Part shown: piece by piece, positions 1-64,000 of the stretch
How positions within the stretch are numbered: the first letter of the stretch is position 1
Layout of the letters: each line of letters begins with the position of its first letter
NCBI GenBank assembly: GCA_000337115.1
Contig: AOIR01000005.1
Location: 113,006 to 177,005, forward strand
Source: Natrinema thermotolerans DSM 11552
GTDB taxonomy: Archaea > Halobacteriota > Halobacteria > Halobacteriales > Natrialbaceae
Length of the DNA stretch: 64,000 nt
Direction: 5' to 3'
Made by a program: the position numbers and the translations under genes
Notes under the pieces: generated by a model
What the model was told of the DNA's origin: nothing
What the model saw: the letters and a program-made list of their open reading frames with translations, nothing else
Databases searched by the model: none

Positions 1-2745
1 GGGAGTCGTACTTGTGCCCCCGTCGAGGGAGAACTCCGCGCACTCGAGTTCGAACTCGACGATCGAACGATCGCCCATCAGGGTGGCGGTATCTGGGAGA
101 AAACCGATCGCAGCGTCAGCACTGTCTCGGAACCCAATATCGGATACGATGGAGATTCGTTGCAGCTCCAGATCATGGAACTCGAGGAGGACGACTTCGG
201 ATCGAGCGGCACGGTTGCGAGAGCGAACCACAGCCGGTCGACGGAGCTAACCGAGACGATCAACACTCGTGCCAGAGCCTGTAGCGACGCGACCTCGATC
301 GAGTTCCGCATCGAAGACAGTACGTACCACGAGGGATGGGCGACGTATCTCGAGGACGCAGTCGGTGCGGACGAGTACAGTGAGGTGTCCGTAACCCACA
401 AACCGGCCACCGAAGACGTCATCGTCCAAATCGAGAACGTCAGGACGCCGGTCGATAGCGCATCGCTGCTGATCGAGTCCGACAACGGGATCAAACACAC
501 GAGCGGAAACACGCAGCCGGTCAAATTCGGGGACGATCTCCAGTTCCAAGCAACGCTGAATAACACCGGAAGCGACAGGGTCACCCCACCGACAATGCGC
601 GTCGCAATTGATGGTGGGACAGTCGTCTCGGAAAACAGTGGCAAGGGTGGCAATGGTGCTGTTCCCGGCAACAAGGAAAAAAACCGGTCAGTCAAAATCG
701 ACTCGGACAACTACGAGGATCACCTCTCGCCCGGCGAGACATACGAGTATACGCTCCAAACACTCGATGAGTCCGGTGATATCGACGACACGCTCGAGGA
801 CCCCGGCGAGTTCTACCTCGGCGAACCAGGATCGAACTTTACCGTCAACGACATCGAAACAACGCCCGCTGATGGCGACAACGCGACTATTAGCGCCGAA
901 ATAACGAACATCGGTATCGAGGAGGGCGACCGCACCGTGACCATCGATTTCGATGAGTTCGATGTTACTGCTAGCGAGGAGTTGACCCTCGACTACGGGG
1001 CAACCGGGACAGTCACCTGGACGGTCAACAAATCCGCACTACCCTACGAGCCAAACGAGTTTGAAGTTCGGACCGGTGACGACACTGCAACCGGAACCAT
1101 CGTCGGAGGAGCCACTGGAGAGGCAGAAAACGCGTTCACGGTCGTCAAGGACAACGGCGTCGGGGACGATCAGATCGTCACCGACGAGAACTCGTTCACC
1201 GTCGAAGCCGTCGTCGAGAACACGTACGCCGACGAGCAGTCACGAGATGTCACGTTGACGGTTCCGGATGCCGGAATCACTATGCCCGAACCAACGACAC
1301 TCGAAAGCGGCGAGCAAGAGACGGTCTCGTTTACCGTCGATCCCGACGAACACAACCTCGAGGCCGGGACGGTCTACGAGTACAACGTCACGGCCGGCGA
1401 GGAAGGCTTGAGCGAGCCGGGATCGTTCTACGTCGGCAAGCCGGGAACGAACTTCGAACTGTCGAACGAGAACGTCACGGTCGATGAGAACGTCACCGTC
1501 ACGGCCGACTTGGCAAACATCGGTGTCGAGTCCGGCTCACAGACCGTGGCGCTCGATATCGAATATCTCGATGAGATGCCGGCCGACCTCGAGGGAGAGA
1601 GTCCGTACGGACGGATCTTTGAAGGAGAAGTTAACCGGTCGTTTGGCGAATCGGATACCATCGAACTGAACTTCAACGGGACCAAACTGCTCGATGGAGA
1701 GTATCAGGCAACGATTCAAACTGAGGACGGAGTTAAAACGACAAACTTCACCGTTGATGCTGGGATCGATCCTGGCCGAGTCGGTCTGGGTGAGGTCGAC
1801 GACGCGAACGTGAGTGTCGATGTCGTTGGCTCACAGGTGTCTGGAAACTACAGCGATGACTGGCACCTGCTCTCGCCGATGACTCTGGATGTAGTCACGA
1901 ACGGCGAAACTGAACATACTTTTAGCAATCCTAATGGCGGCACCAACATCAATACAGGAACAACATGGCAGGACAAAAGTAGTGATAGTTATACACACAA
2001 TTTCACAGTCGATGATACGACGGAACTCACCCTGCGAAATATCAGGTACAGTTCCTGTGCTAGCCGCGGTACCGATCCAAATGATTTAGCTCACTATTCG
2101 GGCCCGACTGACCGAACGCTACTATGGTGTGACAGTGTGCCGTATAGTATCCGTTTTGGACCGATCGATGCATCACAGGGCCAGAACCTGCAGAACGTCC
2201 GTGTTCGAAGCGCGGAGAACAATACGATTCCGGCGCTCCCTGCAGGCGCAGACCAACAGATCAGTGCCACCGAGGCCCTCGAGGAACGAGGACTGGTGAA
2301 AGACGAGGACAAACTCGATCTCGGACCTGGCGAGTTTGTCTTCCTCTTTGAAAACACGGCCAACTGTGGGCCAGGATGTGACGACGATGACATCGACGCG
2401 CTCTGGGATGACGCAGTCGAAGCCTACAACGAAAACCCCGATGAAACTAATGACCCGGACTTCAACGATCTGATCGTGTACGTCCAGGTCGAACGCGCGG
2501 GTGTCGATCCCGGAACGCCCAGTATTACGATCATGCCCGGTGGCGGTGACTCGACTGATGTCGGTACCGGTGACGGTAGCAAGACAGGCGATGGACCTGG
2601 CGAAGTCGATCCGAGCCTTGAGGGAGACGCCGACGAAGGGGCAGGACCCGATGTCGGAACCGGCGAATCCACGACTGACGTGACGGGTGGGATGACGGGT
2701 AACACCGGCGTCGATGTCGACGCCGATCACATCGTTATCGGCTGA
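1..2745 (+). CDS. Large pilin-like surface protein with CARDB-type repeats (5' partial)
   Basis: The reading frame is open from the first base, so the true start lies outside the window; 914 residues are visible. The first ~150 residues (GGGIWEK, a conserved W in HEGWATYLEDAV) look like the globular part of haloarchaeal pilin-like proteins of the DUF7289 type. At least three Ig-like, CARDB-type repeats follow (about residues 280-380, 395-480 and 485-590), with repeated FYLGEPG/FYVGKPG joints and many N-x-T/S glycosylation sequons. The C-terminal ~90 residues are a Gly/Asp/Thr-rich linker. It probably sits in the S-layer or an extracellular fibre, upstream of three smaller secreted proteins. 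The family and surface location are inference from composition and motifs; no membrane anchor is visible in the part present. Confidence 0.75.
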   Translation, partial: GSRTCAPVEGELRALEFELDDRTIAHQGGGIWEKTDRSVSTVSEPNIGYDGDSLQLQIMELEEDDFGSSGTVARANHSRSTELTETINTRARACSDATSIEFRIEDSTYHEGWATYLEDAVGADEYSEVSVTHKPATEDVIVQIENVRTPVDSASLLIESDNGIKHTSGNTQPVKFGDDLQFQATLNNTGSDRVTPPTMRVAIDGGTVVSENSGKGGNGAVPGNKEKNRSVKIDSDNYEDHLSPGETYEYTLQTLDESGDIDDTLEDPGEFYLGEPGSNFTVNDIETTPADGDNATISAEITNIGIEEGDRTVTIDFDEFDVTASEELTLDYGATGTVTWTVNKSALPYEPNEFEVRTGDDTATGTIVGGATGEAENAFTVVKDNGVGDDQIVTDENSFTVEAVVENTYADEQSRDVTLTVPDAGITMPEPTTLESGEQETVSFTVDPDEHNLEAGTVYEYNVTAGEEGLSEPGSFYVGKPGTNFELSNENVTVDENVTVTADLANIGVESGSQTVALDIEYLDEMPADLEGESPYGRIFEGEVNRSFGESDTIELNFNGTKLLDGEYQATIQTEDGVKTTNFTVDAGIDPGRVGLGEVDDANVSVDVVGSQVSGNYSDDWHLLSPMTLDVVTNGETEHTFSNPNGGTNINTGTTWQDKSSDSYTHNFTVDDTTELTLRNIRYSSCASRGTDPNDLAHYSGPTDRTLLWCDSVPYSIRFGPIDASQGQNLQNVRVRSAENNTIPALPAGADQQISATEALEERGLVKDEDKLDLGPGEFVFLFENTANCGPGCDDDDIDALWDDAVEAYNENPDETNDPDFNDLIVYVQVERAGVDPGTPSITIMPGGGDSTDVGTGDGSKTGDGPGEVDPSLEGDADEGAGPDVGTGESTTDVTGGMTGNTGVDVDADHIVIG

Positions 2746-2886
2746 CGGTAGCGCTTTGGCTGTCTCCCCGCCTTCGACTGAAACGAGGTCTAGCGCTGTG
2801 GAATCCTACGACCGGTACTCGAGATAGGCTACTGTCGACGAAACCAAACAGAATCCACCGAATTCGACTCCAAACCACGACACACC

Positions 2887-3408
2887 ATGCGATCACTCAC
2901 GGCCCTTGGCATCGGATTGATACTCATTGGTGGTATCGTACTCGCCGCACCGAGCGGTGCGTTCGATCTGACAAGTGCCGACCGAGGAGTGGGTGTTGAA
3001 ACCGCATCCGACGAAGACGCGCTCGTGGGAATTGAAAAAGAACCGATCAGTCTGACGGAAAATGATGCGACTCGGCTAGTCTGGTCTTCCGGGTTGAAGT
3101 ATGAGTATACTGATGTCGAACTCGTCACGATTACCGATCGAACCCAGTCATCCGACCTCGAAGTGACGGATGCAGGACTCAATATGTCGACCGGGGACAC
3201 TGACTACCCAGATCTTCAGGAAGACGAGATTGTAATGGCCAATGGTGAGTTCACCGTCGAAGGGACGCTTCGGTGTGACGCAAGAATAGTCGGGTTCCTC
3301 CAATTCGATCAGCAAAGCAGTAGCACGAATCTCACGATGGACCTCGAGACCAGCGATGGAACGATTACTGTTGAACTCGAGCGGGAGATTCCCGTTCAAT
3401 GTAAGTGA
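2887..3408 (+). CDS. Small secreted protein, first of three paralogues
   Basis: A 173-residue protein with a Sec-type signal (residues 1-25: hydrophobic GIGLILIGGIVLAAP then SGAF). Directly after it is the block DRGVGVETASDEDALVGIE, which recurs almost unchanged after the signal peptides of the genes at 4156 and 6018, so the three are paralogues. The rest is predicted beta-rich, with cysteines at RCDA and VQC near the end. The family resembles archaeal exported proteins of the DUF1102 type, which are often called hypothetical. The role is unknown; a component of a surface layer or fibre is inferred from its place next to the pilin-like protein. Confidence 0.75.
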   Translation: MRSLTALGIGLILIGGIVLAAPSGAFDLTSADRGVGVETASDEDALVGIEKEPISLTENDATRLVWSSGLKYEYTDVELVTITDRTQSSDLEVTDAGLNMSTGDTDYPDLQEDEIVMANGEFTVEGTLRCDARIVGFLQFDQQSSSTNLTMDLETSDGTITVELEREIPVQCK

Positions 3409-3579
3409 CTCTGTTGTGGAGACCTGATTCTCGTTTCGAAGGGCTAGAGTAGTCGTTTCGGAATCGAGTCAGCCCTTTACCAGAATCGGACGCTAAGCAT
3501 TGTGAATAGTGTCCAGATGTGACTTGATCAGCAACAAGCGTTATGTATCAACCATACCAATATTCACATATACAGGGGG

Positions 3580-4152
3580 ATGGCGACAACCAGCGAGAGC
3601 AAACCAGCGACAGCGGGGGCGACAGGTCAGGACGATCAGTCGCGGGAGGGCGAAATCTTCGACCTGTTGAGCAACCAGCGTCGCCGGTACGCGATCCACT
3701 ACTGCAAGCGTGAGGACGAACCGGTCACGCTCGGGGATCTCGCCGAACACGTCGCCGCCTGGGAACTCGAGAAAGAAGTCGAGGAGATCACCTCCGCCGA
3801 GCGAAAGCGGGTCTACACCTCATTACAACAGACCCACCTCCCCACGCTCGAGCGGGCCGACGTCATCGAGTTCGACGATCGAACGATCGAACTCACTGAC
3901 GAGGCCGCCGAGTTGGACGTCTATCTGGATATCGTTCCCGGCGATTCGGTCCCGTGGGGGGTGTACTACCTGGGCCTGTCGGCGGTCGGTGCGATCGTCA
4001 TGGCCGGACTGTGGCTCGAGGTCGTCCCGACGGAGCCGATCCCGGAACTGGGGTGGGCGACGCTGGTCTTTGTGCTGTTTGCCGTGTCGGCGGTCGTCCA
4101 CGTGATACAGACCAGACGGATGCGACTCGGCGAACTGGAGCGGCCGCCCTGA
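3580..4152 (+). CDS. Membrane-anchored winged-helix regulator (DUF7344-type)
   Basis: A 190-residue protein. Residues 25-110 form a winged-helix domain typical of haloarchaeal regulators (EIFDLLSNQRRRYAIHYC opening, then LGDLAEHVAAWE and a recognition-helix region with KRVYTSLQQTHLP). Residues ~125-180 hold two membrane helices with a short Arg-rich tail. An aggggg motif sits just before the ATG. The stop is only 3 bases before the next ATG, so it is very likely cotranscribed with the bactofilin-like gene and may control this surface cluster. The DNA target is unknown. Confidence 0.85.
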   Translation: MATTSESKPATAGATGQDDQSREGEIFDLLSNQRRRYAIHYCKREDEPVTLGDLAEHVAAWELEKEVEEITSAERKRVYTSLQQTHLPTLERADVIEFDDRTIELTDEAAELDVYLDIVPGDSVPWGVYYLGLSAVGAIVMAGLWLEVVPTEPIPELGWATLVFVLFAVSAVVHVIQTRRMRLGELERPP

Positions 4153-4155
4153 TCC

Positions 4156-5820
4156 ATGAACGGCGTCCATCGGCTTGCGCTCGTCTGTCTGCTCGTCGGC
4201 GGCGTGTTACTCGCCGGTCCCGCGTTCGGGTTCGCGACGGTCAGCTCCGAACGCGGCGTCACCGCGATGGTCGCGGGCGATCAGCAAAACGCCTACCTCG
4301 GTATCGAGGACAACACGGCGACGGAAAATCAGATCAGGCCGAACAGTCAGGTGGAGGTCCTCCGACTCTACGATAACGGCGTCGGAATCGACTCGACCGC
4401 GGATATCGAGGCCGAGATCGTCGAGTTTGCCGGCGAGCAAGACGACGGGTTCGACGTCTCCGTCGAGGAGGAAAACGGCAAATACCCGGTCGTCGTCGAG
4501 TGTGCCGGCTCCGACGGCGGAACTGGGACGATGGTGTTCGACCTCGAGGCGACCGGGACGGCGACCGTCGACACCACGTGGAAGACGGAAAACGAAGTCG
4601 ACGTCAACTGTGGCGGCAACGGCGGCGGCGGTCCGGGCGGGAGTCCCGGGCTGTCCGTCACGAGCGTCGCTCCACCGAACGGCGGGGTCGTGACCTTCGA
4701 ACTGGAAAACACCGGGACGGACTTCCGGCTTCGCTCCGTCGCAGTCGATCACGCGAAGTCAACGGCGATCGACGGCGAGATGACGATCACGACGGCCGGG
4801 GAAACGCGGACGCTCAGCGACAACCCCGAGTGGAGGACCGACGGCTCTCGAGTCGACATCGGCGGCAAATTCGAGATACTGAGTGGTGACACCGCGACCG
4901 TCGAGATCGATCGGTTCGACGCCGACATGAACGCGGAATCGTTTACAGTGACGTTCGTCGACGACCGCGGTAGCTCGGAGACGACGGAGACAGTGACGGT
5001 CGACGTGCCCTGTAACGCCGAGACGAACGACTGCAGCGGCACCGACGCCGACGCCGTCGTCTCCGATAGCGGGTACGCAAGCGACGATGTCAGTAGCGGC
5101 GGGAGCGTCTCGGCTGGCGATGGGAGTTACATCGATGGAAACGTCGACGCCGGAGACGACGTGACCGCCGGCAACGAGAGTACCATCGAGGGCGATGTCA
5201 GTGCCGGCGGCGACATCGATGCGGGCGATGATAGTTACGTCAACGGCGATCTCGATGCGGGTGACGACGTCACGACCGGCGATGGAAACACCATCGCGGG
5301 CAACGTAAACGCCGACGGGGAGACGGCGCTCGGAAACGAGAGTTACGTCGACGGGGACATCGACGCTGGGGACGACGTCACGACCGGTGATGAAAGTACG
5401 ATCGCGGGTGACGTCACAACCGACGGGGACGCGGTCTTCGGGACCGACGGCTACGTCGACGGCAACGTCAACGGGGACGACATCGTCATCGGGGAGGGCA
5501 CGACGATAGCGGGCAATGTCGACGGCACCGGTAGCGTGACTACAGTTGCCGGCAGCTACGTCGACGGCGACGTGACCGCCACCGAGACGGTCACGATCGC
5601 CGCGGGCGCGGAAGTCCACGGAGATATTCAGACCGACGGCGACGTGATCATCGGCGAGAACGCTTACGTTGATGGCAACATCGATGCTGGTGGAGAGATC
5701 ACGATCAACGACGGCGCTCAGGTCATGGGTGACGTGACGACGAGTCAAACGCTCGTCCTCGACGGAGAGCCGTACATCGGTGGCGATCGATCATACGAGT
5801 CGTGTGACGGCTGTACGTGA
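4156..5820 (+). CDS. Secreted paralogue with bactofilin-like repeat domain
   Basis: A 554-residue protein in three parts. Residues 1-25 are a signal peptide followed by the SERGVTAMVAGDQQNAYLGIE block shared with the neighbouring paralogues. Residues ~30-290 are beta-rich with a Gly-rich linker (GGNGGGGPGG) near 155. Residues ~300-550 are a long array of short repeats of the form SYVDGDIDAGDDVTTG, in which G-D/N-V alternates with polar turns, as in the right-handed beta-helix of bactofilins (polymer-forming cytoskeletal domain). Bactofilins normally act in the cytoplasm, so a signal peptide is unusual and suggests an extracellular polymer. It ends with CDGC. The fold is inferred from the repeat pattern. 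Confidence 0.75.
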   Translation: MNGVHRLALVCLLVGGVLLAGPAFGFATVSSERGVTAMVAGDQQNAYLGIEDNTATENQIRPNSQVEVLRLYDNGVGIDSTADIEAEIVEFAGEQDDGFDVSVEEENGKYPVVVECAGSDGGTGTMVFDLEATGTATVDTTWKTENEVDVNCGGNGGGGPGGSPGLSVTSVAPPNGGVVTFELENTGTDFRLRSVAVDHAKSTAIDGEMTITTAGETRTLSDNPEWRTDGSRVDIGGKFEILSGDTATVEIDRFDADMNAESFTVTFVDDRGSSETTETVTVDVPCNAETNDCSGTDADAVVSDSGYASDDVSSGGSVSAGDGSYIDGNVDAGDDVTAGNESTIEGDVSAGGDIDAGDDSYVNGDLDAGDDVTTGDGNTIAGNVNADGETALGNESYVDGDIDAGDDVTTGDESTIAGDVTTDGDAVFGTDGYVDGNVNGDDIVIGEGTTIAGNVDGTGSVTTVAGSYVDGDVTATETVTIAAGAEVHGDIQTDGDVIIGENAYVDGNIDAGGEITINDGAQVMGDVTTSQTLVLDGEPYIGGDRSYESCDGCT

Positions 5821-6017
5821 CCGAGACGCCCTATACTGATGCGAACCTCGAGCGGTAATTCGACCGGCCGCTGTGGGAACTAAACGGTCGTAAACGCTGT
5901 GAACGGTCTGGAAGGTAGACCGTGTTTTTATCGAACCCCTCGAGAGAGTCGACAAGCGACCGCGGGCAGCGACGTGGGTTCTGCCCGGGAAGCGACTCGA
6001 GGAGAGGGGGCAACCGA

Positions 6018-6890
6018 ATGCGTCTGCAATCGATCAAACACGCTGGGGCCGTACTCGCCATCGTCGGCGCACTGGTAGTCGCCGGACCGTCGGCCGGCTT
6101 CAGTGTCCTCGAAGCCGACCGCGGCGTCGGCGTCCAGACCGTCGCGGACCCGGACGCATACCTCGGAATCGAAAGCGAAGGCGACGTGACCGGAACCGCG
6201 CTCAAAGCCGACAGCGGTCCGCTCCGGGTGGGTACGCTCACGAACAACGTCAACGAACCATTCACCGTACAGGACGTGACGATCGCATCGATCGGAGACG
6301 GTAGCGTCGACGATGGTATTCTGGCCGTCGCCTCGCCAAATACGGGCGATACGATCGACGTCGGAACGACGGCGAACGTCACCGTCGAATGCGCGGCGAA
6401 ACAGACGGTCAACGAACGGGACGTCGTGGTTCGCGTCGACGGCGTCGAGGGATCGACCATCTCAGTCGCCGACCCGACGTTCAACGCGACCGTCGACATA
6501 CAGTGTGGACAGGGGAAGTTCTCCGGTCAAGTGTCGTTCGCCGCGAGCAACGTCAGCAGCGACGGGACGACACAGACCGTCTCGTTCGATCCGACGGGAC
6601 TGTCGAGCAAGGGCGAAGCGACGATCGACTTCTCCGACCCACAGGACAGCGGTGGTGTCAGTTATTCGAGCGTGACCGATGCCGACGTCACGGTACAGAG
6701 CGGGAAGGGGACCGCGTCGTTCGATCCGAACACCGCACAGCTCACCTATAGCAGCAAAAGCAACGAGAAAAACACGGTAACGATCGAGATTGCCAACCTC
6801 GAGGTCGACGGTCCGACCGGCGAGTCGTATCAGGTGACCTATGCCGATAGCGACGGGCGCGAGGACGGCGATATCTTTGAGATCACCTGA
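6018..6890 (+). CDS. Secreted surface protein, third paralogue
   Basis: A 290-residue protein. The start at 6018 is chosen over an ATG 96 bases upstream because a purine-rich ggagaggggg motif precedes it and the protein then opens directly with a signal peptide (KHAGAVLAIVGALVVAGPSAGF). The DRGVGVQTVADPDAYLGIE block links it to the genes at 2887 and 4156. The remainder is beta-rich with VECA and DIQC cysteines in the middle, like the CxC pattern of the paralogues, and a C-terminal ~110-residue beta domain. It is probably an exported fibre or matrix protein; no specific function can be read. Confidence 0.75.
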   Translation: MRLQSIKHAGAVLAIVGALVVAGPSAGFSVLEADRGVGVQTVADPDAYLGIESEGDVTGTALKADSGPLRVGTLTNNVNEPFTVQDVTIASIGDGSVDDGILAVASPNTGDTIDVGTTANVTVECAAKQTVNERDVVVRVDGVEGSTISVADPTFNATVDIQCGQGKFSGQVSFAASNVSSDGTTQTVSFDPTGLSSKGEATIDFSDPQDSGGVSYSSVTDADVTVQSGKGTASFDPNTAQLTYSSKSNEKNTVTIEIANLEVDGPTGESYQVTYADSDGREDGDIFEIT

Positions 6891-6967
6891 TCGATCGTCC
6901 CGACGGACGTGAGTTCGGCCGACGAGGCGACAGCTCGCCGCCCGGCGTGGGCGTACACAATGCGAAC

Positions 6968-6977
6968 GCCTTTTTAG
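6968..6977 (+). promoter_or_regulatory. TATA-like box of the EMC6-like gene
   Basis: The sequence cctttttagc is centred about 28 bases before the ATG at 7000. This is the spacing of archaeal TATA boxes on leaderless transcripts and supports that start. Confidence 0.55.
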
Positions 6978-6999
6978 CGCCGCCCTCGGAGTTCCCTGC

Positions 7000-7317
7000 A
7001 TGTCGACCGAATCGATCAGCGACCGGCGCGAACACATTCGCTCGGTCAGCGTCACCGCGATGTCGGCGTTGCTGGGCGTCGGCGCGGCGCTTGCGTCTAC
7101 TACCTGGGTCGGAACGACCGCCGAGGCCGCCCAGAACACGCAGGCGCTCGCGTTCGTCCTCGGCGCAATTTTGCTCCAGTACGTCGTCATCAACGCCGCG
7201 GGGATCTACGGCGACGACGAGTTCGGGGCGAAACACTACCTCTTCGTCGCGTTCATGACCTTCTCGCTGTGGTTCGTGACGTGGGGAATCCTGCTGACGG
7301 CGGAGGTCACGGGCTAA
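7000..7317 (+). CDS. EMC6-like membrane protein
   Basis: A 105-residue protein with three membrane helices (about 20-40, 47-68 and 80-102), matching the size and layout of the EMC6-like proteins commonly encoded next to the ABCE1 gene in haloarchaea. Eukaryotic EMC6 is part of the membrane-protein insertase complex; a role in membrane protein insertion here is inference. One base separates its stop from the next ATG, so the two genes form an operon linking ribosome recycling and membrane insertion. Confidence 0.75.
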   Translation: MSTESISDRREHIRSVSVTAMSALLGVGAALASTTWVGTTAEAAQNTQALAFVLGAILLQYVVINAAGIYGDDEFGAKHYLFVAFMTFSLWFVTWGILLTAEVTG

Positions 7318-7318
7318 C

Positions 7319-9133
7319 ATGGCCGACGACAGCATCGCCGTCGTAGACCTCGATCGGTGCCAGCCCGATCGCTGTGGCTACGAGTGCAAGAACTACTGCC
7401 CGCCCAACCGGACCGGGAAGGAGTGTATCACCCTGCGGGGCGAGGAGGCAGCGGAGGGCCAGCCCGAGCAGATCCACATCTCCGAGGAGATCTGTCTGGG
7501 CGAGAGCTGTGGCATCTGCGTCGAGAAGTGTCCGTTCGACGCCATCGAGATCATCAACCTCCCTCAGGAACTACAGGACGAGCCCGTCCATCGCTACGGC
7601 GAGAACGCTTTCTCGCTGTACGGTCTGCCAGCTCCACAGGAGGGACAGGTCACCGGCATTCTCGGCCCGAACGGGATCGGGAAGACCACTGCCGTCCGCA
7701 TTCTGGCCGGCGAACTCGAGCCCAACCTCGGCCGTCACGAGGAGGAACCGGGCTGGGACGAGGTGCTGGAAGCCTACCGGGGGACCGAACTGCAGGACTA
7801 CATCGCGGACGTCCGGGACGGCGACGTGACGATCTCGCGAAAGCCCCAGTACGTCGACCAGATCCCCGAGAGCTTCGACGGCAACACCCGACAGCTGCTC
7901 GAGCGGACCGACGAGCGCGGTGCCCTCGACTCGCTGGTCGAGCGCCTCGAGATCGGGCCGGTCATGGACCAGTCGATTGACGACCTCTCGGGCGGGGAAC
8001 TCCAGCGGGTCGCCATCGCGGCGACGCTGGCACGGGACACTGACTTCTACTTCCTCGACGAGATCACGCCGTATCTCGACATCGGCCAGCGGGTTACCGC
8101 GGCGCGGCTGATCCGGGAACTCGCCGAGGAGGAGGACAAGTCGATGCTGGTCATCGAACACGACCTCGCAATCTTGGACCTGCTGGCCGACACGCTCCAC
8201 GTCGCCTACGGTGAACCCGGCGCGTACGGGGTCATCACCTCGCCGAAGTCCGTCCGCAACGGGATCAACGAGTACCTCTCGGGCTATCTCGACAACGAGA
8301 ACATGCGGATCCGACCGAACCCGATCGAGTTCGAGGAACACGCACCACGGAGCGTGAGCCGTGCCGATACGCTCGTCGAGTATCCCGACCTCACCAAGAG
8401 CTACGGCGACGGCGAGTTCTCCCTCGAGGTCGAGGGCGGCACGATCCGGGAAAACGAAGTCCTGGGCGTCGTCGGTCCCAACGGGATCGGGAAGTCGACC
8501 TTCGCGAAACTGTTAACAGGGAACCTCGAGCCCGACGAAGGCGACGCCGACCTCGATCTGGACATCTCGTACAAGCCCCAGTACGTCACCATCGATCAGC
8601 ACATGCGGGTCGACGCGTTCCTCTCGTCGATCACCGACCAGTTCGGCTCCTCGTACTGGAACACCGAGATCGCCCAGCCCCTACAGTTAGAGCGGATCAT
8701 GGAGCAGAACCTCTCGGACCTCTCGGGCGGGGAGCGCCAGCGGGTCGCCATCGCGGCCTGTCTCTCCGATTCGGCCGACCTCTACCTGCTCGACGAACCC
8801 TCGGCCCACCTCGACGTCGAACAGCGGGTCCAGGCCACGAAGGCGATCCGGCGCTACGCCGAACAGCAGGACGCCACCGTGCTGGTCATCGACCACGACA
8901 TCTACATGATGGACCTGCTCGCCGACCGACTGATGGTCTTCGACGGCGAGCCCGCCGTCCAGGGCCGTGCCGGCCAGCCCCAGTCCATGCGCGACGGCAT
9001 GAACGAGTTCCTCGCGAACCTCGAGGTCACGTTCCGCCGGGACGAGCGCACGTCCCGACCGCGGATCAACAAGCCCGAGTCCCAGCTGGACCGCCAGCAG
9101 AAAGACGACGGCGAGTACTACTACGCGCCCTGA
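7319..9133 (+). CDS. Ribosome recycling ATPase ABCE1/Rli1
   Basis: A 604-residue protein, the normal family length. The N-terminal ferredoxin-like domain carries eight cysteines for two [4Fe-4S] clusters (CxxxxCxxxC near residue 12 and CGICVEKCP near 60). Two ABC domains follow, with Walker A GPNGIGKTT and GPNGIGKST, signatures LSGGELQRV and LSGGERQRV, and Walker B FYFLDE and LYLLDEP. ABCE1 splits ribosomes after termination and binds the 30S subunit. Every key motif is intact. Cotranscribed with the EMC6-like gene. Confidence 0.97.
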   Translation: MADDSIAVVDLDRCQPDRCGYECKNYCPPNRTGKECITLRGEEAAEGQPEQIHISEEICLGESCGICVEKCPFDAIEIINLPQELQDEPVHRYGENAFSLYGLPAPQEGQVTGILGPNGIGKTTAVRILAGELEPNLGRHEEEPGWDEVLEAYRGTELQDYIADVRDGDVTISRKPQYVDQIPESFDGNTRQLLERTDERGALDSLVERLEIGPVMDQSIDDLSGGELQRVAIAATLARDTDFYFLDEITPYLDIGQRVTAARLIRELAEEEDKSMLVIEHDLAILDLLADTLHVAYGEPGAYGVITSPKSVRNGINEYLSGYLDNENMRIRPNPIEFEEHAPRSVSRADTLVEYPDLTKSYGDGEFSLEVEGGTIRENEVLGVVGPNGIGKSTFAKLLTGNLEPDEGDADLDLDISYKPQYVTIDQHMRVDAFLSSITDQFGSSYWNTEIAQPLQLERIMEQNLSDLSGGERQRVAIAACLSDSADLYLLDEPSAHLDVEQRVQATKAIRRYAEQQDATVLVIDHDIYMMDLLADRLMVFDGEPAVQGRAGQPQSMRDGMNEFLANLEVTFRRDERTSRPRINKPESQLDRQQKDDGEYYYAP

Positions 9134-9179
9134 CGCCGGGATTCGAAGTTCGGCCTCGAGCCGGCTGCCGGCCAAAGTG

Positions 9180-9187
9180 TTTATACT
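9180..9187 (+). promoter_or_regulatory. TATA-like box
   Basis: tttatact lies about 38 bases before the ATG at 9222. It makes an upstream start at 9177 impossible and fixes the short form of the membrane protein. Confidence 0.55.
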
Positions 9188-9221
9188 CCAACTATTTTGG
9201 CGGAAAGCGTGTCGAACGGCT

Positions 9222-9488
9222 ATGGACAGGGTCCGACTCTATCGGCTCTCGATCGCCGTTACCGGCGGTCTCCTCACGTCGGTCGCGTTGCTACTGCTCG
9301 CCAGACGCGGGAGCAGTACCATCGCTGGAGTACTGTTGGTCAGCGGTGTCGGACAGACGCTGGGGGTCGCAGCCGAGTCGCTCTCGACCGACGGCGTGGA
9401 CCCCGAGCCCGGTCCCGTCCCGTTCTGGACGGCGATGGCGTTTACCGGCATCGGGCTCGTCGGTGCGGTCCTGTTCGTCCTGTCGTGA
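9222..9488 (+). CDS. Small membrane protein, unknown
   Basis: An 88-residue protein with about three hydrophobic helices (residues 8-25, 30-50 and 66-87) and an acidic loop DGVDPEPGPVP between the second and third. The start is set by the TATA-like box at 9180. The stop codon falls inside the first copy of a 29-bp tandem duplication. I do not recognise the family. It stands alone between ABCE1 and the convergent archaemetzincin gene. Confidence 0.6.
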   Translation: MDRVRLYRLSIAVTGGLLTSVALLLLARRGSSTIAGVLLVSGVGQTLGVAAESLSTDGVDPEPGPVPFWTAMAFTGIGLVGAVLFVLS

Positions 9489-9540
9489 GAATGGGGAGCC
9501 GAGACCGGATATCGTGAGAATGGGGAGCCGAGACCGGATA
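9483..9540. repeat. 29-bp perfect tandem duplication
   Basis: Two identical 29-base units lie head to tail at 9483-9511 and 9512-9540, each opening tcgtgagaatggggag. The first unit contains the last codon and stop of the small membrane protein. A third partial unit (tcgaga) follows. Confidence 0.95.
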
Positions 9541-9566
9541 TCGAGAAAACGGGGGCGCGAGTCGAG

Positions 9567-10088
9567 TCAACCCATCAGTCGCTGACAGCTGCCACAGAGG
9601 TTCTCCTCTTTGATGTCGACCTCGCGGACGGTCGGCGAGAAGTTCATCACACAGCGGTTGTTGTCGCAGTGCTCGAGGCCGTAGGTATGGCCGATCTCGT
9701 GGACGATCTCCTTGCGGACGCGGTCCTCGAAGATGTCGGCGGCGCTTTGATTCGAGAAGCCGCCGTCGCTCGAGGTCTGGAGCCGGTAGGTCGAAACGAC
9801 GCTGCCGCTGCCATCGAGATAGGCGAGTCCGAAGACGTAGTTGCGCCGCCGGTAGAAGAGGTCGTGGGGCGTGATCGCGATGTTTTTCTCGCCGCGACCG
9901 ACCCGTTCGGCGAGTTGGATGAAGGTCTCGGCGGAGTACTGGTTCCGGTCGGAGTCGTAGGCACCGTTGGGGACCGACTGCGAGTCGTTGATCGAGACGT
10001 CGCAGTCGTAGACCGATCGCAACGCGGCGGAGGCCGCCCGCTTGACCTCGGCGGGGACGCTGCCGACCGGCACGATATCGACGAGCAT
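9567..10088 (-). CDS. amzA: Archaemetzincin zinc protease
   Basis: A 173-residue protein, close to family size. It has the archaemetzincin signature HEIGHTYGLEHC then CVM and a distal CGSC, which binds a catalytic zinc through the three histidines and a second structural zinc through the cysteines. The start at MLVDIVPVG is chosen because the family begins here; an in-frame ATG lies ten codons upstream. Archaemetzincins are cytosolic metallopeptidases of unclear substrate. Divergent from the UPF0146 gene, with 39 bases between the two starts. Confidence 0.93.
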   Translation of the reverse strand: MLVDIVPVGSVPAEVKRAASAALRSVYDCDVSINDSQSVPNGAYDSDRNQYSAETFIQLAERVGRGEKNIAITPHDLFYRRRNYVFGLAYLDGSGSVVSTYRLQTSSDGGFSNQSAADIFEDRVRKEIVHEIGHTYGLEHCDNNRCVMNFSPTVREVDIKEENLCGSCQRLMG

Positions 10089-10127
10089 AGCAAGGGCTAT
10101 GGCCGCGGGTGGCATAAACGTCCCGCC

Positions 10128-10532
10128 GTGGCCCACTCTCGCCGGAATCCCGACGCGTTGCTCGAGGTCCTCGCGGACTACGATCGCGTCGTCGAGATCG
10201 GAATCGGCCGCCGGACCGACCTGGCTCGAGCGCTGGCCGACCGCGGGGTCGCCGTCACCGCGACGGACGTCCACGAGCGCGACGTGCCGGCGGGCGTGGC
10301 GTTCGTTCGCGACGACATCGTCAATCCCGAGCCGTCCGTCTACGCCGACGCGGACGCGATCTACGCGCGGAACCTGCCGCCCGAACTGCATCGTCCGGCC
10401 CTCGAGGTCGCCCGGACCGCCGACGCCGATTTCCTGTTTACGACGCTGGGCGGCGACCCGTCTGCAGTGCCGGTCGAACGGAAAACGATCGAGACGGGGA
10501 CGCTGTACGTCGCTCGAGTCCGTGGGGAGTAG
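10128..10532 (+). CDS. UPF0146 family protein
   Basis: A 134-residue protein starting with GTG; no ATG is available at the conserved N-terminus (AHSRRNPDALLEVL). The VVEIGIGRRTDLARALADRG and VTATDVHE segments form the first half of a Rossmann fold like that of SAM methyltransferases, with IYARNLPPELH later. UPF0146 proteins are conserved in archaea and have no assigned reaction. Length and motifs fit the family. Confidence 0.88.
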   Translation: MAHSRRNPDALLEVLADYDRVVEIGIGRRTDLARALADRGVAVTATDVHERDVPAGVAFVRDDIVNPEPSVYADADAIYARNLPPELHRPALEVARTADADFLFTTLGGDPSAVPVERKTIETGTLYVARVRGE

Positions 10533-10595
10533 GCGGCCAGTTCGTCGACCGTCTCGAGGCGAAGAATTATACGGTTACGGGACTGTTCGGCGGTC

Positions 10596-11219
10596 GTGAA
10601 CCCGGAGACGGTTACGTACGTCCTCGCGGCGGTCGTCGCGGTCGCGATACTGGCGACAGTACTCCTCGGGATCGGGGCACTGGTTCGGCTTCTGCTCCGG
10701 CTGCTCGCAGCGCCGGGCGTCGTCGTCCACGAACTCGCCCACGAGACGGCCTGTCGGCTCGTCGGGGTGCCCGTCCTCGAGGTCGCGTACTTCAGACTCG
10801 GGAACCCGCCTGGGTACGTCCGCCACGGCCAGCCCGAGCGCTATCGGGAGTCGTTTGTCATCAGCGTCGCGCCGTTTCTGGTCAACAGCGCCGTCGCGTT
10901 CGGCCTGTTCGTCGGACTGGCGTCGATCGTCGCGGGGATCGACGCCATCGGGAGCGCCCCGCGATCGACGCTGGCCGCCGGAGTGGTGCTTGGCTGGCTC
11001 GGCCTCGCGATCGGGACGCAGGCCTTTCCGAGTACCGGGGACGCGAGGACGCTCTGGAACCGCTCGCGGGCCGAGTGGCGACGGTCGCCGAGCGTCCTCG
11101 TTGGGGTGCCGATCGTCGCCGTGATCTACCTCGCGAACCTTCTCTCGAGGCTGTGGGCGGACGTCGCCTACGCCGTCGCCCTGTTCGTCGCGGCGGCGTG
11201 GAGCGTCGGGCTGGTCTGA
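10596..11219 (+). CDS. Integral membrane zinc metalloprotease-like protein
   Basis: A 207-residue protein with a GTG start. The first helix (residues 7-40) leads to [15 protein letters not shown], in which HELAH is a zinc-protease HExxH motif at the membrane border. About four more helices follow (90-115, 120-140, 165-185 and 190-206). It belongs to the haloarchaeal metalloprotease family with DUF3267/M50-like features. No second zinc motif (such as NPxxD) is obvious, so whether it is an active intramembrane protease is uncertain. The next gene begins 40 bases downstream. Confidence 0.7.
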
Positions 11220-11230
11220 AACCGGTCGCC

Positions 11231-11240
11231 TTTATCCCTG
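11231..11240 (+). promoter_or_regulatory. TATA-like box of the HAD hydrolase gene
   Basis: cctttatccc is centred about 25 bases before the ATG at 11260, fitting a leaderless transcript. Confidence 0.5.
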
Positions 11241-11259
11241 CCGGCCCGTCGGGACGGAT

Positions 11260-12141
11260 ATGAACGCAGACGCCGTCGTACTGGACATTGACGGGGTACT
11301 CGTCGACGTCGCCGACTCCTACCGCCGGGCGATCGTCGAGTCCGTCGAGGCGGTCTACGACCGGACGATCCGCAAGACAGACATCCAGCGGTTCAAAGAC
11401 GCGGGCGGGTTCAACAACGACTGGGAACTGACCCACGCCGCCGCGCTCTACATTCTCGCGACCGAGGAGGGCTACGGCGACTCGATCGAGACCTTCACCG
11501 ACGGGATCGCCGCGAACGGCGGCGGCCTCGAGGCGGCCGAAAGCGTCGTTCGCGACGGGATCGGCGCGCGGGCGACCCAGCGCGTGACCGGCCGTTGGGA
11601 CCGCGAGCGGCTGCGGGACGTCTTCCAACAGTTGTATCTCGGCGACGAACTCTACCGCGGGCTCGAGGGCGGCGAGCCCGATCTAGAGCGCGAGACGCCG
11701 GGTTTTATCCACGACGAGCCGGTGTTGCTCGAGCCCGAGACGTGCGATCGACTGCTCGCGTCGTGGGACGTGGGCGTGCTGACGGGGCGCCCGGCAGCCG
11801 AGGCCGAGATCGCCCTCGAGCGGGTTGGCCTCGACGACGCGGTGCCGCTCGAGCATCGCTTCACGATGGACGACTGGGAGGAGGGCAAACCGCATCCGCG
11901 CGCACTGACGACGTTGGCCGAGCGGTTCGACGCCGATTCGGTCGCGTTCGTCGGCGACACGCTGGACGACGTGCGGACGGCGGTCAACGCGAGCGACGCC
12001 GACCTGGACCGCGAGTACCACGGGATCGGCGTCCTCACCGGCGGGCTGACCGGGGACGAGGGCCGACGGAAGTACGAGGACGACGGCGCGGCGGCGGTCC
12101 TCGAGTCGGTCAACGACGTGCCGGACCTGCTCGAGTCGTAG
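11260..12141 (+). CDS. HAD-superfamily hydrolase (TIGR01548-type)
   Basis: A 293-residue protein with the complete HAD motif set: motif [10 protein letters not shown] (nucleophile D near residue 9), motif II LTGRP (about 175), motif III lysine in EEGKPHP (about 210) and motif [11 protein letters not shown] (about 230). A large cap domain lies between motifs I and II ([14 protein letters not shown]). This matches the TIGR01548 subfamily, probable phosphatases of unknown substrate. All catalytic residues are present. Confidence 0.85.
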
Positions 12142-12160
12142 GCGGGAGACACTCAGGCCG

Positions 12161-12390
12161 TCAGGACGCGTCGCCGGGAAACCGGACGAACGTCAGCCAG
12201 CAGTCCTCGAACGAGCGGCCGAGTTCGATGAACGCCTCGGGCTCGACGGGTTTCTGAACGGAGGCGTTGGCGTGAGGGTCGGACGAGCGAGCGAGATCCT
12301 CCTCCGAGGGCGAACTCGTCAGCACGATCACGGGGATCGACCGCAGTTCGGGTTCGGACGTCAGTTCCGACGGGACATCGGGGGCTGGAC
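12161..12390 (-). pseudogene. Remnant of a response regulator receiver domain
   Basis: On the minus strand a frame ending in TGA at 12161 reads SELTSEPELRSIPVIVLTSS, then QKPVEPEAFIELGRS and FEDCWLTFVRFPGD. This is the C-terminal half of a haloarchaeal single-domain response regulator, with the conserved IPVIVLTSS strand and the K-P switch lysine. The N-terminal half with the acidic pair and phospho-acceptor aspartate is gone: homology stops near 12390, exactly where the Rieske gene ends. No start codon is available. Confidence 0.8.
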
Positions 12391-12938
12391 TACGCGCGTG
12401 GCTCGTCGAGCCGCCGGCAGGAATCGAACCGGTCGTCGGTCAGGTAGACGTCTCCGTCGCGGACGGCGACCGCGATTTCCTCGAGCGCGTCACCCCGGCA
12501 GGGACCGGCCGTACAGACACCGTCGTCACAGTCGAAGCGGGCGGCGTGTTCGTGACACACCAGTTGGTCGTCCCTGACGATCGCGCCAGGGCCGGGATCG
12601 AGCCGGACCTCGGGCTTGTGGGGACAGGAGTTGCGCCACGCGAGGACGTCGTCACCGCGTCGTCGGAGGATCAGTTCGGTCCCGCGACGGTCCCGGCGGG
12701 CCTCACAGCGAAGCGTGCCGTCGGTCGGGACGGCCGACAGCGGTGCGACGTAGCGCGGCTCGCGGTCGGGATCGGTCCCAGCCGGTTCCGCGCCGGCGTT
12801 GTCGCCGCCGCTTCCGTCCCCGTCGACGCTGAACCGGAACGTCGCGCCGTCGGTCGAAACGTCGCCCTCGTCGTCGTAAACTCGGACCGAGGTCGCGTCG
12901 TCGTCGTCCTCGAGCGTCACCCGGACGGGATCGGTCAT
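12390..12938 (-). CDS. Rieske [2Fe-2S] domain protein
   Basis: A 182-residue protein. After an acidic, Gly-rich N-terminal region (1-60), residues ~65-175 form a Rieske domain: the first cluster motif is CPHKP (C-x-H, near residue 105) and the second CHEHAARFD (C-x2-H, near 128). Two further cysteines in CDDGVCTAGPC are typical of the ferredoxin-type Rieske proteins. It may act as an electron carrier or oxygenase ferredoxin; no oxygenase gene is nearby. The start at 12938 is the one after which family-like sequence begins. Confidence 0.88.
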   Translation of the reverse strand: MTDPVRVTLEDDDDATSVRVYDDEGDVSTDGATFRFSVDGDGSGGDNAGAEPAGTDPDREPRYVAPLSAVPTDGTLRCEARRDRRGTELILRRRGDDVLAWRNSCPHKPEVRLDPGPGAIVRDDQLVCHEHAARFDCDDGVCTAGPCRGDALEEIAVAVRDGDVYLTDDRFDSCRRLDEPRA

Positions 12939-13021
12939 ACCTCTCTTTTTCGGCCGGCCTAAAAATGTCTTCCGGACGGACAACAGCGGGCGTGTTCGAC
13001 TCCCGAAAACGCGCGATACCA

Positions 13022-13028
13022 CTTTAGG
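13022..13028 (+). promoter_or_regulatory. TATA-like box of the acidic protein
   Basis: ctttagg is centred about 26 bases before the ATG at 13050, the spacing for leaderless transcription. It supports expression of the short acidic gene. Confidence 0.5.
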
Positions 13029-13049
13029 GGTGCCCGGCGAAGCGAGCGT

Positions 13050-13316
13050 ATGGACGACGAAGTCACCGTCGACGTCGAGGTCGAAGTCGAAGTGGATTCG
13101 AACGAACTCGAGATCGAGGTCGGCGACGAACGCGAGTTCGAGGGCGAACTCGAGGCTGACGGACTCTCGATCGAGGTCGAAGCGGAGATCGAAGTCGAAG
13201 GCGAAGGCGGGGAAACGACGGCCGACGAGGAAGAAGCGTCCGAATCGGACGGGGAACCCGAGGCGAGCAACGACCAAGAAGAATCCGAGGCGGACGGGGA
13301 AAGCGAAGAAGACTGA
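13050..13316 (+). CDS. Extremely acidic low-complexity protein
   Basis: An 88-residue protein built almost only from D, E, V, S, G and A. Residues 1-55 alternate acidic and beta-branched residues (VTVDVEVEVEVDSNELEIEV). Residues 56-88 are a D/E/S/A tail (EEEASESDGEPEAS). It has a single Arg (at residue 28, in GDEREF) and no Lys, His or aromatic residue except Phe30. A TATA-like box at 13022 and an ATG at the right distance support a real gene. No family is recognised; it could be a polyanionic, DNA-mimic-like or chaperone-type protein, but that is guesswork. Confidence 0.6.
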   Translation: MDDEVTVDVEVEVEVDSNELEIEVGDEREFEGELEADGLSIEVEAEIEVEGEGGETTADEEEASESDGEPEASNDQEESEADGESEED

Positions 13317-13404
13317 TTCGGCCCCGTGGTCGCCGGCCCGTCGATCACTTCTCATTTTCGCGCGTGTCGAAAGAGGCTATGTGCTGGCCTCGGTATCACG
13401 AGCC

Positions 13405-15114
13405 ATGAGCTGGACGGTCATGCCGGAGTTCGAGTCGTACGAGCGGGCCCGCGAATCGTTCTCGTGGGACCTCCCCGACGAGTACAACCCCGCCGTCGAC
13501 TTCCTCCGGAAACACGAGGACACGAGTCAAACGGCGCTGCGGTACGAGACCCCCGAGGGCGGCCTCGAGACCTACTCCTTTGCGGACCTCGACGACCGGT
13601 CGGATCGGCTCGCCGCCGCGCTCGCCGACCTCGGCGTCGGGGCGGGCGATCGGGTCGGCGTCGTGATCCCGCAGAAACCGGGGAACCCGATCACGCACCT
13701 CGCGAACTGGAAACTCGGTGCGGTGTCCGTGCCGCTGACGGTCCTGTTCGGACGCGACGCCTTACAGTACCGGCTCGCGGACAGCGAGGCGAAAGCGGTC
13801 GTCGTCGATCCGAGCGTCCGCGAGACCGTCGACGAGATCCGCGAGGAGTGTCCCGCCCTCGAGGCCGTGATCGAACTCGACGACGGCGACGCGGTACGGG
13901 GCGACGCCCACTCGTTCGAGGAGTTGATCGCAGCCCACGAGCCCGGGATCGACGTCTACGACGCGACGCCAGAGACACCGACGGCGATCATGTATACGAG
14001 CGGATCGACGGGGCCGCCGAAAGGCGTTCGACACAGCCACGCGCTCTGGCTCGGGCGGGCCGCCGCGGCCGCCAACTACTTCGACGGCGGACTGGCCGAC
14101 GGCGAGGCCACGCTCTGGACGCCCGCCGACTGGGCGTGGGGCGCGGCACTGGGCGGCACGCTGTTCGCGGCCTGGCACCACGGCTGCTCGGTCGTGGGCT
14201 GGCCCCGCGACGAGTTCGATCCCGACGACGTCTACGACCTGCTCGAGCGCCACGACGTGACCGAGGCGTTCATGCCCCCGACGGCGCTCCGGTTGCTGAT
14301 GGGCGTCGACGACCCCGAACGGCGGTACGATCTCTCGATCAGGACGTTCGCGTCGGCCGGCGAACCGCTCACCTCGGAGGTCGTCGACTGGGTCGCATCG
14401 ACGTTCGACGACGTCGCGATCAACGAGTTCTACGGCCAGACCGAACTCAACCTCGTCGTCGGGAACGCGGCGCGGTGGTTCGATACCCGCCCCGGCAGCA
14501 TGGGCAAGCCCCTACCCGGCTACGAGATCGCGGTGGTAGACCCCGAGACGGGCGAGCGCCTCGAGCGCGGCGAGGTCGGTGAACTCGCGGTGAAGCCGGC
14601 CGATCGGCGGGTCTTCTTCGACGAGTACCACGGCCTGCCGGAGAAGACGGCGAACAAGCGGACCGAAGACGTCCCCGCGAGCGGAGCGAGCGGGGAGTCG
14701 GAAGAGCAACGGTCTTCCGAAAGGTGGTTCCTGACCGACGACCTCGTCGAGCGCGACGAGGACGGCTACGTCTGGTTCCACTCGCGGGCCGACGACGTGA
14801 TCCTCACCAGCGGCTACCGCGTCGGGCCGACGGAGGTCGAGGACGCGGTCCTCGCCCACGAGGCCGTCGAACAGGCCGGTGTCGTCGGCGTCCCCGACGA
14901 GACCCGTGGCGAGGCGATCAAGGCCTTCGTCAAGCCGGCCGTCGACGACTACGACCCCGAGGGGCTCCGGAGGGAGATCCGCGACCTGGTCCGGGACCGC
15001 CTCGCCGAGTACGAGTATCCGAAACACATCGAGTTCGTCGAGCGGCTACCGACGACGACGACCGGCAAGATCCGCCGCCGGTCTCTGCGCGAGGGCGACG
15101 GAACCGACGAGTAA
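13405..15114 (+). CDS. Acyl-CoA synthetase (AMP-forming)
   Basis: A 569-residue member of the acetyl-/medium-chain acyl-CoA ligase family. The P-loop is YTSGSTGPPKGV (about residue 195); then come ADWAWG, ASAGEPL, the aromatic motif YGQTEL (about 345), the adenylate-binding TDDLVERDEDGYVWFHSRADDVI and the C-terminal catalytic lysine in TTTGKIRRR. It activates a carboxylic acid with ATP and CoA; the chain length cannot be told. The start at 13405 is used because upstream codons overlap the acidic gene and are not family-like. An odd Ser/Glu-rich insertion of ~17 residues (about 422-438), DNA-palindromic in origin, precedes TDDL. Confidence 0.92.
   Translation: MSWTVMPEFESYERARESFSWDLPDEYNPAVDFLRKHEDTSQTALRYETPEGGLETYSFADLDDRSDRLAAALADLGVGAGDRVGVVIPQKPGNPITHLANWKLGAVSVPLTVLFGRDALQYRLADSEAKAVVVDPSVRETVDEIREECPALEAVIELDDGDAVRGDAHSFEELIAAHEPGIDVYDATPETPTAIMYTSGSTGPPKGVRHSHALWLGRAAAAANYFDGGLADGEATLWTPADWAWGAALGGTLFAAWHHGCSVVGWPRDEFDPDDVYDLLERHDVTEAFMPPTALRLLMGVDDPERRYDLSIRTFASAGEPLTSEVVDWVASTFDDVAINEFYGQTELNLVVGNAARWFDTRPGSMGKPLPGYEIAVVDPETGERLERGEVGELAVKPADRRVFFDEYHGLPEKTANKRTEDVPASGASGESEEQRSSERWFLTDDLVERDEDGYVWFHSRADDVILTSGYRVGPTEVEDAVLAHEAVEQAGVVGVPDETRGEAIKAFVKPAVDDYDPEGLRREIRDLVRDRLAEYEYPKHIEFVERLPTTTTGKIRRRSLREGDGTDE
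14667..14719. repeat. GC-rich palindromic insertion inside the acyl-CoA synthetase gene
   Basis: The DNA contains ccccgc/gcgggg flanking gagcggagcgag, followed by a perfect 7-bp inverted repeat (cggaaga at 14699-14705 and tcttccg at 14713-14719). It encodes the low-complexity peptide ASGASGESEEQRSS, which interrupts a conserved stretch of the enzyme. Confidence 0.65.
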
Positions 15115-15188
15115 CCCTCGAGCGCGGGGACCGTCCGAACCGCTCGAGCGCGGTCGAACCCATCCGGCGCGGTGACAGTCACGGCCGG

Positions 15189-15195
15189 TTTTATT
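15189..15195 (+). promoter_or_regulatory. TATA-like box of the universal stress protein gene
   Basis: ttttatt is centred about 28 bases before the ATG at 15220. It rules out the upstream in-frame ATG-like starts and indicates a leaderless mRNA. Confidence 0.6.
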
Positions 15196-15219
15196 GTTGC
15201 CGAATGCCAACCACTGCGC

Positions 15220-15642
15220 ATGTACCGCGTGTTGATGCCCGTCGATGCCAACGAGGACCGAGCAGTCGAACAGGCCGAGTACGTCGCGTCGCTGCCCGAC
15301 GCGGCGGAGTCGGTCGAAGCGTACATTCTCTTCGTCTTCACCGAAAACAGCGAGAAGCTCCCGAAGGAATTCGAGAAGTTCAAGTCCGCCTCCCGGATCG
15401 GCTCGGTCCGGCGCGCGAAGGAGCGCCTCGAGGAGGCCGGCGTCGACGTGACCCTGATCGAGGACAGTGGCGACACGGAAGACGACATCCTCGAGGAGGC
15501 CGAGGGCTACGACGTCGATTCGATCGTTCTCGGCGGCCGGAAGCGCTCGCCCGTCGGAAAGGCGATCTTCGGCAGCACCACGCAGGGCGTGATCCTCAGG
15601 TCCGATCGGCCGGTCGTCGTCACCGGCGGCGGCGGGGAGTGA
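15220..15642 (+). CDS. Universal stress protein (UspA family)
   Basis: A 140-residue single USP domain. It opens with MYRVLMPVDANEDRA (the ATP/AMP-site aspartate in PVD), continues with the DDILEEAEGYDVDSIVLGGR region and ends with the nucleotide-binding loop GRKRSPVGKAIFGSTTQGVIL and PVVVT. The G-2x-G-9x-G(S/T) pattern of ATP-binding USPs is present. The precise role is unknown. It stands alone with its own TATA-like box. Confidence 0.92.
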   Translation: MYRVLMPVDANEDRAVEQAEYVASLPDAAESVEAYILFVFTENSEKLPKEFEKFKSASRIGSVRRAKERLEEAGVDVTLIEDSGDTEDDILEEAEGYDVDSIVLGGRKRSPVGKAIFGSTTQGVILRSDRPVVVTGGGGE

Positions 15643-15722
15643 CGTGACAGACCGTTCCCGCTCGTAACGTCGGCTGTTTCTGCCGGCAGCCATCTTATCC
15701 GGATCGGCGTCGACTACCCAGT

Positions 15723-16559
15723 ATGGAGATACGGGAGCCGGAACCGGACGAGAGCGAGCGGATTCGGGACGTGGTGGAGAGTTCGATGACGACCTCGTTC
15801 AGGCTCAGCCCGGGGCAGATCGACGGGATCACCGACGAGGAGTTCGCCGACGACGCCGTCAGCGAGCGACTCAAGGACGACGAGACCGTCCTCTACGTCG
15901 TCGAGACCGGCGCGGAGATCGAGGACCGAACCATCGCCGGCGTCGTCGAGGGCCGACTCGCGGACGAGTGGGGCGAGATCGACTGGCTGTTCGTCGATCC
16001 GGAACACCGCGGCAAGGGGATCGGGACGGAACTCTACGAGTCGATGACCGAGCGTCTCCGCGACCGCGGGGCCGACCACGTCCGCGTGACCGTCCTCGAG
16101 GAGAACACCGAGGGCCACGGGTTCGTCGAACGGTTCGGCCTCGAACACGACGGCGATCGGGAGGTCGAGGTCGCCGGCGAATCGCTCGTCAAGTACGTCT
16201 ATACCGAGCCGGACATCGACGTTTCCCTCCCGACGGAATCGCGTGCGGACGACGCGACAGTCACCGCCGACACCGCCGACGAGGACCTCCCCGGAACGGA
16301 GACGGACGACGGCGACCTGACCGCGACCGACGACGGGACGACGGTCTACATCGACCGCGACGAGGCCGAATCCGGCACCGCGGCGCCGTTTTTCCACACC
16401 TACGAGGACGAGGACCGAAAACAGCAGTACGGCTATTACTGTGCGAACTGCGGCTCGCTCGAGGTCTCGATGGACAACATGGAGCGGCTCGCCTGTCCCG
16501 ACTGCGGGAACGACCACGCCGAGCGGTCCAAGGAGTCGTACGACGACTCGCGGCTCTAA
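15723..16559 (+). CDS. GNAT acetyltransferase with C-terminal zinc ribbon
   Basis: A 278-residue two-domain protein. Residues 1-165 are a GNAT N-acetyltransferase: the acetyl-CoA motif is FVDPEHRGKGIGTELYE (Q/R-x-x-G-x-G/A form) and NTEGHGFVERFGLE is the later strand/helix. Residues 170-215 are an acidic Thr/Asp-rich linker. Residues 220-278 are a zinc ribbon (YYCANCGS with CPDCGN), known in haloarchaea as DUF5816. Substrate unknown. Its stop overlaps the end of the convergent DUF2391 gene by four bases. Confidence 0.85.
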   Translation: MEIREPEPDESERIRDVVESSMTTSFRLSPGQIDGITDEEFADDAVSERLKDDETVLYVVETGAEIEDRTIAGVVEGRLADEWGEIDWLFVDPEHRGKGIGTELYESMTERLRDRGADHVRVTVLEENTEGHGFVERFGLEHDGDREVEVAGESLVKYVYTEPDIDVSLPTESRADDATVTADTADEDLPGTETDDGDLTATDDGTTVYIDRDEAESGTAAPFFHTYEDEDRKQQYGYYCANCGSLEVSMDNMERLACPDCGNDHAERSKESYDDSRL

Positions 16560-17008
16560 CCGTTCTTCGCGAAGATGCTGTCGGCCGTCGCCGCGCCGAC
16601 GACGCTGAATACCGAGCCGACGCTGATGGCCTTGAACGTCGTCTGTGCGACTTCGCGGGTCGTCTTGGCGTCCTCGATGAAGGTGTCGGGGGCGTCCAGT
16701 AAGAGCGCGAGTACGGTCACCGCGCCGAAGGAGACGATCATCAGCGAGATAAACCGCAACGGAATCCCGGCGACCTCCTGCTCGTCGTCGACGTCGCGGG
16801 TCGTGTCCGCGGTATACAGCGCGCCGTAGCCGATCCCGAACACCACGATCACGGTCCCGATCGCCTGGAAGAGGTTCATGCTCGCCGCGAGCGTCCAGAC
16901 CTCCTCGGTGACCACGAACGGGCCGGCGAGCAGGAACCCCCCGACGATCTGCTGGGCCGAGTCCGCGAGCCGGAAGTCCCGCGGCCGGCGAGGCCGTCGA
17001 AGTTTCAT
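16556..17008 (-). CDS. DUF2391 integral membrane protein
   Basis: A 150-residue protein with a basic N-terminus (MKLRRPRRPRD) and four membrane helices (about 20-35, 46-65, 86-105 and 125-145). Sequence and layout match the DUF2391/TIGR02587 family of putative integral membrane proteins found in haloarchaea and bacteria. The function is unknown. Convergent with the GNAT gene, 4-base overlap. Confidence 0.75.
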   Translation of the reverse strand: MKLRRPRRPRDFRLADSAQQIVGGFLLAGPFVVTEEVWTLAASMNLFQAIGTVIVVFGIGYGALYTADTTRDVDDEQEVAGIPLRFISLMIVSFGAVTVLALLLDAPDTFIEDAKTTREVAQTTFKAISVGSVFSVVGAATADSIFAKNG

Positions 17009-17078
17009 AGCGATCGATTATAGCGGAGCGGTAAAACGCCCCTGTTTGTCGAGTGACAGCACCCGGCAGCGGAACCGT

Positions 17079-17813
17079 TCAGACGAACAGCAACAGCGCA
17101 GCGTACCCCGCCGCTCCGATGGCGAACGCCGGGAACCGACTCTCGCGGTCGGACGGCAGTTCCTCTTTGATCACGTTGAGGACGATCCCGCCGGCCAGAA
17201 AGGGCACGAACACCGAGACGAGGAGATCGGTGTCCTCGAGGGCGTATCCGACAACGACGCCGACGAGAACCGCGGCCGACAGCACCCACCGGCCACGGTG
17301 CCGATAGGTCGGACCGTGGTGGTCCCGAAGGCCGTCGTCGGTGACGAGGAAATGCAGCGCCATCGCGACGAAGAAGGGGAACAGCCCGCCGAGTTCGGGG
17401 TCCAGAAGCAGGGCCCCGACGATCGCGTTGTAGACGGCGAAAGAGCCCACGTGAATCCAGAACACCGCGGTCCCAGACCGGTCGCCGTCCGAACCGGGAT
17501 CGAGGTTCGGCCGCCGGGCGAACTGCTCGAGGCCGTAGAAGGCGACGAAGCCGATCAGGGCGATCAGGTAGCCAGCCGATTCGCCGGTCGCCGCCCCGCG
17601 GGCCCCGAGTGTCGTCGCGGCCGCGCCGATCTCGGGCAGGAGGTGGACGAACACGTACGCGACCGAGACGCCGCCGGCGAGGGAGAGCCACCGGCTCCGC
17701 GGGATCCGCCCGCCGACGCTCAGTCGGCCGGCGAACAGATGCACCAGCGCGAGGGCGACCGCGAGCGTGGGAGCGAGTGCCGCATCGGCGGGAAGCGGGC
17801 CGATCGAGGACAC
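17079..17813 (-). CDS. ZIP-transporter-like membrane protein
   Basis: A 244-residue protein with about eight membrane helices. Features recalling ZIP metal transporters are VHLLPE early on (near residue 57), a hydrophilic central loop (RRPNLDPGSDGDRSG) and a C-terminal helix FVPFLAGGIVLNVIKEELPS. The usual ZIP metal-site motifs HNxxD and HExPE are not clear (MALHFLVTDD is at the matching place), so transport activity is uncertain. Runs the same way as the exchanger gene but ends 50 bases away. Confidence 0.5.
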   Translation of the reverse strand: MSSIGPLPADAALAPTLAVALALVHLFAGRLSVGGRIPRSRWLSLAGGVSVAYVFVHLLPEIGAAATTLGARGAATGESAGYLIALIGFVAFYGLEQFARRPNLDPGSDGDRSGTAVFWIHVGSFAVYNAIVGALLLDPELGGLFPFFVAMALHFLVTDDGLRDHHGPTYRHRGRWVLSAAVLVGVVVGYALEDTDLLVSVFVPFLAGGIVLNVIKEELPSDRESRFPAFAIGAAGYAALLLFV

Positions 17814-17863
17814 GCCACGAGGGTGTCACCACCTCCGGCCCCGTATGTCTATGGCCGGCCGGT

Positions 17864-19249
17864 TCAGTCGTCGGCGCCGTGGGGCCGTTCATCGCCGGTC
17901 GACATCGCGTCGCCGACGGTCCCCGCGGTTCGGCGAACGAGGCTGCCGAGCGCCCGCCGACGGCGGACGAACAGCGCCGTCCCGAGAACGAGGTAAAGCC
18001 CGCTGTAGAGCAACAGGAGGTCGGTACTCGAGACCGGTAGCGTCACCAACTCACGGATGAGGGCGAACTCGAGCAGTACCTGCGAGAGAAACAGCGTCAA
18101 CAGCGTGACCGCTTCTTTCACGGAGATCTCGAAGCGGATCAGCAGGGAGATCGCGAAGAACGATTGGGCGGCGGTCAGCCAGATCTCCGCGGACTGTTTG
18201 AAGTCGAACGCGAGGACGCCATAGCTGCCAAGCGCCAGCGAGTGAACGACCACGAGGGTCCCGATCAGCAGCGTCCACTGGTTGAGCTTCGAGGAGATCA
18301 GGGCGTTGAAGCCCGCCGTCGAGCGGGCCTTGTTGACGAGGTAGACGACGACGATCAGTTCCGGCGCTTCGGAGGCCAGCGGCGCGATCCACTGAATCAT
18401 GAAAAAGGAGGGGATCCCGACGCTCTCACCGAGCGACTCGAGACCGTGAGCGAAGGGTTCGACGGCGGTGAAGATCATCGCGCCGGAGTAAGCAAACAGC
18501 AGGAGGACGGTCGCGATCCGGGCTGGCTTCGAGAAGCGCTGGAGATACGCCGGGACGCCGACGTGGTCCATGTCGGGTTCGGTCTCACCGCGAATGATGA
18601 CCGCGATGTAACAGACGTAGAGCCCGACCAGAAACAGCATGTCGAAAATATCGATCCCGCCATTGAGCGGGACGAGGAAGGCCCACAGGGTGGCGAACAG
18701 TAGGAAGACGATCTCGAGGCCGATCTCCCGGTCGAGGACGACGACGTCCGAGAGGAAGCCGTCGCGTCGCTCGACGGCGGGGTCGGTCGACGCGCCGCTC
18801 CGGTAGATCGTAAAGAGGGCGATGCCGGCCCAGCCGAGGCCGATGAGGATGCGGTTCGCGCCGGTCATATTGGCGACGGCCAAGTTGCCGGCTTCCATCC
18901 CGCGTTCGGTCCCGGCGAACACGCCCGCGTTCCAGGCATAGAGCGCGTCGACGGCGTACTCGGGTGCGACGGCCAACACGGCGAGGACGGCGATCGCGAA
19001 CGCCTGTGGAACGTCTTTCTCGGCGGTTTCGGCGGCCCACGCGAGCAGGAACGCAGCACCGAGGACGGCAAGCCCTGTGAGGATCACCGTCGCGAGCGTC
19101 GAGAGCGTTCGGAGCGCAGCCGGTGCTTCGTACCCGACCCCGACCGTCGTCGCAACCCAGGGGAGGAGGTCGGTTGCCCCCACAACGGCGACCCAGGGGA
19201 GAGTGAGTGCGACCGCGACCGAAATCGCGCCGAGCGCTCGTCGGTTCAT
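17864..19249 (-). CDS. Na+/Ca2+ exchanger family (CaCA) antiporter
   Basis: A 461-residue protein with about eleven membrane helices and the two inverted alpha-repeats of the CaCA superfamily. Repeat 1 is AVAPEYAVDALYAWNAG...NMTGANRILIGLGW (about 90-140) and repeat 2 is PLASEAPELIVVVYLVNKARSTAGFNALISSKLNQWTL (about 285-325). The acidic ion-binding residues in APE and SEAPE are intact. It probably exchanges cations with Na+ or H+ at the cytoplasmic membrane. The N-terminus carries a signal-anchor-like first helix; the C-terminal ~40 residues are hydrophilic. Confidence 0.88.
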   Translation of the reverse strand: MNRRALGAISVAVALTLPWVAVVGATDLLPWVATTVGVGYEAPAALRTLSTLATVILTGLAVLGAAFLLAWAAETAEKDVPQAFAIAVLAVLAVAPEYAVDALYAWNAGVFAGTERGMEAGNLAVANMTGANRILIGLGWAGIALFTIYRSGASTDPAVERRDGFLSDVVVLDREIGLEIVFLLFATLWAFLVPLNGGIDIFDMLFLVGLYVCYIAVIIRGETEPDMDHVGVPAYLQRFSKPARIATVLLLFAYSGAMIFTAVEPFAHGLESLGESVGIPSFFMIQWIAPLASEAPELIVVVYLVNKARSTAGFNALISSKLNQWTLLIGTLVVVHSLALGSYGVLAFDFKQSAEIWLTAAQSFFAISLLIRFEISVKEAVTLLTLFLSQVLLEFALIRELVTLPVSSTDLLLLYSGLYLVLGTALFVRRRRALGSLVRRTAGTVGDAMSTGDERPHGADD

Positions 19250-19318
19250 GGAAGTCGTCTAGGAACGCGTACCGATCCACCGGTGATACGTGAGACGGTG
19301 TGATGCCGGTGCTGCCTG

Positions 19319-19984
19319 CTATTGCTGTGGCGTCCGCTCCTCGTAGGGCTGGACGACGACGAACCCCTCGGATCCCGTAAACTCGAGCTGGTAGGTCTCG
19401 CCGGAGGACTGTCCGATCATATTCGAGAACGCCTTGTCGACGTGACTGCCCGGCGTCGTCCCGCTCCAGGCGACGGTCGCGCTGGGGTCGGTCCTGACCG
19501 GCGGTCGCAAGACCAGGGGCTCCCCGTGGGTGGTGATCGCGACGGTCCCCGGCCCCTCGAGGAAGACGTTGGTCAACCCACCGGCCGAGAAGCCAGCGAT
19601 GCTCTCGACGGTCCTGATCTCGTAGTCGACGCTCGGCTCGAACGCGAGGACGTCGTTGCCGTTGACCGAGATCGACTGACCGGCATCGAGTTCCAGCAGT
19701 TGGATCTTCTTCTCCTGATCGGCGAGATAGAGGTGGCCGGTGCCGGTCGCCTCCATGACCGGCGTCCCCTCCCCGGTCGCCTTCTCCTTGAGGAAGCCGG
19801 TAATGCCGCCCTCGGCCGAGGAGATCCCCTCGAAGGAGAGGTCCCCGTCGTAGGCGATCATCGAGCCCGCCTTGGCGATCACGGAGCCGTCGACGGCGAC
19901 GTCGAGCAGCTTGTCGCTCTCGAGTTGGAAGGCCTCGCCGCCGGCTTTCGGTTCGTTCTCGGTGACGAATTCGTCGACATCCAT
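19319..19984 (-). CDS. AIM24/TIGR00266 family protein
   Basis: A 221-residue all-beta protein. Motifs typical of the AIM24 family are KAGSMIAYDGDLSFEG, the GTGHLYLAD strand and a glycine-rich pattern NVFLEGPGTVAITTHGEPLVL. The start at 19984 is an ATG; a GTG two codons upstream is less likely given the TATA-like box at 20011. Bacterial and archaeal members are of unknown function; the yeast relative is mitochondrial. Confidence 0.85.
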   Translation of the reverse strand: MDVDEFVTENEPKAGGEAFQLESDKLLDVAVDGSVIAKAGSMIAYDGDLSFEGISSAEGGITGFLKEKATGEGTPVMEATGTGHLYLADQEKKIQLLELDAGQSISVNGNDVLAFEPSVDYEIRTVESIAGFSAGGLTNVFLEGPGTVAITTHGEPLVLRPPVRTDPSATVAWSGTTPGSHVDKAFSNMIGQSSGETYQLEFTGSEGFVVVQPYEERTPQQ

Positions 19985-20010
19985 AGTCACTCGAGGGTTC
20001 GGAGGGGACG

Positions 20011-20020
20011 GTAAAATAGT
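20011..20020 (-). promoter_or_regulatory. TATA-like box of the AIM24-family gene
   Basis: The minus-strand sequence actattttac is centred about 31 bases before the ATG at 19984. Confidence 0.5.
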
Positions 20021-20078
20021 TACTCATCTATCAATTCCGCGCCGCGGGACGACCGTCGACGGCACTCGAGCGATCGGC

Positions 20079-21671
20079 TCAGCCGTCGGTTCGAACGAGG
20101 TCGGCGGCCCTCTCCGCGATCATCGTCGTCGGCGCGTCCGTGTTGCCGCTGGTGATCGTCGGCATCACCGAGGCGTCGACGACGCGCAGTCCCTCGACCC
20201 CCCGTACCCGGAGCCGGTCGTCGACGACCGCCAGCTCGTCGTCGCCCATCCTGCAGGTACCGACGGGGTGATACAGCGTCTCGGCGGTCTCGCGGATGTA
20301 CTCGATCAGTGCCTCGTCGCTTTGAACGTCCGATCCCGGCAACACCTCTTCGCCGCGGTACTCGTCGAACGGCTCGGCTCGCAGGATCTCCCGGACCAGT
20401 TTGATCCCCTCGAGCAACACCTCGATGTCGTCGCCCTCGGTCAGGTACTGTGGATCGATGGCCGGCTCGTCGAAGGGGTCGGCCGACCGGAGGGTGATCC
20501 GGCCGCGGCTGTCGGGACGCAGGCGAAGGGCACCGAGCGAGAAGCCGTGACCGTCGGGGTTGTCGAAGCCGTGTTCGACGAAGTACGACGGCCCGAAGTG
20601 AAACTGGATCTCGGGGCGGTCGGCGTCGTCGGTAACGGTCGCGAAGCCGCCGGCCTCCGCGACGTTCGAGGTCAACGGCCCCCGTTTCAGGAGGAAGAAC
20701 TTCGCGAGGTTCAGCAAGGAGTCCGCATCGGCGAGGCTGAGCGGCTTTTCGCACTCGTAGTTGACCCCGACCTGGAGGTGATCCTGCAGGTTCCGGCCCA
20801 CGCCCGGGCGGTCCGCGACGACGTCGATGTCGTGGCGCTCGAGGTGGTCGGCCGGGCCAACACCCGAGAGCATGAGCAACTGCGGCGAGTTGATCGCACC
20901 GGCCGCACAGATTACCTCCTCGCTCGCGTCGACCGTCGCGGGGCTGCCGTCGCCGTCGTCGCGGGCGTACTCGACGCCGACGGCCGTTTGGCCGTCGAAC
21001 CGGATCCGCGTGACCCGTGCCCCCGTCACCGCGGTCAGGTTCGGCCGATCGAGGACGGGCTTCAGATAGGCGTCGGCGGCGCTGTGGCGGCGACCGTCCT
21101 CCTGGGTCACCTGATAGAAGCCGACTCCCTCCTGGTCGCCGGCGTTGAAGTCCTCGTTGTGGGACAGGCCGACCGCCTGCCCCGCTTTCACGAAGGCCTC
21201 GCTGAGTTCGTTCGGCGACCGAATATCGTCGACGTGTCGCGGGCCGCCGACTCCGTGGGAGGCCGACGGACCGCGGGCGTTGTCCTCGGCCCGCTTGAAG
21301 TACGGCAACACGTCCTCGTAGCCCCACCCCTCGTTGCCCAGTTCCGCCCAGCGGTCGTAGTCCGCGGACTGACCCCGCACGTAGATCATCGCGTTGATCG
21401 AACTCGAGCCGCCGAGCGTCTTCCCGCGGGGCCAGTAGAGTTCCCGATCGTCGAGTTCCGACTGGGGCTCGGTGTGGTAGTTCCAGTCGACGTCGGACTG
21501 AAAGAGGTCCGAAAACGCCACCGGGATCGAGATTTCGCGTTGCTCGTCGGGCTCGCCCGCCTCGAGCAGCAGTACCTCGTCGCCGTCGGCCGATAGCCGA
21601 TTCGCGAGTACACAGCCCGCCGGTCCCGCGCCGACGATCACGTAGTCGTAGGTATCCCCGTTCCCCGTCAT
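20079..21671 (-). CDS. GMC-family FAD oxidoreductase (choline dehydrogenase-like)
   Basis: A 530-residue flavoprotein. The FAD dinucleotide motif is VIVGAGPAGCVLANRLSADG followed by LLLEAGEPD. GMC signature 1 lies in WPRGKTLGGSSSINAMIYVRG and signature 2 in GAINSPQLLMLSGVGPA. The C-terminal domain has HPVGTCRMG (catalytic His) and GNTDAPTTM (second polar residue Asn). Family members oxidise alcohols such as choline or sugars; the substrate here cannot be told. The start at 21671 (MTGNGDTYDY) places the Rossmann motif at the usual distance. Confidence 0.93.
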   Translation of the reverse strand: MTGNGDTYDYVIVGAGPAGCVLANRLSADGDEVLLLEAGEPDEQREISIPVAFSDLFQSDVDWNYHTEPQSELDDRELYWPRGKTLGGSSSINAMIYVRGQSADYDRWAELGNEGWGYEDVLPYFKRAEDNARGPSASHGVGGPRHVDDIRSPNELSEAFVKAGQAVGLSHNEDFNAGDQEGVGFYQVTQEDGRRHSAADAYLKPVLDRPNLTAVTGARVTRIRFDGQTAVGVEYARDDGDGSPATVDASEEVICAAGAINSPQLLMLSGVGPADHLERHDIDVVADRPGVGRNLQDHLQVGVNYECEKPLSLADADSLLNLAKFFLLKRGPLTSNVAEAGGFATVTDDADRPEIQFHFGPSYFVEHGFDNPDGHGFSLGALRLRPDSRGRITLRSADPFDEPAIDPQYLTEGDDIEVLLEGIKLVREILRAEPFDEYRGEEVLPGSDVQSDEALIEYIRETAETLYHPVGTCRMGDDELAVVDDRLRVRGVEGLRVVDASVMPTITSGNTDAPTTMIAERAADLVRTDG

Positions 21672-21861
21672 GCTACCACACACCATATAACGGAGACCTA
21701 ATAGTAGTATCCCCGACGGCGGACCACGACGTGGGACGGCGGGCTCGGTCTCTCGAGCCGTTCCTGGCGGCCCTCGAGGACGGCCCCGACGCACTCGAGT
21801 GACGACCCGAGTCGAACAGCGGGGTCGAGCTTTTTCAGTCTGCTCTCCGAAGCGGTTCCGT

Positions 21862-22326
21862 ATGACCGAGTTCCGCGGCGCGTGGGACGAAGACGACGTC
21901 GAAGCGTTCCTTCAAGAGGCGACCATCCCGATCCGGCTCGCGACCCACAGGCCCGACGGGTCGCTGTGGCCGGTCGCGCTGTGGTATCGCTACCGCGACG
22001 GTGCCCTCGAGTGTGCGACGGGTGCAAACGCCGCCGTCGTTCGGTTCCTCCGCCGCGAGCCGGCGGTTGGCTTCGACATCTCGACGAACGACGTGCCCTA
22101 CCGCGGGATCAGGGGGACCGGCACCGCCGAGATCGCACCCGACGAGGACAAAGCCGTCCTCCGGTCGTTGATCGAACGCTACCTCGGCGACACGGACTCA
22201 CCGCTGGCGACGCGACTGCTCGACGACGACCGGGAGGAGGTCCGCGTTCGGATCGAGCCCCGGGAGATCTACAGCTGGGACTACAGCAAGCGGATGGGAC
22301 GGGAAGCGGGCGAAAAGACGGCGTAG
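21862..22326 (+). CDS. Pyridoxamine 5'-phosphate oxidase-like flavoprotein
   Basis: A 154-residue split-barrel protein. It has the opening helix and strand (EAFLQEATIPIRLATHRPDGSLWPVALWYRY), then VVRFLRREPAVGFDIST and GIRGTGTAEIAPDE, and ends RVRIEPREIYSWDYSKRM. This is the F420/FMN-binding split-barrel pattern of PPOX-family proteins. The cofactor cannot be decided from sequence alone. The start at 21862 is the ATG directly before conserved sequence. A paralogue-like gene lies at 39820. Confidence 0.83.
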   Translation: MTEFRGAWDEDDVEAFLQEATIPIRLATHRPDGSLWPVALWYRYRDGALECATGANAAVVRFLRREPAVGFDISTNDVPYRGIRGTGTAEIAPDEDKAVLRSLIERYLGDTDSPLATRLLDDDREEVRVRIEPREIYSWDYSKRMGREAGEKTA

Positions 22327-22465
22327 CGCGGACTCGAGGCTGCAATCACGACTCGCGCCCGTTCGCGGAAACGGCGGTGACGATGCGAGCCGCGGTCGGC
22401 CGACCGCCGCCGAGGAGATCACGAACCAGTCAGTACGGCTGTCAGTTCGGTCGGCGATGACACAG

Positions 22466-22473
22466 CTATATTT
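22466..22473 (+). promoter_or_regulatory. TATA-like box of the small zinc-ribbon gene
   Basis: ctatattt is centred about 32 bases before the ATG at 22502 and lies inside the longer reading frame. It argues for the shorter protein. Confidence 0.6.
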
Positions 22474-22501
22474 CGATTGGTACCGTATCCCAAGCGGGCC
22501 G

Positions 22502-22711
22502 ATGAGTTCCGACACAGCCACGCGAAAACAGCGAACGACCTGCGAGGAGTGTGGCCTGCCGTACTACGGCGGCGAGACGGATACCTGCCCGTATTGTGAC
22601 CGTGCGGCCGACGGAGTACGATCCGACTCGTCATCGGCGGCGACCGCTCGAGACGACGACTCGTCGGTTTTCGAACGGCTATCGAACAGAATCCGAGCGG
22701 TACTCGGCTAG
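22502..22711 (+). CDS. Small zinc-ribbon protein
   Basis: A 69-residue protein with a CEECGLPYYGGETDTCPYC motif (two CxxC knuckles, residues 14-32), a Ser/Asp-rich linker and a C-terminal amphipathic helix (FERLSNRIRAVLG). It is one of the many haloarchaeal small CPxCG-related zinc-finger proteins, some of which affect biofilm and motility in Haloferax. The start is decided by the TATA-like box at 22466. Confidence 0.75.
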   Translation: MSSDTATRKQRTTCEECGLPYYGGETDTCPYCDRAADGVRSDSSSAATARDDDSSVFERLSNRIRAVLG

Positions 22712-22795
22712 CGGGCCAGACGGACTGTCGGAAGTCGTTTCCAGCGCGACCGCGACGTATGCGGTTGCACCGGGAACCCGTTCCAACGGACCGTC

Positions 22796-24178
22796 TCAGT
22801 CGTCCGCGCCGGGCGCGGCGACTTTCTTGCCGGCCGAATCGTCGCCACGGGGGAAGTTGTCGATCGTCTCCTCGCGGAACGCTTCCTCGTCGAACTCGTA
22901 GTCGCCCTCGAGGAAGTCAAGCAGCGTGTGCGTGTCCCGCATGGCGTTCTTGAGACAAGTCGAGGCGCCCGGCGAGGGCGTGATGTTGAAGATGACGTCG
23001 TCGCCGACGATCTTGGCCTCGCCCATGTCCAGGGACTTGTTCTTCGTGTCGACGATCTGGGGTCGGACGCCGCCATAGCCTTTCGCGCGTTCGATGTCCT
23101 CGAGTTCGACGCTCGGAACGACCTTCTGGACGTGGGGCAGGAACTGCTTCCGGCCGACGTTCGGGAGGTCGTAGACGAGGTTCTGGAGGACATAGGGCAG
23201 CAGGACCCGATCCGAGAGGATGTTCGCGTAGCTGAGGAAGGCGGCCGCGTTCAGCCCGAAGACGTCGAGGAAGTCCTTGACCGTCGAGATGCGACCGCGC
23301 TCGAGGGCGGGGACGAGCTTGGCGGTCGGGCCGAACCGGGTGATCGAGTCGTCGTGGACGTCGGCGTCGCCGTGGACGGCCGCGAAGGGCAGTTTCTTCA
23401 TCTGGAGCGTGTAGACCTTCCCGTTCAGGAGATCGTCGGCGAGGAAGAAACTCCCCGCGATGGGCAGCAAGACCTTGTCCTGGCCGTAGCCCAGTTCCTT
23501 GGCCATCTGGAGGCTGTGGGAACCGGCGGCGACGACCGTCGCGTCACAGTCGAACCGGCCCGCGTCGGTCTCGATCGTGTAGCCGTCCAGCGTCGGCGTG
23601 ATGTCCGTAACCTCGGTCCCGGTGAAGACGTCGACGTTGGCCTCTTCCTCGGCCTCCTCGACGAAGGACTTGGTCGTCTGACCGTAGTCGACGACGTAGC
23701 CGTCCGGCGTCTGCAGCGCGAGCATCTCCGTCGAGGGGTCGCGGCCCTCGACGACCTTGGGTTCGATCTCGCCGATCTCCTCGCGGTCGATCGGGCGGAG
23801 CTTCGGGAAGAGGTCGCCGAAGCCCTCGTCGTGGTATCGCTCCTCGAGTTCGGCGACTTCGTCCTCGCCGACGCCGAGTACCATCTTGCTGCGCTTGTCG
23901 TGCATCTCCCGGTCGGGGTCGTAGTTCTCGAGGTAGCCGGCGAGCAGCTCCGCGCCCTCCTTGACCTCCTCGGCTTTCTCGAGCGTGTAGTTGGTCTCGA
24001 TGTCCCCGAAGTGCAGCGTCTGGGAGTTGTTCGTGTGATGCGAGTTGATCGCCGCGACCTCCGACTCCTTCTCGATCAGGGCGATCGAGTCGATGTCAGT
24101 GAACTTCGCGGTCGTGTAGAGCAGCGATGCGCCACTGATACCCCCACCGACGATGACGAGATCGTATTTACCAGACAT
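22796..24178 (-). CDS. Malate:quinone oxidoreductase-like FAD protein
   Basis: A 460-residue flavoprotein. The FAD motif is LVIVGGGISGASLLY with IALIEKESE. The block SHHTNNSQTLHFGDIETNYT closely resembles the substrate/FAD region of malate:quinone oxidoreductases, and ITPSPGASTCLKNAMRD near the C-terminus is the second FAD-contacting region. It probably oxidises malate (or a related 2-hydroxy acid) and passes electrons to menaquinone at the membrane. It lacks a membrane helix, as is usual for Mqo. The substrate is inferred from family. Confidence 0.78.
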   Translation of the reverse strand: MSGKYDLVIVGGGISGASLLYTTAKFTDIDSIALIEKESEVAAINSHHTNNSQTLHFGDIETNYTLEKAEEVKEGAELLAGYLENYDPDREMHDKRSKMVLGVGEDEVAELEERYHDEGFGDLFPKLRPIDREEIGEIEPKVVEGRDPSTEMLALQTPDGYVVDYGQTTKSFVEEAEEEANVDVFTGTEVTDITPTLDGYTIETDAGRFDCDATVVAAGSHSLQMAKELGYGQDKVLLPIAGSFFLADDLLNGKVYTLQMKKLPFAAVHGDADVHDDSITRFGPTAKLVPALERGRISTVKDFLDVFGLNAAAFLSYANILSDRVLLPYVLQNLVYDLPNVGRKQFLPHVQKVVPSVELEDIERAKGYGGVRPQIVDTKNKSLDMGEAKIVGDDVIFNITPSPGASTCLKNAMRDTHTLLDFLEGDYEFDEEAFREETIDNFPRGDDSAGKKVAAPGADD

Positions 24179-24580
24179 TATTGAATCGTGTGAGTCCGTA
24201 TTGCATCCCCTCGACTCCAGACGTATAACTCATATTTTTTCGATCCGCATCTCGACAGTCGTCGATATGCGTATCGACGTGGCCGGTGTTCGGTTCTATC
24301 GGCCGACCGTGCTGACACAGTATGTCGTGATAGGCCCGCCATATCGGGTGTTTTTACCAGGTATGCATCCGCCGATACCGGGCCACTCCGCCGGCACAGC
24401 CCGTTCGTTTCGTCCCGGTTCGCCCGTGAGTCACCGACTATTCTATCGACAGTCGACGTATCGGTTCGGTCGTCGATGCCCGAGCGGTGATCCTCTCACG
24501 ACGGTCGCGACGGGCAGCCGTCGGGGCTGGTTGGCGAACCGGGCGGAAACGACGCCGGAGTTTTATCCCGACCTGACGGG
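24179..24580. other. Gene-poor 400-bp interval with the mqo-like promoter
   Basis: No convincing gene is present. The left part carries AT-rich sequence (cgtataactcatattttttc at 24221-24240) that on the minus strand could supply the TATA element of the flavoprotein gene starting at 24178. A long plus-strand frame covers the region but has poor codon structure and no homology that I recognise. Confidence 0.5.
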
Positions 24581-25420
24581 CTACTCGCTCGAGTCGACCT
24601 CCTGATAGATGACGTGACCGCAGGCCTTGCAGTGGGAGGCGTCCCGGTCGTGTGAGGACAGCCCACAGTTCGGGCACGTGACGTCGACTTTCTCCCTGTG
24701 GCTCCACTCGCGGACGATCTTGCTCGCCTGCCACGGGAGGACGATGATGCCGGTCAGGATCGATGCCACCGTTATCCACCGCCCAGCGGTCGTGATCGGG
24801 ACGATATCGCCGAACCCGACCGTCGACAGCGCCACCACGACGTAGTAGAACGCGTCGCCGAACGTGGCGACGTCGGGGTTGGCCGCCTGTTCCGCGCTGT
24901 AGAACAGCCCGGCGGAAACGAACAGCAGCACCAGTACCGTCAACAGCAACTTCAGCGCACGCAGGGCGTTGTCCGAGACCGTCCCGAAGAAGAACTCCGC
25001 GTCCTGCGTAAACCGATAGAACCGGAGGACCCGAACCACCCGAACCACCCGGAGGAACCCGATGCCGGCGACCGTCCCGACCCCCGGCAGGAGGACGACC
25101 AGCAGCGTCGGGAGGATCGCGAGCAGGTCGACCACGGTGTAGGGGTTCGTCGCCTCCGCGAGGCGGTCTTTGGCACCGTACAGCCGCAGGACGTACTCGA
25201 CTACGAAGACGCCCGCGATCGCGACCTCGACCCCCCAAAGTCGTGTCCGTAGCTCCGCGGGGAGCGGATACGTCTCGGCGACGAAGACGGCGACGAAGGC
25301 GAGGTTCAACGCGAGCAGCGCAATGTCGATCGCTTTCCCCAGCAGTGTCCGGTGATCCAGCAGGTAGAACCGGACGGTCTCGCGGCGGTCGCGGCTCCCG
25401 GGCGCGGCGTCAGTAGGCAT
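24581..25420 (-). CDS. Voltage-gated K+ channel with C-terminal zinc ribbon
   Basis: A 279-residue six-helix channel. S1-S3 span about 22-110. The S4 voltage sensor is GFLRVVRVVRVLRFYRF (about 120-136) with arginines every third residue. The pore loop has the selectivity filter STVGFGD (about 205), followed by S6 ITVASILTGIIVLPW. Residues 250-279 are a zinc ribbon (CPNCGLSSHDRDASHCKACG), an unusual cytoplasmic addition that may sense metal or redox state or bind a partner. The start at 25420 avoids a Cys-rich upstream extension. Confidence 0.9.
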   Translation of the reverse strand: MPTDAAPGSRDRRETVRFYLLDHRTLLGKAIDIALLALNLAFVAVFVAETYPLPAELRTRLWGVEVAIAGVFVVEYVLRLYGAKDRLAEATNPYTVVDLLAILPTLLVVLLPGVGTVAGIGFLRVVRVVRVLRFYRFTQDAEFFFGTVSDNALRALKLLLTVLVLLFVSAGLFYSAEQAANPDVATFGDAFYYVVVALSTVGFGDIVPITTAGRWITVASILTGIIVLPWQASKIVREWSHREKVDVTCPNCGLSSHDRDASHCKACGHVIYQEVDSSE

Positions 25421-25663
25421 CCGACAGTCACATTCCACGAGCGAGACACGTAGGCCCTCGGATCCGCGAGGACCATCAGTTTCGATCGGTGGACCGATCC
25501 GCGATCGAGGGCGTGTCGCCTCGAAGCGGGTCGTTCGTCCTCGTTTCGGCCCGGTACGGGACTGCTCGAGCCTGCGTTTGCGGGGCCCACTGACAAACGA
25601 CCGGTCGGTGAACGTCGCGACGGAACTAATGAGGCGATCCCTTCTTACACGGAACGAGAGGCC

Positions 25664-26524
25664 GTGTCCGGGCAGATCGGTGGACCGACGGCCGGCGACG
25701 GGGCGACGCCGCCAGCGCCGACGAACCGACCAGCGGATCCGTCCGGAGGTGAGCGACTCGTGGCGGCCGATCGCCAGGACGTAACGATCGCGGAGCCGCG
25801 GCTCCCGGAATCGGGCCCGTCGCGGCGGTCACTGGGCCGGGGCGGCCGACTCGCCGCAGCGACCGCCGGCGGCACCCTGCTGGTGCTTGGGCTCAGGCAA
25901 CGATCGGTCGGCGGCGTCACGGCGACGGTCGCCGGCGGCTGGCTCCTCTATCGGGGACTCGTCGGTGGCCGAGCCGACAGCGATACGGAGGGGACGCGTT
26001 CTGCCGGCGAGGCCGATCGAGAGGACACGACGGCCGCGGTGGAAACGACCCGCTCCGTCACGATCGGCGCGTCGCCCGAGGCGGTCTCCGAGCGCTGGCG
26101 CGACCCCGAGACGATGTCGCGTCTCTACGGCGGCCTGCTCGAGGTCGAAGCCCGGAGCGAGGACCGGTGGCACTGGATCGCGAGCGGTCCGCTCGGCGCG
26201 AGCGTCTCGTGGGACACGCGGGTCATCGAGGACCGCTCCGGCGAGTACCTGCGCTGGGAGTCGCTCGGGAACGCGCCCGTCGACAGCGAGGGGGCGGTCC
26301 GCTTCCGCGAGGCACCGGCCGGCCGCGGGACGGAAGTGACCTTCCGCTTTCGGTTCGAGCCCCCGGGTGGCGCCGTCGGCACCGCGGTGACCGACCGCCT
26401 CGGAATCGTCCCGGAGTCGCTCGCGGCGGTCGTCCTCGACCGGTTCAAGAGCCTCGTCGAGACGGGCGAGATACCCACGCTCGAGTCGAACCCCTCCGCC
26501 CGCGGCGCGGGTGATGCCCTATGA
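25664..26524 (+). CDS. SRPBCC-domain membrane-associated protein
   Basis: A 286-residue protein with a GTG start. Residues 1-55 are hydrophilic and disordered. Residues 60-100 hold two short hydrophobic segments ([15 protein letters not shown] and [17 protein letters not shown]) of the kind seen in DUF2892-type proteins. Residues 125-275 are an SRPBCC/polyketide-cyclase-like domain ([28 protein letters not shown]). The gene ends in an ATGA overlap with the alcohol dehydrogenase gene, so the two are translationally coupled. Such pairs also occur in bacteria; the function is unknown. Confidence 0.8.
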
Positions 26525-27690
26525 GGGCGCTGTGCTGGCACGGCGAGGAGGACGTCCGGGTCGAGGAAGTCCCCGATCCGGAGATCGCCAACCCCCACGA
26601 CGCGATCGTCGAGATCACCGCCACGGCGATCTGTGGCTCCGATCTGCACCTGTACGACGGCTACGTCCCCTCGATGCGGGAGGGCGACATCGTCGGCCAC
26701 GAGCCGATGGGGGAAGTCGTCGCGGTTGGCGAGGACGTCGACACGCTCGAGGAAGGCGACCGCGTCGTGGTTCCCTTCACGATCAGCTGCGGCTCCTGTT
26801 GGTTCTGCGAGCAGGACATGTACTCGCTGTGTGATAACTCGAACCCGAACGCCGAGATGGCCCGAAAGGTGATGGGGCAGTCGCCGGCCGGGCTGTTCGG
26901 CTACTCGCACATGCTGGGCGGTTACGCCGGCGCGCAGGCGGAGTACCTACGGGTGCCCTTCGCCGACGTCGGCCCGATCACGGTCGACGCGGATCTCCCC
27001 GACGAGCAGGTGCTGCTGCTCTCGGACGTGTTCCCGACGGGATACATGGCCGCCGAGAACGCCGAGATCGACGAAGACGACACCGTCGCGGTCTGGGGCT
27101 GTGGCCCGGTCGGCCAGTTCGCCATCCAGAGCGCGTGGCTGTTCGACGCCGGCCGCGTCATCGCGATCGACCGCGTCCCCGAACGGCTCGCCATGGCCCG
27201 CGAACACGGGGACGCCGAGACGATCCACTTCGAGGAGGAGGACGTCTACGACCGGCTGCTGGCCATGACCGGCGGCCGCGGCCCGGACCGCTGTATCGAC
27301 GCGGTCGGCACCGAGGCCCACGGGACCGGTCTCATGGGCCTCACGGACAAGGCCAAACAGCAGGTGAACCTCGAGGCCGATCGGCCCCACGTCCTCCGAC
27401 AGGCGATCAAGTGCTGCCGGAAGGGCGGGACGCTCTCGGTCCCCGGCGTCTACGTCGGCCACGCGGACAACGTTCCCGTCGGCCCGCTGATGAACAAGGC
27501 CCTGACCGTCAATACGGGACAAACGCACGTCCAGCGGTATCTCGAGCCGCTGCTCGCGAAGATCGAGGACGGCGAAATCGATCCCTCGTTCGTCGTCACG
27601 CATCGGGAACCGCTCGAGAAGGGACCCGAAATGTACGAGACCTTCCGCGACAAGGAGGACGGCTGTATCAAGGTCGTGCTGGATCCCTGA
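26521..27690 (+). CDS. Zinc-dependent alcohol/formaldehyde dehydrogenase-like protein
   Basis: A 389-residue medium-chain dehydrogenase. Catalytic zinc ligands are C in [11 protein letters not shown] (about 39) and the H-E pair in VGHEPMGEV (about 60). A structural-zinc-like cysteine set is [15 protein letters not shown] (about 90-105). The NAD motif is [17 protein letters not shown] (about 183). The long loop [24 protein letters not shown] is typical of the glutathione-independent formaldehyde dehydrogenase group. Coupled by ATGA to the SRPBCC gene. The natural substrate is unknown. Confidence 0.9.
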
Positions 27691-28010
27691 CTGGAGACGG
27701 AGTCGGCGACCGCTCGGGAAGTGCGACGAGACGGTGGGGCTGTTTCTCGCCGATCGCGTCGCGCTCGGGTTCCCCGCCGGATCGGCTCGTTCCTCGACGA
27801 CGTCCGCCGGAAGGACTACGGCCTGTTCAGCAACTGCACGGATGAGGAATACCGTCAGCGGCATCGCCGACCGCCGCCGGCCGGTGATACTCCAGCGGCC
27901 AAGACGTATCAGCTCGGACCGAACGCAACTTATGATCCTGCTTACGGTATGACAGTCCTATGTCCGGGCCGACGAGACACGACAGCGGAGAGACTCGAGG
28001 GGACTCGTAG
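27691..28010. other. 320-bp interval with possible decayed coding sequence
   Basis: No intact gene. GC-rich third positions suggest former coding: a plus-strand frame reads GLFLADRVALGFPAGSAR (about 27736-27790), and after a shift another frame reads SFLDDVRRKDYGLFSNC (about 27791-27841). I cannot assign a family. The promoter of the amidase gene at 28011 must lie at the right end. Confidence 0.35.
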
Positions 28011-29006
28011 ATGTGTACGCGACTGGTATATCTCGGCCCCGAAGACATCGTCCTCACCGGCCGGTCGATGGACTGGCACGGCGAAATCGGGACCAACATC
28101 TGGGTCTTCCCGCGCGGCATGGAGCGAACGGGTGAAGTCGGTCCGTCATCGATGGAGTGGACCGCCGAGTACGGCAGTGTCGTCGCCTCCGCGTACGATA
28201 TCGCGACGACCGATGGGATGAACGAAGCCGGGCTGGTCGCGAACGTCCTGTGGCTCACCGAGTCCGACTACCCCGAGTGGGACGGCGAGACACCCGGACT
28301 GTCGATCTCGCTGTGGGCGCAGTACGTCCTCGATAACTTCGCGACGGTCGCGGAGGCGGTCGAGAACCACCGGAACGAGGAGTTTACCGTCGTATCCGAC
28401 GAGATCCCGGACGAGGGCCGGTTCGCGACCCTGCATCTGTCCATCTCGGACGCGACGGGTGACAGCGCCGTCCTCGAGTACGTCGACGGCGAACTAGTGA
28501 TCCATCACGATCGGGAGTATCAGGTGCTGACGAACTCCCCGCCGTTCGACCAGCAACTCGCACTCGACGCGTACTGGTCGGCGATCGGTGGCACGGTCAT
28601 GTTACCGGGAACGAATCGCCCGGCCGACCGGTTCGCTCGCGCGAGTTTCTACGTGGACGCGATCCCGCAGACACGGGACCGTCGAATTGCGACAGCGAGC
28701 GTCTTCGGCGCGATCCGCAACGTCTCCGTCCCCTACGGAATCAGTACGCCGAACGAACCGCATATCTCCTCGACACGCTGGCGCACGGTGGCCGATCATC
28801 GGGACCGACGCTACTACTTCGAGTCGGCGCTCTCACCGAACGTCTTCTGGCTGGACCTCAACGAGGTCGAGTTCGAGACCGATGCCGGCGTTCGATCGCT
28901 GTCGCTCGGTGAGAACCAGACGAACGTCTTCGCCGGCGACGTCGCCGACGACCTCGTCGAGACCGACCCGTTCGATTTTCTCGGCGTCCCCGCATCCTCG
29001 AGCTAA
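28011..29006 (+). CDS. Linear amide C-N hydrolase (choloylglycine hydrolase/penicillin V acylase family)
   Basis: A 331-residue Ntn hydrolase. After removal of Met1, Cys2 becomes the N-terminal nucleophile. Arg18 and Asp21 (LTGRSMDW) occupy the same positions as in bile salt hydrolase, and the VLTNSPPFDQQL asparagine (about 175) and the Arg in the NVSVPYG region complete the set. It hydrolyses a linear amide bond; in haloarchaea, candidate substrates include N-acyl compounds such as acyl-homoserine-lactone-like signals, which is speculation. No signal peptide, so cytoplasmic. Confidence 0.9.
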   Translation: MCTRLVYLGPEDIVLTGRSMDWHGEIGTNIWVFPRGMERTGEVGPSSMEWTAEYGSVVASAYDIATTDGMNEAGLVANVLWLTESDYPEWDGETPGLSISLWAQYVLDNFATVAEAVENHRNEEFTVVSDEIPDEGRFATLHLSISDATGDSAVLEYVDGELVIHHDREYQVLTNSPPFDQQLALDAYWSAIGGTVMLPGTNRPADRFARASFYVDAIPQTRDRRIATASVFGAIRNVSVPYGISTPNEPHISSTRWRTVADHRDRRYYFESALSPNVFWLDLNEVEFETDAGVRSLSLGENQTNVFAGDVADDLVETDPFDFLGVPASSS

Positions 29007-29180
29007 GCCCGATTTCCAGCGCGTTGGAGACGGGGCCGTCGACAGTCAGTCGCGGAGACGATCGACCGTCGCCAGTGGGAGACTCACTCGAGGGGACAAC
29101 AGTACCACGACGGTCTCGAAGAAGTCACTCGTACTCGACTGACCCAACGTTTTGGGTCGTCACGTCCTACGTACCAGTAG

Positions 29181-29576
29181 ATGGACGCCGAGCGCTGGTG
29201 GCCACCCTTCGTCGAGGTCGTGGCGCTGGTGTGGATCGCCCTGTTCGTCGTCGACGTCGCGATCAGCGTCGACGTACTCGTCGTCCCCGACCCGGTCGCG
29301 GCGACGGTTCGCGGCGTCCTCCGATGGCTCCTCGTCGTCTTCCTTCTCGATCTCGCGCTCCTCTACCGGTGGTCTGACGAAGGCCCGAGGGGGTTCGTCC
29401 GTCCGAACTGGTTCCTGATCCTCACCGTCGTCCCCTGGTTCCGCCCGTTTCGGTTGCTTCGCATCGGGCGGTCGGTCCGCGCGCTCCGACTCCTCTCCGG
29501 GTCACGCCGGGTCGGCTCGTTGCTCAACAAGGTCCGCGGGAAGTGCCGCGACCTGTGGCGCCGACTGCGCGACTGA
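29181..29576 (+). CDS. Small voltage-sensor-like membrane protein
   Basis: A 131-residue protein with membrane helices at about 8-28, 42-62 and 75-90. An S4-like segment WFRPFRLLRIGRSVRALRLL follows (about 90-110), with arginines every third or fourth residue, and a basic tail. No pore loop or selectivity filter is present, so it looks like an isolated sensor domain or a truncated channel. Its last 75 bases overlap the convergent DUF389 gene. Function unknown. Confidence 0.6.
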   Translation: MDAERWWPPFVEVVALVWIALFVVDVAISVDVLVVPDPVAATVRGVLRWLLVVFLLDLALLYRWSDEGPRGFVRPNWFLILTVVPWFRPFRLLRIGRSVRALRLLSGSRRVGSLLNKVRGKCRDLWRRLRD

Positions 29577-30935
29577 GGGACTCGGCGCGGTCGGCAGCCA
29601 CTCGTCGATCGGCCACCACGCGCTCCGCTCGTCGTCGCTGCCGACCGCCGCCGCGCGCTGATACTCGACGAACCGAACGTCGACGCTGACGGCCCGGCTC
29701 GTCCGAGCATCGATTTCGGTCTGCAAGTCGTCCGCCAGCCCCTCGTGTTCGAGGGCGCTCGAGCGTCCGACGGTCACCGTCACCGAGACCTCGTCGCTGA
29801 ACACGCTCCCGTCGTTGTACTCGGTCTCGACGCCGGCGAGTTCCAGCGAGCCGTACTCCGGTTCCTCGAGGACGTCCTGCACTTCGCCGTTGACCCGCTG
29901 TTCGAAGACGAGGTGCTGGTAGGTCCCGGCGGCGGTCAGCGCGACGACGACGAGGAAGACGAGGACGATGACGGCGTACGCGCCCGTACGCAGCGAGACG
30001 GTCGCGTTCTCGCGGACGTCGCTGATCACCGACGAGCGGTAGCCGAGCGCGATGAGCGTCAGATACGCGGTGAGATTGATGAACACGATGTTCATCAGGA
30101 GCAAGACGAGTCCGCCCGCGACGATGATCGGCTCGCCCCAGGCCGTCCCGATGCCGGCCGCGGCGGCGGCGGGAACGATGGCCGCCGCGACGGCGACGCC
30201 GGCCAGCGAGACGGGGAGGTCGGTCGCGAGCGCGAGCGCGCCGGCGAACCCGGCCGCGATGGCGATGACCAGCGTCAGGAGGTTCGGCGTGGCGAAGGCG
30301 CCCACCTGCCCGACGCGACCGACGTCCAGCGTCAGCTGAAGGAACCCCGACCGTTGCAGAAACACGCTCATCGCGACCGCACCCAGGTAGGCGACGACGA
30401 GCCCCGTCACCTGCGACGTTGCGCTGTCGACGACCATCTCGCGGTCGCTGATGACCGCGCCGGCACTCGCGGAGAGCGTCGACCCCGCGAAGGGCGCGAT
30501 CACCATCGCACCGACGATGACGATGGCGGAGTCCAGCAGGAGGCCGCCGACCGCGACGATCGCGCTCGCGATCGCGAACGCGAGGTAGGTGGCGGTGTCG
30601 GGGGTCAGGTCCGCGGCGCGCTCCCGGATCTCGGCGTGGGACGCGCCGCGCTCCCCTTTCGGCCCCTCGACGTAGCGGTCCGTCAACTCGTCGGCGTTCG
30701 GAACGGTGGCTCGATCGACCTCCGTGACGACGGTGTAGGTGTCCTCGTCGAGTCCGGCGTCGTACAGCCGCTCGAGGACCGCGTCCACGGCCCCCGCCGG
30801 AACCGGGACATTCGCCAGGCTCCCGTCCCGGTGATCGGCCGCGTCGCTGAAGACGAATTCCACCTCCATCTCGGCGAGCGTCTCCCGCACCGCGGCGCGG
30901 TCCTCGCTGGGAACGAAGACCTGCACGAGTCGCAT
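29502..30935 (-). CDS. DUF389/TIGR00341 membrane protein (copy 1)
   Basis: A 477-residue protein. Residues 1-75 are a ferredoxin-like cytoplasmic domain (MRLVQVFVPSEDRAAV). Residues 110-340 contain about six to seven helices with conserved LLLDSAIVIVGAMVIAPFAG and AAAIVPAAAAAGIGTAWGE motifs, and the C-terminal part is hydrophilic. This is the DUF389 family, proposed to be transport- or signalling-related, without proven function. The C-terminal ~25 residues overlap the convergent sensor-like gene and look non-conserved. A second copy lies at 60089-61390. Confidence 0.88.
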   Translation of the reverse strand: MRLVQVFVPSEDRAAVRETLAEMEVEFVFSDAADHRDGSLANVPVPAGAVDAVLERLYDAGLDEDTYTVVTEVDRATVPNADELTDRYVEGPKGERGASHAEIRERAADLTPDTATYLAFAIASAIVAVGGLLLDSAIVIVGAMVIAPFAGSTLSASAGAVISDREMVVDSATSQVTGLVVAYLGAVAMSVFLQRSGFLQLTLDVGRVGQVGAFATPNLLTLVIAIAAGFAGALALATDLPVSLAGVAVAAAIVPAAAAAGIGTAWGEPIIVAGGLVLLLMNIVFINLTAYLTLIALGYRSSVISDVRENATVSLRTGAYAVIVLVFLVVVALTAAGTYQHLVFEQRVNGEVQDVLEEPEYGSLELAGVETEYNDGSVFSDEVSVTVTVGRSSALEHEGLADDLQTEIDARTSRAVSVDVRFVEYQRAAAVGSDDERSAWWPIDEWLPTAPSPSVAQSAPQVAALPADLVEQRADPA

Positions 30936-31096
30936 ACCGCTCGGTGGACGGACGCGCCATTTACTAACGGCCGACTACTGGCCGTACCAGGAGCGTATGG
31001 GGCCGGTACATGTTCCGGCAGTGACAGCGCCGACCGCGTGACGAGCCGGGCGAGTGTCGGTTCGGTTTCGCAGACTGTCCGCTCCGGACGAGGAGG

Positions 31097-31104
31097 GTTT
31101 ACAC
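31097..31104 (+). promoter_or_regulatory. TATA-like box of a 56-residue membrane protein gene
   Basis: gtttacac is centred about 28 bases before the ATG at 31129. Confidence 0.5.
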
Positions 31105-31128
31105 CCCCTGACGCGGTAGCTAGTCGCG

Positions 31129-31299
31129 ATGGCCGGACTCCTCCAACGCACCGCGGCGGGAATCGACAGCCTCTCCAGATCGGTCTGGGACGACTCGAGT
31201 ACGCTCGAGAAGGCGATCGTCGCCGTCGTCCTCATCGCGACAGGGTTGGTGATCCCGGTCCTGCCGATCGTCGTGGTCGCTCGGTATATCGCCAACTGA
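31129..31299 (+). CDS. Small single-helix membrane protein (56 residues)
   Basis: A 56-residue gene. It starts MAGLLQRTAAGIDSLSRS and has one strong membrane helix (about 30-52: IVAVVLIATGLVIPVLPIVVV), ending ARYIAN. A TATA-like box at 31097 has leaderless spacing. Codon third positions are GC-rich like the host genes. It ends 38 bases before the left direct repeat of the island, so it marks the last host gene on that side. Family not recognised. Confidence 0.6.
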   Translation: MAGLLQRTAAGIDSLSRSVWDDSSTLEKAIVAVVLIATGLVIPVLPIVVVARYIAN

Positions 31300-31337
31300 G
31301 CGCGTGTGCCGTTACGCGAATTTGGCTACAGAGATGT

Positions 31338-31353
31338 GGCCTCGGCACTCATA
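31338..31353. repeat. Left 16-bp direct repeat of the island
   Basis: ggcctcggcactcata, identical to 36116-36131. Its last bases run into ataaag, which could serve as the TATA element of the island operon. Confidence 0.9.
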
Positions 31354-31364
31354 AAGAATCTGCC

Positions 31365-31374
31365 CTACATAGGA
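31365..31374. repeat. Inner left 10-bp repeat
   Basis: ctacatagga, found again at 36101-36110 near the right end, in the same orientation. The two copies lie just inside the 16-bp direct repeats. Confidence 0.65.
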
Positions 31375-31463
31375 CGTGAAAAAGTGGCAAGTAGCTGTGT
31401 CATGTCCGAGGTCGAGGAAGCAATCCCGCTCTTCTCCAGACATATCGGAAGTCGTAGAAACCA

Positions 31464-31640
31464 ATGTCAGACAAAAACAAGAAGCAGTGGAAGGAGACCA
31501 GCGGCTTCACAGAAGATACCGAAGTCGCTCAGGTCATTTGCAATACAGAAGATCTGAAAGAGTGGATGAAGAGGCCTGCTAGTAACAGGAACTATTACCT
31601 CTGTACCGATATCTCATTTTTAACAAGGAGTTCCGTATGA
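31464..31640 (+). CDS. 58-residue first protein of the island operon
   Basis: A short gene reading MSDKNKKQWKETSGFTED, then VAQVICNTEDLKEWMKR and ending YYLCTDISFLTRSSV. It is soluble, lysine/glutamate-rich, with two cysteines. Its TGA overlaps the ATG of the membrane protein gene (ATGA), and an aaggag motif for that gene lies within it, so the two are translationally coupled. No family is recognised; it could be a regulator or immunity-like partner of the membrane protein. A start at 31402 in another frame was considered and rejected. Confidence 0.65.
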   Translation: MSDKNKKQWKETSGFTEDTEVAQVICNTEDLKEWMKRPASNRNYYLCTDISFLTRSSV

Positions 31641-32482
31641 TTAGTCTCTCTGCTACCCAATCCCACCGTTACTCCAATTACCTTACATTTGGCCGTTCTA
31701 AGGCACGGATCCTCGGAATAGTTGCCGGTGAGACGATATTTCTTGGAGGTACTTTCTTCGCAGCTGAGCCCCCATTCCTGCCCTTGCCATTTGAGCCAGG
31801 TATAGCGCTTCTAATTTCAGGTATTTTGACTCTGGTCCTAGGGATCGCACTCTACGGTCTTCTGTCAAGCCTGGGATATCGGACGTACTCTGTTAGGTTC
31901 CACAGCCCGACTCACGTTCTCAAGTGCTTGATAGTCTATCTTGCATTTTCGGCAATCGTAGTCTATCTCGGCTATCTACTCCTCGTATACCCGTATTCAA
32001 ACACACCCATCCCGAAGGTCGTTGATATAGGAATCGGTGCAGTGGCCACAACCCTCTACGCTATCTCAATAACTTCCATCATCTACGCAGAAGACATCTT
32101 CTCAGAGAACAGCGGCTCGAAATCTGAAGTCATCACCAAGTTTCTCTCCGAAGCTGATAGCCTCCGTGAGAAATCAGAGTCAGAAATCGTTGACCAGCCA
32201 AAGAAACTTCTTCAGGCCGGAGAATCACTCCTCACCGGTCTGCAAACCTCAGAACTTGAGGGAACAGAGGAGCTGGCAGAAAATTTACAGGACTGGCTAC
32301 AGACGTTCAAACACCGAGAACTTCAAGGTCAGAAAAAGATGGTAGGGGATCTCCCAGACAGCAGCACGCGGTTTGATGTCTGGGAAGAACGGTACGAGTC
32401 CTTCCAATACATCAGAGACGAACTCGAAAAAATGGACAACTCAGCGATAGAGAGGATACTATTATCTATCCGGGGTAAATAA
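31637..32482 (+). CDS. Four-helix membrane protein with helical cytoplasmic tail, candidate effector
   Basis: A 281-residue protein with membrane helices at about 25-45, 53-76, 94-116 and 128-150. A hydrophilic C-terminal half (155-281) follows, predicted almost fully helical and rich in E/K/S with heptad-like leucines (LREKSESEIVDQPKKLLQAGESLL). An aaggag ribosome-binding motif lies 7 bases before the ATG, which overlaps the previous stop. I do not recognise the family. In conflict systems of similar layout, the membrane protein often acts as the killing module; that role is inferred only from context. Confidence 0.7.
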   Translation: MISLSATQSHRYSNYLTFGRSKARILGIVAGETIFLGGTFFAAEPPFLPLPFEPGIALLISGILTLVLGIALYGLLSSLGYRTYSVRFHSPTHVLKCLIVYLAFSAIVVYLGYLLLVYPYSNTPIPKVVDIGIGAVATTLYAISITSIIYAEDIFSENSGSKSEVITKFLSEADSLREKSESEIVDQPKKLLQAGESLLTGLQTSELEGTEELAENLQDWLQTFKHRELQGQKKMVGDLPDSSTRFDVWEERYESFQYIRDELEKMDNSAIERILLSIRGK

Positions 32483-32494
32483 CTGTAGCAAAAC

Positions 32495-33049
32495 ATGGAA
32501 GAGTACGCTGAAGACCGGAAATTTGAGCCCCCGGATAAGAAACCTCACAACGAGGGAATCTGCCTATTCAGCGACTCCAAAAGCTGCTACGGAGATGATA
32601 TAGAATCAATCCTCAAAGAGATCACTCCTAAGATCTCCGGCTACGAGGAAACCATCGTCGCAGATCCCCACGGAGAAGGCCTTGACCTGATGCTGGACGA
32701 CCCTGTAGAGGCGGAGAAAACTATCCTCAAAAGCAGTCTCTGGCTCATCCACTACAAATGCATCACAAAATACGATCTCAAGGATAATTTCAGAAGCGCG
32801 ATAAACGCCACACCTCCCCGTACCCAGGTCTGCATCCTAATTGACGCTCCGGAAACGGAGCACGATGACATAGAAGCCGAACTCGACGAGATTACTGACA
32901 GCAAGAACGTCTACACTGTCAAATCGAAGCCGGTTCTCAGGAACAGTATGAGACAGTATCTCGACATGAGTGCGAATCCGAAGAGAGGAAGGGAAGAGGT
33001 CATTAAGTGGAATAACAACGTCTGTGATCTCATCGATGCAAGGAGCTGA
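32495..33049 (+). CDS. 184-residue island protein, unknown
   Basis: A soluble protein 12 bases downstream of the membrane protein gene. Alternating hydrophobic strands and helices (GICLFSDS, EETIVADPHG, SLWLIHYKC, TQVCILIDAPE, KNVYTVKSK) suggest a compact alpha/beta, Rossmann-like fold. Acidic residues follow strands 1, 2 and 4, and there are six cysteines. This could be a nucleotide- or signal-binding component or a receiver/TIR-like fold, but no signature motif confirms that. Its position between membrane protein and wHTH protein is tight (6 bases to the next gene). Confidence 0.65.
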   Translation: MEEYAEDRKFEPPDKKPHNEGICLFSDSKSCYGDDIESILKEITPKISGYEETIVADPHGEGLDLMLDDPVEAEKTILKSSLWLIHYKCITKYDLKDNFRSAINATPPRTQVCILIDAPETEHDDIEAELDEITDSKNVYTVKSKPVLRNSMRQYLDMSANPKRGREEVIKWNNNVCDLIDARS

Positions 33050-33055
33050 CCCCGC

Positions 33056-33964
33056 ATGGTGAATGAGATCCTCGCCCTGAGACGGATTGGAGAGTGGGCG
33101 GATCTATCCGGCGAGGAACTTCATTTCTATCTCGATATAGCTGCTGATGTTCAAAGCGAGAAGCTTGACGAGCAGGAGGGGGCAGACCGTCTCTCTGGAG
33201 AGAGGTATTTCGAGTTCCTGAACGAAGAGGTTCTAACTGATGAGCGTGTTTTAGATGAGCTTGAGTTAGCTGATATCCCGGTCGAGAAACTACAGAGGTT
33301 CCGTGAAGGTGAGGTTCCGGTTCTGGAATTGTACTCGGAACAGTTCAAACTCGATTATGGATTAGACCAGATCGCGGACTTCATCATGATGATGAAGTTT
33401 GTTCGGGATTATATGAAGTTGACCGGGGAAGACAGTGTTGCGCCTCGGAACCGGCTTCAGTATCTGCTGTTCTTAGTGAACTATGAGCTGTCTCAGGAGG
33501 ACACTCTTCCAAATCGGTCGAACAGGACTACACTCGGGAACTTAGAGCACACCGGGTATCGCTACAACTTTTCAAAGGGTAACGGTCCATATGCTCCGAA
33601 GCTTTACCGGGACAAGAACCGGCTTTTCGCCCAGTCGCTGCTTCATGAAGAGGTGATAGAGGAGCCAGTTTCTGAGGACGATGAACCCTATGAGATCTCA
33701 CTGGGAGAAAATGGCGAGCGGTTGATGGCCCGATACGGGAAGAAACTGGACAATTTTGACAGCGTTCTCCTGAAAGAGTGGGACCTGCAGCAAAGAGACG
33801 TCATCAAAGAGCATAGGACAAAACCGATGGAGGAACTCAAGGAACAGGTTCGTTCTATGCCCAAGTTCCAGGCCACACCAAAGAATGAGGAGCTGTTGAA
33901 AGCACGTCAGCGTGATTTCGATGAACCAGTTGATCCGATTCAGGAGTTGGTTCTAAATGTCTAG
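33056..33964 (+). CDS. wHTH middle-component protein (YwgA/SocA-like segment)
   Basis: A 302-residue protein. Residues 1-125 are helical and acidic. Residues ~130-200 (RNRLQYLLFLVNYE, then YRYNFSKGNGPYAPKLYRDKNRL) resemble the winged-helix pattern of YwgA and SocA/Panacea-type proteins, in which a GPYSPEL-like loop is characteristic. Residues 205-302 are a charged helical tail. An aaggag motif precedes the start. Its stop overlaps the ATPase start by 8 bases. In ABC-three-component systems the middle component is often a wHTH protein; the match is by motif shape, not search. Confidence 0.65.
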   Translation: MVNEILALRRIGEWADLSGEELHFYLDIAADVQSEKLDEQEGADRLSGERYFEFLNEEVLTDERVLDELELADIPVEKLQRFREGEVPVLELYSEQFKLDYGLDQIADFIMMMKFVRDYMKLTGEDSVAPRNRLQYLLFLVNYELSQEDTLPNRSNRTTLGNLEHTGYRYNFSKGNGPYAPKLYRDKNRLFAQSLLHEEVIEEPVSEDDEPYEISLGENGERLMARYGKKLDNFDSVLLKEWDLQQRDVIKEHRTKPMEELKEQVRSMPKFQATPKNEELLKARQRDFDEPVDPIQELVLNV

Positions 33965-36026
33965 TGAGGATCAAATCGTCAAGGACATCTTGAACGAGGT
34001 GGAGAAGAGTGGCAAGTTCACCGAAGAAGACAAAGAGGAGTGCCGTCAACTTCTTGTAAATCATTACAAGGATGTATCTCTCGACGAGGGGCTTCTCCGT
34101 CTTGAGAGAGCTTCGGTGCAGAATTTTGAGACAGTAGAGAAAAGGGAGATTCCCATTAGGGATGAAGGCACTGTATTGTACGGAAGAAACGGGACTGGGA
34201 AAACCAGCTTCATTGAGGCCTTAGAATACAATCTAATCGGGCTCCCTGATAGCGATAAAAAGAGTTCAGAATTTGAACTCACGAATCTGATTCAAAACGG
34301 TAAGTCATCCGCACACACCAACACGTACTGGAACGTCAATGGGGACAGGTACAAGATCTACCGTACACTGCAGAAAGAGGGTAATTCGATTACCGGCTAC
34401 CCTCGTGTTACGAAGTCTCCCGATGAAGGGGGTGAAGAGGAAGATCGGCGAGATAGTCAGGCAAAGGTTTCCAATCTTCTTGGGATTCAACCGTTAGAAG
34501 GGCGACTCAGTGAACGAAGATGGGATCTTTATCGGATTATGGGGCTTTTCTTCATCACTTCCAAGGACTGGCGGCTGTTCATGGATTGGAATAAGGCCTC
34601 TGACATGCTGGATATCCTCTTCCGAGTTAATCTCACTAACGTCATCAAGGCCAGTGAGAACCGGATAGAGGAGAAGTACAGCGTTTCTGAGGAAGCTAGG
34701 CAGGCTTCGATGTATGTCGAAGACAGGAAGAGTGAACTCAAGCAAGCAAGGAGAGAACTGGCTGACTTAGAGAATGAACGAGATCGTATCAGTTCCAGGC
34801 TTACGGATAAGCAGGATCAGTTAGAATCGGTTCGCCGGGTACTGCGTGAGGAGACTGAGGAGGGTGTTGACACTGATGAACTTCAATCGCAGAAGAGTTC
34901 CTTAGAGTCGAGAGAGGCAGATCTCCAACGCCAGCTCACGGACAAGGTAAACGAGTTGGCGAAAGTTCGCCGTCTCATCAATCGGTACGAGGATACTGAT
35001 CTGAAGGAGGACATGGATGTCGTTGGTGATAAAGTCAGGAATATGATGAGTGTTCCTGAGAAATGCCCTATCTGTACTAACAAGGTTGAGAGTGAGGACC
35101 GGGCTCGTCTCTTGGAGGATCATCGCTGTCCGCTGTGTGCCAAGGATATGCCTGAAGAGCGGGTGCGGGTGGAGAAAGAGTATCAGGCTGAAGAATCTAT
35201 TACGGCGATCCAGGAAAAGCAACAGGAGCGACTTGAGGATCTTGAGGATCAGAGAGAGGATATTCAGTTTGAGATCGAGTCACTGGAGGAACGGATCGAG
35301 TCTACTAACGAGCAGATTGAGCAGCTTGAAGAAACGCTTGAGGAAGGGGAGGTTGCCGATCTAATCGAAGAGCGAGAAGAGCTTGATCGTGAGGTGCTGG
35401 AGCTGAAGGAGGATCTAAATACGATTCAGGCTCAGATCAAGACGAAGAAGGATAGGACTGAGGAATTAGAGGAAGAGGTTGATGAGCTGGAGACGCTGTA
35501 TGAGGAGTACGAGCAGAATAATCGGAAGCGGGAGATGCTTTCCAGCTTTACTACGATTGTTCAGCGAAAACGGGACGAAGAGCAGCGGAAGCTCAAGAAC
35601 AGGTTGGCCGATGTCATGCTTGACCTGACTAAGTACTTCACCGATGGAACGTTTGCTGACGTCGAGAACGTGGTCTTCAAAGATAAGGGGAAGTACAGTT
35701 ACGAAGTGTACCTGTCTGATGGTACGGTTCTTAGTTCAAAGGATCCGCAAGGCAGCACCTCAGAGGTTGTGCTTCATGCGTTGTTGTTCCACACCGCTGT
35801 TTTAAAAGAGCTGAGTCTCTCAGACCGGAATCTCCCACTCCGGCTCTTTGTGATTGACTCTGCTTTCGGGAAAGAGCAAGACAAGTATAACACGAGGGCT
35901 ATTGCGAACTTCCTAAGCGAACTTCCGAATATCCTGGACGAGTATCAGATCATTGTTTCGATGGCTGAGATCGGTATTGACACGAGTCCTTTCGAACAGA
36001 ATTACCGGTTTGAGTATTTCAACTAA
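33957..36026 (+). CDS. Rad50/SMC-like ABC ATPase with four-cysteine hook
   Basis: A 689-residue protein. The N-terminal ATPase half has Walker A LYGRNGTGKTSF (residues 76-83 core). Two long coiled coils (about 235-360 and 395-540) flank a zinc-hook-like motif, C370-PI-C373 and C391-PL-C394. The C-terminal half has a degenerate signature (QGSTSE, about 598-603, instead of LSGGE) and a Walker B ending FVIDSAFG (D634), where the usual catalytic glutamate is serine. That pattern is known from conflict-system ATPases of the DUF3732/ABC-3C kind. It probably senses DNA or invader structure and controls the other operon products. Confidence 0.85.
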   Translation: MSSEDQIVKDILNEVEKSGKFTEEDKEECRQLLVNHYKDVSLDEGLLRLERASVQNFETVEKREIPIRDEGTVLYGRNGTGKTSFIEALEYNLIGLPDSDKKSSEFELTNLIQNGKSSAHTNTYWNVNGDRYKIYRTLQKEGNSITGYPRVTKSPDEGGEEEDRRDSQAKVSNLLGIQPLEGRLSERRWDLYRIMGLFFITSKDWRLFMDWNKASDMLDILFRVNLTNVIKASENRIEEKYSVSEEARQASMYVEDRKSELKQARRELADLENERDRISSRLTDKQDQLESVRRVLREETEEGVDTDELQSQKSSLESREADLQRQLTDKVNELAKVRRLINRYEDTDLKEDMDVVGDKVRNMMSVPEKCPICTNKVESEDRARLLEDHRCPLCAKDMPEERVRVEKEYQAEESITAIQEKQQERLEDLEDQREDIQFEIESLEERIESTNEQIEQLEETLEEGEVADLIEEREELDREVLELKEDLNTIQAQIKTKKDRTEELEEEVDELETLYEEYEQNNRKREMLSSFTTIVQRKRDEEQRKLKNRLADVMLDLTKYFTDGTFADVENVVFKDKGKYSYEVYLSDGTVLSSKDPQGSTSEVVLHALLFHTAVLKELSLSDRNLPLRLFVIDSAFGKEQDKYNTRAIANFLSELPNILDEYQIIVSMAEIGIDTSPFEQNYRFEYFN

Positions 36027-36100
36027 GAAACGGCTCTCGCTTAATAACTCCAATAACGTTGTGTGGTGGTGTTACATTCTAGTAGATAGGCTCTCAGAGA

Positions 36101-36110
36101 CTACATAGGA
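36101..36110. repeat. Inner right 10-bp repeat
   Basis: ctacatagga, the partner of 31365-31374, five bases before the right 16-bp direct repeat. Confidence 0.65.
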
Positions 36111-36115
36111 AAAGA

Positions 36116-36131
36116 GGCCTCGGCACTCATA
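36116..36131. repeat. Right 16-bp direct repeat of the island
   Basis: ggcctcggcactcata, identical to 31338-31353. GC-rich host sequence resumes directly after it. Confidence 0.9.
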
Positions 36132-36245
36132 GGGCTCGTCACCACCGGGTGCCGAGTCCGGTTCGGAGCGAGTGGATCGTCATCGGCCACGCGAGGCTAC
36201 GCGCGTCGCTTCAAAGACGGTTTGGATTAGGGTTCGCTCGAGCGG

Positions 36246-36452
36246 TTACGCCGCTTCGTCGCCGCCGGCGTTGGCAAAGGCCGAGTTCCACTCGTCGATC
36301 AGGTTCTCGAGTCGGCCCCCGTCGCGGTGGGAGAACGTCCGCGGGGCGCGGTCGGTCGCGGTCCGGGGGTCCTCGAGCGTACTCGAGGGTGTGGGTCGGG
36401 TGCGGTTGGGCGTCGGTTCGGCGTCGGGTTGGGTGAGGTGTTGGGTACTCAT
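36246..36452 (-). CDS. Small conserved-looking protein with disordered N-terminus
   Basis: A 68-residue protein. Residues 1-38 are Pro/Thr-rich and likely disordered. Residues 39-68 (RTFSHRDGGRLENLIDEWNSAF) form a short basic/amphipathic helical motif of the kind found in small haloarchaeal proteins. The opposite strand has an overlapping frame with poorer composition. A TATA-like element (36561-36570) could drive it with a leader of about 80 bases. Family not recognised. Confidence 0.45.
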   Translation of the reverse strand: MSTQHLTQPDAEPTPNRTRPTPSSTLEDPRTATDRAPRTFSHRDGGRLENLIDEWNSAFANAGGDEAA

Positions 36453-36560
36453 GTCGGTCGGGTGTTGGATGTCGTCGAAAATCGGTACTCGTCGGCAGCG
36501 ACTGATTCAGGCGCGTACGTGTACGACCGACATTGCTTACCCCACCATACCAACCCCATG

Positions 36561-36570
36561 ATTATAAAAG
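36561..36570. promoter_or_regulatory. Symmetric TATA-like element between divergent genes
   Basis: attataaaag reads as a TATA-like box on either strand, and its surroundings are the only AT-rich spot between the small minus-strand gene (start 36452) and the glycosyltransferase gene (start 36703). It may serve one or both. Confidence 0.4.
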
Positions 36571-36702
36571 TTCGTGATAGACCTGCTCTCCGGGAGCCGA
36601 AGAGTGAAATCAACCCTCGCGGGGCGTGTTCCCAGGGCACTCACTGGGCGGTCGGACTCCGATAGCTTGAGAAGCCGCCCCAGAGAGGGCTCGAGTAGCA
36701 CG

Positions 36703-37380
36703 ATGACGGGCGCTGGAGACGACGCGGTCGATGTCAGTTTCGTGGTACCGGCGCGAAACGAGGGCGACTACCTTCGGGGAGCCCTCGCGAGTCTGGCCGC
36801 GATGGACACCGCCTACGAGTACGAGGTGTTGGTCGTCGACGGCGACTCGAGCGACGACACCCGCGAGATCGCCCGCGAGTACGACGCGGCGGTGCTACAG
36901 GAGGGCGGCCACAGCATCGCCGCGGCCCGGAACCTCGGGGCCGAACGCGCCGCCGGCGAGTGGCTGGCCTTCATCGACGCCGACACGCGGGTCCGGGCGA
37001 CGTATCTGACCGAGCTATTGGGATTCGCCGAACGCGAGGGATTGGCGGCGGCCAGTTCCTACTGCCGGATCACCGGGCCGCGGCGGGCGAAGCTCATGGA
37101 AGCGACGATCAACCACGGCTTCTCGCGGCTCGAGCGACCGATCCTACCCGGGTTCAGCTGTCTGGTCCACCGGCGGGCGTTCGAGGACGTCGGCGGTTTT
37201 CCCGACGTCCCAAACGAGGACACGGCGTTCAGCCGGCTGCTGGCCGCCCGCTATCCGATCGGCTACCGGCGGACCGTGCTGGTCGAGAACTCCGGCCGCC
37301 GGATCGCCGACCTGGGGCTGACCGGGACGCTGGGCCACTACCTGCGACTCGACCTCGAGCGGCTTCGAGCGGCCCAGTGA
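36703..37380 (+). CDS. Family 2 glycosyltransferase
   Basis: A 225-residue GT-A protein. It opens with VSFVVPARNEGDYLRGALASL, has the nucleotide-binding VLVVDGDSSDDT and the DxD-type motif FIDADTRVR (about residue 95). Then come PGFSCLVHRRAFEDVGGFPDVPNEDTAF, with the ED(T) acceptor-site motif near 168. It probably transfers a sugar to a lipid or protein. No membrane helices. The start at 36703 is preferred over 36574 because the upstream 43 residues are Arg/Ser-rich and not family-like. Confidence 0.88.
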   Translation: MTGAGDDAVDVSFVVPARNEGDYLRGALASLAAMDTAYEYEVLVVDGDSSDDTREIAREYDAAVLQEGGHSIAAARNLGAERAAGEWLAFIDADTRVRATYLTELLGFAEREGLAAASSYCRITGPRRAKLMEATINHGFSRLERPILPGFSCLVHRRAFEDVGGFPDVPNEDTAFSRLLAARYPIGYRRTVLVENSGRRIADLGLTGTLGHYLRLDLERLRAAQ

Positions 37381-37406
37381 ACGCGAACGGCGACGACGCC
37401 GGGGTC

Positions 37407-39713
37407 TCACCTCGAGCCGGCAGGACGCGGCGTATCGACGCCGGTGATCTCGAAGCGTGCGCCGCCCGAGTCGCTGTCGGTCGCCCGGAGGTCCCAGCCG
37501 TGTGCTTCCGCGACCCGTTTGACGATTCCCAGCCCGAACCCGGTCCCCTCCTCGGCGGTGGTAAACCCGATGTCGAAGACCGATTCGCGCTCCTCGGCGG
37601 GGATGCCGCGTCCGGTGTCGGCGACGTAGAACCCGCCCTCGCAGTCGCCGACGGTCACCGTCAGATCGGCGCTGGTGCCCCCGGCGGGCACCCCGTGATC
37701 GAGCGCGTTCCGAAAGCAGTTCTCGAGCAGTTGCTGGAGCCGCTCGGGGTCGGCCCGGATCCGACCCGTACCGTCGAACGCCAGCGTGGCGTCGCCCGTA
37801 TCGACCATCGACCACGCCTTCGTCGCGAGGTCGCGCAGCGCGACCGGCTCGAGGTTGGCCGTCGTCGCACCCTGTTCGGCCAGCGAGAGCAGTTCGTCGA
37901 TCAACTGCTCCATCCGCTCGAGGGCTTCCTCGCAGGCCTCGAGCCCGGTGTCGTCACCCTCGAGCGCGAGATCGAGTGAGCCTTGGGCGACGTTCAGCGG
38001 GTTCCGCAGGTCGTGGGAGACGACGCTGGTGAACTCCTGTAGTCGCTCGTTCTGACGCTCCAAGGTCTCGTGGGACTGCTGGCGTTCGGTCTCGTAGCTG
38101 ACCCACTTGGCCATCAGCTTGACCAGCGTCCGCTCGGCCTCGGAGAAGCCGTCGCCCTCGCGGGGCTCGCTCGAGGCGAAACAGAGGGTGCCCCAGATGG
38201 AGCCGTCGACGGTTACCTTCGCGCCGACGTAGCTGCCGAGTTCGAACAGGTCGTAGGCTGGATCGTCGGTCCACCCCTCGTCGGGCGCGTTCCCGACGGT
38301 GACCAGCTCGTGGGTCTTGATCGTCTTCCGGCAGTATGCCTCCGCGAGCGGGCAGGACTCGCCCCGCTGGAGGAGCGGGTGATCGCCGCGGGACTCGACG
38401 ACCGTCTGGATCCGCTCGTCGAGGTCGATCCGGGTGAGGAACCCGTAGGACAGGTCCAACGATTCACAGCCCAACTCCAGCAGTTCGGGCACCTTCTCGT
38501 CTAACGACGCGTCGGCCCTGGTCGAGATGTCGTATAGGGCCTGCAGCGCCGTGATGCTGGCCTCGAGTTCCGCCTCGGCCCGCACCCGATCGGTCACGTC
38601 GGTAAAGAAAACCGAAAGGCCGTCCGCGGAGGGGTAGGCCCGGACCTCGAACCAGCGCTCGAGGGCGGCAAAGTACTGGGTGAAACTGACCGTCGTCTGT
38701 TCGGCGAAGGCGTGTTCGAGTTCGCGCTCGAACTCGGTCCCCGCGACGGCCTCGAACGCCGTTCCGAGCGATTGCCCGAGCAGTTCCTCGCGGGGGCGGT
38801 CCAACAGTTCGACCGCCTGGTCGTTGACGTAGGTAAACGCCCAGTCGGGGTCGATCGAGACGAAGGCGTCGCCGATCCGCTCGAGCGTGGCCTCGCGCTC
38901 CCGCTCGAGTCGCCTGCGATCGGAGAGGTCCCGGATGACGGCGGTAAAGAAGTGTTCACCGGAGACGGCGGCCTCGCCGAAGGAGACCCCGACGGGTACT
39001 TCGTGACCGTCGGCGTGGAGTGCATCGAGTTCGGCCCAGTTCCAGTCGAGCGTCTGCTCGCCGGTCCGCAGGTAGTGGGCGATCGTATCACGGTGGCTGT
39101 TCCGATACTTCGCCGGAACGAGCGTCGAAATACGGTCGCCGACGAGGTCGTCGGCCGCGTACCCGAACAGCGACTCGACCGCGTCGTTCGCGTACCGGAT
39201 CGTCCCGTCATCGCCCGCCGTGATTACTGCGAAGGAAGCGTTCTCGGTAAGGGCGCGAAACCGGACGGCCGCCGCCTCGAGGTCGCGACGTTCGGTCGCC
39301 GCGTCGACCGCGCGTTCGATCCGTATCGCGAGTCGCGTCCCGTGTTCCGCGGTTGGGACGGAGACACAGCCGGTCGCGCCGGCCTCGAGCGCGGCACTGG
39401 CGTCGGCCTCGTCGAACGTATCGACGACGAGAAAGATCGGCAGCGTCGGCCACTCCGCTCGGGCGCTGGCGAGCAAGGTGTCGTCGCCGACATCGTCTCC
39501 GGCCGATCGGCACACGAGACAGTCGACGGCGGCCGACTCGAGTCGGGCCAGCGCCGCGTCCTTGGACGCGACGGATTCGACGACGAGGCGGTCGCTCGCC
39601 CGCTCGAGGGCGGTCGGGACTTCGATGGCCGTCGGCTCCGGGTCGACGTAGCAGACGGTGATCTCGGCGGTCGCTGGCTCCGCCTCGGCCGCAGCGGCGG
39701 TCGGTCGGGTCAT
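37407..39713 (-). CDS. Hybrid PAS-PAS-GAF sensor histidine kinase with degenerate receiver
   Basis: A 768-residue soluble kinase. Residues 12-135 have a receiver-like fold whose phospho-acceptor position reads CLVCRS in place of the usual V-S-D-Y, so it cannot be phosphorylated normally. PAS domains follow at about 145-265 and 270-390 and a GAF domain at about 405-550 (FLTRID...SYVGAKVTVDGSIWGTLCF). The HisKA H-box is VVSHDLRNPLN (about 570), and HATPase has the N box NCFRNALDHG, G1 VADTGRGIP and G2 GTGFGLGIV. It probably reports on redox, light or ligand signals; no response regulator is adjacent. The start at 39713 follows the usual domain border. Confidence 0.9.
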   Translation of the reverse strand: MTRPTAAAAEAEPATAEITVCYVDPEPTAIEVPTALERASDRLVVESVASKDAALARLESAAVDCLVCRSAGDDVGDDTLLASARAEWPTLPIFLVVDTFDEADASAALEAGATGCVSVPTAEHGTRLAIRIERAVDAATERRDLEAAAVRFRALTENASFAVITAGDDGTIRYANDAVESLFGYAADDLVGDRISTLVPAKYRNSHRDTIAHYLRTGEQTLDWNWAELDALHADGHEVPVGVSFGEAAVSGEHFFTAVIRDLSDRRRLEREREATLERIGDAFVSIDPDWAFTYVNDQAVELLDRPREELLGQSLGTAFEAVAGTEFERELEHAFAEQTTVSFTQYFAALERWFEVRAYPSADGLSVFFTDVTDRVRAEAELEASITALQALYDISTRADASLDEKVPELLELGCESLDLSYGFLTRIDLDERIQTVVESRGDHPLLQRGESCPLAEAYCRKTIKTHELVTVGNAPDEGWTDDPAYDLFELGSYVGAKVTVDGSIWGTLCFASSEPREGDGFSEAERTLVKLMAKWVSYETERQQSHETLERQNERLQEFTSVVSHDLRNPLNVAQGSLDLALEGDDTGLEACEEALERMEQLIDELLSLAEQGATTANLEPVALRDLATKAWSMVDTGDATLAFDGTGRIRADPERLQQLLENCFRNALDHGVPAGGTSADLTVTVGDCEGGFYVADTGRGIPAEERESVFDIGFTTAEEGTGFGLGIVKRVAEAHGWDLRATDSDSGGARFEITGVDTPRPAGSR

Positions 39714-39819
39714 GACAGAGGCTCCTGAATACGTACCGTCAAGGAACGATGAGCTAATAAGCGGTGTGGCAGTCGAGGGCACGACCGGACCGCGCCCGGC
39801 ACCGCCATGCGGACCCCTT

Positions 39820-40254
39820 ATGTCGCTCTCGGTAGGCACTTCGGGCGTGTCTACCGTTTCACCGGCGGCCGAGCGACTGCTCGAGAGCGAGCCGCTGATG
39901 GCCCATCTGGGCACCTGCGTCGAGGGGCGACCGCACGTCGCCCCGGTTTGGTACCACTATCTCGCCGACGAGGAAATCGTCGAACTCGTCACGACGGGAC
40001 GGAAGTTGGCGAACGTCAGGGAGAACCCGCGAGTCGCGCTCTCGATCCAGCAGGACGAGGCGGGTCACGCACGATGGATGGTGACGCTGCTGGGGACGGC
40101 GACGGTCGTCGAGGACGCAGACGAAACCGATGCGGCCCGCCGCCGGATCAACGCGAAGTACGACGCCGATCAGGACGCCTACGCCGACAACCGACTCGTC
40201 CGGATCGACGTCGGCTCGGCGACCGTCCGGACCTACGACGACGACCTCGAGTGA
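39820..40254 (+). CDS. Pyridoxamine 5'-phosphate oxidase-like split-barrel protein
   Basis: A 144-residue protein. Conserved strands are LMAHLGTCVEGRPHVAPVWYHY and ELVTTGRKLANVRENPRVALSI, followed by MVTLLGTATVVED and the C-terminal RIDVGSATVRTY. The GRK-x-x-N-V-R-x-N-P-R-V segment is characteristic of the F420/FMN-binding PPOX group. Divergent from the kinase gene, 106 bases between starts. Related in fold to the gene at 21862. Confidence 0.82.
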   Translation: MSLSVGTSGVSTVSPAAERLLESEPLMAHLGTCVEGRPHVAPVWYHYLADEEIVELVTTGRKLANVRENPRVALSIQQDEAGHARWMVTLLGTATVVEDADETDAARRRINAKYDADQDAYADNRLVRIDVGSATVRTYDDDLE

Positions 40255-40299
40255 GACGGTGCAGTCGGCGTGCCGGAGAGTACCCCCGGAGTCCCGCGC

Positions 40300-41352
40300 T
40301 CAGTTCTCGAGCCGTTCCCGCGCGGCCGCGACTACCAGTGGCAGCGTGATCGTCGCGTCGGCGTAGACGGAGACGTTGTCGGCGTCCTTCTCGAGTTTGC
40401 CCCACGAGCGGGCCTCGTCTAACGTCGCGCCGGAGAGGCCGCCGGTCTGTTTGGGGTCCATCGTCAGCTGGACGGCGTAGTCGTAGGCGTCGGGCGAGAC
40501 CAGCATCGTCTGGAGGGTGAAGTTCTTCGGGACGCCGCCGCCGACGACGAACGCGCCGGCCTCCTCGGCCTCGAAGGCGATGTCGGTCAGCGGCGTCATG
40601 TCGGCAAGCGCGTCCAAGGTGAACGCACCGGTCTGGGAGTACATCCACGCCTGCAGTCCCAGCACGGAGTCCTGGACGGCCGGACAGTAGATCGGCACGT
40701 CGTTCTCGGAGGCCGCGGCGGCGATGCCAGCGTCTTCGTCGACGTCCTCTCGCTCGTTGATCTCGGCGTTGGCCCGACCGAGTTCCTCGGTGAGCCGCTG
40801 GATCGAGACGGCCCCCTCCTCCTCGCACTCGGCCTCGAGGACGGGGAAGACCTCCTCGCGGAGATGCGACTCGAAGTCGGCGAAGAACTCCTGTGGGAGA
40901 TAGACGTTGTAGATGCGGTCGACGCCCTCGTCGCGTAAGGTCTCGTCGTGTTCGCGCTCGGTTTTGCCCTCGGCGTGGACCGCGCCGTGGTGGTGTTTGC
41001 CGCCGATGGCCTCGATGGAATCGTGGGTGAGGTTCGCGCCGGTCGTCACGAGGACGTCGATGTAACCGTCCCGGATCAGGTCGGCGACGATCGCGCGCAT
41101 CCCCGTCGGAACCATCGCGCCCGCGAGGCCGAAGAAGACGGTCACGTCGTCGTCGAACATCGACTCGGTGACGTCGACGGCCTCGTGGAGGTCGGCCGCG
41201 CCGACGCCGGCGTCCCCGTACTCGTCGGCGAGTTCGCCGACGGTCATCCCCGCCCGGACCTCGGCGTGGCCGACAGGGTCGTGTGAGAACGTCTCCCGCT
41301 CGGGCTCGTGGTGACCGTCGGCGTCGCCGTCGTGATCGTGGTCGTCGCTCAT
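40300..41352 (-). CDS. dys: Deoxyhypusine synthase
   Basis: A 350-residue enzyme. The first ~35 residues are His/Asp-rich (SDDHDHDGDADGHHEPE), a haloarchaeal extension. The catalytic core includes FFGLAGAMVPTGMRAIVADLI, LVTTGANLTHD, GGGVPKNFTLQ and the catalytic lysine in EARSWGK (K319), aligned with the SWGK of eukaryotic enzymes. It modifies a lysine of translation factor aIF5A; in haloarchaea agmatine is reported as the donor route. The start at 41352 is the ATG nearest the conserved region after the His-rich tract. Confidence 0.95.
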   Translation of the reverse strand: MSDDHDHDGDADGHHEPERETFSHDPVGHAEVRAGMTVGELADEYGDAGVGAADLHEAVDVTESMFDDDVTVFFGLAGAMVPTGMRAIVADLIRDGYIDVLVTTGANLTHDSIEAIGGKHHHGAVHAEGKTEREHDETLRDEGVDRIYNVYLPQEFFADFESHLREEVFPVLEAECEEEGAVSIQRLTEELGRANAEINEREDVDEDAGIAAAASENDVPIYCPAVQDSVLGLQAWMYSQTGAFTLDALADMTPLTDIAFEAEEAGAFVVGGGVPKNFTLQTMLVSPDAYDYAVQLTMDPKQTGGLSGATLDEARSWGKLEKDADNVSVYADATITLPLVVAAARERLEN

Positions 41353-41560
41353 GTCCACGCGTCCGCGGGCCAGCGGTTTCAACGTCGCGATTCCGTCGGT
41401 CCGCTGCCTCGCGCATCGTGATACCGGGACGCGGTGTCGCGACGACCGGTACTCGAGCGTTCCGATCGCAGGGTCCCGTAATTCGACCGCCGATCGGATC
41501 GGTTCTGCAGCAGCGGTTCCGCACTACCGAATGAACTCATCTTGGTGCCGGAAATCTCCA

Positions 41561-41740
41561 CTACATCCAGTAATAAACCACCCCAACAAAATTCATAATT
41601 GATCCAATTATGGAAAATATTACACCGAGTATAAAAAGAATGGCAAACTCATTGAGTAGTATTAATATCTGGAAACAAATAACACCAACAATTGTTATCT
41701 GTAGTCCGACAAAATTGAGTACTCCAAATTTCGGGCTCAT
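41561..41740 (-). CDS. 59-residue two-helix membrane protein
   Basis: A short minus-strand gene. It starts MSPKFGVLNFVGLQITIVG, has two strong helices (about 8-29 and 31-57, with LILLNEFAILFILGVIFSII) and ends NFVGVVYYWM. An in-frame stop lies directly upstream, so the ATG is fixed. It is AT-rich like the Tat-protein gene 59 bases upstream and runs in the same direction, so it is probably cotranscribed. No family recognised; an accessory or immunity role for the secreted protein is speculation. Confidence 0.6.
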   Translation of the reverse strand: MSPKFGVLNFVGLQITIVGVICFQILILLNEFAILFILGVIFSIIGSIMNFVGVVYYWM

Positions 41741-41799
41741 CTATAGTAGATACATAGTCACTGCATTCATTTGTATTATGGTGCCCGGATATATTTATG

Positions 41800-42699
41800 C
41801 TATATTATCTCTGCTTGACTCATCTCCAAATTAGTACCATCGTCAGAGGTTGTAATCGTGGTGTCGTTCACCTGCCAATTAGGAGAAAACTCGAGGGCAG
41901 GGCCGTCCGAACTGAATGATACCGTTGGGTTAATTGCGACATTTGCCCAAGCGTGAGTGTATGCCACATTTATCACGCGGTCTTCCGGGTCCCAGTCACC
42001 AACAGGTTGTAAATAAAGTCCGCAATTAGTACCATAAACTCCATCTTCCTCCTCTTCATCGAGCCCCTTGTATACAGTGCAGTTTGGTAGGGAATCCTCC
42101 CAATCAAGAAATGCTTCTTTGTCATCTATATTAAATCCGGTTCTACCCCTGCTAGGGTCGTGGACATCCTCATTCCATTCCGAATTCTTTGGTGTACTCA
42201 TAGCGTTTTCCCCACCTCCAAATGCGAGTTCAAAAAATTCGTTTTGGAAGGAGTTCCAAGCAATTCCTACTGCGTCGTTGGGGTCAGCGCCGGCGCTTTT
42301 ATTATTCCATCTTCCTCGCAGACATTTCACTCTGTAATCGTACGAAGTTTCTACGAATATGCCGACTCTGTCATTGAAGCCTTCTTGTACCCCAAGAAGT
42401 TCTACTGTTATACCACCGTCTTGGGGGTCCTCTATTTTTTGGGTGCCAACGCTACCACTCCTGGTAGTCTCATTGGCACCTAATTTGACTGATTTCGTGA
42501 ATTCTTTTGATCCAGTACGATAGCCATTGTCCTCGAGGAAATCCGTAGCCGCTTCTATTCCTTTTTTATCTCTGATTTCATTTGCTATCTCCATGTCCTC
42601 CCTTATATTACTACTCTCACTTGATCGCGCAGTACTAACTGTCGCTCCCATGCTGATAGTACCGACACCAATCGTTTGCAACAATTTCCTCCGTTGCAT
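41800..42699 (-). CDS. Tat-exported protein of unknown function
   Basis: A 299-residue protein. The start at 42699 puts the twin-arginine motif MQRRKLLQTIGVG at the very N-terminus, followed by a hydrophobic stretch, so it is exported folded. The mature part is beta-rich and acidic with few cysteines (VKCLRG, PNCTVYKG, GTNCGLYL) and an aromatic, Asn-rich C-terminal region (HAWANVAINPTVSF). AT content is high compared with flanking genes, pointing to transfer. I do not recognise a domain. Confidence 0.75.
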   Translation of the reverse strand: MQRRKLLQTIGVGTISMGATVSTARSSESSNIREDMEIANEIRDKKGIEAATDFLEDNGYRTGSKEFTKSVKLGANETTRSGSVGTQKIEDPQDGGITVELLGVQEGFNDRVGIFVETSYDYRVKCLRGRWNNKSAGADPNDAVGIAWNSFQNEFFELAFGGGENAMSTPKNSEWNEDVHDPSRGRTGFNIDDKEAFLDWEDSLPNCTVYKGLDEEEEDGVYGTNCGLYLQPVGDWDPEDRVINVAYTHAWANVAINPTVSFSSDGPALEFSPNWQVNDTTITTSDDGTNLEMSQAEII

Positions 42700-42908
42700 A
42701 CGCACTCGAGTTATGTAATCCAACATCAACTATTATATTTTATATATTTATGATTATTTAGATTTTATGTATCTTTAATATATTCGTCGGAATATGCGCA
42801 TAGCTGCCAACGGACCGCAATCAGAACTCCGGTGGGACCTTGAGGGACGTCGTCTCGAAGTACATAGTCCGGTCACGAAGAACACACATCCGCTGTCGTC
42901 GCGATAGA

Positions 42909-43140
42909 TCACGACAGCAGCAAACGAAGCACCACTGCGATCAACGCGACGAGCAGTCCGATCGGCGTCGCCCGCAGGACGATCGCTAATCGCCGCCGGT
43001 CAGTCGGCAACAGTTCCGCGACGCCCGACAGCCCCGACGAGGCGGCGAAAACCAACAGTAGGATTGAGCCACCGGCACGGAGAAATTCGAAGTACGCGTA
43101 CAGGGCGACGAACGCGAGCGACCCGCCGAGGAACGCTCAT
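42909..43140 (-). pseudogene. Small membrane protein gene with a likely one-base frameshift at its start
   Basis: A minus-strand frame ending at 42909 reads FLGGSLAFVALYAYFEFLRA, then LLLVFAASSGLSGVAELLPT and IGLLVALIAVVLRLLLS. That is a clear three-helix membrane protein with host-like codon usage, but it has no start codon: the codon before it is TGA. An ATG at 43138-43140 is one base out of frame; adding one base after the second codon (MS) would restore MSVFLGGS. It is either a frameshifted gene or a sequencing error. Confidence 0.6.
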
Positions 43141-43323
43141 GCAGCGCACCACCCTCTCGGTTCGTCTAAGACAGCCGTAAGATGAAGGACCATAACCTCG
43201 TATACTGGCTGGTCGAAGTAAAAAGTACGACCCACCGTCTCGAGCCGTCCCGACGGCCGTCCGCTCTCTAGCGAATTGGCTTCGAGGGAACGGGTCAGTC
43301 GCCGGTCCGCTCGTAGCCGGTCG

Positions 43324-44091
43324 TCAGAGCCCGGTCGGAACCTCGAGATAGGTCGTCTCGAGGCCCCACTCTTCGACCAGCTCCTGAACGGCCCGAACGC
43401 CGAACGTCTCCGTCGCGTAGTGGCCCGCCAGTACGACGTGGATCCCCGATTCTCGGGCCTCGTGGTAGACCGCCTGTTTCCCCTCGCCAGTAACGAGCGC
43501 GTCCGCGCCGGCGGCGACGGCCTCGTCGAGCCAGTCGGTGCCGCTGCCGGTGACGATCGCCACGTCCGCGATCTCGTCGGGGCCGAAGTCGAGGTGCTGG
43601 ACCGACTGGCCGCCGGTCTCGAGGGCCGACTCGAGGCGGTCCCGCAGGTCAGCAGGCGCGTAGGGGTCGGCCGCCGTCCCGCGCTGGCCGATATGCTCGG
43701 GCCCGAGTTCGCCGAAGGGCGCGCGGTTCTCGAGGTCGAGCAGGTCGGCGACGCCGGCGGCGTTGCCCAGTTCCGGGTGGCCGTCCAGCGGGAGATGGGA
43801 GACGTACAGCGCGAGGTCGTTCTCGATCAGCGGCGCAATCCGGTTGTAGGTCCGGCCGGTCACGCGGTCGAAACCGCCCCACGAGAGCCCGTGGTGGACG
43901 ACCAGCAGGTCCGCGTTGGCGTCGATCGCCCGATCGAACGTCTCCTGGACGCCGTCGACGGCGAACGCGACCCGTTCGATCTCGGCTTCCTCGGGGCCGA
44001 TCTGGAGTCCGTTCGCGCTGGCGTCGACGTCGGCGTAGTCGGCGGTGCGCAGTTCCTCGTCGAGTCGATCGACGACGCTCGAGAGTTGCAT
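43324..44091 (-). CDS. Nif3-like dinuclear metal center protein
   Basis: A 255-residue protein of the NIF3/YbgI family. Metal-binding motifs are LLVVHHGLSWGG (HH pair, about residue 63), YVSHLPLDGHPELGNA (about 95-108) and the C-terminal LAGHYATETFG (H and E, about 220). These ligate two metal ions in a toroidal hexamer. The biochemical role is unsettled; some members are called GTP cyclohydrolase I type 2. The start at 44091 gives the usual N-terminus (MQLSSVVDRLDEEL). Confidence 0.92.
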   Translation of the reverse strand: MQLSSVVDRLDEELRTADYADVDASANGLQIGPEEAEIERVAFAVDGVQETFDRAIDANADLLVVHHGLSWGGFDRVTGRTYNRIAPLIENDLALYVSHLPLDGHPELGNAAGVADLLDLENRAPFGELGPEHIGQRGTAADPYAPADLRDRLESALETGGQSVQHLDFGPDEIADVAIVTGSGTDWLDEAVAAGADALVTGEGKQAVYHEARESGIHVVLAGHYATETFGVRAVQELVEEWGLETTYLEVPTGL

Positions 44092-44206
44092 AGCCGTTCG
44101 TTCGGCGGTGATCGCCTTGTATCCGGCTGGTTCCGACCGTCCCACAGCGGACCCCGACTCGAGTCGGACGGATCGGGAGTGGATCGAAAACAGCGAGCGA
44201 GGACCG

Positions 44207-46675
44207 CTACATTAGGTAGAAGATGGGGAACAGGAACACCCAGACGATGTCGACGAAGTGCCAGTAGAGCCCGAAGTACTCCACCGGCCGGTGATCCGTG
44301 AGATAGGCGTCGACCGAGAGGGTCCGATAGATCATGAACGCGGCAATGAGCAGCCCGAGGATGACGTGGAAGGCGTGCAGCCCGGTCGTGACGAAATACA
44401 GCGAGTACTCGAGATCGGAGAACCAGTAGATCCCGTGGGAGAACTCGTAGCTCCACTCGTAGCCCTTGATGCCGAGAAACAGGAGCCCGAGCGCGAGCGT
44501 GGCACCCATCGACGCCAGCAGGCCGCGCTTGTTCTCGCGTTCGGCCATCACCAGCGCCAGCACGACCGTGAAACTCGAGGTCAAGAGGACGTAGGTGTTG
44601 ACCAGGCCGATGGTCGCCGACGGCGGGACGGTCTCGAAGCTCCCCCAGCCGTTGTGGATCCGCATGAAGATATACGCCCCGATGACGGCACCGAAGACGA
44701 CCACGTCCGAGGCGAGGAAGAACCAGACGCCGGTCTTGGTCGTCCCGACGCCCTCGAACGGCCAGCGTTCGGCGATCACCATCTCGGGTGCGTCGAACCG
44801 CTCGCGACCGTACTCGAAGAGCGAGTAGCCGAGGATCGCGACGCCGATCACCGAGACCACGGGGTAGATGACGGTCTGTGAGCCGGCAACCGAACCGGAA
44901 AACTCCGCCCCGCGTTCGGCCGCGAACGAGGCCACATACGGCGTCAGCCCGGACAATCCCAGGAACGTGACGAACATCCCGAGGCCGATTCCGAACGGCC
45001 AGATGCTCGCGTGGTCCTCGTGATCCCCCTCGAGCGAGTCGATCTGATCGGCCCGTTCGTGGGTGGCTGCCCCGCCATCGGCCGCCGTCGTGTCGTCGAC
45101 GAACTCGAGCGTGCCGGAGGCGTAGCTGGGGCGGTCGGGCCAGTTCTCGAGCGGCGGCGGCGAGGTCGTCGCCCACTCGGCGGTCCGGGCGTACGCCCAC
45201 GGGTTATCGGGCGCGTCGGGCCCCGAGATCAGACTCTTCCCGAGCGTGACGAGAACCAACAGGACCGACGTCCCGAGGACGAACGCGCCGACGGTCGCCA
45301 GCTGGTGGTAGAGCTGTGCGCCCTCGCCGTAGTGAAAGACCCGCCGGGGCGTCTCCCAGGCGATGAACATCGGGAAATACAGCAGGTTGAAGCCGAAGAA
45401 GTAGACGGCGAAGCTGAGTTTCCCGAGTCGCTCGGAGTACATCTTCCCGGTCATCTTCGGCCACCAGTAGTAGAGGCCGCCGATCAGCGCCGTGACTCCG
45501 GCGACCATCACGTAGTGGAAGTGGGCGACGACCCAGTAGGTGCCACGGAACTCGTAGTCTAACACGACCGCACCGAGGAACACGCCCGTGATGCCGCCGA
45601 TGATGAACAACACGAGCGCCCCCATCGTGAAGAGAAACGGCGTGGTAAACCGCACGCGGCCCTTGACCATGGTGTAGATCAACGAAAACACCATCAGATC
45701 GAACGGCAGCGAAATCCCGATGGTCGTGGCCATAAACAGCGTCTTGATCGGGAGGTTGATCGTCGTCAGGAACATGTGATGCATCCAGACAAGAAAGGAC
45801 TGGACCGCGACCAGCACCATCGCGATGATGACCCACTTGCGGCCGACTAACCGCCGGCCCGTAAACGTCTGGACGGTCTCGAACATGATCCCCAACGCGG
45901 GGAAGAAGACGATGTACACCTCCGGATGGCCGAAGAACCAAAAGATGTGGCCCCACAGCAGGCTCGAGCCCTGATCGGTGCCGAAATATTGGGTCAGCAG
46001 GAGCCGGTCGGTCAACAGCAGAATCAGCGCGGCCAACAGCGCCGCGAAGGCAAACAGCATCATCCAGACCGTCAGGAGCGTCCCCCACGTAAACAGCGGC
46101 ATGTTCCAGAGCCCGAGCCCCTCGGCGCGACGGGTGTGGATCGTCGTCAGGAAGTTCACCGTGCTAAGAGTCGTCGACATGACGAACAGCGTCAGGGCGA
46201 GGATCGTCGTGTTCCCACCCATCGTCAGCGTGTAGCCGGGGTTGTAGATCGGGACGTTCAGCGGGGCGTACATATACCAGCCGTTGGCCCACGTCGTCCC
46301 CTGGAAGAACGAGAACAGGACGAGAAGTCCCGAGAACAGGTAAAACCAGTAGCTCAACGCGTTCAGCCGGGGAAACGCCAGATCGTTCGCGCCGATCTGT
46401 AGGGGGACGAGGTAGTTCGCGAACGCGAAGCCGAGCGGCGAGATGAACCAGAACACCATCAGGAGGCCGTGGATCGAGACCGACTGATTGTACTGGGTGT
46501 TCGTCAGGAGGCCGGTACCGCCGGCTTTCCACAGGTGTGCGCGGAACAGCAACGCGAGGATCCCGCCAGCCAGAAGGAAGAAAATCGCCGTCACCAGATA
46601 GAGGATGCCGACGTCCTTGTGATTGGTCGTAACCAGCCACCGCTTGACCGTCGTTCGCGGCGGGAAATCGCTCAT
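44207..46675 (-). CDS. coxAC: Cytochrome c oxidase-type fused subunit I+III
   Basis: An 822-residue fusion. Residues 1-500 are subunit I with haem and CuB ligands present (SIHGLLM, HPEVY, MHHMF, HFHYVM) and the D-channel aspartate in NDLAFPR. In the helix after MHHMF the conserved K-channel T-x-x-K reads LPFDLMVF, so the lysine is replaced by methionine. Residues ~560-822 are subunit III (GVWFFLASDVVVFGA, LHAFHVILGLLIA, YWHFVDIVWVFLF). It reduces oxygen and pumps protons at the membrane. No subunit II gene is adjacent. Fused I/III subunits are common in haloarchaea. Confidence 0.95.
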   Translation of the reverse strand: MSDFPPRTTVKRWLVTTNHKDVGILYLVTAIFFLLAGGILALLFRAHLWKAGGTGLLTNTQYNQSVSIHGLLMVFWFISPLGFAFANYLVPLQIGANDLAFPRLNALSYWFYLFSGLLVLFSFFQGTTWANGWYMYAPLNVPIYNPGYTLTMGGNTTILALTLFVMSTTLSTVNFLTTIHTRRAEGLGLWNMPLFTWGTLLTVWMMLFAFAALLAALILLLTDRLLLTQYFGTDQGSSLLWGHIFWFFGHPEVYIVFFPALGIMFETVQTFTGRRLVGRKWVIIAMVLVAVQSFLVWMHHMFLTTINLPIKTLFMATTIGISLPFDLMVFSLIYTMVKGRVRFTTPFLFTMGALVLFIIGGITGVFLGAVVLDYEFRGTYWVVAHFHYVMVAGVTALIGGLYYWWPKMTGKMYSERLGKLSFAVYFFGFNLLYFPMFIAWETPRRVFHYGEGAQLYHQLATVGAFVLGTSVLLVLVTLGKSLISGPDAPDNPWAYARTAEWATTSPPPLENWPDRPSYASGTLEFVDDTTAADGGAATHERADQIDSLEGDHEDHASIWPFGIGLGMFVTFLGLSGLTPYVASFAAERGAEFSGSVAGSQTVIYPVVSVIGVAILGYSLFEYGRERFDAPEMVIAERWPFEGVGTTKTGVWFFLASDVVVFGAVIGAYIFMRIHNGWGSFETVPPSATIGLVNTYVLLTSSFTVVLALVMAERENKRGLLASMGATLALGLLFLGIKGYEWSYEFSHGIYWFSDLEYSLYFVTTGLHAFHVILGLLIAAFMIYRTLSVDAYLTDHRPVEYFGLYWHFVDIVWVFLFPIFYLM

Positions 46676-46785
46676 CGGGTCACCTCCCGACCGATCCGTC
46701 GGGCGGTATCACTGACGACGACGTGATCGAAAACGGTCGCGACGTGCCGGAACCGACGAAACGGCGAGGGCGCGACGGAGACCAT
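46672..46785 (-). CDS. 37-residue protein coupled to the oxidase gene (candidate)
   Basis: A tiny frame reading MVSVAPSPFRRFRHVATVFD and ending ARRIGREVTR. Its TGA overlaps the ATG of the oxidase gene (ATGA), a layout typical of translational coupling. The peptide is basic and amphipathic and might be a leader or assembly peptide. Support is only the overlap and the GC-rich third positions. Confidence 0.4.
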   Translation of the reverse strand: MVSVAPSPFRRFRHVATVFDHVVVSDTARRIGREVTR

Positions 46786-46879
46786 ACCGCTACCTCAGTA
46801 CGATTCGTCGTATCAAGGTGTCCGGTGCGCCTGCAGGCGATACTTGTACGGTTCGACGGCCGTTCGCGTGACGGCGGCG

Positions 46880-47710
46880 CTATCGGTCGCCGGCAACCGG
46901 CCCCAGCCGCGGGTAGTCGGCGATGATCCCGTCGACGCCGGCGGCCGCGAGCCGGTCGAACTGGACCCAGGTTCGCACCGTCCAGACGTTGACCGCCCGC
47001 CCCGCCTCGTGGGCCCGCTCGAGGAGGTCGACCCCGGAGCCGTCGTTCGCGTCCCCGACCGTCGCCGGCTCGTCCGGCTCGGGGTCGAGAATCGCGGTGT
47101 GGGGCGGGTGAATCGCTTCGCAGTCGTATCGGCTCGCGATTTCGAGGCCGGCCGCGAGGTCCGTGCCGACAAGCGGGGCGGCGGCGTAGTCGGCGACCTC
47201 GCGCAGCGCCGCGATCGCGCCCTCACAGAACGAGGAAAACAGCAGGTCGCCGCCGAAGGCCTCGCAGTCGGCGACGACGCGTTCGACGAACGGTCGCCAC
47301 GTCCGGCGACGCCGGTCGCGATCGTCCGGAGGCAGTGCCTCGCCGGTTCGCAGATCGGCGGTGCCCGGACTCTTCAGTTCGACGTTGACCCCGACCGACT
47401 CGGGGACCGCCTCGAGCAGGGCGGCGAGAGAGGGGATCGTCGCGTCGGTTCCCAGCACTCGCGTCGCTCGGAGGTCCTCGAGCGGCGTCTCCCGGACGAG
47501 ACCGGTCGCGTCGGTCAGGGGGCGGCCGTCGCGGGTCCCGTCGAGGCGCTCGTCGTGGACGACGACCGGGGTCCCACAGGCGGCCGGTCGGACGTCGATC
47601 TCGAGCATTGCCGTCCCGTCGCGTTCGGCGGCGCGTTCGGCAGCAGCGATCGTGTTTTCGGGCGCGACGCCGGCGTAGCCGCGGTGGGCAATGACGGCAG
47701 GGCGGACCAT
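46880..47710 (-). CDS. Glycerophosphodiester phosphodiesterase
   Basis: A 276-residue GDPD-family TIM barrel. Catalytic and metal residues are visible in IAHRGYAGVAPENT, the E-x-D of LEIDVRP, VVVHDE and VNVELKSPG (E and K). C-terminal barrel motifs are NVWTVRTWVQFDRLAAAGVDGIIADYP. It hydrolyses glycerophosphodiesters to glycerol phosphate and an alcohol. No signal peptide, so cytoplasmic. Confidence 0.93.
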   Translation of the reverse strand: MVRPAVIAHRGYAGVAPENTIAAAERAAERDGTAMLEIDVRPAACGTPVVVHDERLDGTRDGRPLTDATGLVRETPLEDLRATRVLGTDATIPSLAALLEAVPESVGVNVELKSPGTADLRTGEALPPDDRDRRRRTWRPFVERVVADCEAFGGDLLFSSFCEGAIAALREVADYAAAPLVGTDLAAGLEIASRYDCEAIHPPHTAILDPEPDEPATVGDANDGSGVDLLERAHEAGRAVNVWTVRTWVQFDRLAAAGVDGIIADYPRLGPVAGDR

Positions 47711-47808
47711 ACCGAATCGTGAACGGGGCGGCTAATGTAAACTGCGCTACGGGACGACGTGGCAGTTCCCGGCCCGGCGTTGATGCGTGTGCCCCGCCAA
47801 TCGCCGGT

Positions 47809-48066
47809 ATGACCGAACCCACGCTTGCGGACGTCGAACGCGCGCTGGAGCGCGCCGCCGACCTCGAGACCGAGGACGCCGTGTCGGTCCTGCGGACCGC
47901 CCGGCAAGACGTCCGGGACCTGGCGAACAACCCCGATGTCGACGAGGACCGGCGGACGGCCCTCGAGCGCCGCCTCGCACAGCGGATCCGCGAGGTGCGA
48001 GAGCGCGACGCCTACGACGGCGGGCTGGGGTCGGCGATGAACCCGGCAGAAGACGACGCGCCGTAG
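47809..48066 (+). CDS. Small conserved haloarchaeal protein
   Basis: An 85-residue helical protein (TLADVERALERAADLETED and RTARQDVRDLANNPDVDEDR), probably a helical hairpin, with an acidic tail. The start at 47809 is chosen because upstream codons are Arg/Gly-rich and not helix-like. Reminiscent of small haloarchaeal DUFs; function unknown. No operon partner. Confidence 0.65.
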   Translation: MTEPTLADVERALERAADLETEDAVSVLRTARQDVRDLANNPDVDEDRRTALERRLAQRIREVRERDAYDGGLGSAMNPAEDDAP

Positions 48067-48140
48067 CGGTGCGATTGCGGCCGTCTACGGCGGACTCGCC
48101 GGCGTCCGAGAACCCGGCGAGATCGGCCGCGCTCCGGCCC

Positions 48141-48148
48141 TTTTATTC
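48141..48148 (+). promoter_or_regulatory. TATA-like box of the F420 reductase gene
   Basis: ttttattc is centred about 27 bases before the ATG at 48172, which excludes the in-frame start 21 bases upstream. Confidence 0.55.
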
Positions 48149-48171
48149 GGGTGCCGTCCGGAGGCGTTGGT

Positions 48172-48840
48172 ATGCGAATCGCACTACTTGGCGGCACGGG
48201 CGACATCGGCGAAGGACTCGCGTTGCGCTTTGCACGCGATACAAGCCACGAGATCCTCATCGGCTCGCGCGACCCCGAAAAGGCCCGCGACGCGGTCGCG
48301 GACTACGAGGCCGAACTCGAAGCCCGGGATGCCGACGCCGAGCTGAAGGGCTTCGACAACGAGATGGCGGCCGACCGCGCCGATATCGTCATCCTCAGCG
48401 TCCCGCCGTACTACGTCGGTGACACCGTCGAGGCGGTCGCGGACAGCCTCGATTCGGACTCGATCCTCGTGACCCCCGCGGTCGGGATGCAGGGCGACGA
48501 GGACGGCCTGCACTACCACCCGCCCGACGCCGGCAGCGTCACCGAACTCGTCGCACAGCGGGCACCCGACGAGGTGCCGGTCGTCGGTGCATTCCACAAC
48601 CTCGCGGCCGACGCCCTCTCGAACCTCGAGGACGATCTGGACCTCGATACGCTCGTCGTCGCCGACGACGACGACGCCAAAGCGACCGTCCTGACGGTCG
48701 CCAACGAGATCGACGGCCTGCGCGCGCTCGAGGCCGGGCCGCTTGCCAACGCCGCGGAGGTCGAGAGCGTCACGCCGCTTGTCATCAACATCGCGAAGTA
48801 CAACGAGGACATGCACGACGTCGGCGTCAAGTGGATCTGA
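48172..48840 (+). CDS. npdG: Coenzyme F420:NADP oxidoreductase
   Basis: A 222-residue protein. The NADP-binding motif is MRIALLGGTGDIGEGLALRFA followed by IGSRDPEKA (NADP-preferring Ser-Arg). The core has ADIVILSVPPYYVG, AFHNLAA and LRALEAGPLANAAEVESVTPLVINIA, typical of F420-dependent NADP reductases. It moves hydride between F420H2 and NADP. The leaderless start is supported by the TATA-like box at 48141. Confidence 0.93.
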   Translation: MRIALLGGTGDIGEGLALRFARDTSHEILIGSRDPEKARDAVADYEAELEARDADAELKGFDNEMAADRADIVILSVPPYYVGDTVEAVADSLDSDSILVTPAVGMQGDEDGLHYHPPDAGSVTELVAQRAPDEVPVVGAFHNLAADALSNLEDDLDLDTLVVADDDDAKATVLTVANEIDGLRALEAGPLANAAEVESVTPLVINIAKYNEDMHDVGVKWI

Positions 48841-48941
48841 GCTGGGCCGCCAGCGGCTCGGTGTGACGCCTGTATTCGACCGAGACGAGCGGAGAGTCGG
48901 AACTATCGGCGGTCGAAGCCGCGAGAAACCGGTGATCGTCC

Positions 48942-49211
48942 CTACGCGCCGGCCGACTCGAGGGCGTCCTCGATGTCGTCGCGCTGGGTGACGCCGACGA
49001 AGCGCTCGACGATGCCGTCGTCGTTCTCGATGATCAGGGTCGGGAGCGAGCGAACCTGATATTCGTTGGCGACGTCCTGTTGTTCGTCGACGTTTACCTT
49101 CTCGACTTCGAATCGGCCCTCCCAGTCGTCCTCGAGCTCTTCGAGGATCGGGTCCTGGGTCTTGCAGGGGCCACACCAGTCCGCGTAGAAATCCTTCAGT
49201 GTGACAGTCAT
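48942..49211 (-). CDS. Thioredoxin
   Basis: An 89-residue, short thioredoxin. The redox motif is DFYADWCGPCKTQDPIL (about residues 7-23), and the cis-proline region is VRSLPTLIIEND. It starts directly at the first strand of the fold, so it lacks the usual first ~15 residues. Reduces disulfides in the cytoplasm. The start at 49211 is preferred over an upstream frame that is Arg-rich. Confidence 0.92.
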   Translation of the reverse strand: MTVTLKDFYADWCGPCKTQDPILEELEDDWEGRFEVEKVNVDEQQDVANEYQVRSLPTLIIENDDGIVERFVGVTQRDDIEDALESAGA

Positions 49212-49390
49212 GCGGTCATCGCTAGTTGCCACGCGCCGCGCATAAGGGTTTCCCACCGATAACCGATTGCCGGGATCGGTGACGCGAGCGAGGACGACAC
49301 CGGCCGGAACCGGAGCGGGCAGCCGCCGAGAGACGGAATCCCTGCCTCGAGCGAACCCGCCCGAAAGAGCGGGCCGGAGTCGGTCGAAAG

Positions 49391-49398
49391 GTTTAGTT
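49391..49398 (+). promoter_or_regulatory. TATA-like box of the Sec61 beta gene
   Basis: gtttagtt is centred about 26 bases before the ATG at 49421. Confidence 0.55.
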
Positions 49399-49420
49399 CC
49401 GGGGGGACATAGGAACGGGT

Positions 49421-49582
49421 ATGGACAAAGGACAGAACACCGGCGGGCTGATGTCCAGTGCCGGATTGGTCCGGTACTTCGACTCCGAGGACTCGAACGC
49501 CATCCGAATCGACCCGAAGACGGTCATCGCCTTCGGCGTCATGCTGGGCGTCGTAGTCCAGCTGCTGACGCTCGTCTCGTAG
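49421..49582 (+). CDS. Preprotein translocase subunit Sec61 beta
   Basis: A 53-residue protein. It reads [20 protein letters not shown], then [16 protein letters not shown] as the single C-terminal membrane helix. [14 protein letters not shown] is the strongly conserved archaeal Sec61 beta motif. It forms the small subunit of the SecY/E/beta channel. A TATA-like box at 49391 fits a leaderless mRNA. In haloarchaea the next gene is often pdxT; here two other genes come between. Confidence 0.95.
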
Positions 49583-49708
49583 CGCGCTGCCCGCTTTCTT
49601 TCAGCACCGCCTCGAGTAGCGACGGCACTGTCGGAGCCCCTCGCGGGGAGGCGGTCAGTAGCGGATCGGCCACGGTGGCCAAACCGGGATCGGCGGTCCG
49701 AATCGTCG

Positions 49709-50779
49709 CTACCGCTGGGAGTCGCGGAGGATCAGCGGTTCGATGGCGAGCGTTCGCTTGGCGACGGTCACGATTCGGATGACGTAGGCCGCGAACAGCA
49801 GAAACGGCACGAGCGTCACCGTAAACGCCGCGCCGATCGCCCACGTGACGTTCGCCACGCCGAGCGTTCTCCCGGGGAACGTGCCCGCGTCGACGACGGT
49901 AAGCATGACGCCGGCGACGACCAGCGCCGGAATCGCCGCATAGAGGATCATCTGTGAGAGCGTGACGAGTTCCCACTCGAAATACAGCGTCTTGACGTGT
50001 TCTCGCGCCGGCCCGAACAGGCTGAGCGAGGTCTTCAGATCGTCCAGATCGGACAGCGATTCGTCGCTCAAGCTGTCTTGGAAATCGTTGGCAATCCGTT
50101 CGACCTGGAAGATCTTCCAGCCATAGTTGAAGTTCAGCGCGGCGAACAGGACGTCGAAGCCACCGAACGTCGCGTCCTCGAGCTGATCGGTGACCAGTTC
50201 GGCGTTGCCCACGAGGCTGTCGGTGAACTCGTCGACCTCCGCGCGGAGCCGGTCGTCGTCGTTGTCGGCGACACCGTCGCGAAGCGTCTTCGCTCGTAGC
50301 TCGGCCACGAAGACGAGTTGGCGGAGGAACTCCGACGGATCCGCCGGACTGGGCGACCCGATGAGTTCCTCGGTGAAATCGCGGAAGTCCATCGAATTCT
50401 CCATCCGGTCGCGCTGGTCGCCGAGCGGACCGTTCTCCTGGGAGAGTACCAGCTGGCCGATGGTGACGACGAGCGTGGTACCGGTGATGATCGCCCCGAT
50501 CATCGTCGAGAACATCGTCTCGATAGTGTCGCCGGTCTGCAGCTGTGGGTGCAGGGGCGACGGCGTGAGGGTGACGAACGCCACGAACGAGACGAACACG
50601 CCCAGTGCCAGGACGGCGGTCACCTGCAGCCGAGAGGCACCGAGTAGGAGCCAGATTTTGAGACGACTTTCACCGGCGCGTTCGCGCATGGTGTTCGCCG
50701 TGCTGATCTCGGAGTCACCAGCCGTCTCGACGTCGGAAGCATCGGTCAGCCCGTCAGCAGCGTCGTCGGTGCCGGTCAC
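49709..50779 (-). CDS. Uncharacterised four-helix membrane protein
   Basis: A 356-residue protein. An acidic N-terminal ~35 residues is followed by two helices (about 48-70 and 88-110; VTAVLALGVFVSFVAFV and MIGAIITGTTLVVTIGQLVLSQ). A 160-residue hydrophilic loop follows (ENGPLGDQRDRMENSMDFRD...), then two more helices (about 275-297 and 310-335). The layout recalls DUF2254-like proteins, but a firm family call is not possible. Six bases from the DUF4177 gene upstream, so cotranscribed with it. Confidence 0.7.
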   Translation of the reverse strand: MTGTDDAADGLTDASDVETAGDSEISTANTMRERAGESRLKIWLLLGASRLQVTAVLALGVFVSFVAFVTLTPSPLHPQLQTGDTIETMFSTMIGAIITGTTLVVTIGQLVLSQENGPLGDQRDRMENSMDFRDFTEELIGSPSPADPSEFLRQLVFVAELRAKTLRDGVADNDDDRLRAEVDEFTDSLVGNAELVTDQLEDATFGGFDVLFAALNFNYGWKIFQVERIANDFQDSLSDESLSDLDDLKTSLSLFGPAREHVKTLYFEWELVTLSQMILYAAIPALVVAGVMLTVVDAGTFPGRTLGVANVTWAIGAAFTVTLVPFLLFAAYVIRIVTVAKRTLAIEPLILRDSQR

Positions 50780-50785
50780 AGCGAT

Positions 50786-51001
50786 TCACCCGTCATCGGC
50801 ACCGGGACTCGTTTCGGCGGGGCGTTTGAATACCAGATACTTGGTCCCGCCACCCGTGTAGTCGATCGTCTCGACGAGTTCCCAGCCGTCAGCGCCGTAC
50901 TCGTTCAGCGCCGCTTGCGGGTCCTCGGCCTCCTTTTTCGTTTCGCCGCGGGACGGCCTGAGCGTCCTGTACTCCCATCGACGCGCGTCGGATCGGCTCA
51001 T
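50786..51001 (-). CDS. DUF4177 domain protein
   Basis: A 71-residue protein with the DUF4177 core: WEYRTLRPSRGE, then LNEYGADGWELVETIDYTGGGTKYLVFKRP. The G-x-x-GWELV motif is diagnostic of this small alpha/beta family, of unknown role. A ggag motif abuts the chosen ATG at 51001; an ATG 16 codons upstream is possible. It precedes the membrane protein gene in the same direction. Confidence 0.8.
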   Translation of the reverse strand: MSRSDARRWEYRTLRPSRGETKKEAEDPQAALNEYGADGWELVETIDYTGGGTKYLVFKRPAETSPGADDG

Positions 51002-51127
51002 CTCCGGTTCGTCACACGTGTCCGAGGGCAGTAAGGATGGGGCAGACATGTCACGATCGGTCGAAGCGGACGCCGCGGCCGAGTCGGTGGCGCGACGTTT
51101 TTGACTCCCCCCTCCGTAGCCGCGGCC

Positions 51128-51739
51128 ATGTCACTGACTGCGGGCGTCGTCGCGGTCCAGGGCGACGTCGAGGAACACGCGGCCGCCATCGAACGCACCG
51201 CGCGGGCCCACGACCGCGAGGTCACCGTCCGCGAGATCCGCGAATCGGGGCAGGTCCCCGACTGCGACCTGCTGGCGATGCCCGGCGGCGAATCGACCAC
51301 GATATCGCGGCTGGTCCGTGACGAGGGAATCGCCCCCGAGATTCGGGACCACGTCGCCGCCGACAAACCCCTGCTGGCGACCTGTGCCGGCCTGATCGTC
51401 GCCTCGAGCGACCCGAACGACGACCGGGTCGATCAGCTCGGCCTGCTCGACGTGAGCGTCGAGCGCAACGCCTTCGGCCGCCAGAAGGACAGCTTCGAAG
51501 CGCCCCTCGAGGTCGCGGGGCTCGACGAGCCCTACCCGGCGGTGTTCATCCGCGCGCCGGCCATCGATTCGGTCGGCGACGCCGAGGTGCTGGCCGCGTG
51601 GGACGGTCGTCCGGTCGCGGTCCGGGACGGCCCGGTCGTCGGTACCTCGTTCCATCCGGAACTCACCCCCGACAGCCGGATCCACGGGCTGGCCTTCTTC
51701 GAAAACGAGGCGGCGTCGGTGCCGTCGCTCGAGCGTTGA
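51128..51739 (+). CDS. pdxT: Pyridoxal 5'-phosphate synthase glutaminase subunit
   Basis: A 203-residue class I glutamine amidotransferase. LLAMPGGESTTISRL is the family signature, the nucleophile cysteine is in LLATCAGLIV (about 87) and the His-Glu pair is in TSFHPELT (about 180). It supplies ammonia to PdxS for vitamin B6 synthesis; pdxS is not in the window. The stop at 51739 lies right at the junction with a truncated DUF4157 sequence, so the end of the gene may have been reshaped by that event. Confidence 0.95.
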   Translation: MSLTAGVVAVQGDVEEHAAAIERTARAHDREVTVREIRESGQVPDCDLLAMPGGESTTISRLVRDEGIAPEIRDHVAADKPLLATCAGLIVASSDPNDDRVDQLGLLDVSVERNAFGRQKDSFEAPLEVAGLDEPYPAVFIRAPAIDSVGDAEVLAAWDGRPVAVRDGPVVGTSFHPELTPDSRIHGLAFFENEAASVPSLER

Positions 51740-52066
51740 TCTGATCACACGCCTGCGCGGCTTTCGGCCCGGTATGAATCCGCACGTCGCCCAGCGAATC
51801 ACCCATTCGGTCTTCCATCGCCCGTTGGATCGACGTGTCCAGTGAGCGACCGGACGAGGAGATCACGTCTCGCACCGCATCGGGAACCTGCGTCTCACCG
51901 GCTGGACCCGTATTTTGGGCAGTTGCCGTACTCCGCTGGAGCGACGTCGGATCGGTAGGTCCGGCGGCCCAACGCTCGTCGGAATCCGGACCGTTGGTTT
52001 TCGCCCAACGGACGGGCTGGACTGTTCGGTCACCCGCTGGAGCAGGTCCGCCGATGCCAGTTCCGT
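51738..52066 (-). pseudogene. Truncated copy of the DUF4157 gene
   Basis: On the minus strand a frame without a usable start reads PTDPTSLQRSTATAQN, TQVPDAVRDVISSSGRSLD and RMGDSLGDVRIHTGPKAAQA, ending CDQIN. It matches the intact gene at 53001-54341 almost residue for residue from SLRRSTVAAHDSSPAG to CDQIN. It stops just before the zinc-protease motif, where pdxT begins. Upstream it runs into a stop at about 52066. It is a duplicated and decayed remnant. Confidence 0.85.
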
Positions 52067-52104
52067 ATCAGTCGTCCGCTGGCCTACTGCCAGACGGAGA
52101 CTAC

Positions 52105-53001
52105 TTACCACGGTTCCCATGACTGGATCGTCGCTTCACTGGACCAGTACTCGTCGTACAGCGAACAGAACTTCTGACACTGGAACCCTTCATAGGTTCC
52201 CCAACCCTGTGCCCGGAACGGAACCGGCGGTTTCACGCCCATCAGCAGAAACCGATCCCGAATCTGATAGGCCAGGTGCGAGACGATGTAGTGCTGGAAC
52301 GAGTCAACAGATGCCGGATCAAACGCCATCAATTCGATTCGCACGTCGGGCTCACGATCCAGTGGCTGCTCGCCATAGTCGGTCTGTTCGGTCCCTTGCC
52401 CGTCATTGTGGAGGGTATGAATCCCCGAGACGGCCTCGATCTCGAACTCGAGATCGTCCATCTGATCGAGCAGAATATCGCCATCATCTAGTGCAGGAGA
52501 ATCCGGATCGCCCTCGAAGCGTCCGAGGAATTGCTCGAGTACCGGCGGCTCGAGCTTGATCGGATCAGGCTCGAGATAGACATCCTTCTGGTAGACGATC
52601 GCGTCGTCCGGATCTGCATCCGGGAACGGCAGGTCGACGGTCGAGCCGTCGTAGTGGCGCTGGAGATGCTCCTCGAGATCGCCAAACTGTTCGTCGAACG
52701 CCGTCTCAGACAGCATGGCGATCCCGAGGAGTGCCGCCATCAGTCGATCGGGATTCTCCGTCGGCGGAACGGTGTCGTACCCTCGCTCGCGGTAGACGTG
52801 CCAGCGGGCGTAGCGACGAGTTTGGTCGACACGTTCGCATTCTTCGCGCGTTCGGAGTGCTGGGTTGTTCGCTATCTCGTCGCAACTGTGGTATTCGATT
52901 CCACTTGTGTTATGAACAGTAAGGTCGTGCTTTGCCCCCTTGTTATCTTCCACATAGATCTTCAGGAACCCTTCACTTTCTCCTTCGATTTTCGCATTCA
53001 T
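52105..53001 (-). CDS. Partner of the DUF4157 protein, unknown
   Basis: A 298-residue soluble acidic protein. The N-terminal ~60 residues are beta-like (GFLKIYVEDNKGAKHDLTVHNTSG). The middle is helical with LMAALLGIAMLSETAFDEQF. The C-terminal ~80 residues have RIELMAFDPASVDSFQHYIVSHLAYQIRDRF and an aromatic/cysteine-rich end (TYEGFQCQKFCSLYDEYW). The start overlaps the stop of the DUF4157 gene by one base (TAATG), so the two are made together. No family recognised; immunity protein, chaperone or second cargo are possible. Confidence 0.75.
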   Translation of the reverse strand: MNAKIEGESEGFLKIYVEDNKGAKHDLTVHNTSGIEYHSCDEIANNPALRTREECERVDQTRRYARWHVYRERGYDTVPPTENPDRLMAALLGIAMLSETAFDEQFGDLEEHLQRHYDGSTVDLPFPDADPDDAIVYQKDVYLEPDPIKLEPPVLEQFLGRFEGDPDSPALDDGDILLDQMDDLEFEIEAVSGIHTLHNDGQGTEQTDYGEQPLDREPDVRIELMAFDPASVDSFQHYIVSHLAYQIRDRFLLMGVKPPVPFRAQGWGTYEGFQCQKFCSLYDEYWSSEATIQSWEPW

Positions 53002-54341
53002 TATTTCCCACCTCCTGGATAGGGATCCTCATTCTCCTCAAGCCACGTCCCTTCACGAATTTCCTGTTCGATCTGCGCCGCACGATCCTCTAGTGAGCCG
53101 TTGGTCTGCTTCCAGATGTCCCGCAGGTCGTCGAGGCTCGTAATCTCACCGCGGCGTGCCTGTGCGACAGTCTGAACACCACGCTTGTCGATATCTGCTG
53201 ACGCGAGCTTCGATCCCTGGGTCGCCAAAAACAGCAGATTCGGCAGGGTGGTCCCGCCGAGAATCTTCTTGACGGTGCCCCAAGCCACGTTGTCCCAGCC
53301 GTCAGTCTCGGCGTTACCGCGCAACGCCCGTCGCTGGTCCTCTGTCAGCGCCACGTCTTCGAGGTCGGCGTCGATACTGTTCTTGAGGTCATTGACCTGG
53401 GACTTCAGATCGGCCATCGACTCCCACCGCTGAGCTAGTTCCTGGGCTACCGCATCCGGATTGGCCGACTGCTGAACTTCCTGTTTGATGTCGACCTTGG
53501 CCTGCTCGTCGTTCTTGTCGATGACTTCATTGGCGATCTCGTGGAGATGACCGATTTGGTTTCGGTTGTGTCGCTCTCGGACCTCGCTCAGCTCTCCATC
53601 CTCCAACTCCCCCTCGAACATCGCCAGCGCGTCGAACACCTTCGACTCCTCCAGTCGCTGAACGTGAACTTCAGTCTGTCCCAGCCGCTGGATTCCCAGT
53701 TCCTCACCTTCCATGACTCGCTGAGCGGTCTCCTCGGCCTCCCGCTCTAATTGCGGATCCGGATCGATCTCGAGGCCGAGATTCTCCTGGGGAAGCATCG
53801 ACACCGCACCGCCGGTCTGTTGCCGGACGTGTGCGAGTTCGTGGGCTAGTACGTGTTGGCCTTCCGGCGACGACGGATCGTACTCGCCGGCATTAAACGC
53901 GACGTGATTGCCGACGGTGAACGCCCGCGCATTGATCTGGTCACACGCCTGTGCAGCCTTTGGCCCGGTATGAATCCGCACGTCACCGAGTGAATCGCCC
54001 ATGCGGTCCTCGACCGCTCGCTGAATGGACGTATCCAACGAGCGACCGGGTGAGGAGATCACGTCCCGGACGGAGTCAGGGACCTGCGTGTTCCCGGCTG
54101 GACTCGAGTCGTGGGCGGCGACGGTGCTACGGCGCAGGGATCGCCCGTTTTGCAGGTCGATGTCGTCCGGTATCGACTCGTTTTCGACCCCCGTGTTCGG
54201 CTCGCGTCCCCGCGACTCCGTTGCTCGAGAGACCACCGTCACGTCGTCGGCGCGAGCGGTACTCACGTCGGGGACCGTCGCCGTCTTTGACTCGGACTCC
54301 GTCGTCGGGTTCCGCTGCGTTCGCTCTGACCGAAACCCCAT
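53001..54341 (-). CDS. DUF4157 metalloprotease-like protein (eCIS-associated cargo type)
   Basis: A 446-residue protein. Residues 1-85 are polar and disordered. Residues ~85-180 are a DUF4157 domain (SVRDVISSPGRSLD, GDVRIHTGPKAAQACDQINARAF, then HVLAHELAHVRQQTGG with a HExxH zinc motif near 160). The rest is mostly helical with NLLFLATQGSKLA as the only hydrophobic stretch. DUF4157 is the commonest domain of proteins loaded into extracellular contractile injection systems. No sheath, tube or baseplate genes are in the window. Coupled to the 52105 gene; divergent from the AAA+ gene. Confidence 0.88.
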   Translation of the reverse strand: MGFRSERTQRNPTTESESKTATVPDVSTARADDVTVVSRATESRGREPNTGVENESIPDDIDLQNGRSLRRSTVAAHDSSPAGNTQVPDSVRDVISSPGRSLDTSIQRAVEDRMGDSLGDVRIHTGPKAAQACDQINARAFTVGNHVAFNAGEYDPSSPEGQHVLAHELAHVRQQTGGAVSMLPQENLGLEIDPDPQLEREAEETAQRVMEGEELGIQRLGQTEVHVQRLEESKVFDALAMFEGELEDGELSEVRERHNRNQIGHLHEIANEVIDKNDEQAKVDIKQEVQQSANPDAVAQELAQRWESMADLKSQVNDLKNSIDADLEDVALTEDQRRALRGNAETDGWDNVAWGTVKKILGGTTLPNLLFLATQGSKLASADIDKRGVQTVAQARRGEITSLDDLRDIWKQTNGSLEDRAAQIEQEIREGTWLEENEDPYPGGGK

Positions 54342-54449
54342 TGATACGCCGGTCTATTCGCGCCGACCCATATAATTATTATGAATGAGTCATAGAAGCA
54401 ACTATTGCTCCCGTAAAAACGAATTAACGAGAAACGAACCACCCCAGTT

Positions 54450-56903
54450 ATGACCTATTCCACGACACGCCAACACCTTTTCGAGCAACTCGAGCGCATC
54501 GGGACGATCCTTGACGGCGCGGTCGCGCTCCGCGAGGACGATGTCGGTTCCGATGGTCCCCCAACCGACGCGTCGACTGCTATCACGTCCGATTCGTCGG
54601 CCCTCTCGTTGACGATCCCGCAACCATATCGTGACCACGCAACGACACACGCGGACGAGATCCGCCAACGTCGTGAGGACACGCCCGACGATGTACGCCT
54701 TCGCCTGCATGTCCTCGCCGAGCGGTTCTCGCTCTCACAATTTCACCGCGACGTGCTGTTACTGGCGCTGGCACCCGACATTGACTCGTCTTACAAACGC
54801 CGGTATCGACTGCTCTGCGACGGGGGGACCGTCGTTCGGCCGACGGTGGGTCTAATTACCGAGCTATTCGCCCATACCGACGAGCAGCGACCAGTCGCCA
54901 CGGAACTCGTCGGTCCGAAGTCACCGCTTCGACGGCACGGCCTCCTGAAACTCGTCGATCCCGATGATCGCGGAACGACCGCGCTCGATCACGAACTCGT
55001 CGTCACAGATCACATTCGTTCCTATCTCGAGGGACACGACGGACTCGACCCCGCGCTCGAGCACGTGGCCAGCCTCCCGACCCCCGATCGGACGCTCGAG
55101 GACCTCCAACTCGAGCCACCACTCCACGACCGACTCGAGCGCATCGAAACCGAATCCAGCGGCCGCTACTACTGCCACGGGCCGGACGCCGACGAGCGCG
55201 AGGCGGCGATCGAGGCGCTGGCGGACGACCGGCTGCTCCGTGCCTCGCTGCCGGCCGCGCTCGAGGCCGACGCGCTCGAGCGGCTCCACCGGGAGGCGCT
55301 CCTGCAGGACTGTCCCGTCCACCTCACCGACGCCGACGCGCTCGCCGAGCGGGGCGTTGAGTACTCGCTCGAGGACGTGTTCGATCGGTTCGACGACCTC
55401 CGGGCCGACCTGTTCGTGACCGGTACCGAGGAGTGGCGACCGACGGGGACGACCGTCGGGATCGACTCGATCGTGGAGTTTCCACGCCCCTCGATCGACG
55501 CACGGCAGGCGTTCTGGGAGGGGCGAGCGGACGAGCTACCCCCGGACGTCGATCCGGCGGTGCTGGCGGGCACGTTCGAACTGACGCGGAGCCAGCTCGA
55601 GGCGGCGCTGTCGACCGCCCGATCGCTGGCGGGAGACGAGGCCCTCACCGCCGCGGACGTCTACGAGGGCTGTCGCGCCCAGTCCGCGGACGGGCTCGGC
55701 GAACTCGCCCAGCGGATCGAACCGGCAAGCGACTGGGACGACATCCAGCTCCGGGAGAAGACCGAGCGACAACTCCGGCTGATCCGCGACCACATCGCAA
55801 ATCGGGGTCGCGTCTACAGCGAGTGGGGCTTCGCCGAGGAGTTCGCCCGCGGGACCGGCGTCGTCGCCCTCTTCAAGGGGAAATCGGGGACCGGGAAGAC
55901 GATGGCCTCGGAGGTGCTGGCAGACGACGTCGGGATGGCCCTCTACAAGATCGACCTTTCGAGCGTCGTCTCGAAATATATCGGCGAGACCGAGGAGAAC
56001 CTGGAACGGATCTTCGAAGCGGCCGACCAGTCCAACGCTATCCTGCTGTTCGACGAGGCCGACTCGATCTTCGGCGACCGAGCCGAGGTGTCCGACGCGA
56101 CCGACCGGTACGCCAACGTCGAAGTCAACTACCTCCTCCAGCGGATCGAGAGCTACGACGGCGTCGTCTTGCTCACCACCAATCACGCCTCGAACATCGA
56201 CTCCGCGTTCGAGCGCCGGATCGATCACACGGTAACGTTCACGCACCCGAAGCAGCCCATCCGCGAGGCGATCTGGGCGGGTGTCTTCCCCGACGACGCG
56301 CCGCTTGGCAACCTCGACTACGAGTTCCTCTCGTCGCTCGATCTCACCGGCGGCCAGATCAGGAAGATCGGCCAGACGGCTGCGATCCTCGCGGCCGGCG
56401 ACGACCGGCGCATCGAAATGAGACACGTCGTCCGCGCGCTCGAGCAGGAGTTCGGCACGCGGGGACAGCGCTTGCGCTCGATCGACTTCGGCGAGTACCG
56501 TCGCCACCTCCGGAGCGTGGACGTCGACCGAGCGGGGACCGACGGGCAGTCGTCCGACGCCGACGAGGAGGCCATCGTCCGCTCACCGGAGGACGTCGTT
56601 CGCCGGTTTTTCGAACTGGTAGACGCCGGTGAGGGCGACCGTGCCCACGAACTGTATCACTCGCGGACCCTCGCCGCGGAGTTCTCGCAAAAGGAACTGG
56701 CGATGATCGCCCACGGGGACCTCTCGATCGCCGGCGAAATCGACCGCATCCGAGACGATCACGACCGCGTCGTCCTCGAGTTCGACCGCGAACTGAACGG
56801 CAATCGAACGCCGCAGTCCTACGAACTGCGCCCGGAAGACGACCGCTGGCGAATCTTCAACGTCGAGCGCGGACGCGGGAACGATGTCGTTGTGGACCAG
56901 TGA
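54450..56903 (+). CDS. AAA+ ATPase of the eCIS type with C-terminal NTF2-like domain
   Basis: An 817-residue protein. Residues 1-440 are a helical N-terminal region (SLSQFHRDVLLLALAPDIDSSYKRRY) like that of the ATPases associated with contractile injection systems. The AAA+ core has Walker A FKGKSGTGKTM (about 478), Walker B LLFDEADSIF (about 532), sensor 1 LLTTNHASN and the arginine finger in AFERRIDHT. Residues ~710-817 (VVRRFFELVDAGEGDRAHELY...DDRWRIFNVERG) look like an NTF2/DUF4878-type cone domain, an unusual addition. It lies 108 bases from the divergent DUF4157 gene, pointing to a shared function. Confidence 0.85.
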   Translation: MTYSTTRQHLFEQLERIGTILDGAVALREDDVGSDGPPTDASTAITSDSSALSLTIPQPYRDHATTHADEIRQRREDTPDDVRLRLHVLAERFSLSQFHRDVLLLALAPDIDSSYKRRYRLLCDGGTVVRPTVGLITELFAHTDEQRPVATELVGPKSPLRRHGLLKLVDPDDRGTTALDHELVVTDHIRSYLEGHDGLDPALEHVASLPTPDRTLEDLQLEPPLHDRLERIETESSGRYYCHGPDADEREAAIEALADDRLLRASLPAALEADALERLHREALLQDCPVHLTDADALAERGVEYSLEDVFDRFDDLRADLFVTGTEEWRPTGTTVGIDSIVEFPRPSIDARQAFWEGRADELPPDVDPAVLAGTFELTRSQLEAALSTARSLAGDEALTAADVYEGCRAQSADGLGELAQRIEPASDWDDIQLREKTERQLRLIRDHIANRGRVYSEWGFAEEFARGTGVVALFKGKSGTGKTMASEVLADDVGMALYKIDLSSVVSKYIGETEENLERIFEAADQSNAILLFDEADSIFGDRAEVSDATDRYANVEVNYLLQRIESYDGVVLLTTNHASNIDSAFERRIDHTVTFTHPKQPIREAIWAGVFPDDAPLGNLDYEFLSSLDLTGGQIRKIGQTAAILAAGDDRRIEMRHVVRALEQEFGTRGQRLRSIDFGEYRRHLRSVDVDRAGTDGQSSDADEEAIVRSPEDVVRRFFELVDAGEGDRAHELYHSRTLAAEFSQKELAMIAHGDLSIAGEIDRIRDDHDRVVLEFDRELNGNRTPQSYELRPEDDRWRIFNVERGRGNDVVVDQ

Positions 56904-57024
56904 GAGAGACCTGGTATCGTTCCGACTTTCGTCGCGAGGCGAGGCGTCGGAGCCGTCGGCCGATCCCGCCGTGCATGCATTCGCGACCGGACCTGTTTTC
57001 TCCCTCCTACCCGAGGGTAGGGGT

Positions 57025-57492
57025 ATGCAGGCATCCATCGACGCGGTTCGGGTCGCGGGGACCCCGGAGGGACCGGTCCCGGTCGTCGTCCTTACCGTCG
57101 AGGGCGAAGACGACGTCGTCCCGATCTTCATCGGGTTCAGTGAGGCGACCAGCATCGCCCGCGGGCTCGAGGCCGAGGATATCGGACGGCCGCTGACCCA
57201 CGACCTCCTGTTAGACGTTATGGAGGAACTGGGCAGCAGAATCGACCGCGTCGTCGTCACCGAGATCGAACAACGCGAGAACGGGCAGGGCGGGACCTAC
57301 ATCGCCGACCTTCACCTCGAGACGCCACGGGGGGAGACAGTCGTCGATGCCCGGCCGAGCGACTCGCTTGCGCTTGCGGCCCGGACCGACGCCGGCATCG
57401 AGATCACCGAGGACGTGTTCGCGGACAGCCGAGACGACAGGGAGAAGTTCGCCGACCTCGAAGACATCCGTAACGTGTCGGGTGAGATGTAG
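57025..57492 (+). CDS. Bifunctional nuclease family protein (BFN/DUF151)
   Basis: A 155-residue protein. The core is VVVLTVEGEDDVVPIFIGFSEATSIARGLEAEDIGRPLTHDLLLDVMEELG with the C-terminal DARPSDSLALAARTDAGIEI. The RPSDSxALA motif is typical of the bifunctional nuclease fold. The start at 57025 gives the normal N-terminus. Its stop is immediately followed by the HisE start, so the two genes are cotranscribed. Confidence 0.92.
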   Translation: MQASIDAVRVAGTPEGPVPVVVLTVEGEDDVVPIFIGFSEATSIARGLEAEDIGRPLTHDLLLDVMEELGSRIDRVVVTEIEQRENGQGGTYIADLHLETPRGETVVDARPSDSLALAARTDAGIEITEDVFADSRDDREKFADLEDIRNVSGEM

Positions 57493-57777
57493 ATGGAGGA
57501 GACGATCGAGGAGCTGTTTGCCGTGATCGAGGACCGGAAAGAGACCCTGCCCGAGGACTCCTACACCGCCTCGCTGTTCACCCACGAGAAAGGCGAGAAC
57601 GCGGTCCTGGAGAAACTCGGCGAGGAGACGACCGAACTCGTGTTGGCCGCGAAAGACGACGACCGCGAGGAGATCGCCCACGAGAGCGCCGACATCGTCT
57701 ATCATCTGCTGGTCCTGCTGGCGATGAAAGACATCGAGCTTGCGGATCTCGAGGCGGAACTCGAGGCGCGTCGCTGA
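57493..57777 (+). CDS. hisE: Phosphoribosyl-ATP pyrophosphatase
   Basis: A 94-residue protein of normal length. It has the MazG-like helical fold: EELFAVIEDRKETLP, SYTASLF and the metal site in KLGEETTELVLAAKDDDREEIAHESADIVYHLLVLL (EE-x2-E with E-x2-D). It carries out the second step of histidine synthesis. No spacer after the upstream stop codon. Confidence 0.95.
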   Translation: MEETIEELFAVIEDRKETLPEDSYTASLFTHEKGENAVLEKLGEETTELVLAAKDDDREEIAHESADIVYHLLVLLAMKDIELADLEAELEARR

Positions 57778-57862
57778 CCGCGTGGCGTGGTACCGACGGC
57801 TGTGGGACTGCTTGCAGTCGCCAAACACAAATTCTTCCATCCGCGTGGCGTTCGTCCCGGTG

Positions 57863-58213
57863 ATGGCGCTCCAACAACTCCGAAACGCGCACTCGGACGA
57901 CCAGATGCAGGAATGTATCGACAACTGCCTCGAGGCCGCGCAGGTCTGTGAGTGGTGTGCCGACGCCTGTGCGGGCGAGGGCGAGGACATGGCCCGCTGT
58001 ATCCGACTCTGTCGGGACGTGGCCGATATCGCCTCGCTGCACGCACGCTTTATGGCCCGCAACTCCGGCTACCACGGGGAGCTTGGCGAGATCTGTGCGG
58101 ACCTCTGCGAGGAGTGTGCCGAGGAGTGCGAACAGCACGACCACGACCACTGTCAGGCCTGTGCGGAGGTCCTGCCGAAGTGTGCCGAGAGCTGCCGGGA
58201 GATGGCCGCCTGA
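57863..58213 (+). CDS. Cys-rich four-helix bundle copper-binding protein (DUF326)
   Basis: A 116-residue protein with 18 cysteines on a helical scaffold (QMQECIDNCLEAAQVCEWCADACAG, RCIRLCRDVADIASLHARFM, ICADLCEECAEECEQHDHDHCQACAEVLPKCAESC). This is the pattern of Csp-type copper storage proteins, in which Cys thiolates line the bundle core and hold many Cu(I) ions. It lacks a signal peptide, so it is cytosolic. The start at 57863 places the first Cys helix correctly. Confidence 0.9.
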   Translation: MALQQLRNAHSDDQMQECIDNCLEAAQVCEWCADACAGEGEDMARCIRLCRDVADIASLHARFMARNSGYHGELGEICADLCEECAEECEQHDHDHCQACAEVLPKCAESCREMAA

Positions 58214-58237
58214 GGGGGACTCGAGACGGCTTTTTTA

Positions 58238-58609
58238 TCAGTCGCTGACCGCCGCACCGACGATCCCCGCGATCGCGCTCTCGATGGCCATCACGAGCGA
58301 GACGGCGACGGCGAGCGCGAAGATCCCGATCCCGGCGGCCCCCGAGATCGCGCCGCCGACGGGACCGAGCGCCAGCCCGGCCAGACCGACGGCGACGCCG
58401 ATCAACAGGCCGCCGATGATTCCGCCCAGCGAGCCGGCGAGCAGACCGTGCCAGAAGCCACGTCCCAGCCCGCCGCCGGCCATGTAGCCGGCGACGAACC
58501 CGCCGGCCAGCCCCGCGACGATCTGGCCGATCCCGGGGACCACGAGGCCGACGATTCCCACCACCGTCACGACGACGAAGCCGACGAACACCGCGCGCCA
58601 ATCTGTCAT
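58238..58609 (-). CDS. DUF5518 membrane protein
   Basis: A 123-residue protein made almost wholly of Gly/Ala/Val-rich helices (WRAVFVGFVVVTVVGIVGLVVPG, LLAGSLGGIIGGLLIG, GIGIFALAVAVSLVMAIESAIAGIVG), about four membrane segments with GxxxG packing. It matches haloarchaeal DUF5518. The function is unknown. Starts at 58609; the upstream part of the frame is not conserved. Confidence 0.8.
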   Translation of the reverse strand: MTDWRAVFVGFVVVTVVGIVGLVVPGIGQIVAGLAGGFVAGYMAGGGLGRGFWHGLLAGSLGGIIGGLLIGVAVGLAGLALGPVGGAISGAAGIGIFALAVAVSLVMAIESAIAGIVGAAVSD

Positions 58610-58691
58610 GGCACCCCGTAGGCAGGCGGCAGGGATAAGCTGACGGCGGCCAACGGACGCCCTTTTATGGTCGCGGCTCCTACTGCTGCCC

Positions 58692-59678
58692 ATGATTTTC
58701 GAAGACCTTCCGACGACGCCCACGTCGGAAGAGTTGATCGACAAGGCGTTCTCGCGGGCGGCGCGGGCCGGCAAGGCCAAGGGCGGCCTCGAGGCCCAGC
58801 AGTCGATGCTCCAGACGGCGGCGAACATCATCTCGGACAACCTCGAGAACGTGGTGACGGCGTGGCCGGACTTCGAGTACGACGCCCACCCGTTCTACTA
58901 CGAGCTGGCGGACGCGATCGTCGACGTCGACCGGCTCCGACAGGCGCTATCGGAAGTGATGTGGGCCAGCCGGAAGGCCCGCGAGATCCACGAGGAGTAC
59001 CAGCCACGCCTGCGCAAGACCGACGTGGACACCGCGCGCAAGCACCGGAAACAGGCCTTCGCCCGACTCGCCGACATCGTCGAACAGGTCGAGGACCACC
59101 TGCTCTACATCAACGAGTCGCGCAACGACCTGCGGGACCTGCCCGAGATCAACCCCGACGAGCCGACGATCGTCGTCGCCGGTTACCCCAACGTCGGCAA
59201 GTCCTCGTTCGTCAACGACGTTACCAGCGCCCGCGGCGAGACCGCCTCCTACCCCTTCACCACGAAGGGGATCGGCGTCGGTCACTTCGAACGGGACCAC
59301 ATCCGCTACCAGATCGTCGACACGCCCGGGCTGCTCGACCGGCCGCCGGAGGAGCGCAACGAGATCGAATCGCAGGCGGTCAGCGCCATCGAACACCTCG
59401 CTGACTGTATGCTCGTCATGCTCGATCCCTCCGGGGAGTGTGGCTACCCGATCGGCTCACAGCTCGAGCTACGGGACGCGATCGCGGCCCGGTTCGAGGA
59501 GATCCCCGTCCTCACGGTCGCAAACAAGATCGATCGGAAGGAAGTCTGGAACGAGTCGCTCGAGGCCCTCGACGCCGACTACACCATGAGCGTCGAAACC
59601 GGCGACGACGTCGAGACGGTCCTCGACGCCGCCGTCGCCGCGATCGACTACGAGCCCGAACTGCCGTTCGACGGGTAA
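58692..59678 (+). CDS. NOG1-family GTP-binding protein
   Basis: A 328-residue GTPase. The N-terminal ~155 residues are a helical domain (PTSEELIDKAFSRAARAGKAK). The G domain has G1 GYPNVGKSSFVN (about 162), G2 YPFTTKGIGVG, G3 DTPGLLDRPP and G4 NKID (about 279), all intact. NOG1 relatives act in large-subunit ribosome assembly; archaeal copies are assumed to do the same. Confidence 0.94.
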   Translation: MIFEDLPTTPTSEELIDKAFSRAARAGKAKGGLEAQQSMLQTAANIISDNLENVVTAWPDFEYDAHPFYYELADAIVDVDRLRQALSEVMWASRKAREIHEEYQPRLRKTDVDTARKHRKQAFARLADIVEQVEDHLLYINESRNDLRDLPEINPDEPTIVVAGYPNVGKSSFVNDVTSARGETASYPFTTKGIGVGHFERDHIRYQIVDTPGLLDRPPEERNEIESQAVSAIEHLADCMLVMLDPSGECGYPIGSQLELRDAIAARFEEIPVLTVANKIDRKEVWNESLEALDADYTMSVETGDDVETVLDAAVAAIDYEPELPFDG

Positions 59679-59791
59679 CGCGGGGACCGATCTTCGACTG
59701 CACGTCCCTCGACTCGGTGAACCGTGAGCGAACGGCTCGCTCGAGAACGGACCCGTCGTGACGACGGTCGCGGCGTCGCCGCGGACCCCGG

Positions 59792-60013
59792 TCACGAGCA
59801 GCCGGGTTCGTCGGGCGACCACTCGCAGGCGTCGCCCGCCGTCAGGTCGTTCTCTTCGATGTGTGCCGAGAGACAGGCGTAGTTACAGAAGTGAGTCGGC
59901 GAGCCGCAGTCGTCGGTGCAGTCGCGGACGCAGATCGGATCGTGATCGAAGATCCGCGAGCCACAGTAGGCACACTCCTCGTTCGCGTCCGGCGTCGTGA
60001 CGGTCGTGGGCAT
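59792..60013 (-). CDS. Small multi-cysteine zinc-finger protein
   Basis: A 73-residue protein with ten Cys and several His: CAYCGSRIFDHDPIC, CTDDCGSPTHFCNYACLSAH and C-terminal ACEW...GC. It resembles haloarchaeal zinc-finger proteins of the DUF7576 type, a small treble-clef-like fold that likely mediates protein or nucleic-acid contacts. No operon partner. Confidence 0.78.
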   Translation of the reverse strand: MPTTVTTPDANEECAYCGSRIFDHDPICVRDCTDDCGSPTHFCNYACLSAHIEENDLTAGDACEWSPDEPGCS

Positions 60014-60088
60014 ATTCGCGCTACGAGAGCGAGTACCGAAAGGGTTTCCAGCACTCGAACTCGCCAGCGGTTCCCGCCTCGCCGCCCG

Positions 60089-61390
60089 TCAGCCGGTGCC
60101 CCGTTCGGTGACTTCGACGTACCTGACTTCGACGGCGACCGAGCCGTCGGCGTGGTCGTTGATCCGCTCGTGGAGGGTATCGGCCAGTGCGGGCGCGGAC
60201 TCGCCAGGTGGCCCGCCGATGGTGACGATCACCCGTTCTGGATTCCGGAACGGGTAATTATCGTCCATCACGACTTCGAACTCGAGCAGCTGATAGTCCT
60301 CGTATTGCTCCTGGGAGAGGACTCCCTCGACCTCGTCGCGGGCGTCCTGTTCGAAGTTCCCCGACTCGTAGGAGGCGTAGGTGATGCCGCCGAGAAAGAC
60401 CGCGAAGACGAGGACGACGACGACGAGCCCGGCGATCCGCTTACGGAGGCGCTGTTCGGTCTCGCCGAGCGAGAACAGGTTCTCCGGACGGTAGCCAGCA
60501 TACCACAGCGTCACCAGCCCGGCGAGATTGACCGACAGCAGATTGACCAACACCAGCACCGTCGCACCGATCGCCGATGTCGGCTGACCCCACGCGATAG
60601 CGATGCCCGCGACGCCGGCCGGCGGGATCAACGCCGCCGCGATCATGACGCCGACCAGCGCGACCGCAGTCCCCGTCGCGATGCTGACGACGCCCGCGAC
60701 ACCGGCCCCGAGCGCGATCGCCAGCGACAGCAAGTCCGGCGCGAGCCGCTCGGAGATCTCCCCGACGCTCGAGAGGACGAGGTCCGGCGGGACGATGTTC
60801 AGCGACCGGACGACCAACGCGAAGATCGCCGCGGCCACGATCGCGACGACGACGCCGATGATCTGATAGGTGACGCTCTCGACGAACATGTCCTCGTCGT
60901 CGATTACCGTCCCGACGCTCGCGCCGAGCGCCGGCCCGATTAGGGGCGCGATCACCATCGAGCCGACGACGACCGCCGGCGAATCGAGCAAGAGCCCGGC
61001 GGTCGCGACGACGGCACTAATGACCGTCATCACCACGTAGACGGGAAAACTCGGCGTCAGATCGTCGGCTTCGGCCTGCAGTTCCTGCCGGGAGATGCGG
61101 TCCGAACCGACGTCGCCGTTCTCGTACTCGTCACGCAGCGCCTGAAACCGCCGCGAGACGACCGTCTCGGCGTCGACGACGACGGTGTAGGCGTCCTCCT
61201 CGATCCCCGCATCCTGAATCTCGTCCAACACCGGCTCGACGGCCGCGTCCGGCAGCGGGAAGTACATGACTCCCGTATACGACCGGCTGCTGGTCTCGTC
61301 GGTCACGACGTAGTCGATCCCCCGATCGTCGAGGGTCGAGAGGATCGTCTCCCGCTTGCCCGTCGGGATCGTCAACTGTACGAGCCGCAC
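60089..61390 (-). CDS. DUF389/TIGR00341 membrane protein (copy 2)
   Basis: A 433-residue protein with a GTG start giving (M)RLVQLTIPTGKRETIL, matching the N-terminus of the paralogue at 29502-30935. Conserved TM motifs are LLLDSPAVVVGSMVIAPLIGPALGASVG and AAALIPPAGVAGIAIAWGQP. Length and topology are the same except for a shorter C-terminal tail. No ATG fits upstream without adding a non-conserved stretch. Confidence 0.88.
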   Translation of the reverse strand: MRLVQLTIPTGKRETILSTLDDRGIDYVVTDETSSRSYTGVMYFPLPDAAVEPVLDEIQDAGIEEDAYTVVVDAETVVSRRFQALRDEYENGDVGSDRISRQELQAEADDLTPSFPVYVVMTVISAVVATAGLLLDSPAVVVGSMVIAPLIGPALGASVGTVIDDEDMFVESVTYQIIGVVVAIVAAAIFALVVRSLNIVPPDLVLSSVGEISERLAPDLLSLAIALGAGVAGVVSIATGTAVALVGVMIAAALIPPAGVAGIAIAWGQPTSAIGATVLVLVNLLSVNLAGLVTLWYAGYRPENLFSLGETEQRLRKRIAGLVVVVLVFAVFLGGITYASYESGNFEQDARDEVEGVLSQEQYEDYQLLEFEVVMDDNYPFRNPERVIVTIGGPPGESAPALADTLHERINDHADGSVAVEVRYVEVTERGTG

Positions 61391-61486
61391 GGGAGGCTCT
61401 GACGAACCCCGGGCCCATAACTCCGGGGCATTCCGCCCCATCCCGTCGGTCGGATCGACTCGAGCGACGGCCCGATCACCGCAAAA

Positions 61487-61494
61487 GGTTATTG
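61487..61494 (+). promoter_or_regulatory. TATA-like box
   Basis: ggttattg is centred about 28 bases before the ATG at 61518 and supports that start. Confidence 0.5.
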
Positions 61495-61517
61495 TAGGAC
61501 AGCCAACAATCCCCGGT

Positions 61518-61973
61518 ATGAAGCGCCGGATGGCCCTCCCGCTGGGCATCGTCATGCTCGGGCTTGTCAGTGCATACGTTGCCGCGTTCGGTCCGCGCGT
61601 GTTCACCGGACCGCTCGCCGGGGCCCTCCTGGCCGGCTTCGTCCTCTCGGCGGTTCTCATGATCGTCGGCGGTCTCGTCGACTCAATACCGGTCGGCGAC
61701 CGAACCCTCTCGTGGAACGCCGTCGTCGGCGTCGGCGACATCCTCCTCGCGGCCGTCGTCACGCTGTCGGCGGTTCGATCCGCCCTCGTCGACGGCGACA
61801 CGGCGTCGTGGATCTTCGCCGCGGCGATGCTGGCCGGCGGCACGTCGATGGCCTGGTTCGGCGTTCAGACCGCCCGCGACAGCCATCACGTCGACCTCGA
61901 GGCGACGCCCTCGAGTCGCCGACTCGTCGCCGTCTCGTTCGGCATCGGGGCGTTCGTTGCGACGAGCGTGTAG
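61518..61973 (+). CDS. Four-helix membrane protein, unknown
   Basis: A 151-residue protein with four membrane helices (about 7-27, 30-52, 65-85 and 93-112) and a fifth near the C-terminus (LVAVSFGIGAFVATSV). Basic N-terminus MKRRM. No recognised family, though such small membrane proteins are common in haloarchaea. The leaderless start is supported by a TATA-like box. Confidence 0.7.
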   Translation: MKRRMALPLGIVMLGLVSAYVAAFGPRVFTGPLAGALLAGFVLSAVLMIVGGLVDSIPVGDRTLSWNAVVGVGDILLAAVVTLSAVRSALVDGDTASWIFAAAMLAGGTSMAWFGVQTARDSHHVDLEATPSSRRLVAVSFGIGAFVATSV

Positions 61974-62029
61974 TCTCGACCATTACGCCTCGGACGGGTC
62001 CCGAGAGCGGCCGGGCCCAGTTACAACGC

Positions 62030-62037
62030 CTATAAAC
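62030..62037 (+). promoter_or_regulatory. TATA-like box that favours the second ATG of engB
   Basis: ctataaac is centred about 27 bases before the ATG at 62061. The first in-frame ATG at 62055 would lie too close for a leaderless transcript. Confidence 0.55.
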
Positions 62038-62060
62038 GTCACACCGGCCTACGGATGGCC

Positions 62061-62684
62061 ATGATCGAGTTCGATACGCGACCGAACCGGGACGCCGAGG
62101 TGGCCCTCGTCGGTCGTTCGAACGTGGGCAAGTCCACGCTCATGCGCGAACTGACCGGCCACAGCTTCGACACCGGCGGCAAACCCGGCGTCACCCGCTC
62201 GCCCAACCACTACGACTGGGCCCCCGAGGACTTCGTCATCACCGACCTCCCCGGCTTCGGCTTCATGAGCGGCGTCGACGAGGACCTCCGCGAGGAGATC
62301 AAGACCGAGATCGTCCACTACTTAGAGGACTACGCCGACAACATCCTCGTCGCCGTCCTCGTCGTCGACGGCAAAAGCGTCATCGACATCATCGACCGCC
62401 ACTCCGGCCCCGACGAGATCCCCTACGACGTCGAGATGTTTCACTTCCTGCGCGATCTCGATATCCCCACCGTCGTCGCCGTCAACAAGATGGACAAGGT
62501 CGACGACGAGGACGAGCGTCTCGACGCGCTCTGTGATCGGCTCGGCCTCTACCCGCCGTGGAAACAGTGGCAAGACACCATCGCCCCCATCAGTGCCAAA
62601 AAGGGCCAACTCGAGCCGCTCAACGACGCCGTCCGGAGCCAGCTCCACGAGCAACAGCGGGACGACCTGTTCAAGTTTTTCTAA
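62061..62684 (+). CDS. engB: EngB-family GTP-binding protein
   Basis: A 207-residue GTPase. Motifs are G1 [13 protein letters not shown] (about 15), G2/G3 [11 protein letters not shown] and DLPGFGFM, G4 NKMDK (about 143) and G5 SAKKG. The start at 62061 (MIEFDTRP) is favoured over 62055 by the TATA-like box at 62030. EngB/YihA proteins assist large-subunit assembly. A perfect inverted repeat follows right after the stop. Confidence 0.93.
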
Positions 62685-62735
62685 CGAAATTTTGCTCTGC
62701 GGGCGCTCCTCCGGCGCGCCCTCGGCAAAATTTCG
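62685..62735. repeat. 11-bp perfect inverted repeat after engB
   Basis: cgaaattttgc (62685-62695) and gcaaaatttcg (62725-62735) flank a 29-base GC-rich loop. It begins one base after the engB stop codon, so it could act as a transcription terminator or RNA-stability stem, or be a dispersed repeat. Confidence 0.75.
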
Positions 62736-62915
62736 ATCAAAAGCACTCCTCCTTCCGTTCGTTCCTTTCAGTCACTCACATCAGTCGTCGGCCCGCTCGC
62801 TCACCCTTCGGGTTCGCTCACGGTGGGTATCGGGTAAGCGCCTGCCCTCCCCCGGATCACGCGACTCTCGCAGTCGCTCGAGCCGCGCTCTCGGCCATCG
62901 ACCTCGTAATCGCGA

Positions 62916-63845
62916 TCAGACCACGCGGTTGTGGAACGCCTCGCCGGTCTCGAGCCGATCGACGTTCTCGCGGACGATATCGCCGATGTCCCGGAAGTAG
63001 TCGCGGGTATAGGCCGCACAGTGGGGTGAGATGATCACCTCGTCCATCCCCCACAGCGGCGACGACTCGGGCAGCGGCTCCTCCTCGAAGACGTCCAGCG
63101 CTGCGCCGGCGAGGGCATCTGCCTCGAGCGCGTCGATCAGCGCCGGTTCGTCGACGACCGACCCACGGGCCACGTTCACGAAATAGGCGTCGTCGCGCAT
63201 AGCGTCGAACGCCGCGGCGTCGAAGAGGTGGTGCGTTTCGTCGGTCAGCGGGACGGTGACGATCACGAACTCGACGTCCGCGATCGCCTCGAGCAGCCGG
63301 TCGTTGGCGTAGACCTCGTCGAAACCGGGGACCGGATCGCCCGAGCGCCGGACCCCCCGCAGGTCCACGCCGAGCGCACCCAGCGTCTCCGCGACGCCCT
63401 TCCCGAGGGTGCCGGTCCCGACGACGCAGGCCGTCGATCCCGGCAGCGTGAAGGCCGCATCCCATTCGGGGCGGTCCCAGCGACGCTCCCGCTGGTTCGC
63501 GACGTGATCGTGCAACCGGCGGGCGAACATGAGGAGATAGCCCGCGACCGTCTCGCCGACCGTCCGGTCGTGGATCCCCGTGCTGTTGGTCAGGACTACG
63601 CCCGCATCCTCGAAGGCGTCGAACGGGAACCGATCGACCCCCGCCTGGATCGAATGAACCCAGTCAACCTCGAGGACGGCCTCGCGATACTCGAGGGTGA
63701 CGACCGCGTCGCAGGCGGTGATCCCGTCGTCGCCGATCACCGACACCGCGACCGGCAGGTCGGCGAGGTAGTCGGCCAACTCCGCCGGCGGAAAGACCTG
63801 CGCGACGGACTCGTGAATCCCGAGCCGCTCGAGTTCGAACTTCAT
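62916..63845 (-). CDS. D-2-hydroxyacid dehydrogenase
   Basis: A 309-residue NAD(P)-dependent enzyme. The Rossmann motif is VVGTGTLGKGVAETLG (about residue 141). Catalytic residues are Arg in VNVARGSVVDE (about 225), Glu in DVFEEEPLP (about 255) and His in ISPHCAAYT (about 275). The substrate-side motif NSTGIHDRTVGE is present. It reduces 2-keto acids or oxidises D-2-hydroxy acids; the specific substrate is unknown. Stands alone. Confidence 0.92.
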   Translation of the reverse strand: MKFELERLGIHESVAQVFPPAELADYLADLPVAVSVIGDDGITACDAVVTLEYREAVLEVDWVHSIQAGVDRFPFDAFEDAGVVLTNSTGIHDRTVGETVAGYLLMFARRLHDHVANQRERRWDRPEWDAAFTLPGSTACVVGTGTLGKGVAETLGALGVDLRGVRRSGDPVPGFDEVYANDRLLEAIADVEFVIVTVPLTDETHHLFDAAAFDAMRDDAYFVNVARGSVVDEPALIDALEADALAGAALDVFEEEPLPESSPLWGMDEVIISPHCAAYTRDYFRDIGDIVRENVDRLETGEAFHNRVV

Positions 63846-64000
63846 GGGCGTCGCTACGTGAGAATCGGGGTTGAACGTTTGGCACCCGGAAGGCGGTTCG
63901 GAACGAATGAGTGGCGGCTCGGGGAAAAACCCTCGTCACAAGGGGCTCGGAGGGGGTAACTTTTCGTCACGGCCGCCGGTGGGGACTACTCAACCGAGTG

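Follow-up and report, generated by a model that had tools for sequence, protein, structure and literature searches.

The locus and its gene cluster

The open reading frame at positions 4156 to 5820 of the window, which is the whole 64,000-nucleotide stretch of Natrinema thermotolerans DSM 11552 DNA analyzed here, runs from ATG to TGA on the + strand and encodes a protein of 554 amino acids. The reading frame, a Pfam match, and an AF2 model describe a putative exported protein of fimbrial type with a C-terminal bactofilin beta-helix. The gene is part of a cluster that extends left past the window start (locus L005), where the minus strand carries genes for a DUF5305 protein, a signal peptidase I resembling SipW, a CARDB membrane protein, and a TafE/TafA-like protein. 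Rightward, the order is a DUF7289 protein, a paralogue of the target's N-domain, a DUF7344 regulator, the target, a second N-domain paralogue, EMC6, and an ABCE1/RLI ATPase. The window holds the 3' part of the first of these (1 to 2745, +), which encodes a 1024-residue DUF7289/CARDB protein with a type-IV-pilin-like N-terminus and is a cluster member in several relatives. Both paralogues are TafC-like and carry no repeats; the first (2887 to 3408, +; NCBIfam E 2.6e-8) is followed by the regulator, a wHTH-type protein (3580 to 4152, +; Pfam E 2.6e-30) whose gene ends 4 bases before the target, while the second (6018 to 6890, +; NCBIfam E 6e-7) is made up of the N-domain and a second domain.

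Comparison with 14 loci from relatives gives a conserved order of DUF5305, SipW, CARDB, and TafE-like genes on one side and DUF7344, the target position, EMC6, and RLI on the other. The DUF7344 gene is kept in 13 of the 14 loci and adjoins or overlaps the gene at the target position in nearly all 13. SipW is found at 12 of the 14, and EMC6 together with RLI at 11. The exception is L070, where none of the cluster neighbors are present. Further along the window, a reading frame at 9567 to 10391 (-) with the motif HEIGHTYGLEHCDNNRCVM looks like an archaemetzincin-type protease and is otherwise ordinary.

Predicted export leader and folded domains

Structurally, the protein begins with a predicted export leader at residues 1 to 27 (4156 to 4236, +), recognized by its hydropathy and by the conservation of GPxFGF in the family. 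The leader has a hydrophobic core with a mean hydropathy of 2.38 over 17 residues, followed by GPAFGFA, and AF2 places a helix at residues 2 to 19. A hydropathy scan found no transmembrane-like segment after the leader (maximum 0.81). From sequence, gene family, and gene context, we infer that the protein is exported. Behind the leader lies a conserved strand block at residues 28 to 52 (TVSSERGVTAMVAGDQQNAYLGIED; 4237 to 4311, +), a candidate donor strand on the basis of its alignment with the TafE and 9p0a pilin N-terminus. This is followed by a TafC-like N-terminal beta-sandwich spanning residues ~48 to 155 (4297 to 4620, +), which is delimited by alignments A2 and A3, the NCBIfam TafC model, and AF2. 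Residues G15, P22, F26, R33, C116, and C152 are invariant in both alignments, the two cysteines falling within the sandwich.

The preliminary description of this DNA had proposed that a signal peptide and a surface-protein N-terminal block precede a repeat region, and both elements are borne out: the first by the hydrophobic leader and its conservation in the family, the second by a block at residues ~28 to 155 that is common to the paralogues at 2887 to 3408 and 6018 to 6890 and belongs to a TafC-like family. In the AF2 monomer model, residues 21 to 36 have pLDDT values below 50, while both sandwiches and the helix are well predicted; the low values fit a strand that is ordered only within a fiber but do not prove it. 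A glycine-rich linker joins the first sandwich to a second, predicted at residues 166 to 283 (4651 to 5004, +) from AF2 and from homology to the C-terminal half of the relatives L009 to L011 and L014. Foldseek of the full AF2 model returns mostly unspecific Ig-type sandwiches with low TM-scores, and a PDB sequence search gives weak matches, chiefly hexapeptide acyltransferases, at E values of 0.009 or higher.

A predicted bactofilin-type beta-helix

The C-terminal half of the protein is made up of a predicted bactofilin-type beta-helix at residues ~296 to 547 (5041 to 5796, +), comprising ~14 turns of 18 residues, as indicated by PF04519, periodicity, and AF2. The protein ends in a short CDGCT tail, whose CxxC (C550 and C553; 5803 to 5814, +) may cap the helix; analogous C-terminal cysteines are present in seven relatives (L015, L017, L019, L030, L033, L034, and L036). 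Within the repeat region, sequence identity reaches 0.27 at a lag of 18 residues and 0.35 at a lag of 36. In 2000 shuffled controls the maximum identity over lags was 0.156 +/- 0.011 and the largest value was 0.218, so no shuffle reaches the periodicity seen at lags of 18 and 36. Hydropathy autocorrelation peaks at 6, 12, 18, and 36 residues. Together, the identity and hydropathy lags give a period of 18 residues, made up of three 6-residue sides, and a super-repeat of 36 residues. Of the 240 residues in the repeat core, 23% are acidic and basic ones are essentially absent.

The repeat region matches PF04519 (Bactofilin) with an E value of 5.1e-23 and 81.6 bits against a curated cut-off of 27.9, and this is the sole family above its own cut-off among the profile matches of the region. 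AF2 predicts a continuous beta-helix in the full model, with pLDDT values of 97 to 98 over most of the helix, and the helix modeled alone gives ~14 turns with a pLDDT of 96.4 and a pTM of 0.90. The best reading is that the repeats form a bactofilin-type beta-helix, presumably right-handed. It is very improbable that the repeats instead form another beta-solenoid, such as a hexapeptide left-handed helix, an ice-binding-like fold, or a Ca2+-dependent beta-helix. Hints toward such folds come from sub-threshold matches to NeuD acetyltransferase (E 1.8e-8) and Ice_binding (E 0.0023), and from the best PDB match of the helix alone in Foldseek, the Ca2+-dependent beta-helical antifreeze domain 3p4g (E 0.045). 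However, each of these families falls under its own cut-off while Bactofilin exceeds it, and in profile-profile comparison the repeat profile matches a near-universal, PF04519-positive haloarchaeal protein of 293 residues at E 6e-12. A weaker profile-profile match (E 6e-7) is to a protein with a leader, a bactofilin domain, and a C-terminal transmembrane region, which we take to be HalB-like.

Foldseek of the helix alone gave no match at E < 0.001, possibly because the structure letters of beta-helices are repetitive, and its best 50 hits include no solved bactofilin. Those 50 hits, all weak, are right-handed beta-helices, with antifreeze proteins, SufBD, and tapirin as examples; hexapeptide acyltransferases are absent from them, which also counts against the left-handed alternative. 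The preliminary description was thus accurate in assigning about 250 residues of bactofilin-like repeats to the gene at 4156 to 5820: the region is ~252 residues long, its 18-residue repeats lie far beyond chance, and both the Pfam match and the predicted structure agree with the fold.

Relationship to Taf-type fimbriae

There are three NCBIfam models for Taf proteins, NF052520 (TafA), NF052521 (TafC), and NF052522 (TafE). The TafC model matches 22 of the 26 members of the target family (alignment A3), with a best E value of 1.3e-14. The target itself has no TafC match at E <= 0.1 in the NCBIfam search, and no genome match lies above the curated cut-offs of TafC (410 bits) or TafE. A search of Pfam found no TasA/camelysin match in the target. 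Profile comparison links the N-domain to the TafE-like proteins (hhalign probability 96.8, E 2e-10), a match that falls largely within the leader and the strand behind it, the N-terminal ~56 residues. The TafE-like neighbor in turn matches the solved pilin PDB 9p0a at E 1.2e-18. Matched directly to 9p0a, the N-domain profile gives a weak E value of 0.072, and the link from N-domain to pilin therefore runs through the TafE-like proteins. Membership of the N-domain in a Taf-type fimbrial N-domain superfamily is supported by these comparisons.

The strongest evidence for the fimbrial link is positional, as TafA lies near bactofilin-bearing orthologues of the target. TafA exceeds its curated cut-off (211 bits against 190) in only 2 of 29 Natrinema genomes, G069 and G070, and in both it lies within ~10 kb of such an orthologue (G069:C1:2697771 with the orthologue at 2707547, and G070:C11:985040 with the orthologue at 994833). 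In a third genome a TafA of 175 bits, just below the cut-off of 190, is found in the same cluster (G062:C9:71521, with the orthologue at 74597). The gene at L005:15669-16244 encodes a small protein whose leader is of twin-arginine type; it matches TafE (4e-19) and TafA (6e-16), both under cut-off. The signal peptidase of the cluster matches the SipW-like model NF046067 at a sub-threshold E value of 7.5e-10 and sigpep_I_arch above its cut-off. Taken with TafA in the relatives, this peptidase strongly supports the placement of the target gene in a Taf-type fimbrial cluster.

Alternatively, the protein could be a surface spacer or adhesin outside any fimbria, held by an uncleaved N-terminal helix or by the S-layer, with its rod passing through or standing above that layer. 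A single hydrophobic N-terminal helix might indeed stay uncleaved, the layout of two Ig-like sandwiches and a rod is adhesin-like, and the full model has weak Foldseek matches to Ig-type and MSCRAMM adhesins. This alternative is nonetheless unlikely, as the cluster holds a SipW-like peptidase and pilins, and the block after the leader is common to the TafE and 9p0a pilins, so that a processed fimbrial subunit fits better.

Gain and loss of the helix among relatives

The helix is a variable part of the protein family. Three relatives, L009 to L011, share 36 to 40% identity with the target over its first ~300 residues and stop at ISCDDDSTACGP or a similar sequence, the point at which the target reads VPCNAETNDC and enters its repeats. 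Other relatives have from ~5 to ~20 repeat turns, by a measure with a noise floor of ~4 turns. Mapped on the N-domain tree, the repeat trait changes 8 times by parsimony, with at least 4 of the changes on well-supported branches. A protein with the N-domain and repeats is found in at least 14 of the 29 Natrinema genomes, and L128, from another family of the order, has the same combination (PF04519 E 1.4e-15). In further haloarchaeal families, L129 to L134 have an N-domain followed by repeats that resemble other beta-solenoids, of a haemagglutinin-repeat-like kind, with weak Pfam matches. A phage origin of the target was rejected, as tblastn gave no match in 50,697 phage records. Plasmid-borne relatives occur in 3 records, all of them plain polymer-forming cytoskeletal proteins.

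This variability bears on the suggestion, made in the preliminary description, of an extracellular bactofilin filament, in which the helix would polymerize end to end outside the cell and the N-terminal domains would decorate or anchor it. The PF04519 match and the confident prediction of a long helix are in keeping with such a filament; halofilins reportedly polymerize, and HalB is reported to work at the cell's outer surface. However, known polymerizing bactofilins have free helix ends with flexible flanks, whereas here a folded domain lies directly before the helix and a CxxC tail behind it, which counts against polymerization. Helix length also varies, the same locus often lacks a helix altogether, and a fiber is already supplied by the pilin-type genes. 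The bactofilin part may conceivably form filaments of its own, but this is unsupported, and an extracellular bactofilin filament is quite unlikely. The earlier suggestion does not sit well with a Taf-related N-terminal block, a gene in a fimbrial cluster, and relatives (L009 to L011) without repeats; the block and the cluster make it more likely that pilin-type domains build the fiber and that the beta-helix is an added rod.

A proposed role as a minor fimbrial subunit

In the view that we favor, with a probability of about 0.62, the target displays a bactofilin beta-helix as one of the minor subunits of an archaeal fimbria of Taf/TasA type. This reading rests on the predicted export, on the TafC-like N-domain family, and on the conserved cluster with its SipW-like peptidase and TafE/TafA-like pilins. 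In the mechanism we propose, the SipW-like signal peptidase of the cluster would cut the leader, and the strand behind it (residues ~28 to 52) would insert into a neighboring pilin subunit by donor-strand exchange, as in TasA. By this analogy, the N-domain probably takes part in donor-strand exchange, and the insertion would anchor the target in the fiber or at one fiber end. A stiff and strongly acidic rod, formed by the second beta-sandwich together with the ~14-turn helix, would then protrude, with a helix length of ~6 to 7 nm at ~4.8 Å per turn. The rod may function as a spacer or display module, its length tuned as units of 18 or 36 residues are gained or lost; the C-terminal module would be swappable between species, as would be the case for a surface-exposed spacer or adhesin-like part. 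The cell thus probably shows the rod on its outer surface fibers rather than holding it inside.

It is also conceivable, but distinctly improbable, that both parts polymerize, with the N-domain joining the fiber and the outward-facing helices pairing end to end or laterally. If this were so, the helices would bridge neighboring fibers or cells, and the outcome would be a cross-linked scaffold outside the cell, made of cytoskeletal-type parts.

Comparison with known systems

A precedent for the proposed mechanism is TasA of Bacillus, in which SipW removes the leader and the N-terminal strand of one subunit completes the next, with TapA possibly supplying the first strand (PMC9674648). Like TasA, TapA, and the archaeal bundling pili, the target combines a leader, a SipW-like peptidase in its cluster, a strand block after the leader, and a beta-sandwich layout of pilin type. 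Unlike TasA, to which a direct sequence match is undetectable, it comprises a pair of sandwiches and a long solenoid. With the Taf proteins the target family shares a TafC-like N-domain and a cluster with TafE/TafA-like genes, although the target falls under the curated cut-offs and the Taf models contain no bactofilin helix.

Compared with bacterial bactofilins (BacA, CcmA, and others), the target has the same beta-helix with 18-residue turns and a PF04519 match above cut-off, but it is predicted to be exported and has ~14 turns with folded, presumably extracellular domains upstream. Cytoskeletal bactofilins are cytoplasmic with short unstructured flanks, whereas the target has an export leader and two folded domains before its helix. 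A further hallmark of cytoskeletal bactofilins is that they polymerize end to end independently of nucleotides. Halofilins are bactofilin homologues with roles in cell curvature and shape (PMC12186497). Like the halofilins HalA and HalB, the target is a haloarchaeal bactofilin-domain protein; unlike them, it carries a fimbrial N-domain and sits in a taf cluster. HalB of Haloferax volcanii, which is of bactofilin type, is reportedly located on the outside of the cell. The target lacks the C-terminal transmembrane helices of the HalB-like protein, and its layout accordingly differs from that of the HalB-like genes. The same genome has a HalB-like gene (G000:C33:19988-21082, 66% identical to a relative), which rules out the target as a HalB replacement in this host, and a separate gene of the 293-residue bactofilin type on C48. 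The PF04519 search missed this HalB-like gene, and counts of PF04519 in haloarchaea are therefore lower bounds.

Exported bactofilin-domain proteins as such are not new, HalB being said to be one. Bactofilin repeats as a repeatedly gained and lost C-terminal module of a Taf-type fimbrial subunit appear to be a new architecture, as far as the literature checked shows. Bactofilins have been studied almost solely as internal scaffolds, while here the fold would be an add-on module of surface fimbriae that, at a single conserved locus, differs between close relatives in how long it is and in whether it occurs at all. If confirmed, this would show the bactofilin beta-helix to be a rod of general use in building outside archaeal cells, and the naturally occurring range of rod lengths could serve to test how the reach or adhesion of fimbriae depends on spacer length.

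Other exported-looking bactofilin repeats

In other haloarchaea, bactofilin-type repeats stand behind at least three more exported-looking N-termini, which are type IV pilin-like, of the twin-arginine leader type, or related to DUF7289. Repeats follow a type IV pilin-like N-terminus (e.g., SAVIGTVLLVGIATITMAILAAAILGVGLF) at L082, L083, L102, and L046, from Natrinema and a related genome, and these form a pilin-bactofilin fusion separate from the target. At L045 and L031, the repeats lie behind a twin-arginine-like leader (TTRRRI) and are apparently exported on their own. L042 and L043 are pilin-like proteins of 755 to 778 residues, of DUF7289 type by eye, in which the bactofilin-type repeats are internal and the C-terminal region is long.
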